Shown here piece after piece: positions 1 to 64,000 of a stretch of 64,000 bases of DNA (within the stretch, counting starts at the first letter, position 1; each line of letters starts with the position of its first letter). The position numbers were made by a program, and so were the translations under genes. The notes below the pieces were generated by a model. The model saw only the letters and a program-made list of their open reading frames with translations. It was not told the DNA's origin and ran no database searches. Source of the DNA: Bradyrhizobium sp. dw_411. Its GTDB lineage: Bacteria > Pseudomonadota > Alphaproteobacteria > Rhizobiales > Xanthobacteraceae. The stretch is from NCBI RefSeq assembly GCF_018449695.1, contig NZ_JAAVUY010000003.1:186001-250000 (forward strand), written 5' to 3'.

Positions 1-564
1 GGCATAGGCGTGGGAATTGATGACGTCGGTCGAGGCCGAGAGATTGCCGAGCTGTGAGTAGCCGGACAGATCATTATAACCGATGGTCAGATCGTATACC
101 GGGATATTGGCAAGCGCGGCGTCGCCCTTGATCGCGGTGTAGTAGGCCTGCTGGAACTGGCCCGCGGCGGCGATGCTTGAGCTGCCATTGTAGCTGAACG
201 GCTGCACGTTCGCCTCGTTCAAACCCTCCAGCGCCACGATGCCGCCAGGATGGGTGGCTTCGAAGCTGTCCACCGACGCCAGATATTGCTGGAGTCCTGC
301 GCTACCTGCCGCCGGGATGTTGGAGGGAACAATGAAATCGAATTTGAAGCCGGCACTCGCCAACCCGTCGAGGACCGGTTGCGCCGCGGGGCTGGCGGCC
401 AGCGAATCGCGCAGCGTCGTGACGCCGAGATATTTCAGGTCGTCCACCATGAGGGCGAGGTTGTTGTAGGAACCCCAAGCGTAGCCCGCATGCGTATTGA
501 CGCCGATGGAACCAACAAAGGAGCTTGCGGACAAAATGGTTTGATCGATAGCCGAAGTGGTCAT
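1..564 (-). CDS. GH-A-like TIM-barrel protein, N-terminal part (3' end outside window)
   Basis: An open frame of 188 codons runs from an ATG at 564 to the left edge without a stop, so only the N-terminus is visible. The protein has no signal peptide (it starts MTTSAIDQTILS). The segment GVNTHAGYAW, then YLGVTTLRDS at about residues 45-54, and the LNEAN motif with Glu117, have the look of a clan GH-A glycoside hydrolase, where an Asn-Glu pair carries the acid/base. The same pattern (GVGTHQG, ELGVTAFRDD, WNEWN) occurs in the Sec-exported protein at 5755-7083. Lack of a Sec signal and proximity to a type I ABC/HlyD pair suggest, by inference, export by type I secretion; RTX repeats would be expected beyond the edge. 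A complex 500-bp upstream region precedes it. Substrate unknown. Confidence 0.7.
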   Translation of the reverse strand, partial: MTTSAIDQTILSASSFVGSIGVNTHAGYAWGSYNNLALMVDDLKYLGVTTLRDSLAASPAAQPVLDGLASAGFKFDFIVPSNIPAAGSAGLQQYLASVDSFEATHPGGIVALEGLNEANVQPFSYNGSSSIAAAGQFQQAYYTAIKGDAALANIPVYDLTIGYNDLSGYSQLGNLSASTDVINSHAYA

Positions 565-655
565 GGCCGCTCACCTGGTAGGAGGAGATTTGCTGTTGTT
601 ATTTTTCTAGCGCTCAAGTTTTCATGTTGGGTGTTGAATTTGGGTAAAACTCAAC

Positions 656-691
656 GCAACAAGCCTTCTTCGTTGAAGAAGCTCTTGTTGC
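656..691. repeat. Strong imperfect hairpin
   Basis: GCAACAAG (656-663) pairs with CTTGTTGC (684-691), and CTTCTTC (665-671) with GAAGAAG (675-681), leaving a GTT loop and a one-by-two internal loop. There is no T tract on either side, so it is not a standard terminator. It lies about 92 bases upstream of the GH-A-like start codon. Confidence 0.6.
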
Positions 692-706
692 ATGGAACTT
701 GTGCAA

Positions 707-733
707 GAAATTTCACTTCAGGAAATTTCACTT
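707..733. repeat. 12-bp direct repeat containing GAAATTTC palindromes
   Basis: GAAATTTCACTT occurs at 707-718 and again at 722-733, a 15-base period. Each copy contains the self-complementary octamer GAAATTTC, so the pair could be two operator half-sites or a duplicated binding site upstream of the gene starting at 564. Function is inferred from arrangement only. Confidence 0.5.
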
Positions 734-1063
734 GCAGCGACGAAGTTCACACCAAGGGTCTGCGCAGCGCCGTATCATTGATCCACGAATACAGTGGCGT
801 GAGCGCGGCGATCACGCGACCAAAAATATTTTGTCTGCTGAAAGTGCGCGCAAGTTGCCGCAGATGTGGGCGCAGCGGTCCTAATGCCGGGAGAATTTTC
901 GTCTGGCGCGTCGGCGCAGATTTGTCACACCGGGATTTTACGGATCACCGGGGCATGCGGAACTCGGGCAAACAATTAGACAAGAATCGCGCGTCAGATC
1001 TCTGTGGAGTCGCAAGTCGGGCGAGCGTCGGAAATCTGACGCAACAAGAAGCAGACGTTACGG

Positions 1064-1216
1064 TTAAGCCGCGCGCTGCTGACGCGTGGCGGCGAGGGGT
1101 TCCATTCCGCCAACGCGCTTGTCGGAGAAAGCCCACAACACGATCGCCGCGGCCAAAGCCGCGCAGGACAGAAAGCCCGCCGCGAAAGCAACAATTGCAA
1201 TTTGCAGAATGGTCAT
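1064..1216 (-). CDS. Small single-pass membrane protein (50 aa)
   Basis: The frame starts at ATG 1216 and ends at TAA 1064. GAGGCGACC directly before the ATG is a good ribosome-binding site. Residues 3-30 (ILQIAIVAFAAGF... to VLWAF) form one hydrophobic segment, followed by a short basic and polar tail. I do not recognise a family. A longer frame extends upstream to 1411 but its extra N-terminal part is low-complexity basic sequence and unlikely to be translated. The gene stands alone between two intergenic stretches. Confidence 0.45.
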   Translation of the reverse strand: MTILQIAIVAFAAGFLSCAALAAAIVLWAFSDKRVGGMEPLAATRQQRAA

Positions 1217-1476
1217 TGGTCGCCTCGGCCTCACGGGCGGTTTTGCTGCCGCCTTTGGGCGAGGAAACACGGAATAAATTGACGAGGTAGTAAAAACCCC
1301 CGTCACGCCGGCGCATTTCTTCTTCGTCGTTAATTTACCGCCTACGCTCAATCGCCGTCGTGACCAAAATAACGCCGGCGAGAACGCGCCATTTATTGCG
1401 CAGATTTGCATAAAAAGCGGTATTTATCGGGCCAACCGCCTATAAGATGACACATCTTCTTGGCGGAGGGGATTGT

Positions 1477-1767
1477 GTGACCACTGCGTTTTATCTGTTT
1501 CTGGGTTGGCTGATATTTAACATCGTATTTGCAGCAGGCATGTATTTCCGGCCAACGCGTAGAGCATCGGTTGACTCACATGAAGGTCCGGAATCCGGCT
1601 TGAACGCGCGTCCTCGGCGGCCGGACACAGTTGAGCTTGTCCTTGACGACGATGCGCTGGCCGCGCGCGGTGCCGCAAGTCTGCGCAGGATAAACCCGTG
1701 GCCCTCGGCCTTGAGCCGGATCATCTTTTTCGGGTTCTGGCTCGGCGACCGCCGTCATTCGATTTGA
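1477..1767 (+). CDS. Small single-pass membrane protein (96 aa)
   Basis: The favoured start is GTG 1477, preceded at proper spacing by GGCGGAGGGG; an in-frame ATG lies at 1447. Residues 4-23 (AFYLFLGWLIFNIVFAAGMY) form a membrane segment, followed by a charged soluble tail of about 70 residues. The N-terminal pattern (GWLIFN, VFAAGMYFRPTRR) resembles the 54-aa protein at 15864-16028 (AWLGLN, VAFVAIRFYVTAGKR), so they may belong to one family of small membrane proteins. Its 3' end converges on the flippase gene. Function unknown. Confidence 0.55.
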   Translation: MTTAFYLFLGWLIFNIVFAAGMYFRPTRRASVDSHEGPESGLNARPRRPDTVELVLDDDALAARGAASLRRINPWPSALSRIIFFGFWLGDRRHSI

Positions 1768-1780
1768 CGGGCAGGTTGGA

Positions 1781-3178
1781 TTAGCCGCGCCGCGCCGACG
1801 TCAGGAAATTGCCGCGCCATGCGACCAGGGCAGTGGCGATGGCCGAGAAGGCAATCTTGCCGAGGAGCCAGATCAACGGCTGCGAAGGGACAGCGCAGAG
1901 CGATCCGATCAACAGCGCCGCCACACTCGCCGTCGCCACCAGCGACCATCGCGGAACCGCTCCAAATCGGAGGATCGGACCACTCGCAAACAGCATGACA
2001 ACAGCGGTCGCGATTGCCGCTCCCGCGAGTACGTTTGAAGATGGCAAGTTCAAAGCCACGGCAGCTACCGAGAAAATCGAAACCATCACGAACTGACCCG
2101 CTGCAACCACGACCAGCCGGACCGCCGATTTCTTCAAATGCGGGACCACGGCGAGCGTGGCCTGAAGGTGAGTGTGGAGGAAGTAAAATACGGCAGCCAT
2201 TGGTGCGGCAACCAGGAAGCCGTCCAGAATGTCGGGAGGAACGAAAAGGCGTCCCGCGTCCGGAAGGAATGCAATGAGCCCGCCCAGCATCACGACAGTC
2301 GCGCAGATGACGAATTCGAACAATCGGGCCGCGACCTGTTTCGCGTCATTGGGGTTACCGTGCTCGAATGCTACGATCACTTCCGGATAATTCACCGTAT
2401 GAATCGCCGCGACCAGCACCGCGAACGGCCGCTGCATCAGATCGATCGCCATTGAAAATCCGGCGCTGGCGGCAAGGCCGGCCGCGCCAAGCTTGCTGAT
2501 GACGATGAAGCGGATCATCACCGGCACCGAAAGATGAATCACGGAAGCGCCCGCGGCGAGCATGCCGTAGCGGCAGAAATTCGCCCAATCCGCCAGCATC
2601 GTTTGCCGGGACACTCTTCGCAGCGGTGTGCGATGAATGATCAGGCCGGTAATGAGGGCTGCGATCTGGCCGCTCAGGATGCCAAAAAGCGTCGCTTCGG
2701 TGGTTCCATAGAGCAGCGCGCCGGTGATGGCGCCCGCCAGCAGCAGGCTGGCGCGCAGGATCAGCAAAATCGCTGCGGTCCCGAGCCGGCCCGAGACGCG
2801 GATCACCATGAAGGACATATCGGTGAAGCCCTGCAGCACCGACAAGGCAAGTCCGAGGACGACAACCCTCAGCGCCAGCGTGCTGGCCAGTGAGGCGACA
2901 CCGCCGAAAGAAATCAGGGCAAACGCGCTAAGCAATCCTGCGGCAAACAGCGAAAAGCGGAGCTTCGCGGCGTCTTCTCCCTTTGCTGCGGCGAGGAAGC
3001 GAACACCTGCCAATTGCAGCCATTCGAACATCAGAACGCAAAGCAACTGGCTCGAAGCCAGAGCGAGCGAAAACGACGTGTAGTGGGCCGGCAGCAGGAT
3101 ATGACTGACGGCGAAGATGAGAACGATCGCCGTGGCGCTCTGATAGATGTAACCGACGAGTGCAAGGAGCCGGATCAT
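1781..3178 (-). CDS. Wzx-like polysaccharide flippase, MATE/PST superfamily
   Basis: This 465-aa protein is almost wholly hydrophobic, with about twelve to fourteen predicted membrane segments starting at residue 3 (LLALVGYIYQSATAIVLIFA). Length and topology match O-antigen or exopolysaccharide flippases, which move undecaprenyl-linked repeat units across the inner membrane. It is the last gene of a co-directional run: outer membrane lipoprotein, glycoside hydrolase, two GT4 transferases, flippase. The upstream spacer is 86 bases. No polymerase (Wzy) is obvious nearby. Function is inferred from topology and context; the family assignment is reasonable but not residue-level. Confidence 0.7.
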   Translation of the reverse strand: MIRLLALVGYIYQSATAIVLIFAVSHILLPAHYTSFSLALASSQLLCVLMFEWLQLAGVRFLAAAKGEDAAKLRFSLFAAGLLSAFALISFGGVASLASTLALRVVVLGLALSVLQGFTDMSFMVIRVSGRLGTAAILLILRASLLLAGAITGALLYGTTEATLFGILSGQIAALITGLIIHRTPLRRVSRQTMLADWANFCRYGMLAAGASVIHLSVPVMIRFIVISKLGAAGLAASAGFSMAIDLMQRPFAVLVAAIHTVNYPEVIVAFEHGNPNDAKQVAARLFEFVICATVVMLGGLIAFLPDAGRLFVPPDILDGFLVAAPMAAVFYFLHTHLQATLAVVPHLKKSAVRLVVVAAGQFVMVSIFSVAAVALNLPSSNVLAGAAIATAVVMLFASGPILRFGAVPRWSLVATASVAALLIGSLCAVPSQPLIWLLGKIAFSAIATALVAWRGNFLTSARRG

Positions 3179-3264
3179 ATCTGATCTGGTCTATGTCGGA
3201 GCCGCTGCCGATATGGGAGCAGGGCGCAAGTCATGGCGTCTTTGATTTGCCGGATCACTTGAAG

Positions 3265-4464
3265 CTATTTCTTCGGTTGCCGCACGCGGTCGAACAGATT
3301 TCGATATTCGGTCACCACGTCGGGGAAGGTCCATTTATTCGGAGCGTTGGCTAACCGCTCGCTGATGTCAGCAATCTGTTGCGGGTTTTCGATGATCTCC
3401 AGAATGCTTCGGGTCATCGATTCCGGATCGGCCGCCGTCAGCCAGCCATTGACGCCGGGCTGAATGGCTTCCGGCATGCCCCCGAAATGCGTTCCGAGAA
3501 TGGGCCTGCCGGCCGCGCTGGCGTCCGCCACCACCAGCGGACCCGGATCTTCCCAGATCGACGGCGCAACCGCGACATCGACTTGCGCATAGAATTCTTC
3601 GGGCGAAACAAAACCTAGAAATTCGATCCGGGCGTCAGGCGCCAACTCTTTCAAGCGCTGCTGTTCGCTTTCGCTCGCGCGCCCTGCGATCACGAGCCGG
3701 ACCTTGTCCTTTGGGATAGCGGCAAATGCCCGGACGAGATTATCGATCCCCTTTTCGACCGTCAGCCGCCCGATGAATCCGAATGTGATTTCGGCGTCAG
3801 CCCGCACACGTATCTGGGGTTTCAATGTCGCCGTTGAGGCGTTGCGAATGACGGTGCGTAGCGGCGTATCCGAAAACAGGCCGAGCCTGGTATGAATATC
3901 GAGAACCCGCTGGCTCACACCGACGACCGCGTGCAATTGACGCGTGGCGCGCTTTCGATTGATCGTCAGGATTTCGCAACTGAAGCACGTCCGCTCGCAG
4001 GCGTGCCCCGCCATGAAGCGCGAGCATCGCGGGCACGTCAGGTAATAATCGTGAAGCGTGTGCACGACAGGCACGTTTTGATCGAGTGCCGATTTCCAGA
4101 TCGCGGCCGTCAGGCCCGACAAATTGTTGGAATGCATGCAATCCGGTTTGAAGGCCTGTATGCGTTTCGAAACCAGTGTCGCCGAGCTTTGCCAGTCTTC
4201 GATCGCGTGCCAGATGCCGCGCACGGGTGCACTTCGAGGCTCGGAGAAGGGAGGATAGATATTTTGAACCGGCGCCGAATAGACGGTCACGCCGTTGCAT
4301 TCTTCCACCGGCTGGTCACGCTCGGTTTCGGCGCGGACCACTTCCACGGTATCGCCGGCTTCCACGAGACTCTCTGCCAGCCGGCGTGCAAATATCTCCG
4401 CGCCGCCGACAATCTTCGGCGCTCCCGGCGTCGGGTAGATGGATGATGTTATCAGGACTCTCAT
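3265..4464 (-). CDS. GT4 family glycosyltransferase
   Basis: The 399-aa protein has the two-Rossmann-fold GT-B layout: N-terminal acceptor half beginning MRVLITSSIYPTP with a GGAE motif near residue 20, and a donor half from about residue 225 (FGFIGRLTVEKGIDNL). A cysteine-rich insert (TCPRCSRFM, CERTCFSC, residues about 140-165) is shared with the neighbour at 4528-5712 and is seen in several GT4 enzymes. The usual E-x7-E donor motif is altered: the segment reads WEDPGPLVVAD, with no second Glu at the canonical place. It probably adds a sugar to the lipid-linked repeat unit at the inner membrane. Sugar and acceptor cannot be told. Confidence 0.85.
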   Translation of the reverse strand: MRVLITSSIYPTPGAPKIVGGAEIFARRLAESLVEAGDTVEVVRAETERDQPVEECNGVTVYSAPVQNIYPPFSEPRSAPVRGIWHAIEDWQSSATLVSKRIQAFKPDCMHSNNLSGLTAAIWKSALDQNVPVVHTLHDYYLTCPRCSRFMAGHACERTCFSCEILTINRKRATRQLHAVVGVSQRVLDIHTRLGLFSDTPLRTVIRNASTATLKPQIRVRADAEITFGFIGRLTVEKGIDNLVRAFAAIPKDKVRLVIAGRASESEQQRLKELAPDARIEFLGFVSPEEFYAQVDVAVAPSIWEDPGPLVVADASAAGRPILGTHFGGMPEAIQPGVNGWLTAADPESMTRSILEIIENPQQIADISERLANAPNKWTFPDVVTEYRNLFDRVRQPKK

Positions 4465-4527
4465 CTAAGAAACCTCATCCGGAATATCTCGAGTACATGC
4501 CCGATTCATTACGGCTAAAATGAGCTT

Positions 4528-5712
4528 TCAATTTTCGTCAACGTAAATTTCCAAATATTGTCTGCTGATCGCATCAGGTGAGAACTGCTCCTTGAAACCG
4601 GATTTGATCGGTTGTCTCTGTTTCCATCTCTGCGCCTCGCCGATACTTTTGCTCATAAGTTCGGCAAGCCGCCGGTGATCGCGTGCTTCATATGAGCCGA
4701 TCAGCGCGGACATGCCGGATATTTCCGGAATGCCTCCCGCTGTGGAGCAGATCGTGGCGCAGCCATTGCTGATGCTCTCGATCAGGGTGCGCGGCAGAGG
4801 CTCGGGCCAGACCGAACTGATCAGGCAAACATCGATACTGGCATAGAAGTCACGCGCGTTGGCGAATCCGACCCACTCGATGCGATCGGTCCGGTAGCGG
4901 GCCTTGAGGTCGTTCACATAGGGTTCGGCACCAGCGCCGGCGATCTTCAATCGCCAGCCGGCATCGGGGAGCAGATCAATGGCTTTCAGGACGATATCGA
5001 TGCCTTTTTCGGCTTCAATTCGTCCGATAAATCCAAACACCAGATCGTCGCCAGAAGGACGCGTGAGGGGAACGTTGTCTCTGATGTCGGCGATATTGAA
5101 GATGACTTTGTCCGGCGTCCTGGAGAAATATCCGAGCTTATGATGGGTATCGAGCACGAAGCGGCTATTGGAAGCGACCACATCGACCAAGCGCGACGCG
5201 TAAAGATAGGGGGCGGTCATGGTTGCGCAGGCCGAGCACCGGCGCTCGCATGCCGTTCCGTTCTTGAACAGCGTAGATCTTTTGCAGGTCAGCGAGTAAT
5301 CGCGCAGCGTATGCACGATCCTGATATTGCGGCGGTTTGCCTCGGACCACAGCGAAACCGAAAATCCCGTCAGATTGTTGGTGTGCACGACATCGGGTTT
5401 TTCGATATCGAGTATCCTGCCGAACCGCCGGGCGGCCTTTCGATTCCAGGTGTCGCCAAGGTGCCATTTCAGTCGGTCCAGCAGCGCCGGTTTTTCGGGC
5501 TGGCCGAACGGCCAATAGATGTTGTCGAGCGGCACCCGGTAGACGCGGACGCCGTTGACCTCATCGACCGCCAGATCCGGCTCCTTGTTAAGGCAGACCG
5601 TCGCGACGTGGTGGCCCTTCGCGGCCAGGGATTCTGCCAATAGCGAAACGGATACCTCCGCCCCTCCCACCACGACGGGCGGATATAAGGTATTGACGAG
5701 CAGTATCCTCAA
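4528..5712 (-). CDS. GT4 family glycosyltransferase
   Basis: A 394-aa GT-B enzyme, paralogous to its downstream neighbour: it begins MRILLVNTLYPPVVVGGAEV, carries the same cysteine pattern (TCKRSTLF, CERRCSAC) near residues 143-162, and has FGFIGRIEAEKGIDIV opening the nucleotide-sugar-binding half. Here the E-x7-E motif is intact (PEPLPRTLIES). It lies 63 bases upstream of the next transferase and 42 bases downstream of the glycoside hydrolase, consistent with one operon. It likely extends the exopolysaccharide repeat unit from a nucleotide sugar; specificity is unknown. Confidence 0.88.
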   Translation of the reverse strand: MRILLVNTLYPPVVVGGAEVSVSLLAESLAAKGHHVATVCLNKEPDLAVDEVNGVRVYRVPLDNIYWPFGQPEKPALLDRLKWHLGDTWNRKAARRFGRILDIEKPDVVHTNNLTGFSVSLWSEANRRNIRIVHTLRDYSLTCKRSTLFKNGTACERRCSACATMTAPYLYASRLVDVVASNSRFVLDTHHKLGYFSRTPDKVIFNIADIRDNVPLTRPSGDDLVFGFIGRIEAEKGIDIVLKAIDLLPDAGWRLKIAGAGAEPYVNDLKARYRTDRIEWVGFANARDFYASIDVCLISSVWPEPLPRTLIESISNGCATICSTAGGIPEISGMSALIGSYEARDHRRLAELMSKSIGEAQRWKQRQPIKSGFKEQFSPDAISRQYLEIYVDEN

Positions 5713-5754
5713 CGATCGCCCCTTATTGAAGTCAGGCAGTGCCCTGGCAGGGCG

Positions 5755-7083
5755 CTACTGGGCCTGCCGTATTTCGAGATCGGGAATCGCCGATCCGTCC
5801 GCGCTCAGCAGCAGCGGTGTGCTTGAGACCGTCATCCATGTGCCGGCGGCCGATTTAGGGGAGTGACGGCAGGGATAATCGTACGTGACCTGCGGTGCGT
5901 CGTTTTTCAGCCGCACCTGGTAGTGCTTGTTCGTATTCTCGGACCAAATGGCAGCCCTGCCGCCAGAGCTTTTGATCAAGACGACATCATCGGCGAGCTT
6001 TGTTTCCTTGGCGCCAAGACTGGCGCGGATGAAGGCCCAGCTATCGCCGACGGCGCACACGGCAGGTTTCGGCGCGTTATCGAAGTGATAGAGACCAAAA
6101 TTGTCCTCCAGTTCAGCGCTGTTGGTGCCGCTGTCCTTCAATTCGTACAACGAAATGCCCTTGAGCCAGGACGGAGCGGTTGAGGCCCACAGGATCAATT
6201 GGGACATGTTGTCGGCCTGAACCTGCTCGCTGACGCCACATTTAGAGGTCGCCGTCGGCCAGCCTGTTTCAGTGACGTAGATCGGGAAATCCTGCCGTCC
6301 GCTCGCTTGCGCGACAAGATTGTGAAAGACCGTCAGCCGCTCGATGATCTCGGCGGCGGTGCGCCGCGCCGGCGAAGCGCAGTGATTGTAGAGATGGATC
6401 GAAATGCCATCTGAATATTTCAGCAGTCCGAGCTGAAGCAGGCTTTTGGTCCATTTCCAGTCGGGATCGTCGCCAATCGCCCCTATGATAAAGGGTGCGC
6501 CGGGCGCTGCTTGCTTGACCGCAGGGTAGGTCGCTTGCGCCAGCGCGAGGTAATTGTCGGCGTTGAATTCGGCATTCTGTCTGGCCGAGATATTCCACTC
6601 GTTCCAGAGCTCGAACAGCGGACGCCGGTTGGCCACGGAGTGCGCGGCGGCGATGGCATATTCGACGAAGCGCTGGCGGGCCTGATCGGTCGTCGGCGGA
6701 TTGGAGTTCGGCACGAGATAGTGACCCGATCCCAGAATCAAGACCGGCCGCGCGACCCCGGAGGTGATTTGAGCCTCAAGCCTGCCCAGCGGTGCTGCGA
6801 AACCGAGTTTGTGCCCGGGCAATTCGAAATCCGACCAGGAGAAGTCGTCGCGAAAAGCGGTGACGCCAAGCTCCTTGATCTCCTTGATATTGATCGTCGG
6901 CACATAACCGCGCTTGCTGACAACGCCTCCCATCCCCTGATGGGTGCCGACGCCGAGCAACAAGCGTTCTTCCAGCGGAACGGCATTTTGCGCGTGCACG
7001 CCATGAATAAGGAGACTGGCCACCGCAAGCGCCGCCGCCGGAATTCGAAGGACGCCCAAACCCCGACTAAGGCTTTGAAGCAT
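5755..7083 (-). CDS. Secreted clan GH-A-like glycoside hydrolase
   Basis: I chose ATG 7083 (442 aa): it follows the upstream stop by four bases, has GAGATAAACGG before it, and gives a clean Sec signal peptide (hydrophobic residues 12-28, cleavage near VHA-Q at 31-32). An upstream in-frame ATG at 7128 would overlap the upstream gene by 41 bases. WNEWN (Glu162) and YVTETGWPT (Glu272) fit the acid/base and nucleophile of clan GH-A enzymes such as families 5 and 39. Embedded in a polysaccharide operon, it probably acts in the periplasm or outside on the exported glycan. It resembles the truncated protein at 1-564 around GVGTHQG and ELGVTAFRDD. Exact GH family is unresolved. Confidence 0.82.
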   Translation of the reverse strand: MLQSLSRGLGVLRIPAAALAVASLLIHGVHAQNAVPLEERLLLGVGTHQGMGGVVSKRGYVPTINIKEIKELGVTAFRDDFSWSDFELPGHKLGFAAPLGRLEAQITSGVARPVLILGSGHYLVPNSNPPTTDQARQRFVEYAIAAAHSVANRRPLFELWNEWNISARQNAEFNADNYLALAQATYPAVKQAAPGAPFIIGAIGDDPDWKWTKSLLQLGLLKYSDGISIHLYNHCASPARRTAAEIIERLTVFHNLVAQASGRQDFPIYVTETGWPTATSKCGVSEQVQADNMSQLILWASTAPSWLKGISLYELKDSGTNSAELEDNFGLYHFDNAPKPAVCAVGDSWAFIRASLGAKETKLADDVVLIKSSGGRAAIWSENTNKHYQVRLKNDAPQVTYDYPCRHSPKSAAGTWMTVSSTPLLLSADGSAIPDLEIRQAQ

Positions 7084-7087
7084 CCGT

Positions 7088-8332
7088 TTATCTCGTGTTG
7101 AAGATTGTCGATCCGATATTGGATGCATTGGTGGTGGCCGAATTCAACGTTGTCATCAGCTTGATGAATTCGGTCGATGGCGATTCCGCGACCGAAATCA
7201 CATCGTGATCGCGCATCTTGAAATTATCCGCCTGGAACATGCCGTCAGGCTTACTCATATCGAACGCATAGACAGAGGGCGCGGTCCGGGTTGGAAACCG
7301 GGATACATCGATCCCGACATTTTCCAGGAGTTGCTTCGGTTCCGACCGATAGACATAGATCGATTTGCTGTCAGTACGGGTTCCGTCAAGGCCGCCTGAT
7401 TTCGCCAGCGCCTCGGCAAGCGACATGTCGTCATTTTCGAACGTGAAGCGGCGGTTGTTGGTGCCGCCGATCGAGCCGGGCGAGGGTGTGGCGCCAAATA
7501 CCATGTACACACGCGGCACCCGGGTCAGGAATACGGTGTCGCCGGGAGCGAGCAGGACATCTTCCTGCGGGTGGTGGATCACGCTCGACATCATCTCGTC
7601 ATAGATGCGGCCGTTACGCTTGAGCGTGATCTTGATTTCGTAAGGAGGAGATTTGGGTCCGCCCCCGCGCGCGATGGCCGACATCAGGCTGATCCCGCCG
7701 GGATCGATCGGGAAGCGCTGGGGTGTGTTGACCTCGCCAAGCACGCTGACCTGATTGCCGCGTTGTTCCGCGACCGCGACAACGGCTTGCGGATCGATTG
7801 CCCTGTCCTTGAGCCGATCGCGGATGATGTTGGAGACCGCGCGAGGGGTGAGGCCTGCAACCTTGATCGAGCCGGCGTAGGGGATATTGATATTGCCGGA
7901 TTGATCGACCTGCTGGCGCGGGATGTCGACGAAATTTCCGGGCCGCACGCCCGCTTCGCGCGGAATGAAGAGTCCGCCGGCTTGCGCTTCGTAAACGGTC
8001 ACCGTGAGAATATCGCCAACGCCGATGGTCACGTCGCGATAATTGCCGCCGGACAACTTTGAAAAGGCCGCGCCGGTGTCGTCGGTGATGGAGTTTGTCG
8101 CGCGCAGCACGTCGGGGTTGATCGGCATCAATGCGTAGGGAAGCGGTACCGATGGCGACGTAATCAGCGCAGCATTGGTTTTTGTTGCGGCCGCATCAGG
8201 CGCGTCCAGCGGCAGGAAGCCTGCGCATCCCGCGACCGATGTTGTCAGGGCAACAACTATCAAGGCGCGGCCAAGATTCCGGCCGCGAAATGTTTCCTCA
8301 GGAAACGATCTGTTACTCAACCGCATTGTCAA
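7088..8332 (-). CDS. Wza/GumB-type polysaccharide export lipoprotein
   Basis: The 414-aa protein opens the co-directional polysaccharide run. The first start is TTG 8332, with GGGGGA eight bases upstream; ATG 8326 is the alternative. A lipoprotein signal ends in SVAGC (lipidated Cys36 counting from the TTG). The poly-export domain begins about residue 97 (DVTIGVGDILTVTVYEA) and is followed by SLBB-type segments (VSVLGEVNTPQRFPI, VYMVFGATPSPGSI). Family members form the outer membrane or periplasmic channel through which capsule or exopolysaccharide leaves the cell. No Wzc-type tyrosine kinase or copolymerase is seen in the window. Confidence 0.9.
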   Translation of the reverse strand: MTMRLSNRSFPEETFRGRNLGRALIVVALTTSVAGCAGFLPLDAPDAAATKTNAALITSPSVPLPYALMPINPDVLRATNSITDDTGAAFSKLSGGNYRDVTIGVGDILTVTVYEAQAGGLFIPREAGVRPGNFVDIPRQQVDQSGNINIPYAGSIKVAGLTPRAVSNIIRDRLKDRAIDPQAVVAVAEQRGNQVSVLGEVNTPQRFPIDPGGISLMSAIARGGGPKSPPYEIKITLKRNGRIYDEMMSSVIHHPQEDVLLAPGDTVFLTRVPRVYMVFGATPSPGSIGGTNNRRFTFENDDMSLAEALAKSGGLDGTRTDSKSIYVYRSEPKQLLENVGIDVSRFPTRTAPSVYAFDMSKPDGMFQADNFKMRDHDVISVAESPSTEFIKLMTTLNSATTNASNIGSTIFNTR

Positions 8333-8490
8333 ACGCTACGTCCCCCGTTGTGTAGAATACCTATCAGCGAGATGGAGTCAGAGTCACGACACTTCGCTGC
8401 AACGCAACGCGTAAGCGGCGCGATGTGACTTTGCTGCAACTCGCTGTTCGGAATTCCCCCTCAAATATTTCGCCGCAACTAGACAACACT

Positions 8491-9633
8491 TTATACGGTC
8501 GCGATGTTGGTGAGTTCGCGGCGCCGATCCTGCGTAACGTCCTGGTAAAGTTCCCTAAGCACTTGGTGGGTCTTTTTTACGTCGTAGAGTCGCCTGAAAC
8601 GGTCATAACCATGGCGGCCGGTGGCGCGCAGATCGAGTTTCGATGCACGCGTGAGTGCATCAACCAACGATGCGACTGAAACCGGGCTGCTCAGCACGCC
8701 GGTTACGCCGTCTTCCACAATTTCAGGCAAAGCGCCGACGCGAAAAGCAACAATTGGCTTAGCCGCGCGCATCGCCTCAAGCGCAACGAGACCGAATGCC
8801 TCCCAGCGCGACGGAATGACTACAAGATCGGCAGCTTCCAATTGCGCTTCGATTTGCGAACGATCCATCCATCCCAAAAGGGCCACATTCGGCGGAGGAT
8901 CCAGTTCTTCGTGTTTGCCGACGACCGATGAGCCGATGATTCGAACCTCGACCGTTTCATGCAAACGTCGCGCCGTTTCGACCAGCAGATCGTATCCTTT
9001 CTGACGATCGAGGCGGCCGATGAAAAGTACTTTGGTTTTTTTTGACACCCAGGGAACCAAATCGCTGCGAGGTGACGGGCGATTGGCCGAGATGCCATTG
9101 TGGACAAGAATCAGGCGCTGGCGGGCGATACCGGCATTGATCGCTTCCTTCTGTTCGTCCCCGGAGATGCAGACGATCCGATCGGTAATCCTGGCGAGCA
9201 TCAGTTCGACAAGCTTGGTGATCTGATGACTGAGCCGCGAGGTCTCGCGCGAAAAAGCCCAGCCATGGGGGCAATAGACCACCTGCGGTCCGCCACGCCT
9301 CAGAAACAGAATGGGCCGTATGACGAGGCCCGCGAATGTCGAATGGATATGCACGATATTGGGCCGGACGCGGCGAATTTGCTGGAGCGTCACGATCGCC
9401 ATCCGAAATAAACCCGGAAGGCTTCGGCCGGCACGCTCGAATACCGAGACTTCGGCGTCGGCGAAGCCTACGAGATCGCCGCGATGATCTGACGGTACGA
9501 CATAATGTACATTGTCGCCGCCGAAGCAGGCGCGTTGGTGGGGATGAAGCTCGTTGAAGTAAGTCGCAATTCCGCCACGAACGGTTTCGGCAACGTGAAG
9601 TACTCTCAGCGTGCCTGTCTCTTCATTCGGCAT
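8491..9633 (-). CDS. GT4 family glycosyltransferase
   Basis: A 380-aa GT-B glycosyltransferase. It starts at ATG 9633 and shows HVAETVRGGIATY near the N-terminus, HIHSTFAG in the acceptor half, VLFIGRLDRQKGYDLL at the start of the donor half, and an intact E-x7-E (WEAFGLVALEAM). It lies 158 bases upstream of the export lipoprotein gene and 92 bases downstream of another GT4 gene, all on the minus strand. Similarity of layout to WcaI/WbpY-like transferases is generic; the donor sugar cannot be assigned. Confidence 0.87.
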   Translation of the reverse strand: MPNEETGTLRVLHVAETVRGGIATYFNELHPHQRACFGGDNVHYVVPSDHRGDLVGFADAEVSVFERAGRSLPGLFRMAIVTLQQIRRVRPNIVHIHSTFAGLVIRPILFLRRGGPQVVYCPHGWAFSRETSRLSHQITKLVELMLARITDRIVCISGDEQKEAINAGIARQRLILVHNGISANRPSPRSDLVPWVSKKTKVLFIGRLDRQKGYDLLVETARRLHETVEVRIIGSSVVGKHEELDPPPNVALLGWMDRSQIEAQLEAADLVVIPSRWEAFGLVALEAMRAAKPIVAFRVGALPEIVEDGVTGVLSSPVSVASLVDALTRASKLDLRATGRHGYDRFRRLYDVKKTHQVLRELYQDVTQDRRRELTNIATV

Positions 9634-9725
9634 GGGGAACTTTCTGATCCAAACTCTGGAAGCAGACTCTTCATGTGCCTATGAAGCAATATTTAGACCG
9701 CCGTAATTTTTTCCTGAGCAATTTG

Positions 9726-10814
9726 TCAGTATGCTGTGTTTTCAAGAAATTTCAAAAACAGTGTTGCAGAATTACGCCATGAATATGCAGCGATGCGTTG
9801 CATCTGTTTGCTGCGCTCGTCGCTGGAAATTTGACCAGCTGCTATTCTTTCGAGCATCCGCTGACGCAGATCGTCAGCATCGAAGGGATCAAAATAGGCA
9901 GCCGCGTCGCCGCAGGTTTCTTTGACGGCATCGGCCGTCGAGGCGATGACCGGACAGCCCAATAACATCGCTTCAAGCGGCGGTACGCCAAAGCCTTCGT
10001 AGAGACTCGGAAACACAAAGGCTGCTGCGCGCGCATAGAGCGCTGCAATTTCTTCATCGCTGAGGCGGCCTGCCAAGATAATGCCATCTTCGGCGGCCGT
10101 TACGCCGCCTTGAAAGACTTTGCTATTGTCGCCACCGACCACAACGAGTGGAACGTCGGGTCGCTTCAGCCGCCGCGCCGCTTCGATGGCCAGGGAAATA
10201 TTCTTGTTCTTGTTCATGGAGCCGACCGAAAGAAAGAAATGAGCGGCTTTCAGCCCCAGCCGGTCGATGATTCCAAAGTCTGGAACGGTCGTGGCAAAAT
10301 GTTCGGCGCTATTTGGGAATACCGGAATTGATTCGGGCCGCAACCACAGCACCGATGCGAGTTCGCGGCGGGAAAACTGTGAAACCGTCGCAATCGTGGC
10401 CTTGCGTGCGAGCAGGTGGCCGAGGGTACGGTGGACCGCCAGATAGCTCCAGTTGAAGAATTCCGGTTTGCGGAAGACTTGCGCATCGTGAATGACAACA
10501 ATGTGTTGCGAATGCAGCACAGGTCCGGAATTCGCCAGACTGATCAGCCGGCCGCCCGCGGCGGCCCGCGCAAGGTCGACCTGGTCCCAGGCATGCCCGG
10601 TTCGCTGTCCGATTTTTCGAATCTCGATACGCTCAAGATTGAGAGAATTCCTGGCGTCGGGTGGGGCCAAAATCTGCCACGTTGCATCACGTAGCGCTGG
10701 TGGCGCCTCGCCTGAGGTCAGCAGCCGATCGACTGCCTTGACCATTTCGGCGGCATAACGTTGAACGCCTGTGGTGGACTGCGACAAAAACCGGCCGTTG
10801 ATAGAGATCTTCAA
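9726..10814 (-). CDS. GT4 family glycosyltransferase (mannosyltransferase-like)
   Basis: A 362-aa protein starting at TTG 10814, supported by GAGGACTG at good spacing. It has MKISINGRFLSQSTTGVQRY, a form common in rhamnosyl- and mannosyltransferases of the GT4 group, the FFLSVGSMNKNKN donor-half opening, and an intact E-x7-E motif (YEGFGVPPLEAM). It is the first gene of the minus-strand polysaccharide set and is divergent from the type I secretion genes across a 380-base spacer. The donor sugar is inferred only loosely from the N-terminal pattern. Confidence 0.85.
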   Translation of the reverse strand: MKISINGRFLSQSTTGVQRYAAEMVKAVDRLLTSGEAPPALRDATWQILAPPDARNSLNLERIEIRKIGQRTGHAWDQVDLARAAAGGRLISLANSGPVLHSQHIVVIHDAQVFRKPEFFNWSYLAVHRTLGHLLARKATIATVSQFSRRELASVLWLRPESIPVFPNSAEHFATTVPDFGIIDRLGLKAAHFFLSVGSMNKNKNISLAIEAARRLKRPDVPLVVVGGDNSKVFQGGVTAAEDGIILAGRLSDEEIAALYARAAAFVFPSLYEGFGVPPLEAMLLGCPVIASTADAVKETCGDAAAYFDPFDADDLRQRMLERIAAGQISSDERSKQMQRIAAYSWRNSATLFLKFLENTAY

Positions 10815-11194
10815 AGTCAGTCCTCTTTGATGACATCAAATCGGGCAGCCTGGAATTTGAGCAAGCTTGGCATCCTGATCGACGCGCAGGTTCGATATCA
10901 CACCCAGCATCGCGATGATTGTGAACAATGCATGGTGATCCCGGTTCGATCGCATAACAACTCATCGCAATTGTGTTCAACCGGTTCGGGTTCCGCATAG
11001 TCGATTTTCATCGGACCGTCACTGTTAATCCCACATTGAATACAATCATGCATGCTGCAACGTATCATCCGGTTTCGCACGCCGCTGCAGAGTTGCGAAA
11101 CACATTTCGGCTGATGTGATTGCGCACACGCGTCGCCAGCTCAAAATACGGCCTCTGGCGTGGATGGATTTTCACAGTGAACATTTCGGGGCCA
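10815..11194. other. Divergent intergenic region between GT4 gene and type I secretion genes
   Basis: No gene is supported here. The stretch is richer in A/T than its flanks and should contain the divergent promoters. I see a short inverted repeat ATTG-N4-CAAT (near 11036) and TTTCGC...GCGAAA (about 11073-11100), but nothing that identifies a regulator. Confidence 0.4.
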
Positions 11195-12892
11195 ATGAAG
11201 ATCAGCGCTATTCTCAATACCGGGGTGAAGTCGTGCGTGCCGGCCGTCGCCACAACCGTCATCTTCAGCTTCTTCATCAATCTGCTCGCCTTCACGAGTC
11301 CTCTCTACATGCTGCAAATCTATGACAGGGTCATCGGCAGCCGGAGTGAAGTTACGCTGCTCGGTATCACGCTTCTTGTTGGCTATCTTTTGATCATCAA
11401 CGCATTGCTGGAGATGCTGCGCGCGCGCCTGATGGTGCAGGCCAGTCTGGCGTTTGACGGCAAACTCGCAGGCGCGGTGTTCGATGCGACGCATTTCGCC
11501 GGATTGCGGTGGCCCCGTCTGGCGCAAGGGCAATCCTTGCGCGATCTCGACGCGCTGCGCGAATTTGTTGCCGGCCCGGGACTGATCGCGCTCTGTGATC
11601 TCCTGTGGATGCCGATTTTCGTGACCGCGTGCTTTATTCTACATGCATGGTTTGGTGCGATCGCGATCGGCGGGGCCGTCCTTATTCTGACGCTGACGCT
11701 CGCCAGCGAGTTGGCGACGACGCATTTGTTGGGGCGGGCATCCAGATCATCTGCCGCAGCGACGCAAAGTGCGGTATCCGCCTTGCGCAATTCAGAAGTC
11801 ATTCAGGCGATGGGGATGCTTGGCGTATTGCGCGAGGCGTGGCTGCAGCACCATGACGGCGTGCTCAATTCGCAGGCATCGGCCGGTGGCCGCTCCGGAT
11901 TGATTTCGGCAGCCTCCAAATTCGTCCGGATGTTCCTGCAGACCATGATCCTTGGCCTCGGTGCCTATCTCGCGATCCATAACGAGATTTCGCCGGGCAT
12001 GATTATCGCCGCATCGATCTTTGTCGGCCGCGCGCTCGGCCCGGTGGAAGGCATCGTCGGCAACTGGAATGGACTGACCAACGCGCGCAACAGCTGGGCG
12101 CGGCTGGTCAAATTATTCGTGGTGGCAGGAGAGCAGACGCCTCAACTGGCTTTGCCGCGTCCACTCGGACATTTGAAACTCGTATCCGTGACCGCCGGGC
12201 CGCCGGAGCAGCCGAATCCTACCTTGCATCATATCTCCTTTGAGGTGCTGCCGGGCGAGGTCCTTGGCGTGGTCGGTCCGAGCGCTGCGGGAAAATCCAG
12301 TCTGGCCCGGGTCATGACAGGCGTTTGGCCGCCTGTATCAGGGCAGGTACGGCTGGACGGATCTAATCTGGCGCATTGGGATCCGCAGCAGCTCGGCCAG
12401 TATCTCGGTTATCTGCCGCAGGATATCGAACTGTTTTCCGGCACCGTCGCCCAGAACATTGCGCGCTTCCGGCAGGTCGACAGCGAGACGATCATCGATA
12501 CCGCACGGCTTTGCGGTTGCCATGAGATGATCCAGGCGCTGCCGAATGGTTACAACACGCCGATCGGCGAGAGCGGCGCGGCGCTTTCGGGTGGTCAACG
12601 CCAGCGCATCGGGCTGGCCCGCGCATTTCTTGACCGTCCGTCGCTTGTCGTTCTCGATGAGCCCAACGCCAGCCTCGACCAAAGCGGTGAGGATGAATTG
12701 ATCGGGACAATCCGCCGGTTTCGGTCGTTCGGATGCACGATCGTCCTTATCACCCACAAGATCAATATATTGGCGGTCGCGGACAAGGTTCTGATCTTGG
12801 CCAATGGCCGAATGCAGGGTTTTGGTACGCGCGAAGAGGTGCTCGATCCCCTGATCGCGCCGCAGCCGGTCAAGACGGCGGCGATTCGATGA
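11195..12892 (+). CDS. Type I secretion ABC transporter, PrtD family
   Basis: Start ATG 11195 (preceded by CGGGG) gives 565 aa, the usual PrtD length; an open frame continues upstream to a TTG at 11120 but adds unlikely sequence. The N-terminal half has about six membrane segments, including FINLLAFTSPLYMLQIYDRVI, typical of PrtD/HlyB-like exporters without a peptidase domain. The ATPase half shows Walker A GPSAAGKSS, signature LSGGQRQRIGLARAF, Walker B LVVLDEPNASLD and the switch His in ITHK. Such proteins export RTX-type proteins together with an HlyD adaptor and TolC; the adaptor gene overlaps its stop, while TolC is not in the window. A candidate substrate is the protein at 1-564. Confidence 0.92.
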   Translation: MKISAILNTGVKSCVPAVATTVIFSFFINLLAFTSPLYMLQIYDRVIGSRSEVTLLGITLLVGYLLIINALLEMLRARLMVQASLAFDGKLAGAVFDATHFAGLRWPRLAQGQSLRDLDALREFVAGPGLIALCDLLWMPIFVTACFILHAWFGAIAIGGAVLILTLTLASELATTHLLGRASRSSAAATQSAVSALRNSEVIQAMGMLGVLREAWLQHHDGVLNSQASAGGRSGLISAASKFVRMFLQTMILGLGAYLAIHNEISPGMIIAASIFVGRALGPVEGIVGNWNGLTNARNSWARLVKLFVVAGEQTPQLALPRPLGHLKLVSVTAGPPEQPNPTLHHISFEVLPGEVLGVVGPSAAGKSSLARVMTGVWPPVSGQVRLDGSNLAHWDPQQLGQYLGYLPQDIELFSGTVAQNIARFRQVDSETIIDTARLCGCHEMIQALPNGYNTPIGESGAALSGGQRQRIGLARAFLDRPSLVVLDEPNASLDQSGEDELIGTIRRFRSFGCTIVLITHKINILAVADKVLILANGRMQGFGTREEVLDPLIAPQPVKTAAIR

Positions 12893-14223
12893 AGGGTGAC
12901 GCGATGTTGATGTTGGGCTTCGGCAATTCGACGGCTCCGGTTCGCGCGCAACGCCGGACCGCGCTCGTCGGCTACACGCTGATCATCCTCACGTTCGGCG
13001 TGATGGGAGGATGGGCCGCTGTTGCGCCGCTCAATCGCGGCGTGGTGGCGCAGGGCGTCGTCATGATCGAAGATAACCGCAAGGTGGTTCAACATTTCGA
13101 AGGCGGCATCGTCAATCAGATCCTGGTCAGGGAAGGACAGTCGGTCGGAGAGGGTGAGGTGTTGCTGCGGCTATCGCCGGTCGCGGCCGGTTCCAATCTC
13201 GATACTATTCGCAACCAGCTCGATAGTGCGCTGGCGCTGGAGGCCTCGCTCACCGCCGAACTTGCGGGGCGTGACAGCATCGTGTTTCCTCAGCAACTGC
13301 TGGCGCGGCAGGACAGCACGCCTACCGTCGCCCGCATGATCGAAGATCAAACGGTTCAGTTCGAAGAGCGCAAGCGTTCGCGCGATGCGCAGGTCACTTT
13401 GATCGAAGCCAAGATCAAACAGCTCGAAACCGAAACCGAAGGCATCGCGGTTGAGAAGTCTTCGACTGAAAAGCAGATCGGATTTCTCGACGAGGAATTG
13501 ACCGGCCTTCGCTATCTGAAGGAAAAAGGCCTGATTCCGGTGACACGCGTGCTGTCCATGGAAAGGGAACACACCCGTCTCGAGGGAGTCGTCGGCCGCG
13601 CGGTTGCGGATACGGCAAAAGCCGCCAACGGGATGAACGAGGCGCGGCTGCAGGTCATCCAGTTGAAACAGAAATTCCAGGAAGAGGTGTCTTCCCAGCT
13701 CCTGGACACGCGCCAGAAAATCGAAGCGGCCAATGAGAAGCTCGTGGTCGCGCGCGACATGATCACGCGTCTCGATATCAAGTCGCCGCGTGCGGGAACC
13801 GTGCAGGGGCTCAAGGTCTTCACCGTCGGACAAGTCGTCCGCGCCGGCGAGTCGCTGATGGAAGTCGTGCCGAGCGGTGAAACGCTTGTCGTGCATGCGC
13901 AGCTTCCGGTCAATTCGATCGAGCATCTCAGCATCGGACAAACGGCGGAAATACGCTTTCCGGGATTGCATTCGCGCCAGTTGCAGATGATGAGCGGCAA
14001 GCTCGCCTCGATTTCGCATGACCGTCTTGTCGATGACGCGACCAAGCAGCCTTACTTCCTTGGCCTGATCAATCTTTCGGACGCTGACCTCGATGAGCAT
14101 TACCGTGACAAGCTGGTTGCGGGCATGCAGGCGGATGTCGTGATCGCCACGGGCGAGCGCACGGCCCTAGAATACATGGTTTCGCCACTGGCGGATGCGC
14201 TGCATCGTTCGTTCAGGGACTGA
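12889..14223 (+). CDS. Type I secretion membrane fusion protein, HlyD/PrtE family
   Basis: The start ATG 12889 overlaps the stop of the ABC gene (ATGA), showing translational coupling; the open frame extends further upstream but that part is a shadow of the ABC gene. The 444-aa protein has one N-terminal membrane segment (LVGYTLIILTFGVMGGWAAV), a lipoyl-like half (VQHFEGGIVNQILVREGQSV), a long coiled-coil hairpin (residues about 110-290), the second lipoyl half (IKSPRAGTVQGLKVFTVGQVV) and the C-terminal beta domain. It bridges the inner membrane exporter and a TolC-like channel. Confidence 0.92.
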   Translation: MKGDAMLMLGFGNSTAPVRAQRRTALVGYTLIILTFGVMGGWAAVAPLNRGVVAQGVVMIEDNRKVVQHFEGGIVNQILVREGQSVGEGEVLLRLSPVAAGSNLDTIRNQLDSALALEASLTAELAGRDSIVFPQQLLARQDSTPTVARMIEDQTVQFEERKRSRDAQVTLIEAKIKQLETETEGIAVEKSSTEKQIGFLDEELTGLRYLKEKGLIPVTRVLSMEREHTRLEGVVGRAVADTAKAANGMNEARLQVIQLKQKFQEEVSSQLLDTRQKIEAANEKLVVARDMITRLDIKSPRAGTVQGLKVFTVGQVVRAGESLMEVVPSGETLVVHAQLPVNSIEHLSIGQTAEIRFPGLHSRQLQMMSGKLASISHDRLVDDATKQPYFLGLINLSDADLDEHYRDKLVAGMQADVVIATGERTALEYMVSPLADALHRSFRD

Positions 14224-14278
14224 CGCGCCAATGGTGAGCCAATGGTGATATGTCTCGCAAGTGTTGGATTATCGATAG

Positions 14279-15310
14279 ATGGGGAGAAATGCGTTGGCTT
14301 CAGGATCTGTTCTCGTTACCGGGGCCGCCGGATTCATCGGCATGCAGGTGTGCGAGCGATTGCTCGCGCGCGGCGATCAGGTCGTCGGTGTTGACGCGCT
14401 CACGCCTTATTACGATCCGGCGCTGAAACGCGCCCGGCTCAATTATCTGAAGCAGCACACAGGTTTCACCTTCTATGAGAAGGATCTGGCGGATACCGAA
14501 GCGACGGGGGATGTTTTCAGCGCCGCAAAGCCTGACCGCGTTGTGCATCTGGCGGCGCAGCCGGGTGTGCGGGCGTCTATTGACGATCCGTTCACCTGCA
14601 TCCGCGCCAATTGCGATGCGTTCGTCAGCGTGCTCGAGAATGCCCGCCGTCATGAGGTGAAGCATCTGGTATTTGCGTCATCGAGCTCGGTTTACGGCGC
14701 GAACCGCACTTTGCCGTATGCGACACACCAATCCGTCGATCATCCCGTGAGCCTGTATGCGGCCAGCAAAAAGGCCAATGAGTTGATGGCGCATACCTAT
14801 GCGCATGTTCATGGATTGCCGGTCACGGGGCTGCGCTTCTTTACGGTCTATGGTCCGTGGGGCAGGCCTGACATGGCCGTCTATATTTTCACGCGCGCGA
14901 TTTTTGAGAATACGCCGATCAAGATCTTCAACAATGGAAACATGCGGCGCGATTTCACTTACGTCGATGATATTGCCGAGGGCGTATTGCGGACGCTGGA
15001 TCGTCCGGCGGCGCCCAATCCCGCCTGGGATCCGGAACGGCCGGAGGCGGCCACGAGCTCGGCGCCCTATCGAATCTACAATATCGGCAACAACCAGCCG
15101 GTGAACCTGCTGGATTTCGTGGCGTCGCTGGAGAGGATCATTGGCAAGCCGGCCATTCGGGATCTTCGCCCGATGCAGGCGGGCGACGTGTTGGAGACCT
15201 GCGCCGATATTTCCGCGCTTCAACGCGACGTCGGGTTCGCTCCTTCGACGCCGCTTGCGGAGGGGCTCAGCAAATTTGTCGCCTGGTACCGCGGCTACCA
15301 CGGCGCATAG
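14279..15310 (+). CDS. NAD-dependent UDP-sugar epimerase, UDP-glucuronate 4-epimerase-like
   Basis: A 343-aa extended short-chain dehydrogenase. The NAD-binding GAAGFIG motif lies at about residues 15-21, the catalytic Ser in ASSSSVYG and the Tyr/Lys pair in YAASKKANE. The long insert pattern (TVYGPWGRPDMAVYIFTRAI, MRRDFTYVDDI) matches UDP-glucuronate 4-epimerases (LpsL/CapI type), which make UDP-galacturonate for surface polysaccharides. ATG 14279 is taken as start; TTG 14294, with GGGGAGA at proper spacing, is a real alternative. It lies downstream of the secretion genes and presumably supplies a precursor to the nearby glycan pathway. Confidence 0.85.
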   Translation: MGRNALASGSVLVTGAAGFIGMQVCERLLARGDQVVGVDALTPYYDPALKRARLNYLKQHTGFTFYEKDLADTEATGDVFSAAKPDRVVHLAAQPGVRASIDDPFTCIRANCDAFVSVLENARRHEVKHLVFASSSSVYGANRTLPYATHQSVDHPVSLYAASKKANELMAHTYAHVHGLPVTGLRFFTVYGPWGRPDMAVYIFTRAIFENTPIKIFNNGNMRRDFTYVDDIAEGVLRTLDRPAAPNPAWDPERPEAATSSAPYRIYNIGNNQPVNLLDFVASLERIIGKPAIRDLRPMQAGDVLETCADISALQRDVGFAPSTPLAEGLSKFVAWYRGYHGA

Positions 15311-15440
15311 GTCTGACAAGACCAAGCCGCCTCACGCTGGTTAACAAACGGGAAATCGCGGGCGGCACATTTGACCCATGTGCCGGGCAAAATAGAAATT
15401 GGTTGGCGCTATCTTCCCGATCAAGAAACGGGAGACCAAC

Positions 15441-15662
15441 ATGAAAAAGAACATTTCCATCGTCGCGACGGCCATCGCCGCGCTCGGTATCGGCCTGCAT
15501 CCGGCAAGCGCTAGTCTGCTTGGTATGCCGATAAACCTGAAGGTTGCAATCGAGTTGCGCGAAGCAAGTGCGGCGGTTCCCGTCTGTCAGTTTTATACCG
15601 GCGACGCGCTAACCGGTTCGCTGCTGCAGGAATTGCTGGCGAGCAATTCGCAGGGCGACTGA
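15441..15662 (+). CDS. Small exported protein (73 aa)
   Basis: ATG 15441 is preceded by GGGAGACCAAC. The N-terminus is a standard Sec signal (MKKN, hydrophobic ISIVATAIAALGIG, cleavage near ASA at about residues 23-25), leaving a mature peptide of about 48 residues with a single Cys. I do not recognise a family. It is alone between the epimerase and another small gene. The signal peptide and ribosome-binding site together make it a credible gene. Confidence 0.55.
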   Translation: MKKNISIVATAIAALGIGLHPASASLLGMPINLKVAIELREASAAVPVCQFYTGDALTGSLLQELLASNSQGD

Positions 15663-15863
15663 GTAGACCCAATCTCGGTTCCGTAGTTTCACGGAACGAA
15701 TTCAGTTCAAGTTCCCTGCATGATGCGCGCCGATTAGGCAGAGCGCCTGCGATTGCGCCTAATTACTTAGGCGAAATGGTGCGTCGCCGCATCGAAATAT
15801 AAGGCCCGCCAACAGACTTTCTTTTATGTTGGCATTAACCAATTCGAAAAACGGAGAGGAAAC

Positions 15864-16028
15864 GTGTCGCCCACGATCATCGCGTTGCTGGCTGCATGGC
15901 TGGGATTGAACGTGGCCTTTGTCGCGATACGTTTTTACGTCACGGCGGGTAAGCGCCCGCGCGCGGCGCCGAAGATCGTCGGATATCCGATGCTCCTCAA
16001 CGTCGTCATTCGGCCATCGTCAAATTGA
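15864..16028 (+). CDS. Small single-pass membrane protein (54 aa)
   Basis: GTG 15864 is preceded by a strong site GGAGAGGAAAC; the frame ends at TGA 16026-16028. Residues 4-25 (TIIALLAAWLGLNVAFVAIRFY) form one membrane helix, then a basic tail (TAGKRPRAAPK). The arrangement WLxxN...F.A...Y resembles the N-terminus of the 96-aa protein at 1477-1767. Function unknown. Confidence 0.55.
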   Translation: MSPTIIALLAAWLGLNVAFVAIRFYVTAGKRPRAAPKIVGYPMLLNVVIRPSSN

Positions 16029-16087
16029 TTGCTTGATCGCGAGTGAATGCGCGACTGCAGTTCGGTTATCAAAATAAAGCAGCGTGA

Positions 16088-16441
16088 TTATCTGGCGCGA
16101 CTAATGCGAGTCCGCAACAGAAACAGGATCAACTGGCCCGCGCTGATCCCGCAGATGCCACCAACCGCTTTCACGACGGCGTCGAGCACGCGGCCATGGC
16201 GATCCGGTGTCAGCAACTGCAACGTCTCCAATCCAACCGCGCTTCCCAGGACGATGGTGGCCACAAGAGGCAAGCGGGCAGGGTAAGCCAGGCCGAAGGC
16301 GAGCCCCAGCAACGCAAACGCAGCGAAGTGTTCAAACTGAGGGCGCGCTAAAACCGGACGATCGCTAATTGGAGAAAGCGTCGCAAAGACAATGAAAGCG
16401 AGCGCCAGCCAGCCCACAATAATCGATACTCTTTGAATCAT
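16088..16441 (-). CDS. VanZ-like small membrane protein
   Basis: The core begins MIQRVSIIVGWLALAFIVFATLSPISDRP and has four predicted membrane segments, with the FEHFAAFALLGLAFGLAY and VGLETLQLLTPDRHGRVLDAVVKAVGG segments characteristic of VanZ-like proteins (conserved E-x-x-Q and Asp). I take ATG 16441; the open frame starts at ATG 16525 with GGGG upstream, which would add 28 hydrophilic residues. VanZ-family proteins are often found near envelope or exopolysaccharide genes; the molecular role here is unknown. Confidence 0.75.
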   Translation of the reverse strand: MIQRVSIIVGWLALAFIVFATLSPISDRPVLARPQFEHFAAFALLGLAFGLAYPARLPLVATIVLGSAVGLETLQLLTPDRHGRVLDAVVKAVGGICGISAGQLILFLLRTRISRAR

Positions 16442-16582
16442 TGTCGATAAATAAGCTACAAACCCTGTGATCTCAATGTTTTCTCCGCCGTATCGATTGG
16501 GTTCCCGGGCTGAATGGGTGAACATCGTTAACCCCGATATCCCGGTTAACCCTTAAATCTCCGGCCCGTATTGCAGCAGCCC

Positions 16583-17245
16583 ATGAGCCAGACCTACGTC
16601 ATTCCGGACATTCACGGCCGACATGATCTTCTCAACGAAGCTCTGGCTGAAATCGCCGCGCGGGGCGATGCCGGCGTCATCGTCACGATCGGCGATTACG
16701 TCGACAAGGGTCCCGACAGCAAGCAAGTCATCGACCGATTGCTGTCAGGTGTTGAGGGCAGCCGTCTCGTTGCGTTGAAGGGAAACCACGACGCGATGAT
16801 GGTGGAAGCGCTGCGCGATCCATCGAAGCTGGCGGCGTGGATCGCCAAGGGCGGAGATGCGGCGCTGGCTTCCTATGGCGGCAATCCCGCCGACGTGCCG
16901 GAAGACCACATCGCGTGGCTCGACCGGCTGCGCCTGATGCATGTCGACACCCACCGCATCTATGTTCATGCGGGTGTTGATCCCGATGTCGCGCTGGATC
17001 GGCAGAGCGAGGCGACGCTGTTGTGGAAGCGCTATCCGAAGGGATTCCCCGGCGGGTACGGCGATCGCCACGTCGTTCACGGCCATGATAATTTCCCCGA
17101 AGGGCCGCTTCTGTACGAAGGCCGCACCAATCTCGATACGCTTGCCTGGCGGACCGGACGGCTGACGATCGGGGTTTTCGACGATGACAGGCCGGGTGGT
17201 CCGGTCGATTTGATCGTGATCAGGGGATCGCCGGCGGAGCGTTAA
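16583..17245 (+). CDS. PPP-family metallophosphatase (serine/threonine phosphatase-like)
   Basis: From ATG 16583 the protein has 220 residues. The complete metal-binding signature is present: PDIHGRHD (residues about 8-15), GDYVDKGPDS, GNHDAMM, HAGVDPD and VHGHDNFPEGP. This matches bacterial PPP phosphatases such as PrpA/PrpB and related diadenosine tetraphosphatases, which are cytosolic two-metal phosphoesterases. There is no partner kinase adjacent. The substrate (phosphoprotein or nucleotide) cannot be decided from sequence. Confidence 0.88.
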   Translation: MSQTYVIPDIHGRHDLLNEALAEIAARGDAGVIVTIGDYVDKGPDSKQVIDRLLSGVEGSRLVALKGNHDAMMVEALRDPSKLAAWIAKGGDAALASYGGNPADVPEDHIAWLDRLRLMHVDTHRIYVHAGVDPDVALDRQSEATLLWKRYPKGFPGGYGDRHVVHGHDNFPEGPLLYEGRTNLDTLAWRTGRLTIGVFDDDRPGGPVDLIVIRGSPAER

Positions 17246-17317
17246 CCGGGCTGCGCTGGCGGACCTATTGGGGCTTCCGATTCGGCGTGTTAGTGATTCA
17301 GATCACGGTAGCCGCCG

Positions 17318-17370
17318 CTGGAAGTGGTCTAGAAAAGGCCCCTGCTTCCAGAGGTAAAGCCCCGGGCCTT
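17318..17370 (+). other. Interleaved inverted repeats (possible RNA pseudoknot or attenuator)
   Basis: CTGGAAG (17318-17324) can pair with CTTCCAG (17345-17351), and AAGGCCC (17335-17341) with GGGCCTT (17364-17370). The arms are interleaved, so both stems together would form an H-type pseudoknot, or they exclude each other. The element lies between the phosphatase stop and the response regulator start, with no T tract. It may also be only the 3' structure of the phosphatase transcript. Confidence 0.35.
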
Positions 17371-17527
17371 GTCGCATATTAGCCGGAATATTTGGTCGTA
17401 CGGATTGTCAAAAATACGGTTTGTGAAGAAAAAGTAACACACGATAACTGCCCTGTTCATAGCTCATTCACGCCGGCAGGCATCATCATGGTGGCAGATA
17501 TCGTGCGGCTTACATTTGGAGATCACC

Positions 17528-18199
17528 TTGCGCCTGCTTGTCGTTGAAGATGATCCGGACCTCAATCGTCAGCTCACTACCGCGCTGACCGACGCCGGCT
17601 ATGTCGTTGATCGCGCCTTCGATGGTGAAGAGGGGCATTTTCTCGGCGACAGCGAACCCTATGACGCTGTTGTGCTCGACATCGGCCTGCCGAAGATGGA
17701 TGGCATTTCGGTGCTGGAGGCCTGGCGCCGCAACGGGCGTGCGATGCCGGTGCTGATCCTGACCGCGCGGGATCGCTGGAGCGACAAGGTTCAGGGCTTC
17801 GACGCCGGGGCCGACGATTATGTCGCCAAGCCATTTCATCTCGAGGAAGTGCTGGCCCGCATGCGCGCGCTGCTGCGCCGCTCTACCGGTCACGCGCAAT
17901 CCGAATTGACCTGCGGGCCGGTTTCGCTGGACACCCGCACTGGCCGGGTCAGCGTGTCAGGCAATCCTATCAAAATGACCTCGCACGAATATCGTCTGTT
18001 GGCTTATCTCATGCACCATACCGGGCGCGTGGTGTCGCGCACGGAGCTGGTCGAACATCTCTACGATCAGGACTTCGATCGCGACTCAAACACGATCGAG
18101 GTCTTCGTCGGCCGCATCCGCAAGAAGCTGGACGTCGATATCATCCAGACCGTCCGCGGGCTGGGTTATCTGCTGACGCCGCCATCGCCCACCAGTTAA
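17528..18199 (+). CDS. OmpR-family response regulator (PhoP-like)
   Basis: The likely start is TTG 17528, since GGAG sits six bases upstream and gives LRLLVVEDDPDL; an in-frame TTG at 17516 lacks this. The 223-aa protein has a receiver with acidic pair EDD, phosphoacceptor Asp in AVVLDIGLPKMDG, Thr in LTARD and Lys in YVAKPF, followed by a winged-helix domain (HEYRLLAYLM ... VRGLGYLL). The sensor kinase gene starts directly after its stop. The pair resembles PhoP/PhoQ, which responds to divalent cations or envelope stress in other bacteria; the signal here is not known. Confidence 0.9.
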   Translation: MRLLVVEDDPDLNRQLTTALTDAGYVVDRAFDGEEGHFLGDSEPYDAVVLDIGLPKMDGISVLEAWRRNGRAMPVLILTARDRWSDKVQGFDAGADDYVAKPFHLEEVLARMRALLRRSTGHAQSELTCGPVSLDTRTGRVSVSGNPIKMTSHEYRLLAYLMHHTGRVVSRTELVEHLYDQDFDRDSNTIEVFVGRIRKKLDVDIIQTVRGLGYLLTPPSPTS

Positions 18200-19576
18200 A
18201 TGCGCGGCAGCTCGCTCGCCACCCGGCTGTTTCTGTCCGCAACCGCATGGGTGGTGGTGATCCTGGTCATCACCGGCGTCGTACTGTCGTCCGTGTACCG
18301 CGATGCCACCGAGCGCGCTTTCGACCGCCGCCTCAATCTTTATCTGCGGACCCTGGTTGCGGAAGTCGCAACGCCCGACGAACCGCCTGACCATCAGTTC
18401 CAGTCGCTCGGCGAACCGCTGTTCGAACTGCCGCTGTCCGGCTGGTACTGGCAGATCACCCGAACCGATTCCGATAAGACCGAGATACGCGCGTCGCGCT
18501 CGCTGTGGGACAAGAAGCTGCCGAAGCTCGAAGAACATGGCTCCGATTTAACGGCGGCCGGCGTCCGCCTCGGCTATGTCGACGGGCCGGAAGGACAGAA
18601 CCTGCGGATGGTGGAGCGGCCGGTCGATCTCGGCGCCGACGGCAAATTTCTGGTCGATGTGGCCGGCGACGCCACCGAGATTTTCGACGAAACCCGCAGC
18701 TTCGATTATTACCTCGGCAGCACATTTGTGGCCCTTTCCATCGTGCTGGTGTTGACCACGATTTTCCAGGTTCGTTTCGGTCTTGCGCCGCTCAAGCGCA
18801 TTTCAGAATCCATCGCCGATATCCGCTCCGGCCGCGCCGAACGGCTTGAAGGTGAATTTCCCGTCGAGATCGCGCCGCTGGCGCGCGAAACCAACGCGTT
18901 GATCGATGCCAATCGCGAAATCGTCGAGCGCGCCCGGACCCATGTCGGCAATCTCGCACACGCCATCAAGACGCCATTGTCCGTGATCGTCAACGAAGCG
19001 GCCGCACACGGCGCCGATCCGTTTGCGACGAAGGTTCTGGAGCAGACCGATGTGATGCGAGATCAGGTTGCCCATCACCTGGAGCGGGCCCGCATCGCTG
19101 CGCGCTTCACCATCGTCGGCACGGTTACCGAAGTGGCTCCCGCCATCGAGGCCTTGCGCCGGACCATGGAGAAGATCCATCGCAGCCGCAGCATCGCCAT
19201 CGAGGTCGACGCCAATGCTCAGGCCAGGTTTCGCGGCGAGCGGCAGGATCTCGAGGAGATGGCCGGCAACCTGGTCGACAACGCCTGCAAATGGGCGACA
19301 TCGCGCGTCTTCATCGAGGTGCTGGTGGAACGGCCGGTTGAGGCTGGCGCCGGTCCGATGCTGCGGATCATCGTCGACGATGACGGGCCCGGACTTTCAG
19401 AGGCTGAGCGCGCGCAAGTATCGCGTCGCGGCCAGCGACTGGACGAGTCCAAGCCGGGTTCCGGGCTCGGGTTATCGATCGTGATCGACCTTGCGGCCTT
19501 GTATGGCGGCAGTCTTACGCTTGGCCGCGCGCCGATCGGGGGACTGCGCGCCGAACTGGTGCTGCCGGGGGTTTAG
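18200..19576 (+). CDS. Sensor histidine kinase (PhoQ-like)
   Basis: ATG 18200 abuts the regulator stop. The 458-aa protein has a membrane segment at about 9-30, a periplasmic part of about 140 residues, a second segment near 172-192, a HAMP-like linker, the phosphoacceptor His in GNLAHAIKTPLS, and an ATPase domain with NLVDNACKWA (N box), DDDGPGL (G1) and GSGLGLSIV (G2). HAIKTPL and the overall layout match the PhoQ group. It presumably phosphorylates the regulator encoded just upstream. Confidence 0.9.
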   Translation: MRGSSLATRLFLSATAWVVVILVITGVVLSSVYRDATERAFDRRLNLYLRTLVAEVATPDEPPDHQFQSLGEPLFELPLSGWYWQITRTDSDKTEIRASRSLWDKKLPKLEEHGSDLTAAGVRLGYVDGPEGQNLRMVERPVDLGADGKFLVDVAGDATEIFDETRSFDYYLGSTFVALSIVLVLTTIFQVRFGLAPLKRISESIADIRSGRAERLEGEFPVEIAPLARETNALIDANREIVERARTHVGNLAHAIKTPLSVIVNEAAAHGADPFATKVLEQTDVMRDQVAHHLERARIAARFTIVGTVTEVAPAIEALRRTMEKIHRSRSIAIEVDANAQARFRGERQDLEEMAGNLVDNACKWATSRVFIEVLVERPVEAGAGPMLRIIVDDDGPGLSEAERAQVSRRGQRLDESKPGSGLGLSIVIDLAALYGGSLTLGRAPIGGLRAELVLPGV

Positions 19577-19729
19577 CGAGCCTTAAATTATCCCGCTGTC
19601 GCAGGGCTTAGCAGCTAGAAGACGTTTTGCCGGATGCGTCATTCCTAACGACTTCTTAACGTGGGCGCTTTTATTATTGTGGGCGGACGCGCCTTGCCGT
19701 CCGCGCGAAACAGCATGCATACCGGGCGC

Positions 19730-21130
19730 ATGAGCCAGACATCGAACGAGCGGCTGAGGGACTATCTCGCACAGCTTCCGCCGCAGTCGCAGGCGCTGCT
19801 GATGCGGGAGTTCGAACGCGCCATCGAGCGCGGCGAAGACACCACGGTCGCCACTTTCGTACTCGAAATGTTGCGCAAGATTGTGCGTGGAACCGACGAA
19901 GAGGTGCGGCCGCGCACCGAGGATCCGGCACGGCTGGTGTTCCGTCCGCTTGAGCCGTTCCTGGTCGACGGCAGTCTTCCGATGAGGCCAGGGCAGATCC
20001 GCCGGGCATCGCTGTTGCCGGTGTGGCAATGGCTGGTGCGCGACGGTGCGCCGGAGCAGGTTCGTGCACTCGAGACGGCGTTGTCGCGGGGGCCGGAAAC
20101 CGGCACAAACTCCGATATCGAGGTGGCGGTCCGCAAACTGCAACTCGCTGCGGCCGATGCGATCGTTAAAATCGCCACGCCGACGCGGGGCGACGACCTG
20201 CGGCGTTCGCTGGCCCGCGTGGGTCCACCCAATGTGATCGAGGATATGCTGCCGATCGGTTCGGTTTTGCAGGCCCGCGAGGCGATCGACACTCTCAACA
20301 GCCGGCTTCCCAGCTTTTTGCGGGTTTTCGCAGAATCGCAGCTCGCCTCGGTGAGTGACGCGCTCAACGTTCCTTCGCTGCAAACGCCGCAATTGCTGCC
20401 ATTTGCGCTGTCGATGGTGCTGCAGCGGTTGACCGCGCCGTGGCAGATCATCCGGCTGGCCATCAGGATGGCTGCGTCCGACGATGAGGTGCGCGTTGCC
20501 GCCACGCCCTTTGGCGTGGCCGTCACCATCGCCTTGCACGATCTGTCAGGCCTGGCTGCCACTCTGCGCGCCGATATCAAACGCGGTCATTTTGAAAACG
20601 TCGCCGAAAATCTCAAGATCCTTCACGACGGCGCGCGCGGCTTGCGGACCGAACTCGATCTGCGCAACGATTCCACCTGGGGCCGGCAACTGACGTCGAT
20701 CCGGGCCGATATCTCCAATGCCCTGCAATCGGAAATCGACAGCGTGCCCGGCCGTGTCCGGCGTCTGCTGCGACAGCGGGCCGACAAGGACATTCCCGCC
20801 GGTGCCCAGCTCGATACCGGCGAGGTTGAGGAAACCGCAGCGCTGATCGATTTCGTCGCGGTGTGCCGGACTTATGCCAGTGAACTCGCGATCAACGAGG
20901 TCACGCTGCGGACCTATTCCGATCTGCAACATTATGTCGAGCAATCCACGGAATCGTTGGTGCAATCCCTGCGGGCGAGCACGGGCAAGGGCCGTGCCTA
21001 TCGTCAAATGCAGGTCGCGGCGGCGATCCGTTTCTGTGAGGTATTATTTGGTCACGATTACGCGTCCCTGATGAACAGGGCCGCCGAAAACGCGTTGACC
21101 GGTGAACGCAAGCCGTCGCGGGCTGGCTAA
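19730..21130 (+). CDS. Hypothetical protein, 466 aa, helical, soluble
   Basis: I take ATG 19730 (MSQTSNERLRDYLAQLPP); an open frame continues upstream to 19661 but without a better site. The protein has no signal peptide or membrane segment, is rich in Leu, Ala and Arg, and appears largely alpha-helical. I recognise no catalytic motif. Conserved-looking pieces include LLMREFERAIERGEDTTVA and WQWLVRDGAPEQV. It stands between the two-component pair and a small hypothetical. It could be a conserved protein of this bacterial group; no function is claimed. Confidence 0.7.
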   Translation: MSQTSNERLRDYLAQLPPQSQALLMREFERAIERGEDTTVATFVLEMLRKIVRGTDEEVRPRTEDPARLVFRPLEPFLVDGSLPMRPGQIRRASLLPVWQWLVRDGAPEQVRALETALSRGPETGTNSDIEVAVRKLQLAAADAIVKIATPTRGDDLRRSLARVGPPNVIEDMLPIGSVLQAREAIDTLNSRLPSFLRVFAESQLASVSDALNVPSLQTPQLLPFALSMVLQRLTAPWQIIRLAIRMAASDDEVRVAATPFGVAVTIALHDLSGLAATLRADIKRGHFENVAENLKILHDGARGLRTELDLRNDSTWGRQLTSIRADISNALQSEIDSVPGRVRRLLRQRADKDIPAGAQLDTGEVEETAALIDFVAVCRTYASELAINEVTLRTYSDLQHYVEQSTESLVQSLRASTGKGRAYRQMQVAAAIRFCEVLFGHDYASLMNRAAENALTGERKPSRAG

Positions 21131-21199
21131 AAAGATAGTGAAAATTGCAAATACAATTTACGGTTGACTGAGGCCGGCGCGGGCCGTAGGTATCCGCGC

Positions 21200-21469
21200 A
21201 TGAACTCAATCATCAATTTCGTTGAACTTGAGAACCGCATCATCTCGGCAACCTACCGTAACCTCATGATCGGGGCGAAGGTGGTGCTTGTCGACCAAAC
21301 CAGCGGGGAACAATTGCCCGAGCCGGTCACCAGAATTACCTCCCCGGTGCCGGTCGGCTCGCTCCGGATCAGCCTGCCGCCCTCGGTCAGGTCGGGGCAC
21401 TATTACCTCCAGGCATTAAACGGGCACGGCCAGTTGGCGGCACAAAGTGCCGGATTTTCCGTCGGCTAA
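21200..21469 (+). CDS. Hypothetical protein, 89 aa
   Basis: ATG 21200 gives MNSIINFVELENRI, a small soluble protein with a likely beta-rich C-terminal half (VGSLRISLPPSVRSGHYYLQALNG), reminiscent of a small immunoglobulin-like or carbohydrate-binding fold but with no firm match. It lies 69 bases downstream of the 466-aa hypothetical and 142 bases upstream of ccmI on the same strand. Start and family are uncertain. Confidence 0.5.
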   Translation: MNSIINFVELENRIISATYRNLMIGAKVVLVDQTSGEQLPEPVTRITSPVPVGSLRISLPPSVRSGHYYLQALNGHGQLAAQSAGFSVG

Positions 21470-21611
21470 CCGTTTATTTTCTCCGGGTTTTCTGGATTTG
21501 CTGCCCATGTCGGTAAATTGATAATTGTCATTTGCCCGGCTTGCCGCCGGTGGTGTAAAGCGGCGGCAGCGGTGCTTTACCTGCAGGCACCTTTCCACCG
21601 GAACCCGCTTG

Positions 21612-22715
21612 ATGACGCTGTGGTTTGTGTTCGCGCTGATGACGGCCGCGGCGATTTTCGCCGTGCTTTGGCCGCTGAGCCGTGGCAACCGGTCCCAAAA
21701 TGACGGCAGCGAGGCGGCGGTCTACAAGGATCAACTGACCGAGATCGACCGCGATGTCGCGGCTGACCTGATCGGCTCTTCGGAAGCGGCCGCGGCGCGC
21801 GTCGAAATCAGCCGCCGGCTGCTCGCCGCGGCAGATCATCAGCGCGATCCACCCGCCGGCTCGAACCTCAGGCTGCGCCGTATCGCGGCTATCATCGCGC
21901 TGGTGGGATTGCCGGTCATTGCAATCGGGTTTTACTACCCGCTGGGCTCGCCCGGTCTGGCTGATTTTCCGTTGGCGGAGCGCACCCGCACGCCTGACGG
22001 GACGCAGCCGCTGGAAAATCTGGTGGCGCAAGTAGAGCAGCACCTGGCGGACAGTCCGAACGATGCGCGGGGCTGGAACGTGCTCGCGCCGGTGCTGGCA
22101 AGGCTGGGCCGTTTTGACGATGCTGTCCGCGCCTATCGCAATGCGATTACCTATGGCGGTGACAGCGCCGAGCGGCGGGCCGATCTTGGCGAGACCTTGA
22201 CCGCGGCGGCCGGCGGTGTCGTGACCGCCGAAGCCAAGGCTGAATTCGAACGCGCCGTTGCCCTCAATGCGGATGATGTCAAGGCGAGCTATTTCCTCGG
22301 CCTGGCTGCCGAGCAGGATGGGCGTACCACCGACGCCGCCACGATCTGGCGCGCGATGCTGGCGAAGGCGCCGCAGAATGCGCCATGGCGTCCGCTGGTT
22401 CAGGAAGCGCTGCTGCGGGTCGGCGGTTCGCCCGCGCCGGGGCCGTCAAACGAGGCGGTCGCCGCGGCAAAAGACATGACTGAGACCGACCGCAACGCGA
22501 TGATTCGCGGCATGGTCGAGCGTCTGGCCACCAAGTTGAAGCAGAATGGCGACGACGTCGAGGGATGGTTGCGGCTGGTGCGGGCCTATATGGTCATGGG
22601 CGACCAGGACAAGGCCAAGGGCGCGCTGACGGAGGCCCGTCAGGCCGTTGCCAACGATCCGGAACGGTTGCGGCAGTTGAACGAGGGCCTGAAAAATCTC
22701 GGGCTGGATGGATAA
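21612..22715 (+). CDS. ccmI: Cytochrome c biogenesis protein CcmI (CycH)
   Basis: From ATG 21612 the protein has 367 aa: a first membrane segment at residues 1-20 (MTLWFVFALMTAAAIFAVLW), a cytoplasmic loop with YKDQLTEIDRDVAADLIG, a second segment near 100-118, and a periplasmic TPR region (NVLAPVLARLGRFDDAVRAYRNA, GWLRLVRAYMVMGDQDKA). CcmI holds apocytochrome c for the CcmF/CcmH haem ligase. ccmE, ccmF and ccmH follow in order, as in other rhizobia. The frame is open upstream of the ATG but that part is unlikely to be coding. Confidence 0.93.
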   Translation: MTLWFVFALMTAAAIFAVLWPLSRGNRSQNDGSEAAVYKDQLTEIDRDVAADLIGSSEAAAARVEISRRLLAAADHQRDPPAGSNLRLRRIAAIIALVGLPVIAIGFYYPLGSPGLADFPLAERTRTPDGTQPLENLVAQVEQHLADSPNDARGWNVLAPVLARLGRFDDAVRAYRNAITYGGDSAERRADLGETLTAAAGGVVTAEAKAEFERAVALNADDVKASYFLGLAAEQDGRTTDAATIWRAMLAKAPQNAPWRPLVQEALLRVGGSPAPGPSNEAVAAAKDMTETDRNAMIRGMVERLATKLKQNGDDVEGWLRLVRAYMVMGDQDKAKGALTEARQAVANDPERLRQLNEGLKNLGLDG

Positions 22716-22760
22716 GCATGATGCCGAAAAGTGTGAAACGGTTTTCGGACAACATCATGC
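22716..22760. repeat. 45-bp palindromic repeat, copy 1
   Basis: The unit starts GCATGATGCCGAAAA and ends TTTTCGG...CATCATGC, so the ends pair into a hairpin. It begins directly after the ccmI stop. A second, nearly identical copy lies 14 bases beyond its end. Such elements are known as interspersed palindromes in Bradyrhizobium-type genomes. Confidence 0.8.
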
Positions 22761-22774
22761 GAAGGAATAAAAGA

Positions 22775-22819
22775 GCATGATGCCGAAAAGTGTGAAGCGG
22801 TTTTCGGGTAACATCATGC
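22775..22819. repeat. 45-bp palindromic repeat, copy 2
   Basis: Same unit and same orientation as copy 1, differing at only a few central positions (GTGTGAAGCGG against GTGTGAAACGG, and one base near TTTTCGGGTAA). It ends 20 bases before the ccmE start, so in RNA two successive hairpins would precede the ccmE ribosome-binding site. Confidence 0.8.
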
Positions 22820-22839
22820 ACGGGAATTAGAGGCTACGC

Positions 22840-23343
22840 ATGACGCGCAAGCAGCGGCGTTTGACAATTATCGGCGGTTCGATCGCGGTGCTCGCGGTTG
22901 CGGCCGCGCTGGTGCTCAATGCGCTGCGCGATTCAATCGTGTTCTTCTCGACGCCGACCATGGTCGCCGAGAAACATATCCAGGCGGGCAAGCGTTTTCG
23001 GCTCGGCGGCTTGGTCCAGCCGGGCTCGCTGGTGCGTGGCGACAATTTGGTCGTCTCGTTCCAGGTGGCCGATGGCGGCGCCACCTTGCCGGTTTCGTAC
23101 AAGGGCATTCTTCCGGATCTGTTCCGTGAAGGGCAGGGCGTGGTCGCCGAAGGCGCGCTCGATGCGGCCGGCGTGTTCAAGGCCGACACGGTGCTTGCCA
23201 AGCACGACGAGAATTACATGCCCAAGGATGTCGCGGACGCGCTGAAAAAGCAGGGGCACTGGAAAGACGATTACGGCGCGAAGCCGGATGCGTCGCGCGC
23301 GGCGCAAGGTGCCGCACCGGCCGGACAAGGAGCGCTGCGGTGA
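22840..23343 (+). CDS. ccmE: Haem chaperone CcmE (CycJ)
   Basis: A 167-aa protein with an N-terminal membrane anchor ([22 protein letters not shown]), the OB-fold core ([36 protein letters not shown]) and the haem-binding motif [10 protein letters not shown], in which His is the covalent haem ligand and the Tyr is conserved. It receives haem from CcmC and passes it to CcmF in the periplasm. ccmC is not adjacent. The stop overlaps the GTG start of ccmF. Confidence 0.95.
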
Positions 23344-25322
23344 TAGCGGAAGCCGGACATTACGCGCTGGTGCTGGCGCTGGCGTTGGCCCTGATCCAGT
23401 CGACCCTGCCGATTCTGGGCGCGCGCTGGCGCGATGCCGCGCTGATGAATGTCGCGCGCTCGGCGGCGCTGGCGCAATTGCTGTTCGTGGGGGCGTCGTT
23501 CGCGGCGCTGGTCACGCTGCACGTCACCTCGGATTTCTCCGTGGTCAACGTGTTCGAGAATTCGCATTCGCTTAAACCGCTGATCTACAAAATCACCGGT
23601 GTGTGGGGCAATCATGAAGGCTCGATGCTGTTGTGGGTGTCGATCCTGGCGCTGTTCGGCGGCCTGGTCGCGCTGTTTGGCAACAATCTGCCGCTGTCGT
23701 TGCGTGCCCATGTGCTGGCGGTACAGGCCTGGGTCGCCAGCGCGTTCTATCTATTCATCCTGATCACTTCCAATCCGTTCCTGCGCATCGCCAATCCGCC
23801 GATCGAGGGCCGCGATCTTAATCCGGTATTGCAGGATATCGGCCTCGCGGTGCATCCGCCGATGCTCTATCTCGGCTATGTCGGCTTTTCGATCTCGTTT
23901 TCCTTTGCTGTCGCGGCCCTGATCGAAGGCCGGATCGACGCCGCCTGGGCGCGTTGGGTACGGCCCTGGACGCTGATGGCGTGGATATTCCTGACACTCG
24001 GCATCGCGATGGGCTCCTACTGGGCCTATTACGAACTCGGCTGGGGCGGCTGGTGGTTCTGGGATCCGGTCGAGAACGCCTCTCTGATGCCGTGGCTGGC
24101 CGGCACCGCGCTGCTGCATTCGCTGGTAGTGATGGAAAAGCGCAATGCGCTGAAAGTCTGGACCATCCTGCTGTCGATCCTGGCGTTCTCGCTGTCGCTG
24201 CTCGGCACCTTTCTGGTGCGTTCGGGCGTGCTCACGTCGGTCCATGCATTCGCGACGGACCCGACGCGCGGCGTCTTTATTCTGCTGATCCTGTGCATCT
24301 TCATCGGTGGCAGTCTTTCGCTCTATGCGTGGCGGGCATCCGCGCTCAAGCAGGGCGGGCTGTTCGCCCCGATTTCGCGCGAAGGCGCGCTGGTGCTCAA
24401 CAATCTGTTGCTGACAACGGCCTGCGCAACCGTCTTCATCGGAACGCTCTATCCGCTGGCGCTGGAGGTGATCACCGGCGACAAGATCTCGGTCGGCGCG
24501 CCGTTTTTCAATCTCACCTTCGGGCCGTTGTTCCTGCCCTTGATGATCGCGGTGCCGTTCGGACCGCTGCTGGCCTGGAAGCGCGGCGATCTGCTCGGTG
24601 CGGCGCAGCGGCTGATGGCGGCTGGAATCGCCGCGCTGGTCATGGTCGCGGTGGTGTGGGCGTGGACCTCAGGCGGTGGCGCCTTCGCACCGCTCGCGAT
24701 CGGGCTTGCGGTGTTCGTAATCGCGGGGGCGTTGAGCGACCTCGTCGAGCGCACCGGCCTGTTTCGGATGCCGCTGGGGATCACCTGGCGGCGCGCGCGC
24801 GGCCTGCCGCGCTCGACCTGGGGCACGGTGTTTGCCCATGCCGGCGTCGGTGTCGCGCTGATCGGCATCGTCTGTGAGACCACCTGGAACAGCGAATATA
24901 TCGGATCGATGAAGTCGGGTGATGTGATTCCGATTGCCGGTTACCAGATGAAGCTCGATAGCGTGACGCAGCATCAGGGTCCGAACTTCCGCGAAATGGT
25001 AGCGCAATTCAGCGTTCTGGTTCACGGCGAGCCGCTTGGCACCATGACGCCGTCGAAGCGCAACTTCAGCACCCGGGCCGCGACGACGACCGAAGCCGCG
25101 CTGATGACGCGTGGCGCAAGCCAGCTTTACATTTCACTCGGCGAAGTTACCAACGACGGCACGGTCGCGGTGCGCATCTATCACAAGCCGTTGGTGCTGC
25201 TGATCTGGTTCGGCCCAGTGCTGATGGCGTTCGGTGGCATGCTGTCGCTGTCGGACCGGCGGCTACGGGTCGGCGCGCCGAAGCCCGCGAAATCCCTGCG
25301 CGGACTGCAGGCGGCGGAGTGA
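23340..25322 (+). CDS. ccmF: Haem lyase subunit CcmF (CycK)
   Basis: Starts at GTG 23340, overlapping the ccmE stop by four bases. The 660-aa protein has about fifteen membrane segments, the [11 protein letters not shown] motif and the tryptophan-rich WWD signature ([19 protein letters not shown], about residues 232-250), with conserved His residues around them. CcmF forms the haem ligation complex with CcmH and CcmI, transferring haem from CcmE to apocytochrome c. Length is normal for the family. Confidence 0.95.
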
Positions 25323-25326
25323 CGCT

Positions 25327-25824
25327 TTGAAACGGATCATCTCCTGCGTGTTCGCTCTTGCGGTGATGGCGGTCTCGCCCTCGGCCTACGCCGTGCAGCC
25401 CGACGAGATCATGTCCGACCCTGCAAAGGAATTGCGGGCACGGGATTTGTCGCGCGAACTGCGCTGCATGGTATGCCAAAACCAGTCGATCGACGATTCC
25501 GAGGCGCCGCTGGCGCGCGATCTCAGGCTATTGGTGCGCGAGCGCATCGCAGCCGGCGACAGCGATGCGCAGGTGATCGATTTTCTGGTCGCACGTTATG
25601 GCGAGTTCGTGCTGCTCAAGCCGCGGCTCAACTCTCACACCTGGTTGCTTTGGTTGTTGCCGCCGCTGGCGCTGGCTGGAGGCGGCTTCGCGCTGTGGGT
25701 CAACGGCCGGCGGCGAACGAAAGCCGGAACCTCGCAAGATGACGCGCTTTTCGCGCTGACGGCCGACGAAGAAACGCGGCTGGAACGGCTGATTGCGGAA
25801 CCGTCGCCGGACAAACCGGTTTAG
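25327..25824 (+). CDS. ccmH: Cytochrome c biogenesis protein CcmH (CycL)
   Basis: TTG 25327 is preceded by GGAG at seven bases, five bases after the ccmF stop; the 165-aa product begins LKRIISCVFALAVMAV, a signal sequence. The thiol motif is LRCMVCQNQS, characteristic of CcmH/Ccl2, which keeps the haem-binding cysteines of apocytochrome c reduced. A C-terminal membrane segment (WLLWLLPPLALAGGGFALWV) anchors it. An open frame upstream inside ccmF is not used. Confidence 0.94.
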   Translation: MKRIISCVFALAVMAVSPSAYAVQPDEIMSDPAKELRARDLSRELRCMVCQNQSIDDSEAPLARDLRLLVRERIAAGDSDAQVIDFLVARYGEFVLLKPRLNSHTWLLWLLPPLALAGGGFALWVNGRRRTKAGTSQDDALFALTADEETRLERLIAEPSPDKPV

Positions 25825-26014
25825 CGCGGCGAAAAGCCTGTTTTGCTCTGCGAAAAGGCCGTTTTCGCCCTGCGATAAACTGCCGCATTCAATAAGGTCT
25901 TTATTACAAAAGTTTAACTCTCCCGCCAGCGCGCCGTAAGGCGGAAATCCCCATGTTCAGAACCACACGGTGCTTGCCCCCGCATCATTGATTCTGGCTC
26001 TGGAGATTTCTGAG

Positions 26015-27595
26015 ATGATCGACCGTCCCACCGATTTTTCGTCCCTGCCGTCCTACAAGGCGCCCGGCCGTTCGCTTTTCTCGGCGCGCAAATTCGCGCT
26101 GATGGCTTCGGTCGTCGCCGGCCTCGGCGTAGCCGTTTACGGTTTCAGCCCGTCGTCCGGCCCGGTTGATATTTTCAGCACCGCGGCGCACGCGCAGGTC
26201 AACAACGAAGTCCGCAAGGTTGCGCAGCCGGTCGGCTTTGCCGACATCGTCGAGCGCGTGAAGCCTTCGGTGATTTCAGTGAAGGTCAATATCAACGAGA
26301 AGGTCGCCAAGAACGACAGCGCCGACAACAATGATGACTCGCCGTTCCAGCCGGGATCGCCGATGGAGCGCTTCTTCCGCCGCTTCGGCGGACCGGATGG
26401 CATGCCGCGCGGCGGACGTGGACGCGGTGCGGTGACCGGTCAGGGTTCCGGCTTCTTCATCTCCGCGGACGGCTTCGCCGTTACCAACAACCACGTGGTG
26501 GATGGCGCCGACAAGGTCGAAGTCACCACTGACGACGGCAAGACCTATTCCGCCAAGGTGATCGGCACCGACGCGCGCACCGACGTTGCGCTGATCAAGG
26601 TCGAGGGCGGTTCCAACTTCCCGTTCGCCAAGCTGTCCGAGGGCAAACCCCGGATCGGTGACTGGGTGCTCGCGGTCGGCAATCCCTTCGGCCTCGGCGG
26701 TACCGTTACGGCCGGCATCGTCTCGGCCAGCGGCCGCGACATCGGCAACGGTCCGTATGACGATTTCATCCAGATCGACGCGCCCGTGAACAAGGGCAAT
26801 TCCGGCGGTCCGGCCTTCAATACCGAAGGCGAAGTAATGGGCGTCAACACCGCGATTTACTCCCCGTCCGGCGGCAGCGTCGGTATCGCGTTCTCGATCC
26901 CGGCCTCGACCGTGAAGACCGTGATCTCGCAGCTCAAGGACAAGGGTTCCGTCAGCCGCGGCTGGATCGGTGTCCAGATTCAGCCTGTTACGGCTGATAT
27001 CGCCGACAGCCTCGGCCTCAAAAAGGCGGAAGGTGCGCTGGTTGCGGAGCCCCAGGCCAACGGTCCGGCCGCCAAGGCCGGCATCGAATCCGGCGACGTG
27101 ATCACCGCGGTGAACGGCGAGACGGTCAAGGATGCCCGTGAACTCGCCCGTACCATCGGCGGTCTGGCACCTGGCAATGCAGTGAAGCTCAACGTGCTGC
27201 ACAAGGGCCAGGACAAGGTGATCAACCTGACGCTCGGCCAGTTGCCGAACGCGTTGGAAGCCAAGGCCGACACTGATAATGGCGACAAGGGCGGTGCGAC
27301 CCGCGGAACCGACGTACCGAAGCTCGGTTTGACCCTTGCGCCGGCCAACAGCGTTGCCGGCGCCGGCAAGGATGGCGTCGTGGTGACCGAGGTCGACCCG
27401 AAAAGCGCGGCAGCCGAGCGTGGTTTCAAGGAAGGTGACGTGATTCTCGAAGTTGCGGGAAAGACCGTCGCCAATGCCGGTGATGTGCGCGAAGCGATCA
27501 ATGCCGCACGCACCGACAACAAGAACAGCGTGCTGATGCGCATCAAGAGCGGCGGTTCGTCGCGCTTTGTGGCGGTGCCGCTTGCCAAGGGTTAA
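26015..27595 (+). CDS. degP: Do-family periplasmic serine protease (DegP/HtrA)
   Basis: From ATG 26015 the protein has 526 aa. A single N-terminal membrane or signal segment (KFALMASVVAGLGVAVYGF) is followed by a trypsin-like domain with the triad His in AVTNNHVVDGA, Asp in RTDVALIKV and Ser in GNSGGPAF, and then two PDZ domains (GWIGVQIQPVTADIADSL and KLGLTLAPANSVAGAGKDG). Such proteases degrade or refold damaged envelope proteins. A strong terminator follows at 27725, so transcription probably ends before the two-component genes. DegP and DegQ cannot be told apart here. Confidence 0.94.
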   Translation: MIDRPTDFSSLPSYKAPGRSLFSARKFALMASVVAGLGVAVYGFSPSSGPVDIFSTAAHAQVNNEVRKVAQPVGFADIVERVKPSVISVKVNINEKVAKNDSADNNDDSPFQPGSPMERFFRRFGGPDGMPRGGRGRGAVTGQGSGFFISADGFAVTNNHVVDGADKVEVTTDDGKTYSAKVIGTDARTDVALIKVEGGSNFPFAKLSEGKPRIGDWVLAVGNPFGLGGTVTAGIVSASGRDIGNGPYDDFIQIDAPVNKGNSGGPAFNTEGEVMGVNTAIYSPSGGSVGIAFSIPASTVKTVISQLKDKGSVSRGWIGVQIQPVTADIADSLGLKKAEGALVAEPQANGPAAKAGIESGDVITAVNGETVKDARELARTIGGLAPGNAVKLNVLHKGQDKVINLTLGQLPNALEAKADTDNGDKGGATRGTDVPKLGLTLAPANSVAGAGKDGVVVTEVDPKSAAAERGFKEGDVILEVAGKTVANAGDVREAINAARTDNKNSVLMRIKSGGSSRFVAVPLAKG

Positions 27596-27724
27596 GTAAC
27601 AAGATGGAGGGTGTCGCCGGCATTTGTCGCCCCCGCCGACGGCCCTCTCCGGGGGGCGGGCTTAGGCCCGCTCCCTCAAGTTACCTTCCGGTGGAATACG
27701 CCCCCCTCCGTCGGAAGGTTAAAA

Positions 27725-27765
27725 GGGCGGTGAGGTCCCCCCAGCTTCACCGCCCGCTTTCTTCT
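27725..27765 (+). terminator. Rho-independent terminator after degP
   Basis: GGGCGGTGA (27725-27733) pairs perfectly with TCACCGCCC (27747-27755) around a 13-base loop, followed by GCTTTCTTCTT. It lies 130 bases after the degP stop. A second weaker inverted repeat, ACCTTCCG/CGGAAGGT, lies just before at 27683-27719. Confidence 0.7.
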
Positions 27766-27860
27766 TCGACCGGGTGCGCCAGATCATCTTGTTAAGTCGC
27801 CTTGTCAGTCGTCTTGCATGAGGATGCTGGGCGCGCCATGGTGACGGAAAGCTGCCTCAC

Positions 27861-28562
27861 TTGACCGTGACTGACACCCAGATGCGCCTGTTGATCGTCG
27901 AAGATGACCGCGAGTCCGCCGACTATTTGGTCAAGGCGTTCCGCGAAGTCGGTTATGTTGCCGATCATGCCGGCGACGGCGAGGAAGGTTTGTCTCTCGC
28001 CGACACCGGTGAATATGACGTGCTGGTGATCGACCGGATGCTGCCGAAACGCGACGGCCTGTCGCTGATCGGCTCGTTGCGCGAGAAGGGAAACCGCACC
28101 CCTGCGCTGATCCTCTCGGCACTCGGTCAGGTCGATGACCGCATCAAGGGCCTGCGCGCCGGCGGCGACGATTACCTGCCCAAACCCTATTCATTTGCCG
28201 AATTGCTGGCGCGCGTCGAAGTGTTGTCGCGCCGCCATGGCGGTCCTGCCGAGGAAACCACCTATCGCGTCGGCGACCTTGAACTCGACCGGCTTTCGCA
28301 CCGGGTCGCGCGCGGCAAGGACGAATTGACGCTGCAGCCGCGCGAATTCCGATTGCTTGAATATCTGATGAAGCACGCCGGGCAGGTGGTGACGCGAACG
28401 ATGCTCCTGGAAAACGTCTGGGACTATCATTTCGATCCGCAGACCAATGTCATCGATGTGCATATTTCGCGGCTGCGCTCCAAGATCGACAAGGGCTTCG
28501 AACGGCCATTGCTCCACACCATTCGTGGCGCCGGGTACATGATCCGTGACGGCCTTCGGTAA
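27861..28562 (+). CDS. OmpR-family response regulator
   Basis: A receiver plus winged-helix protein of up to 233 aa. Possible starts are TTG 27861, GTG 27867 and ATG 27882 (MRLLIVEDDRESADYL); the last matches the family start, but none has a strong ribosome-binding site, and I keep the longest. Phosphoacceptor Asp lies in VLVIDRMLPKRDGL, with SALG and YLPKPY completing the site; the DNA-binding part includes LQPREFRLLEYLM and TIRGAGYMIR. The kinase gene overlaps its 3' end by 17 bases. The degP neighbour hints at envelope-stress control, an inference. Confidence 0.9.
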   Translation: MTVTDTQMRLLIVEDDRESADYLVKAFREVGYVADHAGDGEEGLSLADTGEYDVLVIDRMLPKRDGLSLIGSLREKGNRTPALILSALGQVDDRIKGLRAGGDDYLPKPYSFAELLARVEVLSRRHGGPAEETTYRVGDLELDRLSHRVARGKDELTLQPREFRLLEYLMKHAGQVVTRTMLLENVWDYHFDPQTNVIDVHISRLRSKIDKGFERPLLHTIRGAGYMIRDGLR

Positions 28563-30015
28563 ACTGATCCGCACCACGGCGTTTCGTCTGACGCTGGTGT
28601 ATCTGTTTTTGTTCGCGCTGTTCGCCGCATCGCTGCTGGGCTATTTCGCGTGGAATACGCGCCGGTTGATCACCGAACAGATCACCACCACCGTGAATGC
28701 GGAAATCGGCGAAATCAGCGATATTTTCGGGCGGCGCGGTTTGCGCGGCCTGGTGCTCACCATCGAGAACCGCGCGTTGCGGCCCGGCGCCAACCTCTAT
28801 CTCGTGACCACCCCGGCGGGACAGGCGATCGCCGGCAATGTCGGCTCGCTTGCGCCGGGCGTGATGGCGACGACCGGATGGTCGGAGACCGACTATCGGC
28901 GGCTCGATGAGCAGGACACCGCGGATCATCGTGCGCTGCTGCGGGTCACTGAGCTTTCCAGCGGCTTTCGTCTGTTGATCGGGCGCGATCTGGAAGAGCG
29001 TCGCCGGCTGTTCGGCATTGTCGCCAACGCCGCGCAATGGTCGGTCCTGATCGTGGTGGTGCTCGGTCTCGGCGGAGGCATCTTCGTGGCGCGGCGGGTG
29101 CTGCGGCGGATCGATGCCATGACCGGCACCACCCAGCGCATCATGGCAGGCGATCTCAGCGGGCGGCTGCCGGTCGGGCGTAGCGGCGACGAACTCGATC
29201 GTCTGGCGGAAAATCTCAACGCGATGCTGGAGCGGATCGAAGCCCTCATGATGGGGCTGAAGGAGGTCTCCGACAACATCGCCCACGATCTGAAGACGCC
29301 GCTGACAAGATTGCGCAATCGCGCCGAGGAGGCGCTGGCGAAGTCCGGCAGCGAGGCCGAATACCGTGGCGCCCTGGAGCGCACCATCGAGGAATCCGAC
29401 GGCCTGATTCGCACCTTCAACGCGCTGTTGATGATCGCCCGCGCCGAGTCCGGGCAGGCGCGCGGCAATATGGACAATTTTGACGCCGCCGACGTGGCCA
29501 ATGGCATTCACGAATTGTACGAGCCGCTAGCCGAAGACGACGGCATGACCCTCCATGTCAAAACCGAACCGGCGCCGCTTCACGGCAATCGCGAACTGAT
29601 CAGCCAGGCGCTGGCGAATCTCGTCGAAAACGCGATCAAATACGGCAAGCCCGTTGTGGCTCCCCAACCGCTCGGGGCCGATGCGGTCGCGAAGGCGCCC
29701 AGCAAGGAAATCCTGATCGAAGCCCGGCGTATCGGCGATCAGGTGCAGTTGAGCGTCACCGATCACGGGCCGGGGATTCCGCCGGCCGATCGCAAGCATG
29801 CGGTGGAACGATTTGTGCGGCTGGAAGCGAGCCGGACCCAGCCCGGTTCCGGTCTGGGACTAAGCCTGGCGTCGGCGGTGGCGACGCTGCATGGCGGCGA
29901 TCTCAGGCTTGGGGATGCGTATCCCGGATTGACCGCGACCCTGGCCATCCCGGCGCTGTCGGCCCATGACGGGGTTGCGGCTCAAACGCATGATGTGCCA
30001 CAGAAGGTGGCATGA
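28546..30015 (+). CDS. Sensor histidine kinase
   Basis: GTG 28546 lies inside the 3' end of the regulator gene. The 489-aa protein has membrane segments at about 13-34 and 162-184, a short periplasmic domain between them, a HAMP domain (RRVLRRIDAMTGTTQRIMAG), phosphoacceptor His in NIAHDLKTPLTRL, N box LVENAIKYG and the GSGLGLSLASAV G2 box. It is of the common EnvZ-like class and pairs with the regulator upstream. Its stop overlaps the glnE start by four bases, so kinase and glnE are probably co-translated. Confidence 0.9.
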   Translation: MTAFGKLIRTTAFRLTLVYLFLFALFAASLLGYFAWNTRRLITEQITTTVNAEIGEISDIFGRRGLRGLVLTIENRALRPGANLYLVTTPAGQAIAGNVGSLAPGVMATTGWSETDYRRLDEQDTADHRALLRVTELSSGFRLLIGRDLEERRRLFGIVANAAQWSVLIVVVLGLGGGIFVARRVLRRIDAMTGTTQRIMAGDLSGRLPVGRSGDELDRLAENLNAMLERIEALMMGLKEVSDNIAHDLKTPLTRLRNRAEEALAKSGSEAEYRGALERTIEESDGLIRTFNALLMIARAESGQARGNMDNFDAADVANGIHELYEPLAEDDGMTLHVKTEPAPLHGNRELISQALANLVENAIKYGKPVVAPQPLGADAVAKAPSKEILIEARRIGDQVQLSVTDHGPGIPPADRKHAVERFVRLEASRTQPGSGLGLSLASAVATLHGGDLRLGDAYPGLTATLAIPALSAHDGVAAQTHDVPQKVA

Positions 30016-32972
30016 CCTCATCCGCGAAGGGCGACGCGGACCAATTGGCCGCGCGGTTCGTGGACGGACCGCATGTGTCCGCTCCCGATATAGCCGAGCA
30101 GCGACTGTCAGACTGGCTGACCGGCCTTGCGGCCGGGCAGGCGGCCGCTATCGATAATCTCATCGGCCGATTTCCCCTGACCAAAACCATCCTGCTGGGT
30201 ATCGCCGAAGCCTCGCCATACCTTTTCGAGCTGGTTCGCGCCGACGGCACGCGCGCGATCCGGCTGCTGCAATGCGAGCCCGATCAATATCTGGCGTATC
30301 TGATCGAAAATACCCGCCGCGAGGTGCTGGACGCATCGGCCGAACCCGACGTGATGCAGTTGCTGCGCCGCATGAAATCGGAAGCGGCTCTGTTGATCGC
30401 ACTGTGCGACATCGGCGGCGTTTGGCCCGTGATGCGGGTGACGGCGGCGCTGACCGATCTTGCGGTGGCCTCGGTGCAGTCGGCACTGGGCTTTTTGCTG
30501 CGGCAGGAAACCATGCGCGGGCGGATGTCACCGCCTGATCCGGATCATCCCGAGGACAACAGCGGTCTGGTCGTGCTGGCGATGGGCAAGATGGGCGCCG
30601 GCGAACTGAATTATTCCAGCGACATCGATCTGATCGTGTTTTTCGAGGCCGATGCGCCGACGCTCGCGCCCGATATCGAACCGCAGCCGTTCTTTGTGCG
30701 GGTGACGCAGGGATTGTCCCGGATTCTGCAACAGCGCAGCGGCGAGGGTTATGTGTTCCGCGTCGATCTGCGGCTGCGGCCGGATCCCGCCTCGACACAG
30801 GTGGCGATCTCGACCGCGTCGGCCCTGAATTACTATGAGCGGGAAGGGCGGACCTGGGAACGCGCAGCCATGATCAAGGCGCGGCCCTGTGCCGGCGACC
30901 CCAAGGCGGGCGAGGCGCTGGTCGCGGAAATCGCGCCTTTCGTCTGGCGCAAGCATCTGGACTTCGCCGCCTTGGGCGATGTGCACGACATGAAGCGGCA
31001 GATGCAGACCTATCGCGGGCAAAGCGAAATCGCGGTCGAGGGCCACAATGTCAAGATCGGACGCGGCGGCATCCGCGAGATCGAGTTTTTCGCCCAGACC
31101 CAGCAGCTAATCGCCGGCGGCCGGCACCCCGAATTGCGGGTGCGGCCGACGCTGGAAGCGCTCAATGTGCTGGCGTCCAGCAACTGGATCACCTTCGAGG
31201 CGCGCGACCAGCTCACCGCGGCCTATGAATTCCTGCGGCGGGTCGAACACCGGCTGCAGATGATCGCGGACGAGCAGACCCATGCGCTGCCGGACGACAG
31301 CGAGGCGGTGGAGCGCTTCGCCTGCTTCTTTGGGTATGACACCCGCGCCGCGTTCGCCAGCGACCTGCTGCTCCATCTCAACATCGTGCAGGGACATTAC
31401 AGCAAACTGTTCGAGGGCGACCCGACCGGTACTGAAAAATTGCCTGCGGTGGATTACGCGGCCGGTCCGGAGGACCCGCGCGTGCTCGAACACTTGGCCT
31501 CGCTCGGTTTCAAGACGCCGATCAATGTGGCGCAGACGATCCAGAACTGGCTGGCTGGCGACTACCGCGTGTTCCGGATGGAAGCGACGCGCAACGCGTT
31601 CGTCGAGTTCGTTCCCGCCTTGATTGCCGGACTGGCGGACGCCGAGGAGCCTGACGGTGCGGTGACGGCTTTCGATCATTTCCTGCAGGCGCTGCAGCGC
31701 GGCGGGCGGCTGATTTTGCTGCTCAGCCAGAATCGCGACCTCGTCGCTCTGGTGGCGCTGATCCTCGGCGCCGCGCCGCGCCTGGGCGACATGCTGGCGC
31801 GGCGGCCGCAGATCATGGACGGATTGATCGATCCGCGATTCTTCGGCGCGATGCCTGACAAGCAGGAATTATCCGAGCGGCTTGCGGCCACTTTGGTGGA
31901 CGCGAATTCCTATGAGGAATTTCTCGATCGGCTACGGTTGTTCGGCAAGGAAAGCCTGTTTCTGATCGGTACCCGTATTCTGTCTGGTACGGTCTCTGCC
32001 CAGCAGGCCAGTATCGCCTTTGCCGACGTCGCCGAGGGCATTGTCCATACCGTGCATGGCCTGGTAACCGATCAATTCGCAGCCCAGCACGGCCGGATCA
32101 AGGGTCAGGAGACTGCGATTCTCGCGATGGGCCGGCTAGGCAGCCGCGAGATGACGGCCGCGTCCGATCTCGATCTGATCCTGCTTTATGATTTCGACCC
32201 CGAACATCCGGATTCCGATGGCGCGCGTTCGCTTGAGGGCGCGCATTATTTTGCGCGCTTCACGCAACGGCTGATCAGCGCGTTCACGACGCGGACCAAT
32301 CACGGGGTGCTCTACGAAGTGGATATGCGGTTGCGGCCGTCGGGCCGGGCTGGGCCGGTCGCGTCGCACCTGCGTTCGTTCGCCGAATACCAGGATATGG
32401 AAGCCTGGACCTGGGAGCATATGGCGCTGACCCGGGCCCGGGTGATTTCGTCATCGCCGGATTTTCGTCGCAAGATCGAAAACATCATTCGCCAGGTGTT
32501 GACGCGGCCGCGAGACGCCGCCGGCATTGCGGCCGACGTGGCAGATATGCGCCGCGCCGTCGGGTTGGAAAAGGGCGAGGACGATATCTGGGATCTGAAA
32601 TACGCCGCGGGCGGCATCGTCGACATCGATTTCATCGCCCAATATCTGCAACTGGTTCACGCGTCCGCCAAGCCTGACATCCTCAGCGTCAATACAATGC
32701 AAGTGCTGGACAACGCCGCGCGGCTTGGCGTGCTGCCGCAATCATCCGCCGAAATCCTGCGCTCCGCGGCGCGGCTCTATCAGGACCTGACGCAAATTCT
32801 GCGGCTGTGTGTCAGCGAAAAATTCAATCCGGAGACGTCGGGGGAGGATTTGTTGCGGATCATGGCGAGGGCTGGTGACGCACCGGACTTTTCCTCGCTC
32901 GAAGCGCGGGTCAAGGAGACCCAGACCGAGGTTCGCCGGGTGTTTCGGACGCTGGTCGGCAACGGCCGGTAA
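30012..32972 (+). CDS. glnE: Bifunctional glutamine synthetase adenylyltransferase/deadenylylase
   Basis: The 986-aa length is normal for GlnE. Two nucleotidyltransferase domains are seen: the N-terminal deadenylylase (MGAGELNYSSDIDLIVFFE, about residues 193-211) and the C-terminal adenylylase (LGSREMTAASDLDLILLYDF, about 706-725), each with the metal-binding D-x-D and each followed by an RLRPS or RLRPD motif. The protein modifies a Tyr of glutamine synthetase in response to PII and glutamine. The ATG overlaps the stop of the kinase gene, a linkage typical of this bacterial group. Confidence 0.96.
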   Translation: MTSSAKGDADQLAARFVDGPHVSAPDIAEQRLSDWLTGLAAGQAAAIDNLIGRFPLTKTILLGIAEASPYLFELVRADGTRAIRLLQCEPDQYLAYLIENTRREVLDASAEPDVMQLLRRMKSEAALLIALCDIGGVWPVMRVTAALTDLAVASVQSALGFLLRQETMRGRMSPPDPDHPEDNSGLVVLAMGKMGAGELNYSSDIDLIVFFEADAPTLAPDIEPQPFFVRVTQGLSRILQQRSGEGYVFRVDLRLRPDPASTQVAISTASALNYYEREGRTWERAAMIKARPCAGDPKAGEALVAEIAPFVWRKHLDFAALGDVHDMKRQMQTYRGQSEIAVEGHNVKIGRGGIREIEFFAQTQQLIAGGRHPELRVRPTLEALNVLASSNWITFEARDQLTAAYEFLRRVEHRLQMIADEQTHALPDDSEAVERFACFFGYDTRAAFASDLLLHLNIVQGHYSKLFEGDPTGTEKLPAVDYAAGPEDPRVLEHLASLGFKTPINVAQTIQNWLAGDYRVFRMEATRNAFVEFVPALIAGLADAEEPDGAVTAFDHFLQALQRGGRLILLLSQNRDLVALVALILGAAPRLGDMLARRPQIMDGLIDPRFFGAMPDKQELSERLAATLVDANSYEEFLDRLRLFGKESLFLIGTRILSGTVSAQQASIAFADVAEGIVHTVHGLVTDQFAAQHGRIKGQETAILAMGRLGSREMTAASDLDLILLYDFDPEHPDSDGARSLEGAHYFARFTQRLISAFTTRTNHGVLYEVDMRLRPSGRAGPVASHLRSFAEYQDMEAWTWEHMALTRARVISSSPDFRRKIENIIRQVLTRPRDAAGIAADVADMRRAVGLEKGEDDIWDLKYAAGGIVDIDFIAQYLQLVHASAKPDILSVNTMQVLDNAARLGVLPQSSAEILRSAARLYQDLTQILRLCVSEKFNPETSGEDLLRIMARAGDAPDFSSLEARVKETQTEVRRVFRTLVGNGR

Positions 32973-33055
32973 CGGGCGCGCGGCCTGTACGCCTTTATTC
33001 GGATTAGCTAAGGTTCTCGCGAAAGATTTGCCGAGGTTTCTTGGAGAACGGAAAA

Positions 33056-35173
33056 ATGGCCGAGCGCGGTCGAAAAGCAAAGAAGCGCGCCATGGCGACC
33101 AAGCGCAAAAAGGCCGCTCTCAAGCCCAAGAAATCCATTAAGTCGAAATCCATCAAATCCAAATCGACCGTGTCCAAATCGACCGTGTCCAAGTCGCTCG
33201 CGTCCAAGTCACCGACGTCTAAGTCGATCAAGCCTGCCAGTTCCAAGTCCAAGTCCGAAAATGCGCGGCTGAAGAGCGAGCTTCGCACCGCCCGGGATCG
33301 CCAAGCCGCCAGCGCCGAGGTGATGCGGCTCATCAGCGCGTCACCCGGCGATGCCGACCAGACCCTGCGGCGGATCGCCGAGATCACCGAGCGGCTGTTT
33401 GATGCTTCGAGCGTTACGCTATTGATCGCCGACGGCGAGCGTTGGGGCCAGACGATCCGCGTCGGCGCGGGCTCGGAACGGATCACCACCGCTATCCCGC
33501 TGGCTCATGTCGCGATCACGCTCCAGTTCATGCCCGGTACGGTCTATCTCGAAAACCGCCAGGTCCACGTTGCTGACCTCGATGATCCCGCGGCGATCGC
33601 CCGGTGGCCCGGGGTTACTCCGGCGCGGGCGGCTGGTAGCCGCACCATGTCGGGCACGCCGCTTCGGCGCGAGGGAGGGTCTATCGGCGCGCTTATCGTG
33701 CACCGTGCCCGGCTCGCTCCCTTCACGGAGGATGAACTCGCGCTGCTGCAGAGCTTTGCCGACCAGGCCGCGATTGCGATCGAGAACGCCCGGCTATTCA
33801 ACGAGACCCGGGAGGCACTGGAGCGGCAGACCGCCACGGCCGATATCCTCAAGGTGATCGCCAGTTCGCCGTCGGACGTGCAGCCGGTGTTCGAGGCGAT
33901 CGCCGCCAGCTCCAACAGGCTGATCGGGGGCTTCTCCACCGCCGTCCTGCGCTTTGTCGGCGAAGACCTTCATCTTGCCGCCTTCACGCCGATCGATCCT
34001 AGGACGGACGCAGCTTTGAAGGGTGCTTTTCCGGCGCCACTTTCCGAATTTCCGCTCTTCAGGGCGGTTCGAGGCGGCGAGACCCAGCAGTTCAGCGATA
34101 CCGAATCGGAAGATGTCCCGCCGCAGCAGAGGGCGTTGGCACGGTTGCGCGGCTATCGCAGCATGCTGTTTACGCCGCTGATGAACGGCGACAAGCCGAT
34201 CGGAATGATCAGCGTCACCCGCAAGGATCCCGGAACATTCGCCGCGCATTATGTCCAACTGGTGCGAACCTTCGCCGATCAGGCCGTAATCGCGATCGAG
34301 AATGTGCGGTTGTTCGACGAGGTGCAGGACCGCACCAGGAAACTCGCCGCGTCGCTCGATGAATTGCGCACCGCGCAGGACCGCCTGATTCAGACCGAGA
34401 AGCTGGCCTCGCTCGGTCAGCTCACCGCCGGTATCGCGCATGAGATCAAGAACCCGCTCAATTTCGTCAATAATTTCTCGGCGCTATCGGCCGAACTGAT
34501 CGACGAGCTGAACGATGTGCTCAAGCCGGCCGCGCTCGACGGCAAGGTGAGGGAGGAGATCGACGAACTCACGCAGATGCTCAAGGGCAATCTGGAAAAG
34601 GTCGTGCAGCACGGCAAGCGCGCCGATTCGATCGTCAAGAACATGCTGCTGCATTCGCGCGAAGGCTCCGGCGAGCAGCGCTCCGTCGATATCAATGCGA
34701 TCCTGGATGAGAGTCTCAATCTCGCCTATCACGGCGCGCGCGCCGAGAAGCCGGGATTCAACATCACGCTGCAACGGGACTTCGATGCCGGCGTCGCCGC
34801 GATCGACGCGTTTCCGCAGGAAATCACCCGCGTCTTCCTGAATTTGATCACCAACGGGTTTTATGCCGCAGCCAAGCGAAAGTCACAGACCGGGGATTCA
34901 GGCTTTGAGCCGGTACTTCGCGCCACCACTAGAAGTATCGGCCACGCCGTTGAAATCCGCATTCGCGACAACGGCACCGGCATTCCTGCCGACGTAAAGG
35001 ACAAGATTTTCAATCCGTTCTTCACCACCAAACCGGCTGGTGAGGGCACGGGACTCGGTCTTTCGATGAGCCACGACATTATCGTGAAACAGCACGGTGG
35101 CAGTATCGATGTGACCACGGAGCCCGGGCAGTTTACGGAATTCACCGTTGTTTTGCCAATAGGCAAAACCTAG
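33056..35173 (+). CDS. Cytosolic GAF-GAF sensor histidine kinase with Lys/Ser-rich N-terminus
   Basis: ATG 33056 (705 aa) follows GGAG; a TTG at 33041 is in frame upstream. Residues 1-70 are a basic, repetitive tail (KSIKSKSIKSKSTVSKSTVSK pattern). Two GAF domains follow (about 85-240 and 260-415), then a coiled coil, the phosphoacceptor His in GIAHEIKNPLNFVNNFSALS, and an ATPase domain (NLITNGFYAA, DNGTGIP, GEGTGLGLSMS). No membrane segment is present. The kinase core is nearly identical to that of the large kinase at 41856-44993. No regulator gene is adjacent, so it may share the partner of its paralogue. It lies 83 bases after glnE. Confidence 0.9.
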   Translation: MAERGRKAKKRAMATKRKKAALKPKKSIKSKSIKSKSTVSKSTVSKSLASKSPTSKSIKPASSKSKSENARLKSELRTARDRQAASAEVMRLISASPGDADQTLRRIAEITERLFDASSVTLLIADGERWGQTIRVGAGSERITTAIPLAHVAITLQFMPGTVYLENRQVHVADLDDPAAIARWPGVTPARAAGSRTMSGTPLRREGGSIGALIVHRARLAPFTEDELALLQSFADQAAIAIENARLFNETREALERQTATADILKVIASSPSDVQPVFEAIAASSNRLIGGFSTAVLRFVGEDLHLAAFTPIDPRTDAALKGAFPAPLSEFPLFRAVRGGETQQFSDTESEDVPPQQRALARLRGYRSMLFTPLMNGDKPIGMISVTRKDPGTFAAHYVQLVRTFADQAVIAIENVRLFDEVQDRTRKLAASLDELRTAQDRLIQTEKLASLGQLTAGIAHEIKNPLNFVNNFSALSAELIDELNDVLKPAALDGKVREEIDELTQMLKGNLEKVVQHGKRADSIVKNMLLHSREGSGEQRSVDINAILDESLNLAYHGARAEKPGFNITLQRDFDAGVAAIDAFPQEITRVFLNLITNGFYAAAKRKSQTGDSGFEPVLRATTRSIGHAVEIRIRDNGTGIPADVKDKIFNPFFTTKPAGEGTGLGLSMSHDIIVKQHGGSIDVTTEPGQFTEFTVVLPIGKT
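33131..33258 (+). repeat. Imperfect tandem repeats coding for Lys/Ser units
   Basis: Units of about 15 bases such as TCCAAATCGACCGTG (two direct copies near 33156-33187), TCCAAGTCGCTCGCG and TCCAAGTCACCGACG repeat in frame inside the N-terminal tail of the kinase gene. They look like a slippage- or recombination-prone coding minisatellite rather than an intergenic array. Confidence 0.6.
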
Positions 35174-35213
35174 GGATTGGCGACGCGCGTTTTGTTTCCA
35201 GGGCCCTTGGCGC

Positions 35214-36674
35214 TCACTTCCAGTTGGCGCGTTGTCGGACACCCTGGCTGGCGGCGGATGCTTCCTCCATCAGTTTGCCGGTATCGATGGTGGTCAGCTT
35301 GCCCTTGCGCTTGAGGATGCGGCCGTCGACCAGAACGGTGTCGACATTCGAGGCCTGCGCCGAATCGACCAGCATGTAGGCGGGGTCGGTGAACGGCCCG
35401 ATATTCACATCCCGGGTGCCCACCATGATGATGTCGGCACGCTTGCCTTTCTTGAGCGATCCAGTGCGATCGGCGAGGCCGAGCGCCTTCGCGCCCTCGA
35501 TTGTCGCAAGCTCAAGTACCCGGCGCGCCGGTAATTTGAATTCGTTTTCAGCGCGGCCGTTTTCGAGATTTTGCGCGAGCTTCATGATTCCGAACATGTC
35601 GGCGTTGCCTGTTAGCGGCGTGGTATCGACCGACAGTGCAAGATTGACCTTATGGTCGAGAAATTCGCCGATCTTGGTCAAGCCGAAACCGATGCGCAAC
35701 TCGGATGCCGGCGAGATGCTGACCGAGGCGCCGGCCGCGGCGAGAATGTCCATTTCTTCCGGCGTCGTATTAATGGCGTGGATCACCTGCAGGCCGTTGA
35801 AGACATAGCCGAGCTTTTGCAGTGCTAGGATGTGCCCGCTGTCGAATTTGTTGGAATTCAGATGGACCGTGATCGGTAAATTAAGCTTGCGGGCGGCTTC
35901 ATACTCCACGCGGTACATGTCCGGCGATAGCGGCCGCAGCTCCAGCTTGCCGTCTGCGTTCGGCAGCGGGGCCTGGACGCCGCGCCAGGCGAGGCCCAGC
36001 GTCAGCAGGCCCTCGTTCGACAGGCCGGCCCAGTCGCCCTGCATGCGCGCGAGGTCGGCCACGTTGATCGGCTGGGTGAGGGGGGTCGAGCGGGCCGGAC
36101 CATAGGAGAAGCGGCCGCGCAGTCCGGTCTCCTGCAATGCCCGAAGATCCTCCACGGCGTGCTCGTAGCTCATGACGTTATGGCACCAGTCGTGCACCGT
36201 CGTCGTGCCCGAGTGCAGCGCTTCGGCCGAGGAGAGCAGCGTGCCGTAATACATGTCGCGCGGCGTGAAGACTTTGCCCAGCGCCGTCGTCATCGGGAAA
36301 TAGCCGTGGGCGCGATCGTCGCCCGACATGTTGCGCAGCAATGTGGTCCACATATGCCAGTGGGTGTCGATCAGGCCGGGCATGACGATGAAGCCGCGTC
36401 CGTCAATGATTTCTGCGCCGGGTGCCGCGAGGTTCGTGCCGATATCGACGATCGATCCATTGTCGACGTGTACGTCACCGTCCGGCAGATCGGCTTGGCC
36501 GGGCTCCATGGTCAGGACATAGGCGTTGCGGATAACAATATTTCCGCGCGACGGCAGGTTGCCGACCGATGGAGAGATCGCCGCCTGTGCGCGTATTCCG
36601 AAACCCTGCATGGCGCCGAGTGCCGCAACGCCGCCCAGAAATGCGCGTCGACGGATGTGGATGCCGCTGGCCAT
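35214..36674 (-). CDS. Tat-exported amidohydrolase (ATZ/TRZ-like metal-dependent hydrolase)
   Basis: The 486-aa protein starts at ATG 36674 after AGGGGGGATTT. Its N-terminus carries a twin-arginine signal (RRRAFLGGVAALGAMQGF, with AQAA near the cleavage site). Metal ligands fit the cyclic amidohydrolase superfamily: HWH in GLIDTHWHMWTT, His in ITVHLNSN, His in VIHAINTTPEE and Asp in SVDTTPL. The C-terminal composite domain includes KKGKRADIIMVG. It is divergent from the binding-protein gene at 36847. The substrate is not predictable; related enzymes deaminate or dechlorinate heterocyclic or aromatic amines. Confidence 0.85.
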   Translation of the reverse strand: MASGIHIRRRAFLGGVAALGAMQGFGIRAQAAISPSVGNLPSRGNIVIRNAYVLTMEPGQADLPDGDVHVDNGSIVDIGTNLAAPGAEIIDGRGFIVMPGLIDTHWHMWTTLLRNMSGDDRAHGYFPMTTALGKVFTPRDMYYGTLLSSAEALHSGTTTVHDWCHNVMSYEHAVEDLRALQETGLRGRFSYGPARSTPLTQPINVADLARMQGDWAGLSNEGLLTLGLAWRGVQAPLPNADGKLELRPLSPDMYRVEYEAARKLNLPITVHLNSNKFDSGHILALQKLGYVFNGLQVIHAINTTPEEMDILAAAGASVSISPASELRIGFGLTKIGEFLDHKVNLALSVDTTPLTGNADMFGIMKLAQNLENGRAENEFKLPARRVLELATIEGAKALGLADRTGSLKKGKRADIIMVGTRDVNIGPFTDPAYMLVDSAQASNVDTVLVDGRILKRKGKLTTIDTGKLMEEASAASQGVRQRANWK

Positions 36675-36846
36675 AAATCCCCCCTGGCTGCAAACTTGAT
36701 TGTTCGTATCTTGGTCGGTACGCCGCGATTGAGCAAGTGCCGTGGTGCTGATCCAGGCATTGCATGCGAAGCATGCCGTTTACGCTGCCCTTGTGCGATA
36801 GCGCGTGCTATCTGTCCAGATTGACGGTTGACCGAAGGATCCCGTA

Positions 36847-37830
36847 ATGGAGCGTCGCGCATTCCTGGCCATGCTCGGTGGCGTTGCGTCGGCATTATCC
36901 GGCGCGGCCGGCGCACAGACGCCGGGCAGGAAATACCATTTGGCGACACTTACCCCTGTAGAGGCGATAACCGAGGCGAACCCGCTTGGAAAAGTCCTGC
37001 TGGACGCGTTGGCCCAGCAAGGCTACGTGGTCGGGCAAAACCTGACCTACACCGCCCGCAGTTCGCTGGACGATAATTCAAAAATCCCGGGATTGCTGCA
37101 GGAGCTGAAGACCAGCGGTGCCGATGCGATCGTGGTGATCGGTTTTCCCGCGGCGCTGGCTGCGAAGTCTATCGGCATCCCCACGATTGGAGCGCAAGGT
37201 CTCGGCGATCCCGTCGAGACCGGACTGATCTATAGCCTGTCTCATCCCGGCGGCAACATCACTGGAATCTCGGATATGGCGACGACGTTGACGACCAAAC
37301 GGCTGTCGTTCCTGAAGCAGGTGGCGCCCGATATTCGAAAAGTGGCGATGCTCTGGAATCCGAATGATCTGGCCATGTCGCTGCGCTACCAGGCATCGGC
37401 CCATGTTGCTGGGTCGCTCGGAATTTCGGTGCAGGCTTTCGGGATCCGCGAACCCGATGACTTCGGCCGGGCGTTTGAGGCCATGAACGGCAACATGCCG
37501 GATGCGATATTGATGGTCGCCGATGCCCTGACCAATTTCAATCGCAAGCGGGTCATTGAGTTCGCCTTGGCCAGGAAGGTGCCGGCCATCTACGAATACG
37601 ATTTTTACGTTCAGGACGGTGGCCTGATGTCATATGGACCGGATTTGAAGGAATCGTTTGAACGCGCGGCGGCGCTGGTGGCCCGCATCTTTGGGGGAGC
37701 GAAGCCGGCGGAACTGCCGTTCGAGCAGCCGACCCTCTATACTTTTGCACTCAATCTAAAGACGGCACGAAGCATGGGCCTCCAGATTCCGCCGACCTTG
37801 CTCGCTTTGGCGGACGAAGTTATCGAGTGA
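36847..37830 (+). CDS. ABC-type binding protein, TrpX-like (ABC_sub_bind family)
   Basis: A 327-aa exported protein; MERRAFLAMLGGVASALSGAAGAQ is the signal sequence. Family features include the two periplasmic Rossmann halves with SADAIVVIGFPAAL-like text, SHPGGNITGIS, KVAMLWNPND and PAIYEYDFYVQDGGLMSYGP, all typical of this group, which is expanded in Bradyrhizobium. Permease and ATPase partners are usually adjacent in other species but none is found here, so it is an orphan. Ligand unknown. Confidence 0.88.
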   Translation: MERRAFLAMLGGVASALSGAAGAQTPGRKYHLATLTPVEAITEANPLGKVLLDALAQQGYVVGQNLTYTARSSLDDNSKIPGLLQELKTSGADAIVVIGFPAALAAKSIGIPTIGAQGLGDPVETGLIYSLSHPGGNITGISDMATTLTTKRLSFLKQVAPDIRKVAMLWNPNDLAMSLRYQASAHVAGSLGISVQAFGIREPDDFGRAFEAMNGNMPDAILMVADALTNFNRKRVIEFALARKVPAIYEYDFYVQDGGLMSYGPDLKESFERAAALVARIFGGAKPAELPFEQPTLYTFALNLKTARSMGLQIPPTLLALADEVIE

Positions 37831-38004
37831 CCGCCCAAGCTCGCCTTTAAATCCCGCCGCCCCCGGCAGAAGGCGGCCCGAAGTGAGTTCCGGCCACTAT
37901 GAAATCATACGTCCAAGCCGATATGATGCCGCCGCTTGAGCCGGAATGAAGCTCGTTGGCGAGGCCGCCAAACGCAGAACTAAAAGGGTTGGGAGAGAAA
38001 CATC

Positions 38005-39072
38005 ATGAATTTTCGCCGCGGGCTAATGCTGGCCGGCCTGTCGTCCTTGGTGGTGTCCTCCCTCTTGGCGGTGTCTGTCCTGTCGGTTCGGCCGGCCATC
38101 GCGGCCGACAAGGTCAAGATCGGCTTCCTCCTGAAGACCATGCAGGAGGAGCGCTACCAGCGCGATAAAGCCGCGTTCCTCGCCAAGGCCAAGGCACTCG
38201 GCGCCGACGTGGTGTTCGACTCGGCCAATAACGACGAACAGACGCAACTCGCAGCCTTCGAAAACATGCTGTCGCAGGGCGTGCAAGTCATCGTCCTGCA
38301 GCCGGTGAACACCGGCACCGCCGGTGGCATGGTCACATCGGCGCACAAAAGCGGCGTGAAGGTCGTCGGCTATGATGCGATGCTGCTCAACGGTCTGCTC
38401 GATGCCATGGTGATGCAGGACAGTTGGGCCGTCGGCAAGCTTCAGGCCGACGCCATGGTGACGTGGCTCAAGGCCAAAACCGGATCGGTCAAGGGCAATG
38501 TCGCGCTGATCCGGGGGCAGCCCGGCGACTCCAACGCCAATGCGATGAGCAGCGGTGTTCTCGAGGTTCTCAAGGCCAATCCAGATCTCAGGCTGGTCGC
38601 CGATCAGTCCCATGAAAACTGGCTGCCTGATAAAGCGATGGCGACGACGGAAAACCTGCTGACCAAGTTCGGCAACAAGGTCGATGCCATTATCTGCAAC
38701 AACAGCGGGATGGCGCGCGGCGTTATCGCCGCGCTCGACGCGCAGGGCCTCGCCAGTGCTGACAAGGTTTTCGTCGCCGGATCCGATGCTGACCTCGTCA
38801 ACATCCAATATGTTGCGCAGGGCAAGGAAGCTGCGGAGATATGGAAGAAGATTGCGCCGTTCGCCGAAACGGCGGCAGAGACAGCCGTGACGCTTGCCCG
38901 TAATCCGGACAAGGAGCCCAAGGCCATTCTGAAGGTCGACAGAATAGTCAACAATGGCGCTTTTGACGTGCCGACGATCGTGACCCCGGTCGTACTCGTC
39001 GACAAGAGCAATCTCGACCGCACTGTTATCGCCGAGGGCTTCTACACCCATCAGCAGGTGTACGGAAAGTAG
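38005..39072 (+). CDS. xylF: Periplasmic sugar-binding protein, xylose type
   Basis: A 355-aa protein with a signal peptide (cleavage after RPAIA-A, about residues 32-35) and a periplasmic binding protein type 1 fold: KIGFLLKTMQEERYQRDKAAF, NNDEQTQLAAFENMLSQGVQVIVLQPVNTG, and IICNNSGMARGVIAAL. The pattern is of the XylF/RbsB group, and ATPase and permease genes follow directly. It binds a monosaccharide, probably xylose or a related sugar, for uptake. Xylose as ligand is inferred from family, not from catabolic neighbours, which are absent. Confidence 0.82.
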   Translation: MNFRRGLMLAGLSSLVVSSLLAVSVLSVRPAIAADKVKIGFLLKTMQEERYQRDKAAFLAKAKALGADVVFDSANNDEQTQLAAFENMLSQGVQVIVLQPVNTGTAGGMVTSAHKSGVKVVGYDAMLLNGLLDAMVMQDSWAVGKLQADAMVTWLKAKTGSVKGNVALIRGQPGDSNANAMSSGVLEVLKANPDLRLVADQSHENWLPDKAMATTENLLTKFGNKVDAIICNNSGMARGVIAALDAQGLASADKVFVAGSDADLVNIQYVAQGKEAAEIWKKIAPFAETAAETAVTLARNPDKEPKAILKVDRIVNNGAFDVPTIVTPVVLVDKSNLDRTVIAEGFYTHQQVYGK

Positions 39073-39081
39073 CTCCGGCAA

Positions 39082-40626
39082 ATGTCCGAAGTCGTTCTCA
39101 GGATGGAGCATATCGTCAAGGAATTCCCGGGCGTCAGGGCGCTCGACAACGTCAATTTCGAGGCGCGCGCCGGTGAAGTTCTGGCGCTGATGGGCGAGAA
39201 CGGGGCGGGCAAATCGACCCTGATGAAAGTGCTCGGTGGCGTGTGGCCGTATCCCACCTATCAGGGCGACATCTTCATCGCGGGAGAGAAGAAGCGGTTT
39301 TACACAACCCGCGAAGCCGAGGAATCCGGTGTCGCGATCATCTATCAGGAACTGAATCTGATTCCCGAATTGAGCGTCGCCGAAAACATCTTTCTTGATC
39401 GCCAACCGACCAGCCGCCTCGGCGCCATCGATTGGCGCCAATTGAATTCCGATACCCAGGCTCTCCTGGACGAACTTGGAATCCGAGACTTCAAACCTGC
39501 CGATCAGGTCAGGAGTCTCACGGTAGGCAAGCAGCAAATGGTCGAAATCGCGAAAGCGCTGTCGAAGCGCGCGCGCATTCTCGTCCTGGATGAGCCGACC
39601 TCCGCACTGACCGACAGGGAGGTGACGGATCTGTTTCGGATCATCCGCAAGCTGAAGCAGGACGGCGTCTGCATGTGCTACATCTCCCACAAGATGGAGG
39701 AGATCAAGGAGATCGCCGACCGGGTCGTGGTGTTGCGGGATGGACAGACCATCGGGGACGTCACGCCAATCGCCGACGTCACGCTCGACCAGATCATCGC
39801 CAGAATGGTCGGCCGCGACATCAGGGATATGTTTCCAAAGAGCGTGCGCGAACGCGGCGACAAAATCCTTGAGGTGAGAAATCTCGAAGTCGACCAGCCG
39901 GACGTGCCGGGCGAAAAAAGGGTCAAGCGCGCGTCATTTTCGGCCTATCGCGGCGAAATCCTCGGCATTTCCGGGTTGATGGGCGCGGGGCGAACCGAGC
40001 TCGTTTCCGCGATTTTCGGGGCTAATCCGGGCGCGACGCACGGAGATGTGCTGATCGAAGGCAACAAGGTCGACATTCGCTCACCCGCCGACGCCATTGC
40101 TCATGGAATCGCGCTTCTAACCGAGGACCGCAAGGCGCAAGGCCTGTTCTTGGACCAGTCGATCGCCTTCAACACGACAATATCTTCTCTGCAAACCATC
40201 AGCGCCGGAATGGTCGGGACGATCGACGTCGATCGGGAACGCGCTTTGGTCGAGAAATACGTCGCACAGCTTAATGTCAAAGCGCCCGATATCGATACGT
40301 CCGTCGGAACGCTCAGCGGAGGCAACCAGCAAAAGGTCATCCTGGGAAAGTGGCTTAACGCGAGCCCGAAGATTTTCATCCTGGATGAGCCGACCCGCGG
40401 CATCGACATCGGCGCCAAGGTCGAGATCTACAAGCTGTTGGATCGGTTGGCCGGGGAGGGCGTCGCGATCATCATCATATCTTCGGAATTGTCCGAGGTT
40501 TTGGGGATGAGCGACAGAATCCTGGTCATGAGCGAGGGCGCCATCGTTTCGGAATTCACACGCGAGCAAGCGACGAGGGAAGTGATCATGGAATTTGCGA
40601 CCGGCGCTCGCCGGATGGGGCATTGA
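39082..40626 (+). CDS. xylG: Sugar ABC transporter ATPase, XylG type (two ATPase domains)
   Basis: This 514-aa protein has two ABC modules. The first shows Walker A GENGAGKST, signature LTVGKQQMVEIAKALSKRA and Walker B ILVLDEPTSALT; the second has a degenerate Walker A (GLMGAGRTE), signature LSGGNQQKVILGKWL and Walker B IFILDEPTRGID. That asymmetry is normal for sugar importers of the XylG/RbsA/MglA class. It starts nine bases after the binding-protein stop and powers the permease encoded next. Confidence 0.9.
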   Translation: MSEVVLRMEHIVKEFPGVRALDNVNFEARAGEVLALMGENGAGKSTLMKVLGGVWPYPTYQGDIFIAGEKKRFYTTREAEESGVAIIYQELNLIPELSVAENIFLDRQPTSRLGAIDWRQLNSDTQALLDELGIRDFKPADQVRSLTVGKQQMVEIAKALSKRARILVLDEPTSALTDREVTDLFRIIRKLKQDGVCMCYISHKMEEIKEIADRVVVLRDGQTIGDVTPIADVTLDQIIARMVGRDIRDMFPKSVRERGDKILEVRNLEVDQPDVPGEKRVKRASFSAYRGEILGISGLMGAGRTELVSAIFGANPGATHGDVLIEGNKVDIRSPADAIAHGIALLTEDRKAQGLFLDQSIAFNTTISSLQTISAGMVGTIDVDRERALVEKYVAQLNVKAPDIDTSVGTLSGGNQQKVILGKWLNASPKIFILDEPTRGIDIGAKVEIYKLLDRLAGEGVAIIIISSELSEVLGMSDRILVMSEGAIVSEFTREQATREVIMEFATGARRMGH

Positions 40627-40632
40627 CGGATC

Positions 40633-41742
<1,110 letters not shown>

Positions 41743-41771
41743 GCGGGCCGGATAAAGCGGGAACGGGGTAT

Positions 41772-41790
41772 GGCCGGGAAAAATCCGGCC
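41772..41790 (+). other. Hairpin downstream of the sugar transporter genes
   Basis: GGCCGG (41772-41777) pairs with CCGGCC (41785-41790) around a seven-base loop, 30 bases after the xylH stop. There is no T tract, so it may be only a weak terminator or a 3'-end stabilising structure. Confidence 0.35.
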
Positions 41791-41855
41791 CCACGGATGA
41801 TCTTCCCGCACTGCGGCAAGAGACAAGGGCTGGCGTTCTTGCTAATTTGTTCGGG

Positions 41856-44800
41856 ATGAGCATTTCTCTCCACCCCGACGCACCCCAAGGTAGAGTACTG
41901 GCAACAGCGCCGGTCGCGGGCGCGCCTGCCGAGGCCAAGCCCTCCAGCACGAAAATCCGCAGCCGGTTGTTCATCAAATACGTCGCACTATTCGTCGCGG
42001 TGGTGGCGGCCGCGTTGTTATCCAACGGAATTTTCGAGGTTTTTTTCTACTATCGCGAGCACAAGGCCGCGCTGATACGAATTCAGCACGAACAGGCCGA
42101 GGCGGCGGCTGCCAAAATCAGCCAGTTTATCAAGGAAATTGAAAGTCAGCTCGGCTGGACCACTCAATTGCCGTGGTCCGCGGGCTCGATCGAACAACGC
42201 CGTTTCGACGCCCTGCGGCTGTTACGGCAGGTGCCGGCCATCACCGAACTGGCGCAGGTCGATTCCACCGGCAAGGAGCGCTTGCGGGTATCGCGTTTGG
42301 CCATGGATGTGGTGGACAGCGGGCTGGACCTCTCGAAAGAGCCGAAATTCACCGAAGCGGTCGCCCACAAAGTCTATTACGGGCCGGTGTACTTCCGCCG
42401 GGAGTCCGAACCTTACATGACGCTCTCGCTGGCGGGCACCCGCAAGGATGCCGGCGTCAGCATCGCGGAGGTCAATCTTAAACTGATCTGGGACGTGGTG
42501 TCGCAGATCAAGGTCGGCGAGCGCGGTCACGCTTATGTCGTCGGCGCGCAGGGCCGCCTGATCGCGCATCCCGACATCAGCCTCGTGCTGCGCAACACCG
42601 ACATGTCCAAACTGCTGCAGGTCCAGGCCGCTCGTGACAAGGCCGCCATGACCGATCCGGAGGCGCTGGAAGGCACCGAAAACATCCAGGGCCAGAAAGT
42701 GCTGACGGCGTCCGCGCCGATCGCGCCGCTGGGCTGGACGATGTTTGTCGAACTACCGGTGGAAGAGGCCTACGCCTCGCTCTATGCCGCCCTGCAGCGG
42801 TTGGCCATCGTGCTGGCGGCTGCCTCGATCTTCGCGGTGCTGGCCGGGATATTCCTCGCCCGCCGCATGGTCGGCCCGATCCAGGCCTTGCGGGCCGGTG
42901 CGGAACGCATCGGTGGCGGCGACTTCGCCCAGCGCATCTCGATCAAGACCGGCGACGAACTGGAAGGTCTCGCCAATCAGTTCAACGACATGGGCGCACG
43001 GCTGCAGGAGTCCTATGCCGACCTGGAAAACAGGGTCGAGCAGCGGACTGCCGAATTAACCGAATCATTGCGGCACCAGACTGCGACTTCCGAGGTTTTG
43101 CAGGTCATCAGCCGCTCGCCCGGTGAACTAAATCCGGTGTTCCACACCATACTGTCGAACGCGACCAGTATTTGTGAGGCCCAATTCGGCCTGTTGCTTC
43201 TCTCCGAAGACCATGGCTTCCGTTGTGCCTCGATGTTCAACCTGCCGCCGGCCTTCGCTGAAACCTTCTCGCGCAATCCAGTCATCCATCCGCCACCGAT
43301 CGATCCGTTGGGGCAGGTGATTGCGACTCGACAACTCGTTCACGTCGTCGATGTCACGCAAGAGCCGGCTTACCTCACCGGCTTCCCGCCGATCGTGGAA
43401 CTGGTTGAACTCGGCGGAGCCCGGACGCTTCTCCTTGTGCCGATGCTGAAGGAGACCAGCCTCGGCGGCGTGATCGCGATTTTCCGGCAGACTGTTCACG
43501 CCTTTTCCGACAAGCAGATTGACCTGGTCACAAGCTTCGCCAATCAGGCCGTGATCGCTATCGAGAACGCTCGCCTGCTTTCCGAATTGCGCGAGCGCAC
43601 CGACGATTTGAGCGAATCCCTGCAGCAGCAGACCGCGACGGCCGACGTGCTCAAGGTCATCAGCCGCTCGGCCTTTGACCTCAAATCGGTGCTCACCACG
43701 CTCACCGAATCCGCGCAGTCGCTTTGCGGCGCTTCGCTGGGAATTATCTGCCTGCGCGAAGGTGACGTGATGCGGCTGCAGGCCGAGTCCGGCTGCACGC
43801 AGGCTTTTATCGATTTCATGCAGGCTAACCCGATCAGGCCCGGCCGCGAGACGATCACCGGCCGGGTCTTTATGGACAGCAAACCTGTCCACGTCGCCGA
43901 TGTGCAATCCGACCCGGAGTATAATTTCGGTCAGGCGCCGACGATCGGCGCCTACCGGGCAGTCCTCGCAGTGCCGCTGATGCGCGACGGCGCGGTCGAA
44001 GGCGTGCTGCTGCTAGGAAGGCCGCAGCCCGGACCATTCAGCCAGCGCCAGATCGATCTCGTCCAGACCTTTGCCGACCAGGCCGTCATCGCGATCGAGA
44101 ATGTGCGCCTGTTCGAACAGGTGCAGGAGCGCACCAAGGAACTTTCGCTCTCGCTCGAAGACCTTCGCACGGCGCAGGATCGTCTGGTGCAGACCGAGAA
44201 GCTGGCCTCGCTCGGTCAGCTCACGGCCGGAATTGCGCATGAAATCAAGAATCCGCTGAATTTCGTCAACAATTTCTCAGCGCTATCTGGCGAATTGATC
44301 GACGAGCTGAATGATGTGCTCAAGTCCGCTGCGCTCGACGACAAGGTTCGCGAAGAGATCGACGAGCTGACCCATATGCTGAAAGGCAATCTGGAAAAGG
44401 TCGTCCAGCATGGCAAGCGCGCCGATTCGATCGTCAAGAACATGCTGCTGCATTCGCGCGAGGGATCGGGCGAACACCGGCCCGCCGATATTAATGCGAT
44501 CGTCGAGGAGAGCCTCAATCTGGCCTATCATGGCGCGCGGGCGGAGAAATCCGGCTTCAACATCACGCTGCAGCGCGACTTCGATCCCGCTGCCGGCATG
44601 ATCGACCTCTATCCGCAGGAGATCACGCGGGTGTTTCTCAACCTGATCTCGAACGGCTTTTATGCCGCCGCCAAGCGCAAGGAGGCTGGCGTCGAAGGCT
44701 TCGAGCCGATACTGAGCGCGACGACAAAAAGCCTCGGCAACCAGGTCGAGATCCGGATCCGCGACAACGGCACGGGGATCCCGCTGGAGGTGAAGGAGAA

Positions 44801-44993
44801 GATGTTCAATCCCTTCTTCACCACCAAACCCGCGGGCGAGGGCACCGGACTTGGGCTGTCGATGAGCCACGACATCGTCGTGAAACAACATGGCGGCAAG
44901 ATCGACGTTGATACGACACTTGGCGCATTTACCGAATTCATTATTACGCTGCCGCGAACGGCGGCTCAGTCGCAAGCTGGAGGCAAAAATTGA
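41856..44993 (+). CDS. Large membrane sensor kinase: Cache-like, HAMP, GAF, GAF, HisKA, ATPase
   Basis: From ATG 41856 the protein has 1045 aa (an in-frame TTG lies at 41847; neither has a strong ribosome-binding site). A membrane segment near residues 42-65 is followed by a periplasmic domain of about 240 residues resembling double Cache sensors (HAYVVGAQGRLIAHPDISLVL), a second segment near 310-330, HAMP, coiled coil, two GAF domains (about 400-545 and 575-715), the phosphoacceptor His in GIAHEIKNPLNF and an ATPase domain. The kinase core closely matches the one at 33056-35173. Its stop overlaps the receiver gene by four bases. The ligand is unknown; Cache domains commonly bind small metabolites. 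Confidence 0.9.
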   Translation: MSISLHPDAPQGRVLATAPVAGAPAEAKPSSTKIRSRLFIKYVALFVAVVAAALLSNGIFEVFFYYREHKAALIRIQHEQAEAAAAKISQFIKEIESQLGWTTQLPWSAGSIEQRRFDALRLLRQVPAITELAQVDSTGKERLRVSRLAMDVVDSGLDLSKEPKFTEAVAHKVYYGPVYFRRESEPYMTLSLAGTRKDAGVSIAEVNLKLIWDVVSQIKVGERGHAYVVGAQGRLIAHPDISLVLRNTDMSKLLQVQAARDKAAMTDPEALEGTENIQGQKVLTASAPIAPLGWTMFVELPVEEAYASLYAALQRLAIVLAAASIFAVLAGIFLARRMVGPIQALRAGAERIGGGDFAQRISIKTGDELEGLANQFNDMGARLQESYADLENRVEQRTAELTESLRHQTATSEVLQVISRSPGELNPVFHTILSNATSICEAQFGLLLLSEDHGFRCASMFNLPPAFAETFSRNPVIHPPPIDPLGQVIATRQLVHVVDVTQEPAYLTGFPPIVELVELGGARTLLLVPMLKETSLGGVIAIFRQTVHAFSDKQIDLVTSFANQAVIAIENARLLSELRERTDDLSESLQQQTATADVLKVISRSAFDLKSVLTTLTESAQSLCGASLGIICLREGDVMRLQAESGCTQAFIDFMQANPIRPGRETITGRVFMDSKPVHVADVQSDPEYNFGQAPTIGAYRAVLAVPLMRDGAVEGVLLLGRPQPGPFSQRQIDLVQTFADQAVIAIENVRLFEQVQERTKELSLSLEDLRTAQDRLVQTEKLASLGQLTAGIAHEIKNPLNFVNNFSALSGELIDELNDVLKSAALDDKVREEIDELTHMLKGNLEKVVQHGKRADSIVKNMLLHSREGSGEHRPADINAIVEESLNLAYHGARAEKSGFNITLQRDFDPAAGMIDLYPQEITRVFLNLISNGFYAAAKRKEAGVEGFEPILSATTKSLGNQVEIRIRDNGTGIPLEVKEKMFNPFFTTKPAGEGTGLGLSMSHDIVVKQHGGKIDVDTTLGAFTEFIITLPRTAAQSQAGGKN

Positions 44994-45379
44994 GCGTTTA
45001 TATCCTCGTCGTGGATGACGAGCCCGATGTCGAAGAGCTGTTTCGTCAGCAATTCCGCAGAGACCTCAAGTCCGGGCGCTTTACGATGGAGTTTGCTCCC
45101 TCGGCGCCTGACGCCCTGATCCGGGCAGCCGAGATCAAGGACCCGTCGCTGATCCTGATCCTGTCCGACATCAACATGCCGGGCATGAGCGGGCTCGAAA
45201 TGCTGCCGAAGGTGCGCGCGGAGCGGCCTGACGTCCCCGTCATCATGATAACAGCCTATGGCGACGCCGAAACGCGGCGTAAGGCGATCGAGCAAGGCGC
45301 GGTAGGCCTGCTGACTAAACCGATCGATTTCGCGCTCCTGCGTCACGAGATCGACACTCGTCTTGGACAGGCCGCATGA
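44990..45379 (+). CDS. Stand-alone receiver protein
   Basis: TTG 44990 overlaps the kinase stop and has GGAGG five bases upstream, so the start is well supported. The 129-aa protein is a receiver only: acidic pair in VVDDEPDVEE, phosphoacceptor Asp in LILSDINMPGMSG, Thr in MITAYGD and Lys in LLTKPID. With no output domain it may act by protein contact or as a phosphate relay between the kinase and the receiver-cyclase that follows. Confidence 0.92.
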   Translation: MSVYILVVDDEPDVEELFRQQFRRDLKSGRFTMEFAPSAPDALIRAAEIKDPSLILILSDINMPGMSGLEMLPKVRAERPDVPVIMITAYGDAETRRKAIEQGAVGLLTKPIDFALLRHEIDTRLGQAA

Positions 45380-46626
45380 CCGCCACCATCCTTGTCGTCG
45401 ATGATGAGCCAGATCTGGAGGCTCTGGTCTTGCAGAAATTCCGCAAGCAAATTCGTGACGGCGCGGTGTCGTTCATGTTTGCGCATGATGGAATCGAGGC
45501 GCTGCAGTCGATATTAGACCATCCACATGTCGACATGGTGGTTTCCGACATCAACATGCCGCGGATGGACGGCCTGTCATTGCTGCAGAAACTGCAGGAG
45601 GCCGAGGACAAGAAGTCCACCATCATTGTTTCCGCCTATGGCGATATGAGCAATATCCGCACCGCGATGAACCGCGGCGCGTTCGATTTTCTGACCAAGC
45701 CGATCGATTTCGGCGATCTGGAAATGACGATCGACAAGACCATTCGTCACGTCGAGACGATGCGCGAGGCGCGCCGCCGCCAGCTCGAGGCCGAGCGTGC
45801 GCATGCGTCGCTTTCGCGGTACTTCTCGCCGCAGATCGCCTTGCGGCTGGCTGCCGCCAGCGAGAGCAACGGCATGGAGGTGCATCGCCGCGAGGTCGCG
45901 ACCATCTTCACTGACATCACCGGTTTCACGTCACTGGTGGAAACCGCGACACCCGAAGTGCTCGGTGCGCTGCTCAACGAATATGTAGGTGGCATGACCG
46001 ATATCGTCTTCACGCATGAGGGCACGGTCGCAAAGATTATCGGCGATGCGATCCAGATTCTCTTTAACGCTCCAGGCGAGCAGCCGGACTATGCGACGCG
46101 TGCCGTCGCCTGCGCCCATGATCTGGATATCTGGGCCGAAGAATTCCGCGAACGCTGGAAAGCCAAGGGCGTGAATTTCGGGATAACCCGCATCGGCGTT
46201 CACGCCGGCCCTGCGCTGGTCGGCAATTTCGGCGGCAGCCGCTTTTTCGACTACACCGCCTATGGCGATACCATCAACACGGCGGCGCGGCTGGAAGCCG
46301 CCAACAAATATCTCGGCACCCGTATTTGCGTCAGTGCCGCGGTCGCGGAGGGCGCCAGCGAGTTCCGCGGCCGGCCGGTCGGCGATCTCCTGTTGCGCGG
46401 ACGCAGCGAACCGTTGCGGGCTTACGAGCCGCTGGAGGAGACGACGTTCAAGGGACCGGCGACGACGCAATATTCCGAGGCCTTCGCCAAGCTCGAGGCC
46501 GGCGACGCCGCGGCGATGCCGGCCTTTGCGGCGCTGGTGGGGTCGCATGCGAGCGATGCGCTGGCCGGATTCCACCTGCGGCGGCTCTTGAACGGCGCCA
46601 AGAGCGTCCGTATTCAATTGGAGTGA
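45376..46626 (+). CDS. Receiver-adenylate cyclase (class III)
   Basis: A 416-aa protein starting at ATG 45376, overlapping the preceding stop. Residues 1-125 form a receiver (DDEPDLEAL, Asp in [20 protein letters not shown]), a coiled-coil signalling linker follows, and the class III cyclase domain spans about 170-345. Metal-binding Asp residues lie in FTDITGF and IIGDAIQ; the purine-selecting Lys (TVAKIIGD) and Asp (FDYTAYGD) point to ATP rather than GTP. The preceding kinase and receiver probably control cyclic AMP production. Confidence 0.92.
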
Positions 46627-46671
46627 TTGCGCGCCGCGTGGGCCTGCGATTGATGCCGGGTGGCGTGACGG

Positions 46672-46923
46672 TCAGCCGGCTGTTGCGGCCCGGCGTTCTT
46701 CGGCATCCTTGGCCTTCAGCAACGCGATCGCTTCGCGGACATTCGGATCGAGGTCCGCGCCACCGGAGTCGAGGTGAGCGTAGATCCCGGCGAGCATCCG
46801 GGGATCCCAGAACTTCTTGATATGGTCGGCAACGCCTGCGACCGCTTGGTCGTGGCCCTGGCTCTGGAAAAACTTTCCGATTTGATTGGCCATATAGACC
46901 AGGCGGCCATCATGCGACGACAT
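46672..46923 (-). CDS. fdsD: NAD-dependent formate dehydrogenase delta subunit
   Basis: The 83-aa protein from ATG 46923 (MSSHDGRLVYMANQIGKFF) overlaps the 3' end of fdhD by 14 bases; an in-frame ATG lies at 46935. The MANQIGKFFQSQ and VADHIKKFWDPRM segments are typical FdsD. This small subunit is needed for assembly or activity of the molybdenum formate dehydrogenase. It is the last gene of the fds run and ends convergently with the cyclase gene. Confidence 0.88.
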   Translation of the reverse strand: MSSHDGRLVYMANQIGKFFQSQGHDQAVAGVADHIKKFWDPRMLAGIYAHLDSGGADLDPNVREAIALLKAKDAEERRAATAG

Positions 46924-47743
46924 GGATGACTCCATCGGCGGCGTCGCCGAAGTTAATTCGCTCGGGGTGGGTGAAGACTTCGAATCCGTCGGCCCGCGCG
47001 ATGGCAGCGAGCGTGATGCCGGCCTTGTCCGCCATGCTCACCGCCAGCGCGGTCGGCGCAGAAACCGCCACCATCATGGGAGCGCCCATGGCGGCGGTCT
47101 TCTGCACCATCTCGACCGAGACCCGGCTGGTCAGCAGCACCATGCCTTCGCCCGCGGATATGCTGTCCTGCGCCACCGCGCCGGCCAGCTTGTCGAGCGC
47201 ATTGTGGCGGCCGACGTCCTCGCGCAGCGCGACAATCCCGCGTGCCGGCGTCCAGAACGCCGCGGCATGGACCGCGCGGGTCTCGATGTTGAGCGTTTGC
47301 AGCGGCGGGAGGCTCTGCATCGCCGTCATGATATCCTGCGACGAGAACGACCGGCCGGGTGCCACGATGGCGGCCGGGCGAACGGCTTCCGTGATGGAAT
47401 CGATCCCGCACAGGCCGCAACCGGTGGGGCCTGCGATATGCCGGCGGCGCTCGTTGAGCCGGTCCGCCCTGGATTGCCCGAGCCACATGCGCAGCTCAAC
47501 GCCGTCGTCGAGTTCCACGACCTCAAAGGATTCGATGTCTTCGGCCGAGCCCACGATGCCCTCGCTGAGGCTGAATCCGATCGCGAAATCCCTGAGATCC
47601 TGCGGCGTGGCCATCATGACGGCATAGGTGCCGCCATTATAGGTCAGGGCGACCGCGGTCTCCTCCGGGATCGCCCTGGAGCCCTCGCTGAGGCGGCTAT
47701 CGCGCCAGACCTTACGATCGACCGTGCGAACCGGATGAGGCAT
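46910..47743 (-). CDS. fdhD: Formate dehydrogenase sulfurtransferase FdhD (FdsC)
   Basis: A 277-aa protein matching FdhD length. The GPTGCGLCGIDS motif supplies the paired cysteines involved in sulfur transfer, and EDVGRHNALDKL and LLTSRVSVEMVQKTA are conserved family blocks. FdhD passes sulfur to the molybdenum cofactor before its insertion into the catalytic subunit. It starts two bases after the fdsA stop and is followed by fdsD. Confidence 0.94.
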   Translation of the reverse strand: MPHPVRTVDRKVWRDSRLSEGSRAIPEETAVALTYNGGTYAVMMATPQDLRDFAIGFSLSEGIVGSAEDIESFEVVELDDGVELRMWLGQSRADRLNERRRHIAGPTGCGLCGIDSITEAVRPAAIVAPGRSFSSQDIMTAMQSLPPLQTLNIETRAVHAAAFWTPARGIVALREDVGRHNALDKLAGAVAQDSISAGEGMVLLTSRVSVEMVQKTAAMGAPMMVAVSAPTALAVSMADKAGITLAAIARADGFEVFTHPERINFGDAADGVIHVVA

Positions 47744-47745
47744 CG

Positions 47746-50625
47746 CTACTCCGCAGCTTCCACAACAGGCGCAATACGCCGGGAATGGCGCGCCTGTTCG
47801 TCATACGCCTTCTGCCATTCGGACGGACCGTTCGATGGCGAGATCTGCACCGCCGTGACCTTGTATTCCGGGCAATTGGTGGCCCAGTCGGAAAAGTCGG
47901 TGGTGATGACGTTAGCCTGTGTGTCGGGATGATGGAAGGTGGTGTAAACTACGCCCGGCGCGACCCGGTCGGTGAGCAGGGCGCGCAGCGTGGTTTCGCC
48001 GGCGCGGCTCTGCAGCCGCACCCAGTCCCCATCGCGCACGCCGCGTTGCTCGGCATCGTGTGGATGAATTTCCAGCCGGTCCTCGCTATGCCAGACGACA
48101 TTCTCGGTGCGGCGGGTCTGGGCACCGACATTGTACTGGCTGAGAATGCGCCCGGTGGTCAGCAGCAATGGATAGCGCGGCCCGGTTCGCTCGTCGGTCG
48201 GAACATATTCGGTGATGACGAACTTGCCCTTGCCGCGGACGAAGCCGTCGATATGCATGATCGGCGTGCCGAGCGGCGCCTTGTCGTTGCAGGGCCACTG
48301 CACCGAACCGACTTCCTCAAGCTTGGCGTAGGAAACACCGGTAAAGGTAGGCGTCAGTGCGGCGATCTCATCCATGATCTCCGAGGGATGATTGTAGTGC
48401 ATCTCCAGGCCCATCGCCTTGGCGAGCCGGATGGTGACTTCCCAGTCGGCCAGTCCGTTGCGCGGGCTCATCACCTTGCGCACGCGCTGGATGCGGCGTT
48501 CGGCATTGGTGAAGGTGCCGTCCTTTTCGAGGAAGGTCGAGCCGGGCAGGAAGACGTGCGCGTAATTCGCGGTCTCGTTGAGGAAGAGATCGTGGACGAT
48601 GACGCATTCCATCGCCGACAGCGCCGCCACGACGTGCTTGGTGTTGGGGTCGGACTGCAGGATATCTTCGCCCTGCACATAGATGCCCATGAAGGTGCCC
48701 TCGATCGCGGCATCGAACATGTTGGGAATGCGCAGCCCAGGTTCCTTGTTGAGCTTGACGTTCCACATCGCTTCGAACTGGTCGCGCACCGCTTCGCCGG
48801 AGATGTGGCGATAGCCCGGCAATTCATGGGGGAATGAGCCCATGTCGCAGGAGCCCTGCACGTTGTTCTGGCCGCGCAGCGGGTTCACGCCGACGCCAGG
48901 ACGGCCGATATTACCAGTCGCCATCGCGAGGTTGGCGATCGCAATCACCGTGGTCGAGCCCTGGCTGTGCTCGGTGACGCCGAGCCCGTAATAGATCGCG
49001 CCATTGCCGCCGGTGGCGAACAGCCGTGCTGCCGCGCGCAATTCCCGGGGATCGACACCAGTCATGATCGCGGTCGACTCGGGGCTGTTTTTCGGCTGCG
49101 CGACGAACGTCGCCCAATCCTCGAACTCGCTCCAGTCGCAGCGTTCGCGCACAAAGGCCTCATCGACAAGGCCTTCGGTCACGATGACATGGGCCATGGC
49201 GGTCAGCACGGCGACGTTGGTGCCCGGCATCAGCGGCAGATGTTGTTCTGCCTTGATGTGGGGCGATTCCACCATCTCGGTGCGCCGCGGATCGATCACG
49301 ATCAGCTTGGCACCCTGACGCAGCCGCTTCTTCATGCGCGAGGCGAACACGGGATGCGCCGATGCGGGGTTGGCGCCGATGACCATCACGACGTCGGAAT
49401 ACTCCACCGAGTCGAAATCCTGGGTGCCGGCCGAGGTGCCGAATGTCGTCGACAGGCCATAGCCGGTCGGCGAATGGCAGACGCGGGCACAGGTGTCGAC
49501 GTTGTTGTTGCCGAAGCCGGCGCGGATCAGCTTCTGCACCAGATAGGTCTCTTCGTTGGTGCAGCGCGACGAGGTGATGCCGCCGATGGAATCGCGGCCG
49601 TATTTCGTCTGGATCCGCTTGAACTCGGAGGCTGCGTGGTTGAACGCCTCGTCCCACGACACTTCGCGCCAGGGATCGGAGATCTTTTCGCGGATCATCG
49701 GGTTGAGGATGCGCTCCTTGTGATTGGTATATCCCCAGGCGAAGCGGCCCTTGACGCAGGAATGGCCGCGATTGGCCTTGCCATCCTTGTAGGGCACCAT
49801 GCGCACGACTTCCTCGCCGCGCATTTCCGCCTTGAAGGTGCAGCCGACGCCGCAATAGGCGCAGGTGGTCACGGCCGAATGTTCGGGCTGGCCGATTTCG
49901 ATCACGGACTTTTCGGTCAGCGTTGCGGTCGGGCAGGCCTGCACGCAGGCGCCGCAGGACACGCATTCGGAGCCGAGGAAGCTTTCGCTCATGCCGGGCG
50001 AAACGCGGCTGTCAAAGCCGCGACCGGAAATCGTCAGCGCGAAGGTGCCTTGGACTTCCTCGCAGGCGCGCACGCAGCGCGAGCAGACGATGCATTTCGA
50101 CGGATCGTAGGTGAAATAGGGATTGGATTCGTCTTTCGGCATCCAGGCGTCGTTCGCGGCACCATTGGATTTCGCGAAGACGTGATTCTCGCCCTCATAG
50201 CCGTAACGCACATCGCGCAGACCAACCGCGCCGGCCATGTCCTGCAATTCGCAGTCGCCATTGGCGGCACAAGTCAGGCAATCCAGCGGATGGTCAGAGA
50301 TGTAGAGCTCCATCACGCCCTTGCGGATTTTCTTCAGCCGCTCGGTCTGCGTGTGCACCACGAGGCCCTGCATTGCGGGTGTGGTGCAGGACGCCGGCGT
50401 GCCCGCGCGGCCTTCGATCTCGATCAGGCACAGGCGGCAGGATCCGAAAGCATCCACCATGTCGGTGGCGCAGAGTTTCGGAATCTGCGTGCCGGCTTCC
50501 ATCGCCGCGCGCATGATCGAGGTGCCCTCGGGCACCGTCACGCTCTGGCCGTCGATGGTCAGGGTTATGGTCTTCTCGGATTTGGAGAGCGGCGTTCCGA
50601 AATCGGTTTCCTGGATCAGCGACAT
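47746..50625 (-). CDS. fdsA: NAD-dependent formate dehydrogenase, catalytic alpha subunit
   Basis: ATG 50625 with AAGGAGATCGCC before it gives 959 aa; an upstream in-frame start at 50679 would overlap fdsB. The N-terminal part is NuoG-like: a [2Fe-2S] region (AGTQIPKLCATDMVDAFGSCRLC) and two ferredoxin clusters (CIVCSRCVRAC and CVSCGACVQAC). The molybdopterin part follows, with its own cluster (CAYCGVGC) and the catalytic Cys-His in TCARVCHSPTG. It oxidises formate to CO2 and passes electrons through FdsB and FdsG to NAD. It is cytosolic; no signal peptide is present. Confidence 0.96.
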   Translation of the reverse strand: MSLIQETDFGTPLSKSEKTITLTIDGQSVTVPEGTSIMRAAMEAGTQIPKLCATDMVDAFGSCRLCLIEIEGRAGTPASCTTPAMQGLVVHTQTERLKKIRKGVMELYISDHPLDCLTCAANGDCELQDMAGAVGLRDVRYGYEGENHVFAKSNGAANDAWMPKDESNPYFTYDPSKCIVCSRCVRACEEVQGTFALTISGRGFDSRVSPGMSESFLGSECVSCGACVQACPTATLTEKSVIEIGQPEHSAVTTCAYCGVGCTFKAEMRGEEVVRMVPYKDGKANRGHSCVKGRFAWGYTNHKERILNPMIREKISDPWREVSWDEAFNHAASEFKRIQTKYGRDSIGGITSSRCTNEETYLVQKLIRAGFGNNNVDTCARVCHSPTGYGLSTTFGTSAGTQDFDSVEYSDVVMVIGANPASAHPVFASRMKKRLRQGAKLIVIDPRRTEMVESPHIKAEQHLPLMPGTNVAVLTAMAHVIVTEGLVDEAFVRERCDWSEFEDWATFVAQPKNSPESTAIMTGVDPRELRAAARLFATGGNGAIYYGLGVTEHSQGSTTVIAIANLAMATGNIGRPGVGVNPLRGQNNVQGSCDMGSFPHELPGYRHISGEAVRDQFEAMWNVKLNKEPGLRIPNMFDAAIEGTFMGIYVQGEDILQSDPNTKHVVAALSAMECVIVHDLFLNETANYAHVFLPGSTFLEKDGTFTNAERRIQRVRKVMSPRNGLADWEVTIRLAKAMGLEMHYNHPSEIMDEIAALTPTFTGVSYAKLEEVGSVQWPCNDKAPLGTPIMHIDGFVRGKGKFVITEYVPTDERTGPRYPLLLTTGRILSQYNVGAQTRRTENVVWHSEDRLEIHPHDAEQRGVRDGDWVRLQSRAGETTLRALLTDRVAPGVVYTTFHHPDTQANVITTDFSDWATNCPEYKVTAVQISPSNGPSEWQKAYDEQARHSRRIAPVVEAAE

Positions 50626-50641
50626 GGCGATCTCCTTTATT

Positions 50642-52198
50642 CTATTCCGCCGCCTGCAGGCCGGTCGGGGCCGGGCCAAAATCTTCCCGGAAGTGTTTCA
50701 GCGCGCTCGATACGGGGTAGGGCGTGAAGCCGCCCAGCGCGCAGAGCGAGCCGAATTTCATGGTGTTGCAGAGGTCTTCGATGACGGCGATGTTTTCCTT
50801 GACCCGTTCGCCGGCGCGGATCTTGTCGATGGTCTCGACGCCGCGGGTCGAGCCGATCCGGCAGGGTGTGCACTTGCCGCAGGACTCGATCGCGCAGAAT
50901 TCCATCGCGAAGCGCGCCTGCTTCGACATATCGACGCTGTCGTCGAAGATCACGACGCCGGCATGGCCGATCAACCCGTCTCGCGCCGCGAAAGCCTCGT
51001 AATCGAAGGGGGTGTCGAACAATGCGCGGGGGAAATAGGCTCCCAATGGTCCGCCGACCTGCACGGCACGAACCGGACGTCCGGTAAAGGTACCGCCGGC
51101 AATGTCGTCCACCAACTCGCCCAGCGTGATGCCGAAGGCGGTCTCGAACAGGCCGCCGTACTTCACGTTTCCTGCAAGCTGGATCGGCATGGTGCCGCGC
51201 GAGCGGCCCATGCCGTAGTCGGCATAGGCTTTCGCGCCGCCGGCCAGGACGAAGGGGATCGCCGCGAACGACAGCACGTTGTTGATCACGGTCGGCTTGC
51301 CGAACAGACCCCTATGTGCGGGCAGCGGCGGCTTGGCGCGAACCAGACCACGTCGGCCTTCGAGGCTTTCGAGCAGCGAGGTCTCTTCGCCGCAGACATA
51401 GGCGCCGGCGCCGACGCGGACTTCGAGATCGAAGCTGTGTGTCGAACCGCCAATGCGCGCGCCAAGATAGCCGGCGCGCTTTGCGGCCGCGATTGCCGCG
51501 TTCATCGCTTCGACGGCGTGCGGATATTCCGAGCGGATGTAGATGTAACCTTTGGTGGCACCGACCGTGATGCCCGCGATGGTCATGCCCTCGATCACCA
51601 CCAGGGGATCGCCTTCCATGATCATGCGATCGGCGAAGGTGCCGCTGTCACCTTCGTCGGCGTTGCAGACGATGTATTTCTGTTCGCCACTGGTCGTGGC
51701 AACGGTCTTCCACTTGATGCCGGTCGGAAAACCGGCGCCGCCACGGCCGCGCAGTCCGGAGGTGGTGACATCGGTGAGAATTTCGTCCGAGGTCAGCGTC
51801 AGCGCGCGCTCGAGCCCCTTGTAGCCGTCATGGGCGCGGTAATCCTCGACCGAGCGGGGATCGATGACACCACACCTGGCAAAGGTCAGACGGGTCTGTC
51901 GCTTCAGCCAGGGAATTTCGTCGGTGAGACCGAGCCGCAGTGGATGTGCGCCGTCAACAACCATCGCATCGAATACGGAATTCGCATCGGATTCGGTGAC
52001 CGGGCCGAAGGCAACGCGTCCTTGCGGCATCGCAACTTCGATCAGCGGCTCCAGCCAATACATGCCCCGCGAGCCCGTTCGCACGATTTCGATGTCGACG
52101 CCGCGCTTGTTCGCCGCCTGTGCGAGCGCAGCCGCGACTTCATCGGCGCCAACCGCAACCGCACCGGCATCGCGTGAAACGTAAATGCGCACACTCAT
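50642..52198 (-). CDS. fdsB: NAD-dependent formate dehydrogenase beta subunit
   Basis: ATG 52198 (MSVRIYVSRD) overlaps the fdsG stop by four bases; an open frame to 52303 is not needed. The 518-aa protein has an N-terminal thioredoxin-like domain and a NuoF-like part with GRGGAGFPTGIKWKT (FMN/NAD site), GAYVCGEETSLLESLEG and the [4Fe-4S] motif ESCGKCTPCRIG. It transfers electrons from FdsA to NAD. fdsA starts 16 bases downstream. Confidence 0.95.
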   Translation of the reverse strand: MSVRIYVSRDAGAVAVGADEVAAALAQAANKRGVDIEIVRTGSRGMYWLEPLIEVAMPQGRVAFGPVTESDANSVFDAMVVDGAHPLRLGLTDEIPWLKRQTRLTFARCGVIDPRSVEDYRAHDGYKGLERALTLTSDEILTDVTTSGLRGRGGAGFPTGIKWKTVATTSGEQKYIVCNADEGDSGTFADRMIMEGDPLVVIEGMTIAGITVGATKGYIYIRSEYPHAVEAMNAAIAAAKRAGYLGARIGGSTHSFDLEVRVGAGAYVCGEETSLLESLEGRRGLVRAKPPLPAHRGLFGKPTVINNVLSFAAIPFVLAGGAKAYADYGMGRSRGTMPIQLAGNVKYGGLFETAFGITLGELVDDIAGGTFTGRPVRAVQVGGPLGAYFPRALFDTPFDYEAFAARDGLIGHAGVVIFDDSVDMSKQARFAMEFCAIESCGKCTPCRIGSTRGVETIDKIRAGERVKENIAVIEDLCNTMKFGSLCALGGFTPYPVSSALKHFREDFGPAPTGLQAAE

Positions 52199-52671
52199 CG
52201 CTGTGCCTCCGCGACCAGCGCGTCGATGCGCGCTTCGTCCAGCCGTCCGACGACGCGGCCATCCAGCATCGCCGAGGGCGCCGTGGCGCACAGGCCGAGG
52301 CAATAGATCGGCTCCAGCGTCACCCGTTCGTCGGCGGTGGTGTGACCCATGGTAACACCGAGCTTAGCTTCCGCGCGCGCCGCGAGTGCATCGCCGCCGG
52401 CCGCCTGACAGGCTTCGGCGCGGCACAGTTTCAGTACATGGCGGCCCGCGGGCTGATGACGGAAATCATGATAGAACGTGAACACGCCATGGACCTCGGC
52501 GCGGGACAAATTGCGCGCCTGGGCGATCATCGGAATCGCCGGCTCCGGCACATAGCCAAAGGCTTCCTGCAGGGCATGCAGCATCACCAGCGTCGCACCT
52601 TCGAGGTGGTTGTGCTCCGCTATGATTTCCTCGCCGCGCTTGGCATCCCATGGTTCGTAAACTGGCGCCAT
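52195..52671 (-). CDS. fdsG: NAD-dependent formate dehydrogenase gamma subunit
   Basis: The 158-aa first gene of the operon starts at ATG 52671 with GAAGG before it. It is a NuoE-like thioredoxin-fold [2Fe-2S] protein; ligands lie in LKLCRAEACQ (C-x4-C) and CLGLCATAP (C-x3-C). It works with FdsB in electron transfer to NAD. The regulator gene is divergent about 215 bases away. Confidence 0.94.
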   Translation of the reverse strand: MAPVYEPWDAKRGEEIIAEHNHLEGATLVMLHALQEAFGYVPEPAIPMIAQARNLSRAEVHGVFTFYHDFRHQPAGRHVLKLCRAEACQAAGGDALAARAEAKLGVTMGHTTADERVTLEPIYCLGLCATAPSAMLDGRVVGRLDEARIDALVAEAQR

Positions 52672-52712
52672 CTGCCTTCTCTGTCAGTGACTTATTACAA
52701 GACAAATGAGTA

Positions 52713-52807
52713 TTGGAATGGGTCCAAATATCAATAAAGCTGTCTCATGCTGCGATACGGAAATGCGATTAATGTGAAAATCAAATCGCTTGATACGAAA
52801 GTACGAT
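52713..52807. promoter_or_regulatory. LysR-box-like dyads and direct repeat between fdsG and the LysR gene
   Basis: Two dyads fit the T-N11-A rule: TTGGA-N5-TCCAA at 52713-52727 and TCAA-N5-TTGA at 52781-52793. In addition GATACGGAAATGCGAT (52754-52769) and GATACGAAAGTACGAT (52792-52807) match at 13 of 16 positions, 38 bases apart. The first dyad lies about 43 bases upstream of the fdsG start, where an activation site would be expected; the second lies nearer the regulator gene. Confidence 0.5.
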
Positions 52808-52886
52808 GAAGCGAGGCCAGCCCGGCGGTTTTTTGGTTATTTGTTGCCGCATGACCGTGGTATTTACCTTGGATGGCGAGGTTTTC

Positions 52887-53780
52887 TTGATCGACAAGCT
52901 TGAACTGCTACTGGCGCTGGCCAAGGAACGCCATTTCGGGCGGGCCGCCGAAGCCTGTGGCGTTACCCAGCCGACGATGTCGACCAGCCTTAAGCAGCTA
53001 GAGGAAATCCTCGGAGTCATGCTGGTGCAACGTGGCTCCCGCTTTCAAGGTTTTACGCCGGAAGGAGAGCGCACGCTCGACTGGGCACGGCGCATTGTCG
53101 GCGATGCCCGCGCGATGCGGCAGGAGATCAATACGCTTAAGGAAGGCCTGTCCGGAGAGATCGCTATCGCGGCGATTCCGACCGCGCTCGGGATGGTTGA
53201 ATCGCTCACCACTCCGTTTCGGGCTCGCCATCCGAATGTGCGTTTCCGCATCGTGTCCAGCACTTCGATCGCGGTGCTCGGCTTGCTGGAAAATCTGGAG
53301 GTCGATGCCGGCCTGACCTATCTGGAGAACGAGCCGCTCGGCAAAGTGCGCTCGATCCCGCTCTACAACGAAAGCTATCGGTTGCTGACCTCGCCGGACG
53401 GCATGTTCGGCGATCGCGATCAGGTGACGTGGAAGGAAGTCGGGCAGGTGCCGTTGTGCTTGCTGACATCGGACATGCAGAACCGCCGGATCATCGATCG
53501 CGCGCTTCGATCCGCGGGTGTTGAGGCGACGCCGACGCTGACGTCCAACTCGATCATCGTGCTTTATACCCACGTCAAGACAGGGCGTTGGGCCAGCGTG
53601 ATGCCGTCACAACTTGCGCGGACGCTGGGCCTGTCGGACGCCGTCCGGACCATCCCTATTGTCGATCCGACAGTTACTTACAGCGTCGGATTGGTGGTCC
53701 CGCAGCGCGATCCGTTGACGCCGCTGATTGCAGCCCTTGCGCAAATCGCGCGGGAAGTGGCTCCAACGCTGGAGTCTTAA
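52887..53780 (+). CDS. LysR-family regulator, probably of the fds operon
   Basis: The favoured start is TTG 52887, with GCGAGG at good spacing, giving 297 aa beginning LIDKLELLLALAKERHFGRAAEACGVTQ, where the helix-turn-helix sits as in other family members; ATG 52806 and 52851 are in-frame alternatives. The ligand-binding domain runs from about residue 90. Being divergent from fdsG, it likely controls the operon, as FdsR does in Cupriavidus necator; that is an inference from position. Confidence 0.85.
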   Translation: MIDKLELLLALAKERHFGRAAEACGVTQPTMSTSLKQLEEILGVMLVQRGSRFQGFTPEGERTLDWARRIVGDARAMRQEINTLKEGLSGEIAIAAIPTALGMVESLTTPFRARHPNVRFRIVSSTSIAVLGLLENLEVDAGLTYLENEPLGKVRSIPLYNESYRLLTSPDGMFGDRDQVTWKEVGQVPLCLLTSDMQNRRIIDRALRSAGVEATPTLTSNSIIVLYTHVKTGRWASVMPSQLARTLGLSDAVRTIPIVDPTVTYSVGLVVPQRDPLTPLIAALAQIAREVAPTLES

Positions 53781-53789
53781 TCGCGTGGC

Positions 53790-56171
53790 TTATGATGCCA
53801 GTGCGTTTTCCTGCAGCAGGCTGAAATCGATCTTGCCGGAAAGTGTCCGAGGCAGTGTGGTAACCTTGGCTTCGGGATTTCGCGCATCGCGGGGCAGGGA
53901 GACGCAGACCACGGTTCCGGTGCCGAGTTTCGAGCGCAGTCGCATCGATCCGCCGTGCAGATTGGTCAATGATCGTGCGATCGCCAGCCCAAGCCCGGAG
54001 CCGTGATAGGTTTTGGTGAGCTGGCTCTCGACCTGTTCGAACGGTCTGCCGAGCCGCCGCAACGAGTTCGGCGCAATCCCGATGCCGGTATCGGCGATCA
54101 TCAGCACGATCGAATCCTTGAGCAATCGGCTGCGGACGACGATCTTGCCGCCGTCGGGCGTGAATTTGACCGCGTTGGAGAGCAGGTTGACGATGATCTG
54201 CTTGGTGGCGCGGCGATCGGCGACCACCGGAATGATCCGCTCGATATCCGCATCGAGCAGCAGGTTCTTGTCGTCGGCGCGCCCGGACACCACGCGCAGC
54301 GATTCCGCCAGCGTCTTCGACAGGTCGAGCGGCTCCATGTCGAGCTTCATGCGGCCGGCTTCGATCTTCGACATGTCGAGGATGTCGTTGATCACTTCGA
54401 GCAGATAGTGACCGCTGGTGAGGATGTCGTGACAATATTCCTGGTATTTTTCCGAGCCGAGCGTGCCGAACATCCCGCTCTCCATGATCTCGGAGAATCC
54501 AATGATGGCATTGAGGGGTGTGCGCAGCTCGTGGCTCATATTGGCGAGGAATTTGGATTTGGTCTGGTTGGCTTCCTCGGCCCGGGTTTTTTCTTCGGAA
54601 TATTTTTCCGCGAGATCGGCGAGTTCGATGGCCTGCCGTTCGAGCGCGCTCTGCGAGCGTTTCAGGTCGATCACGGTGGCGCGCAGGCGCAGATCGTTGT
54701 CGACCAGCTTCTGTTCATGCTCCTTGATGCGGGTGATGTCGGTGCCGACCGAGACATAGCCGCCGTCCTTGGTGCGGCGTTCGCTGATATGAAGCCATTT
54801 GCCGTCATCGAGTTGCGCCTCGAAGGTACGCGCGCCCGGCGCCTGGGCGCCGGCTTCATGCAGCCGGGTGCGAACTTCCGGCATGCTGCCGACTTCGATC
54901 ACGGTTTCATATGAGGTGCCGGGTGTCACGGCCGAATCCGGCAGCTTGTGCAGCCGCTGGAAGTGCGAGTTGCACAGCACCAGGCGATCTCCGGCGTCCC
55001 ACAATACGAAGGCTTCCGGGATGGTCTCGATCGCATCGCGCAGCCGCAGGTCGGCTTCAACCGTCTTCTCGGCCAGGCTCTTCTGCTCGGTGATATCGAC
55101 GGCGATGCCGATCAGGTGCAGGCCGGCATCGGCCGCGCCCTGGCTGAGTTCGCAGCGAACTCGCAGCCAGATCCAGTGGCCATCGGTGTGCTGCATGCGG
55201 AAGGTCTGGTCGATGTGATTGATCTTCGCGGAAATCAACTGATCGGCGATCTCGAACAAATCGATATCGTCCGATTTCACCAGCGCGTTGACTTCGCCGA
55301 ACGTCAGCAGGTCGCTGCGGGTGTCGAGGCCGAGCATCGTGAACATCGATTGCGACCAGAAGATGCGTCCGCGCGACAGATCCCAATCCCATAATCCGCA
55401 GCGGCCGCGATTAAGCGCGGTATCGATACGGCCACGCACGGCGTCATTGATAAGATCGCCTTCGCGCGCCCGGGTCGATTGCCAGTGGAACGCAAAGCCC
55501 AGGATCAGCACGACAAAGCCGGTCGTGGCCGAGAGCGTCACCGAGAGGGCGGCGTCCGATCGCCAGAGTGTATCGAGTTTTTCCTGGATGATGATGACCT
55601 GGCCGGGCAGTGATTTGACGATATGCGCAACCGCAAGCGCGCCGCTGCCGCTTGGCAGGGTGATCTCGGTTACACTGGCGGGCTGTCCGGGAGCGCTCAG
55701 CGAATGCGCCGCGCTGACGGCATCGAGAATGCGGCTGGTGTCGCCAAGCGCATCCTCGATCGGAACGCGGGCGAGAATGCGCTGGTCGGCGCCGGTGATG
55801 ATAACGTGCCGGCCGGCGGCGATGGCCCAGGATGGGATGAGGCTGGGCAACAGAAGTTGCAGGCGCTCGAACGTCGCCGCGCGATCCTGCCGGACCGAAG
55901 CGATGCGATCGATACGTTCGGCGAGCAGATCGGCAACGGCCGCGAGATCGCGCTTGATCGCGGCCTGCTTTTGCCGACTCTGGTCGACCACCTGCACGAA
56001 AGCGCCGAGGCAAATAGTAATCAGGAACGCGATGATCAGGGTAGGCACGGCCCGGCGGAGCGCAGGCTCCGCTATGAGCAGCCTATGATAGGCCGGTTTT
56101 GCGATCGATTGCGCCAATCCCTTGATCGAATCGGATTGGACGCACGCGTTCGCCGCGTGTGCACGCGCCAT
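53790..56171 (-). CDS. Membrane PAS-PAS sensor histidine kinase
   Basis: A 793-aa protein with membrane segments near residues 40-62 and 208-230 and a periplasmic domain between them. Two PAS domains follow (about 250-370 and 385-505), then a coiled coil and a kinase core with His in FLANMSHELRTPLNAIIGFSE, the GTLGSEKYQEYCHDI insert, N box NLLSNAVKFT, DTGIGI and GSGLGLAIA. The insert after the phosphoacceptor and the ILDMSKIEAGRM segment resemble the DivJ/PleC/PdhS group that acts on DivK; no receiver gene is adjacent. It converges on the LysR gene with nine bases between. Confidence 0.88.
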   Translation of the reverse strand: MARAHAANACVQSDSIKGLAQSIAKPAYHRLLIAEPALRRAVPTLIIAFLITICLGAFVQVVDQSRQKQAAIKRDLAAVADLLAERIDRIASVRQDRAATFERLQLLLPSLIPSWAIAAGRHVIITGADQRILARVPIEDALGDTSRILDAVSAAHSLSAPGQPASVTEITLPSGSGALAVAHIVKSLPGQVIIIQEKLDTLWRSDAALSVTLSATTGFVVLILGFAFHWQSTRAREGDLINDAVRGRIDTALNRGRCGLWDWDLSRGRIFWSQSMFTMLGLDTRSDLLTFGEVNALVKSDDIDLFEIADQLISAKINHIDQTFRMQHTDGHWIWLRVRCELSQGAADAGLHLIGIAVDITEQKSLAEKTVEADLRLRDAIETIPEAFVLWDAGDRLVLCNSHFQRLHKLPDSAVTPGTSYETVIEVGSMPEVRTRLHEAGAQAPGARTFEAQLDDGKWLHISERRTKDGGYVSVGTDITRIKEHEQKLVDNDLRLRATVIDLKRSQSALERQAIELADLAEKYSEEKTRAEEANQTKSKFLANMSHELRTPLNAIIGFSEIMESGMFGTLGSEKYQEYCHDILTSGHYLLEVINDILDMSKIEAGRMKLDMEPLDLSKTLAESLRVVSGRADDKNLLLDADIERIIPVVADRRATKQIIVNLLSNAVKFTPDGGKIVVRSRLLKDSIVLMIADTGIGIAPNSLRRLGRPFEQVESQLTKTYHGSGLGLAIARSLTNLHGGSMRLRSKLGTGTVVCVSLPRDARNPEAKVTTLPRTLSGKIDFSLLQENALAS

Positions 56172-56389
56172 GCCTTTAGCCCCCTTGGAAAACTTGTATG
56201 CACCCCGTCCAGAAGAGCCCCAGCCGCTTCCGAATCAAGAGTGATTTGAATCCAGTTTTCGCAGGCTGTCGAGAGTCAACGATTCGTTAATGCAAATAAA
56301 TCTTGTCCACGGAGAATCAGAACTCCGAAATGCCCGCGAAAATACCGTTGAAGTGAGTCCGAAACGAGAACGCGCGCGGTGAAGCGGAT

Positions 56390-57772
56390 TCAGACTGCGC
56401 CCGGGGGCTCGGCGTGACTGATCACGCGCTTCACGGTCGGAAATGCGCGCCGCAATGCGCGCTCGATCTCATCGACGCTCTCGTGAACCTTGATCACGCT
56501 CATCGATGGCGCGGCGCGGCAATGGAAATTAACGATTTCGCCGGCGTCGGTGTCGCGCACCCGGACATTGTGGATGTCATGGATCGCGCCGTCGGCAGCA
56601 AAGCGCACCAGCGCCGTCCGTATGGTTTCGACACGGTCGGGCGCGGCATCGGTGCCGAGCGGCAATTCCGGTTCCAGCGGCTCGATATGGGTGTCGACTT
56701 CGACATCGTCGCCGAATTCCTCGCGGATGTTGCGCTCCAGCTCATGGGCGATGTCATGGGCGGCCAGCAGCGCCATCTCGCCATCGACTTCGAGGTCGAT
56801 GCTGACGGTGAGCTTGCCGCCGAGATCGTGCACGGTGACATGATGGATGGCGAGACCGGAATTGCGGGCGATCACCATGATGCGTTCGCGTACACTCTCA
56901 TTGTCGCGGGCGACCGGCACGGCCGTGAATGTCAGGTCGGCATCGTCGAGCGCCTTGGTGATCGCTTCCTGTGCCTTGCGCTTGATCTCGTCGACGCGGT
57001 CGATCGGGTAGGTGCGCGGCACCTGCACAATGGCGTCAATGAAGTGGGTTGAACCCACCATCCGTACCCGCAGCCGTTCGATGTCGACCACGCCAGGCAC
57101 CGCCCTGATCACGGCATCGGCTTTTTCCGTTACGCCTTCCGGGGCACGATCGACCAGGGTCTCGACGGTGGAACGTGCCATCCGCATGCCCAGCGCCGCG
57201 ATCATCACCGCCACGCCGATCGCAGCGGCGGCATCGCCCCAAGGATAGCCCAACCCTGAAAGAATTAGTCCGATGATAACGGCGACCGAGCCCAGCACGT
57301 CTGAAGCGAAATGCAGCGCGTCGGCGGCCAGGGCCTGGCTTTTGGTGTCGTGCGCGGCCCGGTGCAGCGCCCGGGCGCGCCAGAAATTCACGGCAATATC
57401 GACCAGCAGCACGATGAACGGAATCGCCGACAGGGCAGGCGGCGACGCACCTTCGCGCAGGCGGCTGTAGGATTCGACCAGAATGCCGCCGGCCAGCACA
57501 TAGAGCATCGCGATGATGCCGAGCGCCGACACGCTCTCCAGCTTGCCGTGGCCGTAATGATGTTCCTCATCTGCCGGTTTGTCGGAAACCCGCACCACCA
57601 ACCAGGTGATAATTGTCGCGACCACATCGACCGAGGAGTGCAGCGCTTCGGAGATCAGCGCGAGACTGCCGATGGCAATACCGACCACGAATTTGGCCGC
57701 GGCCATCCCGGCACTGGCAAAGATCGAGATGGCTGCGACACGGGATTTAACGGCGTTATCAGGATGACTCAT
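56390..57772 (-). CDS. Cation diffusion facilitator metal exporter with extended C-terminus
   Basis: A 460-aa protein; usual CDF exporters have about 300. The six-segment membrane domain (residues about 10-205) has the metal-site motifs LISEALHSSVDVVAT and EEHHYGHGKLES. The C-terminal part appears to hold three successive units of the dimerisation-domain type: VVDIERLRVRMVGS, IHHVTVHDLGGKLTVSIDLEVD and IHDIHNVRVRDTDAGEIVNF, each followed by an amphipathic helix and a V-x-x-x-P-like end. It exports zinc, iron or manganese in exchange for protons; the metal is not determined. Confidence 0.88.
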   Translation of the reverse strand: MSHPDNAVKSRVAAISIFASAGMAAAKFVVGIAIGSLALISEALHSSVDVVATIITWLVVRVSDKPADEEHHYGHGKLESVSALGIIAMLYVLAGGILVESYSRLREGASPPALSAIPFIVLLVDIAVNFWRARALHRAAHDTKSQALAADALHFASDVLGSVAVIIGLILSGLGYPWGDAAAAIGVAVMIAALGMRMARSTVETLVDRAPEGVTEKADAVIRAVPGVVDIERLRVRMVGSTHFIDAIVQVPRTYPIDRVDEIKRKAQEAITKALDDADLTFTAVPVARDNESVRERIMVIARNSGLAIHHVTVHDLGGKLTVSIDLEVDGEMALLAAHDIAHELERNIREEFGDDVEVDTHIEPLEPELPLGTDAAPDRVETIRTALVRFAADGAIHDIHNVRVRDTDAGEIVNFHCRAAPSMSVIKVHESVDEIERALRRAFPTVKRVISHAEPPGAV

Positions 57773-57958
57773 GGGCGCGGTTTAGCAGCCCATCATGCAA
57801 CATTAAAGACGCGCGTGAGGCGCAATCGCCACTCACTTGCAACAGTGATTGTTGCGAATTGTTCTGACTAAAAAGAAGCTGATTTTTTGAGATCTGCGGA
57901 CGCTGCGCAAAGGCACAGCGTCACGCTGTCGATCTGGCTTGGCGGTATTGGCGATGTC

Positions 57959-57996
57959 TATCCCGGCTGCGGAGCTCTGTGTTCCGCGCCGGGATA
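57959..57996 (-). terminator. Hairpin downstream of the quinone oxidoreductase-like gene
   Basis: TATCCCGGC (57959-57967) pairs with GCCGGGATA (57988-57996), and inside it GCGGA with TCCGC. It sits eight bases after the minus-strand stop at 58005. No T tract follows, so it could be an imperfect terminator or an mRNA 3'-end structure. Confidence 0.45.
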
Positions 57997-58004
57997 CCTC
58001 CAGC

Positions 58005-58973
58005 CTACAGCGTCACGACGATCTTGCCGAGATGCTTGTTGGCTTCCATGTGTTCGAACGCCTTGCCGATATCGTCGAATGCAAAAACCTTGTCGATCGG
58101 CATCTGCAGCTTGCGCGATTCCACCGCCGGCCAGATATCCTTGCGGACCTCGTCGAAAATCTCGCGGATTTCCTCGATCGAGCGGGTGCGGAAGGTGACG
58201 CCGATATAGCTGATCCGGCGCGCGGCATGCAGGTCGAAGTTGAAATCGGCATGGGTGCCGCCGAGCCTGCCGACATTGACGATGCGGCCCTTGACCTTGG
58301 TTGCCTTGAGATTTTGGTTCGCGACACTGCCGGAGACCTGATCGACGATCAGGTCGACGCCTTCGCCACCGGTCGCCTGCAACACCTGATCGACCCAGCC
58401 AGGATCGCTGGAGTCTACCGCCTGATCGGCGCCGAATTCCTTCAGCCTGCCGCGGCGCGTCGCATCGGTGGAAGAGCCCACCACAAGTTTTGCGCCCTTG
58501 AGCTTGGCGATTTGCATGGCCATCAGGCCGACGCCGGAACTGGCGCCTTGAATCATGACGGTCTGGCCGGGCTGTAACGCGCCGTTAGTCACGACCGCGT
58601 TGTGCATGGTCGAGATTGCAATGGGGAGTGTGCAGGCTTCCTCGAAATTCATGTTCGAGGGCGTGCGGAACAATCGGCCGTGATCGGCCAGAGTATATTC
58701 GGCAAAGGCAGCGCTGCCCGACCCCATTACCTTGTCGCCGATCTTGACACCCCTAGCGTCGGGACCGACCTCGGCGACTTCGCCCGCCCATTCCATCCCG
58801 AGCACGGTGCCGGCGCCGCCGGCGCTGCCATGGGCGTGCCCCTTGGTCATGCCGAGATCGGCGCGATTGAGACCGCAGGCATGCACGCGGATCAAAACCT
58901 GCGTGCCTTTTGGCGAGGGCTTGGCGATATCGGCGATTGCGGCGCCATTGGCGCTGTAGACATAGGCCTTCAT
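58005..58973 (-). CDS. Zinc-independent quinone oxidoreductase-like MDR protein
   Basis: From ATG 58973 (MKAYVYSANGAA) the protein has 322 aa, normal for NADPH:quinone reductases; an open frame upstream to 59120 overlaps the next gene's 3' end and is not likely used. Features are GLNRADLGMTKG, GMEWAGEVAEVG, the nucleotide-binding MIQGASSGVGLMAMQIAK and VDLIVDQVSGSV. Zinc ligands of alcohol dehydrogenases are absent. It reduces quinones or enals with NADPH; the actual substrate is unknown. Confidence 0.85.
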   Translation of the reverse strand: MKAYVYSANGAAIADIAKPSPKGTQVLIRVHACGLNRADLGMTKGHAHGSAGGAGTVLGMEWAGEVAEVGPDARGVKIGDKVMGSGSAAFAEYTLADHGRLFRTPSNMNFEEACTLPIAISTMHNAVVTNGALQPGQTVMIQGASSGVGLMAMQIAKLKGAKLVVGSSTDATRRGRLKEFGADQAVDSSDPGWVDQVLQATGGEGVDLIVDQVSGSVANQNLKATKVKGRIVNVGRLGGTHADFNFDLHAARRISYIGVTFRTRSIEEIREIFDEVRKDIWPAVESRKLQMPIDKVFAFDDIGKAFEHMEANKHLGKIVVTL

Positions 58974-59076
58974 GCGATCATTCTCGGTTGTCTGGGGGGA
59001 ATAGCGGTCTGTTCGGCAGGATGCCGCCGCGACCGGTAAATGTCCACCGGGCGCGGCGCCGATCAGGGCGACAGGG

Positions 59077-60093
59077 TCATGCAAAAGCGGGCGCGTTCGC
59101 CTTTGCCGGCGGGCTGGCATCGCGCAATCCGGCGATCTGCGCGCGCTGAACGATCAAGGCCAGCACGGTGTCGAGCGCCGGGGTAGGGGTCTGCGTCAAT
59201 CGGCCCATTTCCTGAACCACGGAGACCAGCGGGTCGATTTCCATCGGGCGCCCCCGTTCCAGATCCTGCAGCATCGAGGTCTTGTGCGCGCCGACCTTGC
59301 GCGCGCCTTCGATCCGCCGCTCGATATCGACCCGGAACCTGACGTCGAATTTTTCGGCGATGGTCTGGGTTTCCTGCATGATGGCTTTCGACAGCGCACG
59401 CGTTGCCGGATCGGAGCAGATCACATCGAGTGTGGCGTGGGTCAGTGCGCTGATCGGATTGAGGCAGACATTGCCCCAAAGCTTGAGCCAGATTTCGTCA
59501 TGAATGCGCTCCAGCACCGGCGCCTGCATGCCGGCCTCCGTGAACAGCGCGGAAAGCCGCTCCACGTCGGGACTCTTCTCGCCCGAGGGTTCACCGATCG
59601 GGAAGCGGTTGCCATAGACATGGCGGATCACGCCGGGCGCTTCGATCTCGGTGGCGGGATAGACGATGCAGCCGATGGCGCGCTGCGGGCCCAGTTCGTG
59701 CCATTGCCGGCCGCCGGGGTCGATGCTCTCCAGCGTCGAGCCTTCGTAGCGGCCGCCATGCTTGTAGAAATACCAATAGGGAATGCCATTGACCGCCGTG
59801 ACGATGCGGGTGTGCGGCCCGAGCAATGGCTGCATCGTTTCAATCACGCCGGTGATGGAATGGGCCTTCAGGCAGATGATGACGAAATCCTGATGCCCGA
59901 GTTCGGCGGGATTGTCGGTGCAACGCGGATGCACCACGCGCTCCTCGTCGTCGATCAGGAGTTTGAGCCCGTTGGCGCGCATGGCGGCGAGATGCGCACC
60001 CCGTGCGACCAGGCTGACATCGGCGCCTGCGCGCGCGAACTGTACCCCGAGATATCCGCCGATCGCGCCGGCGCCGTAGATGCAGATTTTCAT
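59077..60093 (-). CDS. 2-dehydropantoate 2-reductase-like protein (PanE/ApbA family)
   Basis: ATG 60093, with GAGGGACGCC before it, gives 338 aa beginning MKICIYGAGAIGGYLG, the NADP-binding fold. The catalytic Lys lies in IWLKLWGNVCLNPISALT, followed by Glu-containing segments of the C-terminal domain (RGRPMEIDPLVS). The family includes ketopantoate reductase for pantothenate synthesis, but this group has several PanE-like paralogues, so the substrate may differ. It lies between the quinone reductase-like gene and the CBS-domain gene, on the same strand. Confidence 0.85.
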   Translation of the reverse strand: MKICIYGAGAIGGYLGVQFARAGADVSLVARGAHLAAMRANGLKLLIDDEERVVHPRCTDNPAELGHQDFVIICLKAHSITGVIETMQPLLGPHTRIVTAVNGIPYWYFYKHGGRYEGSTLESIDPGGRQWHELGPQRAIGCIVYPATEIEAPGVIRHVYGNRFPIGEPSGEKSPDVERLSALFTEAGMQAPVLERIHDEIWLKLWGNVCLNPISALTHATLDVICSDPATRALSKAIMQETQTIAEKFDVRFRVDIERRIEGARKVGAHKTSMLQDLERGRPMEIDPLVSVVQEMGRLTQTPTPALDTVLALIVQRAQIAGLRDASPPAKANAPAFA

Positions 60094-60140
60094 GGCGTCC
60101 CTCAATGGTTGATCACTGAAAATGTCAGCCGTCCTCACGC

Positions 60141-60170
60141 GCGGGCTTTTGAGCGTCACTCAAAGCCCGC
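60141..60170 (-). other. Strong hairpin between CBS gene and PanE-like gene
   Basis: GCGGGCTTTTGAG (60141-60153) pairs with CTCAAAGCCCGC (60159-60170) with one bulged T; flanking CACGC and GCGTG can extend it. It lies 29 bases after the CBS gene stop on the minus strand. There is no T tract, so it may separate the two transcripts only weakly. Confidence 0.5.
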
Positions 60171-60198
60171 GTGATTGCGGTTGAAGCGGAGAGGGTGG

Positions 60199-60630
60199 TC
60201 AGGCGGGAACGGATCGTTCCGTCGCGGTCGCTTCGTCGTCGAACGCGGTTGAAATGTCGCGGATGCTGATGACGCCGATCAGGCTGTAATTGTCGATCAC
60301 GGGCAAATGCCGGATGTGGTGCTTGTTCATGAGATGACGAACATGTTCCAGCGTGTCGGTCGCTGCACAGGAAACCAGTTGCCCCACTGAGATCAACTGC
60401 GAAATCTTCAGATTGACGCCGGCGGCGCCGTGCTCGGCGATAGCGCGCACCACGTCGCGTTCGGTGAACATGCCCGCCGCGGTGTTACCCTCGGTGCGAA
60501 CGACATCCTTCACCACCAGCGCACTGATATTGCTGGCGCGCATCAATTGAGCGGCGATGGCCACGGTCTCATTCATTCGAACGGTCGCGACGCGGGCAGT
60601 CTTCTTGCGCAGGATGTCTTCGACTTTCAT
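60199..60630 (-). CDS. Two-CBS-domain protein
   Basis: ATG 60630 has a very strong site, GGAGGAGGCA, and gives 143 aa. Two CBS modules cover about residues 5-62 (VEDILRKKTARVATVRMNETV, FTERDVVRAI) and 76-132 (CAATDTLEHVRHLMNKHHIRHLPVID, GVISIRDI). CBS pairs bind adenine nucleotides and report energy state. One copy of the oxalate-block dyad lies 48 bases upstream of its start, so it may be co-regulated with oxlT and frc. Confidence 0.88.
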   Translation of the reverse strand: MKVEDILRKKTARVATVRMNETVAIAAQLMRASNISALVVKDVVRTEGNTAAGMFTERDVVRAIAEHGAAGVNLKISQLISVGQLVSCAATDTLEHVRHLMNKHHIRHLPVIDNYSLIGVISIRDISTAFDDEATATERSVPA

Positions 60631-60677
60631 TGCCTCCTCCTTCATGTCAGCCGCAGGGAAATTTCTGTCGTCCAAGA

Positions 60678-60697
60678 CTGGTATACATTATTCCAAT
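60678..60697. promoter_or_regulatory. Oxalate-block dyad motif, copy A
   Basis: CTGGTATACATTATTCCAAT. It fits the shared pattern TGGTAT-N5-ATKCCA and lies 48 bases upstream of the CBS-domain gene start. Confidence 0.5.
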
Positions 60698-60806
60698 TGT
60701 CAATTTAATATCACAAGTAATTTCCGACATAAAGCGGCAGTAATGCTGACGTTTTACGACTATGCACGTCCGCGTGCCTTGACTGAGTGGCAGCAAAAAT
60801 CGTTTA

Positions 60807-60826
60807 TTGGTATTTTGTATTCCAAT
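60807..60826. promoter_or_regulatory. Oxalate-block dyad motif, copy B
   Basis: TTGGTATTTTGTATTCCAAT, 110 bases beyond copy A and 177 bases upstream of the CBS-domain gene start. The outer arms ATTGG and CCAAT pair as well. It matches copy A at 15 of 20 positions. Confidence 0.45.
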
Positions 60827-60836
60827 GGAAGAGGGC

Positions 60837-60868
60837 AAAAAAAGAGGCGTACCGGGGCACGCCTCTTT
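60837..60868 (-). terminator. Rho-independent terminator of oxlT
   Basis: AAAGAGGCGT (60841-60850) and ACGCCTCTTT (60859-60868) form a 10-bp stem with an 8-base loop. Read on the minus strand the stem is followed by seven T residues, 23 bases after the oxlT stop. Confidence 0.85.
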
Positions 60869-60890
60869 CCTGGATTTTTGCTGACGAAGG

Positions 60891-62204
60891 TCAGGCGGCT
60901 CTGACGTCTCGCGCTCTGGCGTCCGACGTCGCTTCATTGCCGAGGATGAACGCGCGCCGCATCGGCTTGATGACGAACAAGGCCAGCAGCGCCGCGGTGG
61001 CGTTGAGCGCAACGGCGATCACGAACACGGCCTGCCAGCCGTAATGCGAGGCGACCAGGCTTGCCAGCGGCACCAGCAGCGAGGCGGTGCCTTTTGCCGT
61101 ATACAACATGCCGTTGTTGGTGGTTGCGAATTTCGAGCCGAACGTGTCGCCGCTGGTCGCCGGAAACAGGCTGTAGATCTCGCCGAACACGCCGAAATAA
61201 ACCGCGGTCGCCAGCACGAAGACGATCGGTATGTGACCGTATGCCGAGAGCGTCAGCAGCATGATGGCGGCGGTTCCGAACGCGATGAACATCGTGTGTT
61301 CGCGTCCGATCGTGTCGGAGACCCAGCCGAAAAACGGCCGGCCGAAGCCGTCGAAAATACGGTCGAGCGAAATCGCAAAGGTCAGCGCGGCCATCTGGAA
61401 GCCGGCGATGCTGACCGGTTCATTGTCGATCTTGAAGTCGTGAGCGATCGGCGCAATCTGCGCCGCCGTCATCAGGCCGCCAGCCGCGACCATCACGAAC
61501 ACCAGATACATCATCCAGAAGATCGGGCTGCGCAGGACCTGCGGCGGCGTGAAGTCGATTTTGGTCTGGGGAAGATTGAGCTGCTTCTTCTTCGGCGGCA
61601 TTGCCTGTGACGGTTTGCGCAGGAGGAAGGCAAGCAGGCAGACGATGGCGCCTTGTCCGATGCCAAAGGTGAAGAACGCGCTCTGGTAGCCGCTCGCCGC
61701 AATCATGTTCGCGATCGGCACCACGGTAATAGCCGCGCCCGCGCCGAAGCCGGCGGCGGTAGCGCCGGCGGCCAGGCCGCGGCGGTCGGGAAACCATTTG
61801 AGGGCATTGCCAACGCAGGTGCCGTACACCGAACCGGCGCCGATCCCGGCGATGATCGCGGAGATATAGAGCAGCACCAGCGAGTCGGCGTAGGAATTCA
61901 TGACCCAGGCGATGCTGATCATGATGCCGCCAAACATCACGACGACGCTCGGGCCATATTTATCGACAAACCATGCCTCGACCGGCACCAGCCAGGTTTC
62001 GGTCACTACGAAAAGCGTAAAGGCGAGCTGGATCGCGGCGCGGCCCCAGTGATATTTCGCGTCGATCGGATCGACGAACAGCGTCCAGCCATATTGCAGG
62101 TTGGCGATCATCGCCATGCAGACGATGCCCATCGCCAATTGCAGCCAGCGGAAGTGCTTGCCTTCCGCCATTGGGGTCGCCGTGGTTTGTGGTGTGGCGG
62201 TCAT
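60891..62204 (-). CDS. oxlT: Oxalate/formate antiporter, MFS family
   Basis: A 437-aa protein with twelve predicted membrane segments, starting at ATG 62204 after GGGAGGGACC. The first loop, PIDAKYHWGRAAIQLAFTLFVVTETWLVPVEAWFVDKYGP pattern (about residues 47-86), is characteristic of OxlT-like carriers, as is GIGAGSVYGTCVGNALKWF. The family exchanges oxalate for formate across the inner membrane. Position beside frc supports the role. A terminator follows its stop and a dyad motif lies 58 bases upstream of its start. Confidence 0.88.
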   Translation of the reverse strand: MTATPQTTATPMAEGKHFRWLQLAMGIVCMAMIANLQYGWTLFVDPIDAKYHWGRAAIQLAFTLFVVTETWLVPVEAWFVDKYGPSVVVMFGGIMISIAWVMNSYADSLVLLYISAIIAGIGAGSVYGTCVGNALKWFPDRRGLAAGATAAGFGAGAAITVVPIANMIAASGYQSAFFTFGIGQGAIVCLLAFLLRKPSQAMPPKKKQLNLPQTKIDFTPPQVLRSPIFWMMYLVFVMVAAGGLMTAAQIAPIAHDFKIDNEPVSIAGFQMAALTFAISLDRIFDGFGRPFFGWVSDTIGREHTMFIAFGTAAIMLLTLSAYGHIPIVFVLATAVYFGVFGEIYSLFPATSGDTFGSKFATTNNGMLYTAKGTASLLVPLASLVASHYGWQAVFVIAVALNATAALLALFVIKPMRRAFILGNEATSDARARDVRAA

Positions 62205-62261
62205 GGTCCCTCCCGTGGCACGCCCTCTGTTTTTATATGGGAGCGTTGCCGTCTGCGCATA

Positions 62262-62281
62262 TTGGTATGTGATATGCCAGA
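62262..62281. promoter_or_regulatory. Oxalate-block dyad motif, copy C
   Basis: TTGGTATGTGATATGCCAGA, 58 bases upstream of the oxlT start. The core TGGTAT-N5-ATGCCA is intact; GCATAT and ATATGC around it form a further dyad. Confidence 0.5.
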
Positions 62282-62370
62282 GCGCAAGTCATATTATGGC
62301 TGGGGACCTTGCGCGTTCAATATGCCGCAGTCTAGGGCGCAGGATAGGTCTTGCGCGACAAAATGCAGGC

Positions 62371-62397
62371 AAAAAAAGACCCCAGAAAACCGGGGTC
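62371..62397 (-). terminator. Rho-independent terminator after the 45-aa gene
   Basis: GACCCC (62378-62383) pairs with GGGGTC (62392-62397) around an 8-base loop; on the minus strand seven T residues follow (62371-62377). It lies 65 bases after the stop of the small gene at 62462 and before the oxlT promoter region. Confidence 0.75.
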
Positions 62398-62461
62398 GAG
62401 GCTGGGAGGATTGGTCTAGGGCAGTGTCGGGCGGCCGGTTAGATAACGGTCGCAACGCTTG

Positions 62462-62599
62462 TCAGAGCCCGAAATAGGGAGTGTCGCCGTTGCGGATAGC
62501 GATGCGGGCGCTGGCCATCAACAGGCGGTCAATGGTCGCCATCAGGCGGCCGAACAAAGTGGGGGAAGGCACGAGGCCGAAGGCGGCGGTCTTGGACAT
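62462..62599 (-). CDS. Small basic protein (45 aa) in the oxalate block
   Basis: ATG 62599 to TGA 62462. The product begins MSKTAAFGLVPSPTLFGRL and ends RIAIRNGDTPYFGL; it is slightly basic, with an amphipathic middle (RLMATIDRLLMASARIAIR) and no membrane segment. Support comes from AAAGAGAACCG before the ATG, its own rho-independent terminator downstream, and a dyad motif 46 bases upstream like those of oxlT and the CBS gene. I recognise no family. Confidence 0.6.
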   Translation of the reverse strand: MSKTAAFGLVPSPTLFGRLMATIDRLLMASARIAIRNGDTPYFGL

Positions 62600-62644
62600 A
62601 TCGGTTCTCTTTGCGGGTCAGCAGATCAAGTGTTGTCCATAACT

Positions 62645-62664
62645 TAGGTATACCAGATGCCAAC
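62645..62664. promoter_or_regulatory. Oxalate-block dyad motif, copy D
   Basis: TAGGTATACCAGATGCCAAC, 46 bases upstream of the 45-aa gene. It keeps GGTAT, AT and CCA of the shared pattern and also contains the perfect palindrome GGTATACC. Confidence 0.45.
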
Positions 62665-62773
62665 AGCAATGCATTTGTTTGCATGGCAGCATAACCAATA
62701 CCGCAATGCAACATAATGGTTTCTTAAGCGACGCGCCCTCAAGCCAAAGCCTTAAAGCCAAGCCTTAAACAAA

Positions 62774-62798
62774 AAGGCCGCCGGAAACCGGCGGCCTT
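62774..62798 (-). terminator. Rho-independent terminator of frc
   Basis: AAGGCCGCCGG (62774-62784) and CCGGCGGCCTT (62788-62798) form a perfect 11-bp stem with an AAA loop. On the minus strand a T-rich tail follows. It lies 29 bases after the frc stop. Confidence 0.9.
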
Positions 62799-62827
62799 AG
62801 AACTTAAAAGCAGTCTGGAAACGTCGC

Positions 62828-64000
62828 TTATTCGGCGGCGACTTTGCGCGGCGGGTCGAGTGCGCCGGAATCATGGATCTCGGCCACCTGATGGTCGCTG
62901 AAGCCGAGAACCTGACGCAGGATTTCGTCGGTGTGCTCGCCGAGCAACGGGGAACGCTTCACCTCGGTCGGGCTGTCCGACAGCTTGATGGGATTGCCGA
63001 CCGACAGATATTTGCCGCGCTCGGGATGATCGACTTCGACCACGGTGCCGGTCGCGCGCAGCGACTGGTCTTCCGCCAGTTCTTTCATCGACAGGATCGG
63101 ACCGCAGGGAATGTCGTCCTTGTTGAGAATGTCCATCGCCTCGAACTTGGTCTTGGTCATGGTCCACTGTTCGATGCGCGCGAAGATCTGGTTCAGGCGC
63201 GACAGCCGGGCCGGAGGCTTGGCGTAATCCGGATGGGTCTTCCAGCCGGGTTCGCCGATGATATCGCAAATCTTCTCCCAGACCGGCGCCTGGGTGATGA
63301 AGTAGATGTAGGCGTTCGGATCGGTTTCCCAGCCCTTGCATTTGAGGATGCGGCCCGGTTGTCCGCCGCCGGAATCGTTGCCTGCGCGCGGCACGGCATC
63401 GCCAAACGGAATGCCTTCACCGAACTGGCTGTATTCCTTGAGCGGGCCATGGGCGAGGCGCTGCTGATCGCGCAGCTTGACGCGCGCAAGGTTCAAGACA
63501 CCATCCTGCATCGCGGCGGTGACTTTTTGTCCCTGGCCCGTGACCGTGCGCTGATAGAGCGCGGTGACGATGCCGAGCGCCAGATGCAATCCGGTGCCGC
63601 TGTCGCCGATCTGCGCGCCGGTGACCAGCGGCAGGCCGTCGCGGAAACCGGTGGTGGACGCGGCGCCGCCGGTGCACTGCGCGACATTCTCATACACCTT
63701 GCAGTCCTCGTAGGGACCGGGGCCGAAGCCCTTGATCGACGCGACGATCATCTTCGGGTTGATGGCGTGAATCTTTTCCCAGGGGAATCCCATGCGGTCG
63801 AGCACGCCGGGACCGAAATTTTCCACCAGCACATCGCAGCTCTTGATCAGCGCGGTGAGAACTTCCTTGCCCTTTGGATTCTTGGTGTCGAGCGTGATCG
63901 AGCGCTTGTTGTGGTTGAGCATGGTGAAATACAGGCTGTCGACATTGGGGACATCCTGCAACTGGCCGCGCGTAATGTCGCCGACGCCGGGTCGCTCGAC
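62828..64000 (-). CDS. frc: Formyl-CoA:oxalate CoA-transferase (5' end outside window)
   Basis: The frame is open to the right edge; about 390 codons are present and roughly 30 to 40 N-terminal residues are missing. A class III CoA-transferase, it keeps [20 protein letters not shown]-like text near the edge, [38 protein letters not shown], and the catalytic Asp in [17 protein letters not shown]. The [17 protein letters not shown] and [15 protein letters not shown] blocks match Frc of Oxalobacter formigenes closely. It moves CoA from formyl-CoA to oxalate. Oxalyl-CoA decarboxylase would be expected just outside the window. Confidence 0.95.

Follow-up and report, generated by a model that had tools for sequence, protein, structure and literature searches.

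The window analysed here, a stretch of 64,000 nucleotides (G000:C23:186001-250000) from the 7.3-Mb genome of Bradyrhizobium sp. dw_411, carries a block of oxalate genes that runs past its end (Table 1). The CBS-domain gene is the first gene downstream of the dyad at 60679, and the panE-like gene, because it lies on the same strand after a gap of 105 bp, is probably co-transcribed with it. The panE-like product is a candidate oxalyl-CoA reductase; ApbA2 of Cupriavidus is described as able to act as a CoA-acylating glyoxylate dehydrogenase (PMC7486775). The 45-aa conserved protein has no Pfam or NCBIfam match and a pN/pS of 0.41 (18 sequences). Past the end of the window, the remainder of frc is followed by oxc, which scores above the TIGR03254 cut-off, and then by a gene for a GntR/FCD regulator; all three are minus-strand genes, separated by 79 and 87 bp. 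The regulator gene therefore sits inside the oxalate block, at the head of a gntR-oxc-frc run. Its upstream side adjoins a divergent gene for an ADP-forming acyl-CoA synthetase-like protein, which scores below the family cut-offs, and in this genome an IclR-family gene adjoins the synthetase-like gene in turn.

Table 1. Genes, dyad cores and promoter-like box of the oxalate block. Positions are those of the window unless a contig is named.
Feature	Position	Strand	Evidence or placement
panE-like gene, 2-dehydropantoate 2-reductase family	59077..60093	-	NF005089, 530 bits (cut-off 223)
CBS-domain gene, 143 aa from the chosen ATG	60199..60630	-	Pfam CBS, 1.7e-21
Dyad core 5' of CBS gene, open form TGGTATACATTATTCCA	60679..60695		48 bp from CBS start
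TTGACA (-35-like) box	60698..60703	-	2 bp upstream of the 60679 dyad, in CBS gene direction
Second dyad core, oxlT-CBS gap	60808..60824		177 bp from CBS start
oxlT, oxalate/formate antiporter	60891..62204	-	TIGR04259, 638 bits (cut-off 335)
Dyad core 5' of oxlT, open form TGGTATGTGATATGCCA	62263..62279		58 bp from oxlT start
45-aa conserved protein gene	62462..62599	-	
Dyad core 5' of 45-aa gene, AGGTATACCAGATGCCA	62646..62662		46 bp from start
frc, formyl-CoA transferase	62828..64000, running on to G000:C23:250105	-	TIGR03253, 741 bits (cut-off 504)
GntR/FCD regulator gene	G000:C23:252012-252704	-	2.0 kb beyond window end

Repeated dyads and the regulator gene beside them

Exactly four places in the window match YWGGTAT-N5-ATKCCAR without mismatch on the plus strand (60678, 60807, 62262 and 62645), as the first-pass annotation had claimed for its four 20-bp dyads. 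Rereading of the letters bore out the ten invariant positions among twenty, and the 46 to 58 bases given between three of the sites and the start codons agree with the distances measured from the core ends (Table 1). The ATKCCA half of the pattern holds for the four window copies only; the wider consensus, TGGYAT-N5-ATRCCA, is symmetric. The fourth site, at 60807, sits in the gap that separates the oxlT stop codon from the CBS gene, and its core is either an auxiliary site or a chance occurrence. Counterparts about 200 bp 5' of the CBS gene were found at two genus loci, L070 (one mismatch) and L064 (two mismatches). In the core before the 45-aa gene, one outer arm is weakened and the direct repeat of arms is retained.

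Could the four sites be inverted repeats that arose by chance or for structural reasons and have no regulatory role? A scan of the window with up to three mismatches found 20 sites against 19.98 expected, which is no excess and speaks for such an origin; matching this loose proved uninformative. With GGTAT-N5-ATNCC and at most one mismatch, 22 were found against 6.8 expected (sd 3.0), and none of 100 shuffles scored as high. Both patterns were derived from the four sites themselves, which makes the scans partly circular, and the evidence from the window by itself is modest.

The first-pass annotation had proposed a dedicated regulator, possibly of the GntR/FCD kind, and had noted none in the window. 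Such a gene does lie just outside, with two identical perfect dyads, TGGCATACCAAATGCCA, at 252794 and 252865, between gntR and the synthetase-like gene. Its product has an N-terminal GntR winged helix-turn-helix (Pfam PF00392, 1.1e-12, 47.9 bits vs 27) and a C-terminal all-helical FCD domain (Pfam PF07729, 7.1e-21). The structural model of a relative 94-96% identical to it (mean pLDDT 85.7, pTM 0.76) has FCD structures as its best fold matches, namely 7u5q, Atu1419, PmiR and TM0439. One of these, Atu1419 of Agrobacterium fabrum, is a VanR-type repressor that likewise belongs to GntR/FCD (PMC7797058; PDB 6za3). Its zinc site is described as one Asn and three His (PMC7797058), the same residue types as N144, H148, H192 and H214 of the present FCD domain, which are invariant in 46 orthologues; a metal site in the FCD pocket is predicted. 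Among named organisms, Bradyrhizobium has the proteins nearest to the regulator, and the gene was found in 144 of 146 genomes of the genus.

Distribution of the dyad across genomes and loci

A genome-wide scan, which the first-pass annotation had called for, found TGGYAT-N5-ATNCCA 15 times in the genome itself (8 forward, 7 reverse), as compared with no match for the reversed pattern. These strict matches fall at ten distinct places. Seven precede oxalate genes, the formate dehydrogenase operon or sucC, a count that includes the CBS site 177 bp away, and the other three fall within ORFs as called from composition. The 17-mer TGGCATACCAAATGCCA occurs again at C34:311145, 38 bp upstream of the formate dehydrogenase (fds) operon, in which a NuoE/NuoF-like beta subunit is followed by the alpha subunit (TIGR01591, 724 bits, cut-off 666), and TGGTATATGGTATGCCA stands 50 bp upstream of sucC. 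Across 13 genomes of the genus there were 184 matches (91 forward, 93 reverse) versus 10 for the reversed pattern. We also chose 24 genomes of the family, in half of which the regulator had no match at E <= 1e-55: the 12 genomes with the regulator gave 76 forward matches and the 12 without it gave 9, the reversed controls on both strands being 2 and 3, respectively.

Conservation upstream of orthologous genes, the other test that had been named as able to refute the motif, was found as well. It was followed in 21 genus loci, that is, the present one and 20 picked by hand from the 144 genomes with the regulator, and per-gene counts cover only the loci that hold the gene in question. An exact dyad lies 60-110 bp (79-96 bp) upstream of gntR in all 21, and a second exact dyad lies 140-190 bp upstream in 20. 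In the exception, L071, no synthetase-like gene turned up either. Sites with at most one mismatch precede the CBS gene in all 11 loci that hold it and oxlT in 10 of 11; the 45-aa gene has a weaker site, with up to two mismatches and never exact, in 11 of 11. For fdsB, 21 of 22 loci have the site at a distance of 38-72 bp upstream (at most two mismatches; 17 exact), and for sucC 18 of 23 have it at 29-59 bp (17 exact), the remaining five having none. The tables of sites omit those within matched genes and weak ones far from genes; in the genus-locus table, only mismatched sites were omitted within matched genes. At two genus loci (L067 and L073), a one-mismatch dyad stands some 325 bp before a TctCBA transporter, with a Pfam check for L067.

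Outside the genus, 17 family genomes yielded six fdsB genes, each with an exact site 41-82 bp upstream. The site precedes only one of the 17 main sucC copies and is missing from 16, four of these 17 genomes being without the regulator; sucC is not a general member of the regulon. Five family genomes (G229, G169, G208, G161 and G187) have a second sucC copy, with about 6-9 kb between it and the regulator, and one-mismatch dyads precede three of the five second copies examined (7 found).

In named relatives whose regulator is as little as about 42% identical, including Rhodopseudomonas, Methylorubrum, Ancylobacter, Azospirillum and Roseovarius, the site stands beside the regulator and Oxc/Frc. 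The family and order were represented by 38 hand-picked loci. In 53 distant loci with a regulator at least 40% identical and with Oxc or Frc, an exact dyad was present in 23 and one with at most one mismatch in 34, as against shuffle expectations of 0.03 and 0.60; the other 19 had no dyad with at most one mismatch in the 350 bp preceding the regulator gene. Eight loci with a regulator at least 40% identical and no Oxc/Frc gave 3 exact dyads and 4 with at most one mismatch, and 19 loci with regulators below 40% gave 1 and 2. Some records recur between the sets (L192/L069, L194/L159, L245/L173), so the loci are not all independent. In some Paraburkholderia and Caballeronia loci (L202, L205 and L208), TGGAATATTGTATATCA is found upstream of oxc instead, perhaps as a drifted form of the dyad. 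The sites, their placement, their conservation and their co-occurrence with the regulator gene are results of computation.

These distributions bear on whether another protein might bind the sites, such as the product of the IclR-family gene beside the synthetase-like gene, or another FCD paralogue. IclR operators can likewise be inverted repeats, an IclR gene does adjoin the block in this genome, and the genomes hold many further GntR candidates. However, the IclR gene is present in only 8 of the 21 genus loci, on which ground it was rejected as the owner of the sites, whereas the GntR gene is present in all 21 with conserved dyads. The dyads also accompany the GntR gene in loci without IclR and in other families, there is a single close match to the regulator per genus genome at E <= 1e-60, and dyads are scarce in the genomes defined above as lacking it. 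Binding by a different regulator therefore appears quite improbable. Very probably, the repeated sites are docking sites of one regulator, the one whose gene lies some 2 kb beyond the end of the window.

Two arrangements of the arms

In the 21 genus loci, inverted pairs of TGGYAT/ATRCCA arms occur 58 times at a spacing of +5 and 43 times at -2, the latter forming a compact palindrome, and direct repeats occur 53 times at a spacing of +1. All other spacings from -4 to 25 have two occurrences or fewer, and other inverted spacings at most one. Such sharply defined spacings are not what a chance origin would give, and the same origin is contradicted by the reversed-control and shuffle scans as well as by the constant distance from start codons across many genomes. 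We regard chance or purely structural repeats as a negligible prospect.

The CBS and oxlT sites consist of the open dyad alone, with arms 5 bp apart, and the compact 10-bp palindrome is present in none of 21. The first-pass annotation had referred to GGTATACC-like dyads, a compact palindrome from which the geometry of these two sites differs; the compact palindrome alone was consequently rejected as the measure of an operator. In the gntR, fdsB and sucC sites, a third arm in the spacer completes the compact palindrome TGGYATRCCA (79 of 80 genus sites). In the sites of the 45-aa gene, the direct repeat is kept in 11 of 11 and one outer arm is lost. Upstream of 99 further regulator genes, exact matches were of the open form only in 13, of the compact form only in 11, of both in some combination in 36 and of neither in 39, which means that neither geometry is universal. 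The open dyad is the element common to the exact sites of this genome, and both forms seem to be usable.

FadR-subfamily operators are described as having TKGT/ACMA boxes, as here, in which GT and AC are 2-3 nt apart, and additional half-sites at 7-12 nt from the centre of the palindrome (PMC4494728). The gntR, fds and sucC sites have that distance, and their third arm is about 9 nt from the centre. In contrast, the GT-AC distance in the CBS and oxlT dyads is 9 nt, and the open dyad alone falls outside the FadR-subfamily operator consensus. Since NanR and BioR are given as exceptions within the subfamily (PMC4494728), the open geometry seen at CBS and oxlT does not decide the membership of the protein. 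NanR of E. coli, an FCD-type GntR repressor, also binds GGTATA-like half-sites in a non-canonical arrangement (PMC8012715). However, NanR is described with three direct repeats and with a 32-residue N-terminal extension for cooperativity (PMC8012715). The arms here are inverted, a direct repeat arising only where three arms are present, and no counterpart of the extension was noted in the present regulator. The operator of Atu1419 is the compact 10-mer ATGTATACAT, in contrast to the 17-bp dyad that is the common element here (PMC7797058).

Where a locus has two exact sites, the dyads are 79-83 bp apart in 34 of 37 cases. The spacing here is 71 bp, one turn below the usual 81, and 99 and 132 bp also occur. 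As these last two spacings occur too, we do not claim looping on the basis of helical phase; divergent-promoter geometry explains the pairing as well as a looping tetramer would. Atu1419 likewise has two palindromes in a shared divergent promoter region, although 190 bp apart rather than about 81 bp (PMC7797058).

Promoter placement and the predicted regulon

A TTGACA box lies directly upstream of the dyad, in gene direction, in 11 of 11 CBS regions and 20 of 21 gntR regions, and the oxlT regions have TTG-starting boxes upstream of the dyad. At fds in this genome, the arm of the dyad forms the -35-like box itself (TTGGCA-N17-TAGAAT, read by eye). Because the sites abut or overlap -35-like boxes, repressor operators are favoured; one palindrome of Atu1419 similarly lies between -10 and -35, in a system that controls hydroxycinnamate genes instead of an oxalate block (PMC7797058).

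The same GntR/FCD protein might instead act as an activator, its ligand-bound form bringing in RNA polymerase in the manner of CitO at citrate genes. FCD proteins can indeed activate, CitO being termed an activator (PMC6608401), and the gntR and acyl-CoA synthetase-like promoters have no good -10 box by eye. Placement tells against activation: the dyads stand directly downstream of TTGACA or form the -35-like box, so that a bound protein would block RNA polymerase. Sites of activators are usually upstream of -35. We consider activation unlikely, if less so than ownership by another protein. Taken as a whole, the observations are best explained if the four sites serve as operators for a GntR/FCD repressor, encoded at the head of gntR-oxc-frc and released by an inducer, an explanation in which we have high confidence.

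We infer binding, repression and the effector as follows. Without inducer, dimers on TGGYAT-N5-ATRCCA dyads adjoining or overlapping the -35 box and spacer of each promoter would exclude RNA polymerase. The ligand entering the FCD pocket at the predicted metal site would be oxalate or one of its products, for instance oxalyl-CoA or glyoxylate, and the protein would then release the DNA. This would switch on oxlT for uptake, CBS-panE for assimilation, and gntR-oxc-frc with the acyl-CoA synthetase-like gene for activation and decarboxylation, together with the 45-aa gene, formate dehydrogenase and, in this genus, sucCD. As a metal-chelating dicarboxylate, oxalate may be the first candidate for the ligand.

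Published data on B. diazoefficiens touch on the same genes. Frc (Bll3156) and Oxc (Bll3157) were reported as more abundant on arabinose in the cytoplasm-enriched fraction, and the arabinose route passes through glyoxylate (PMC5996035). Both proteins are present on mannitol too (PMC5996035), which suggests that control is not all-or-none, and both are reported as expressed in nodules (PMC4926349). In a table of the nasT study, bll3150, the oxalate:formate antiporter, and blr3159 share a change of -2.02 (PMC6759348); by its numbering, blr3159 may be the synthetase-like gene.

The predicted regulon would cover uptake, assimilation, decarboxylation and formate oxidation, with SucCD in this genus as its unexpected part. 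Succinyl-CoA can serve as a CoA donor for oxalate. A further proposal, possible though rather doubtful, is that one FCD regulator reads the open and compact geometries as a code, with open sites for oxlT and CBS-panE and fused three-arm sites for gntR-oxc-frc, the acyl-CoA synthetase-like gene, fds and sucCD responding at different inducer levels, SucCD supplying succinyl-CoA as the CoA donor.

No dedicated GntR-type oxalate regulator was found in the literature searched, a search largely outside subscription journals, where an earlier description may exist. The terms 'GntR', 'regulator' and 'repressor' have no occurrences in PMC12927642 on oxalate pathways, nor has 'oxalate' in the main text of the FadR-subfamily review (PMC4494728). 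CstR of Methylobacterium is not the same regulator, being described as a CheY-like response regulator (PMC13344952).

As a class, a local catabolic regulator with its operators is ordinary; what is unusual is that there are two operator geometries and that the predicted regulon extends to SucCD. Bacterial oxalate breakdown matters for soil carbon and pH, for plant-fungus interactions and, through gut bacteria, for kidney stones. The regulon predicted here for a GntR/FCD oxalate regulator is well supported at the level of sequence, and the regulator very probably brings the import and degradation of oxalate under joint control with formate oxidation in a large group of bacteria that live in soil or with plants. 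Here a single transcription factor apparently uses operators of two geometries, and the regulator and its predicted operator suggest parts for an oxalate sensor. The prediction ties the 45-aa protein, the CBS-domain protein and SucCD to oxalate, and the predicted operator and gene list make the control of oxalate metabolism testable in Bradyrhizobium.

The 45-aa gene and the paired predicted operators upstream of the regulator

Among the 37 loci carrying two exact dyads upstream of gntR, the spacing is 79-83 bp in 34, and the pair in the genome of strain dw_411 is closer by one helical turn, at 71 bp (Table). The 45-aa protein, which belongs to no known family, is under purifying selection (pN/pS 0.41, 18 sequences). 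Its gene is a member of the predicted oxalate regulon, and its predicted three-arm operator is weakened.

Table. Features in strain dw_411 and in relatives
Feature	Location	Strand or position
Paired dyads upstream of gntR	G000:C23:252794 and 252865	
45-aa protein gene	window 62462-62599	minus strand
TctCBA tripartite transporter	L067 12570-16036; L073 14654-18129	
Second OxlT-like MFS gene	L080 2411-3786	between CBS gene and oxlT
Second sucC-like genes (family genomes)	G229:C5:89527; G169:C1:1431618; G208:C1:2552756; G161:C9:98962; G187:C1:3556986	

Possible additional carriers and operator variants in relatives

In two genus loci (L067, L073), a one-mismatch dyad lies within the oxalate block upstream of TctCBA, a predicted alternative or additional carrier there. 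The second OxlT-like MFS gene of a third (L080) has its own upstream dyad, TGGTATATTATATTCCA, one mismatch from TGGYAT-N5-ATRCCA.

In more distant Paraburkholderia and Caballeronia loci (L202, L205, L208), TGGAATATTGTATATCA lies upstream of oxc and is possibly a beta-proteobacterial variant of the predicted operator. The Priestia abyssalis locus (L250) holds two copies of TGGCATGCCACATGCCA, at 6960 and 9065, one of them directly upstream of an FCD regulator gene whose product is only 31% identical to the oxalate-block regulator. Neither oxc nor frc was detected in this locus; a different pathway may be controlled here through the same three-arm operator.

Second sucC-like genes near the regulator

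The regulator lies about 6-9 kb from a second sucC-like gene in five family genomes, and this proximity suggests that a SucCD-type enzyme has a role in oxalate metabolism.
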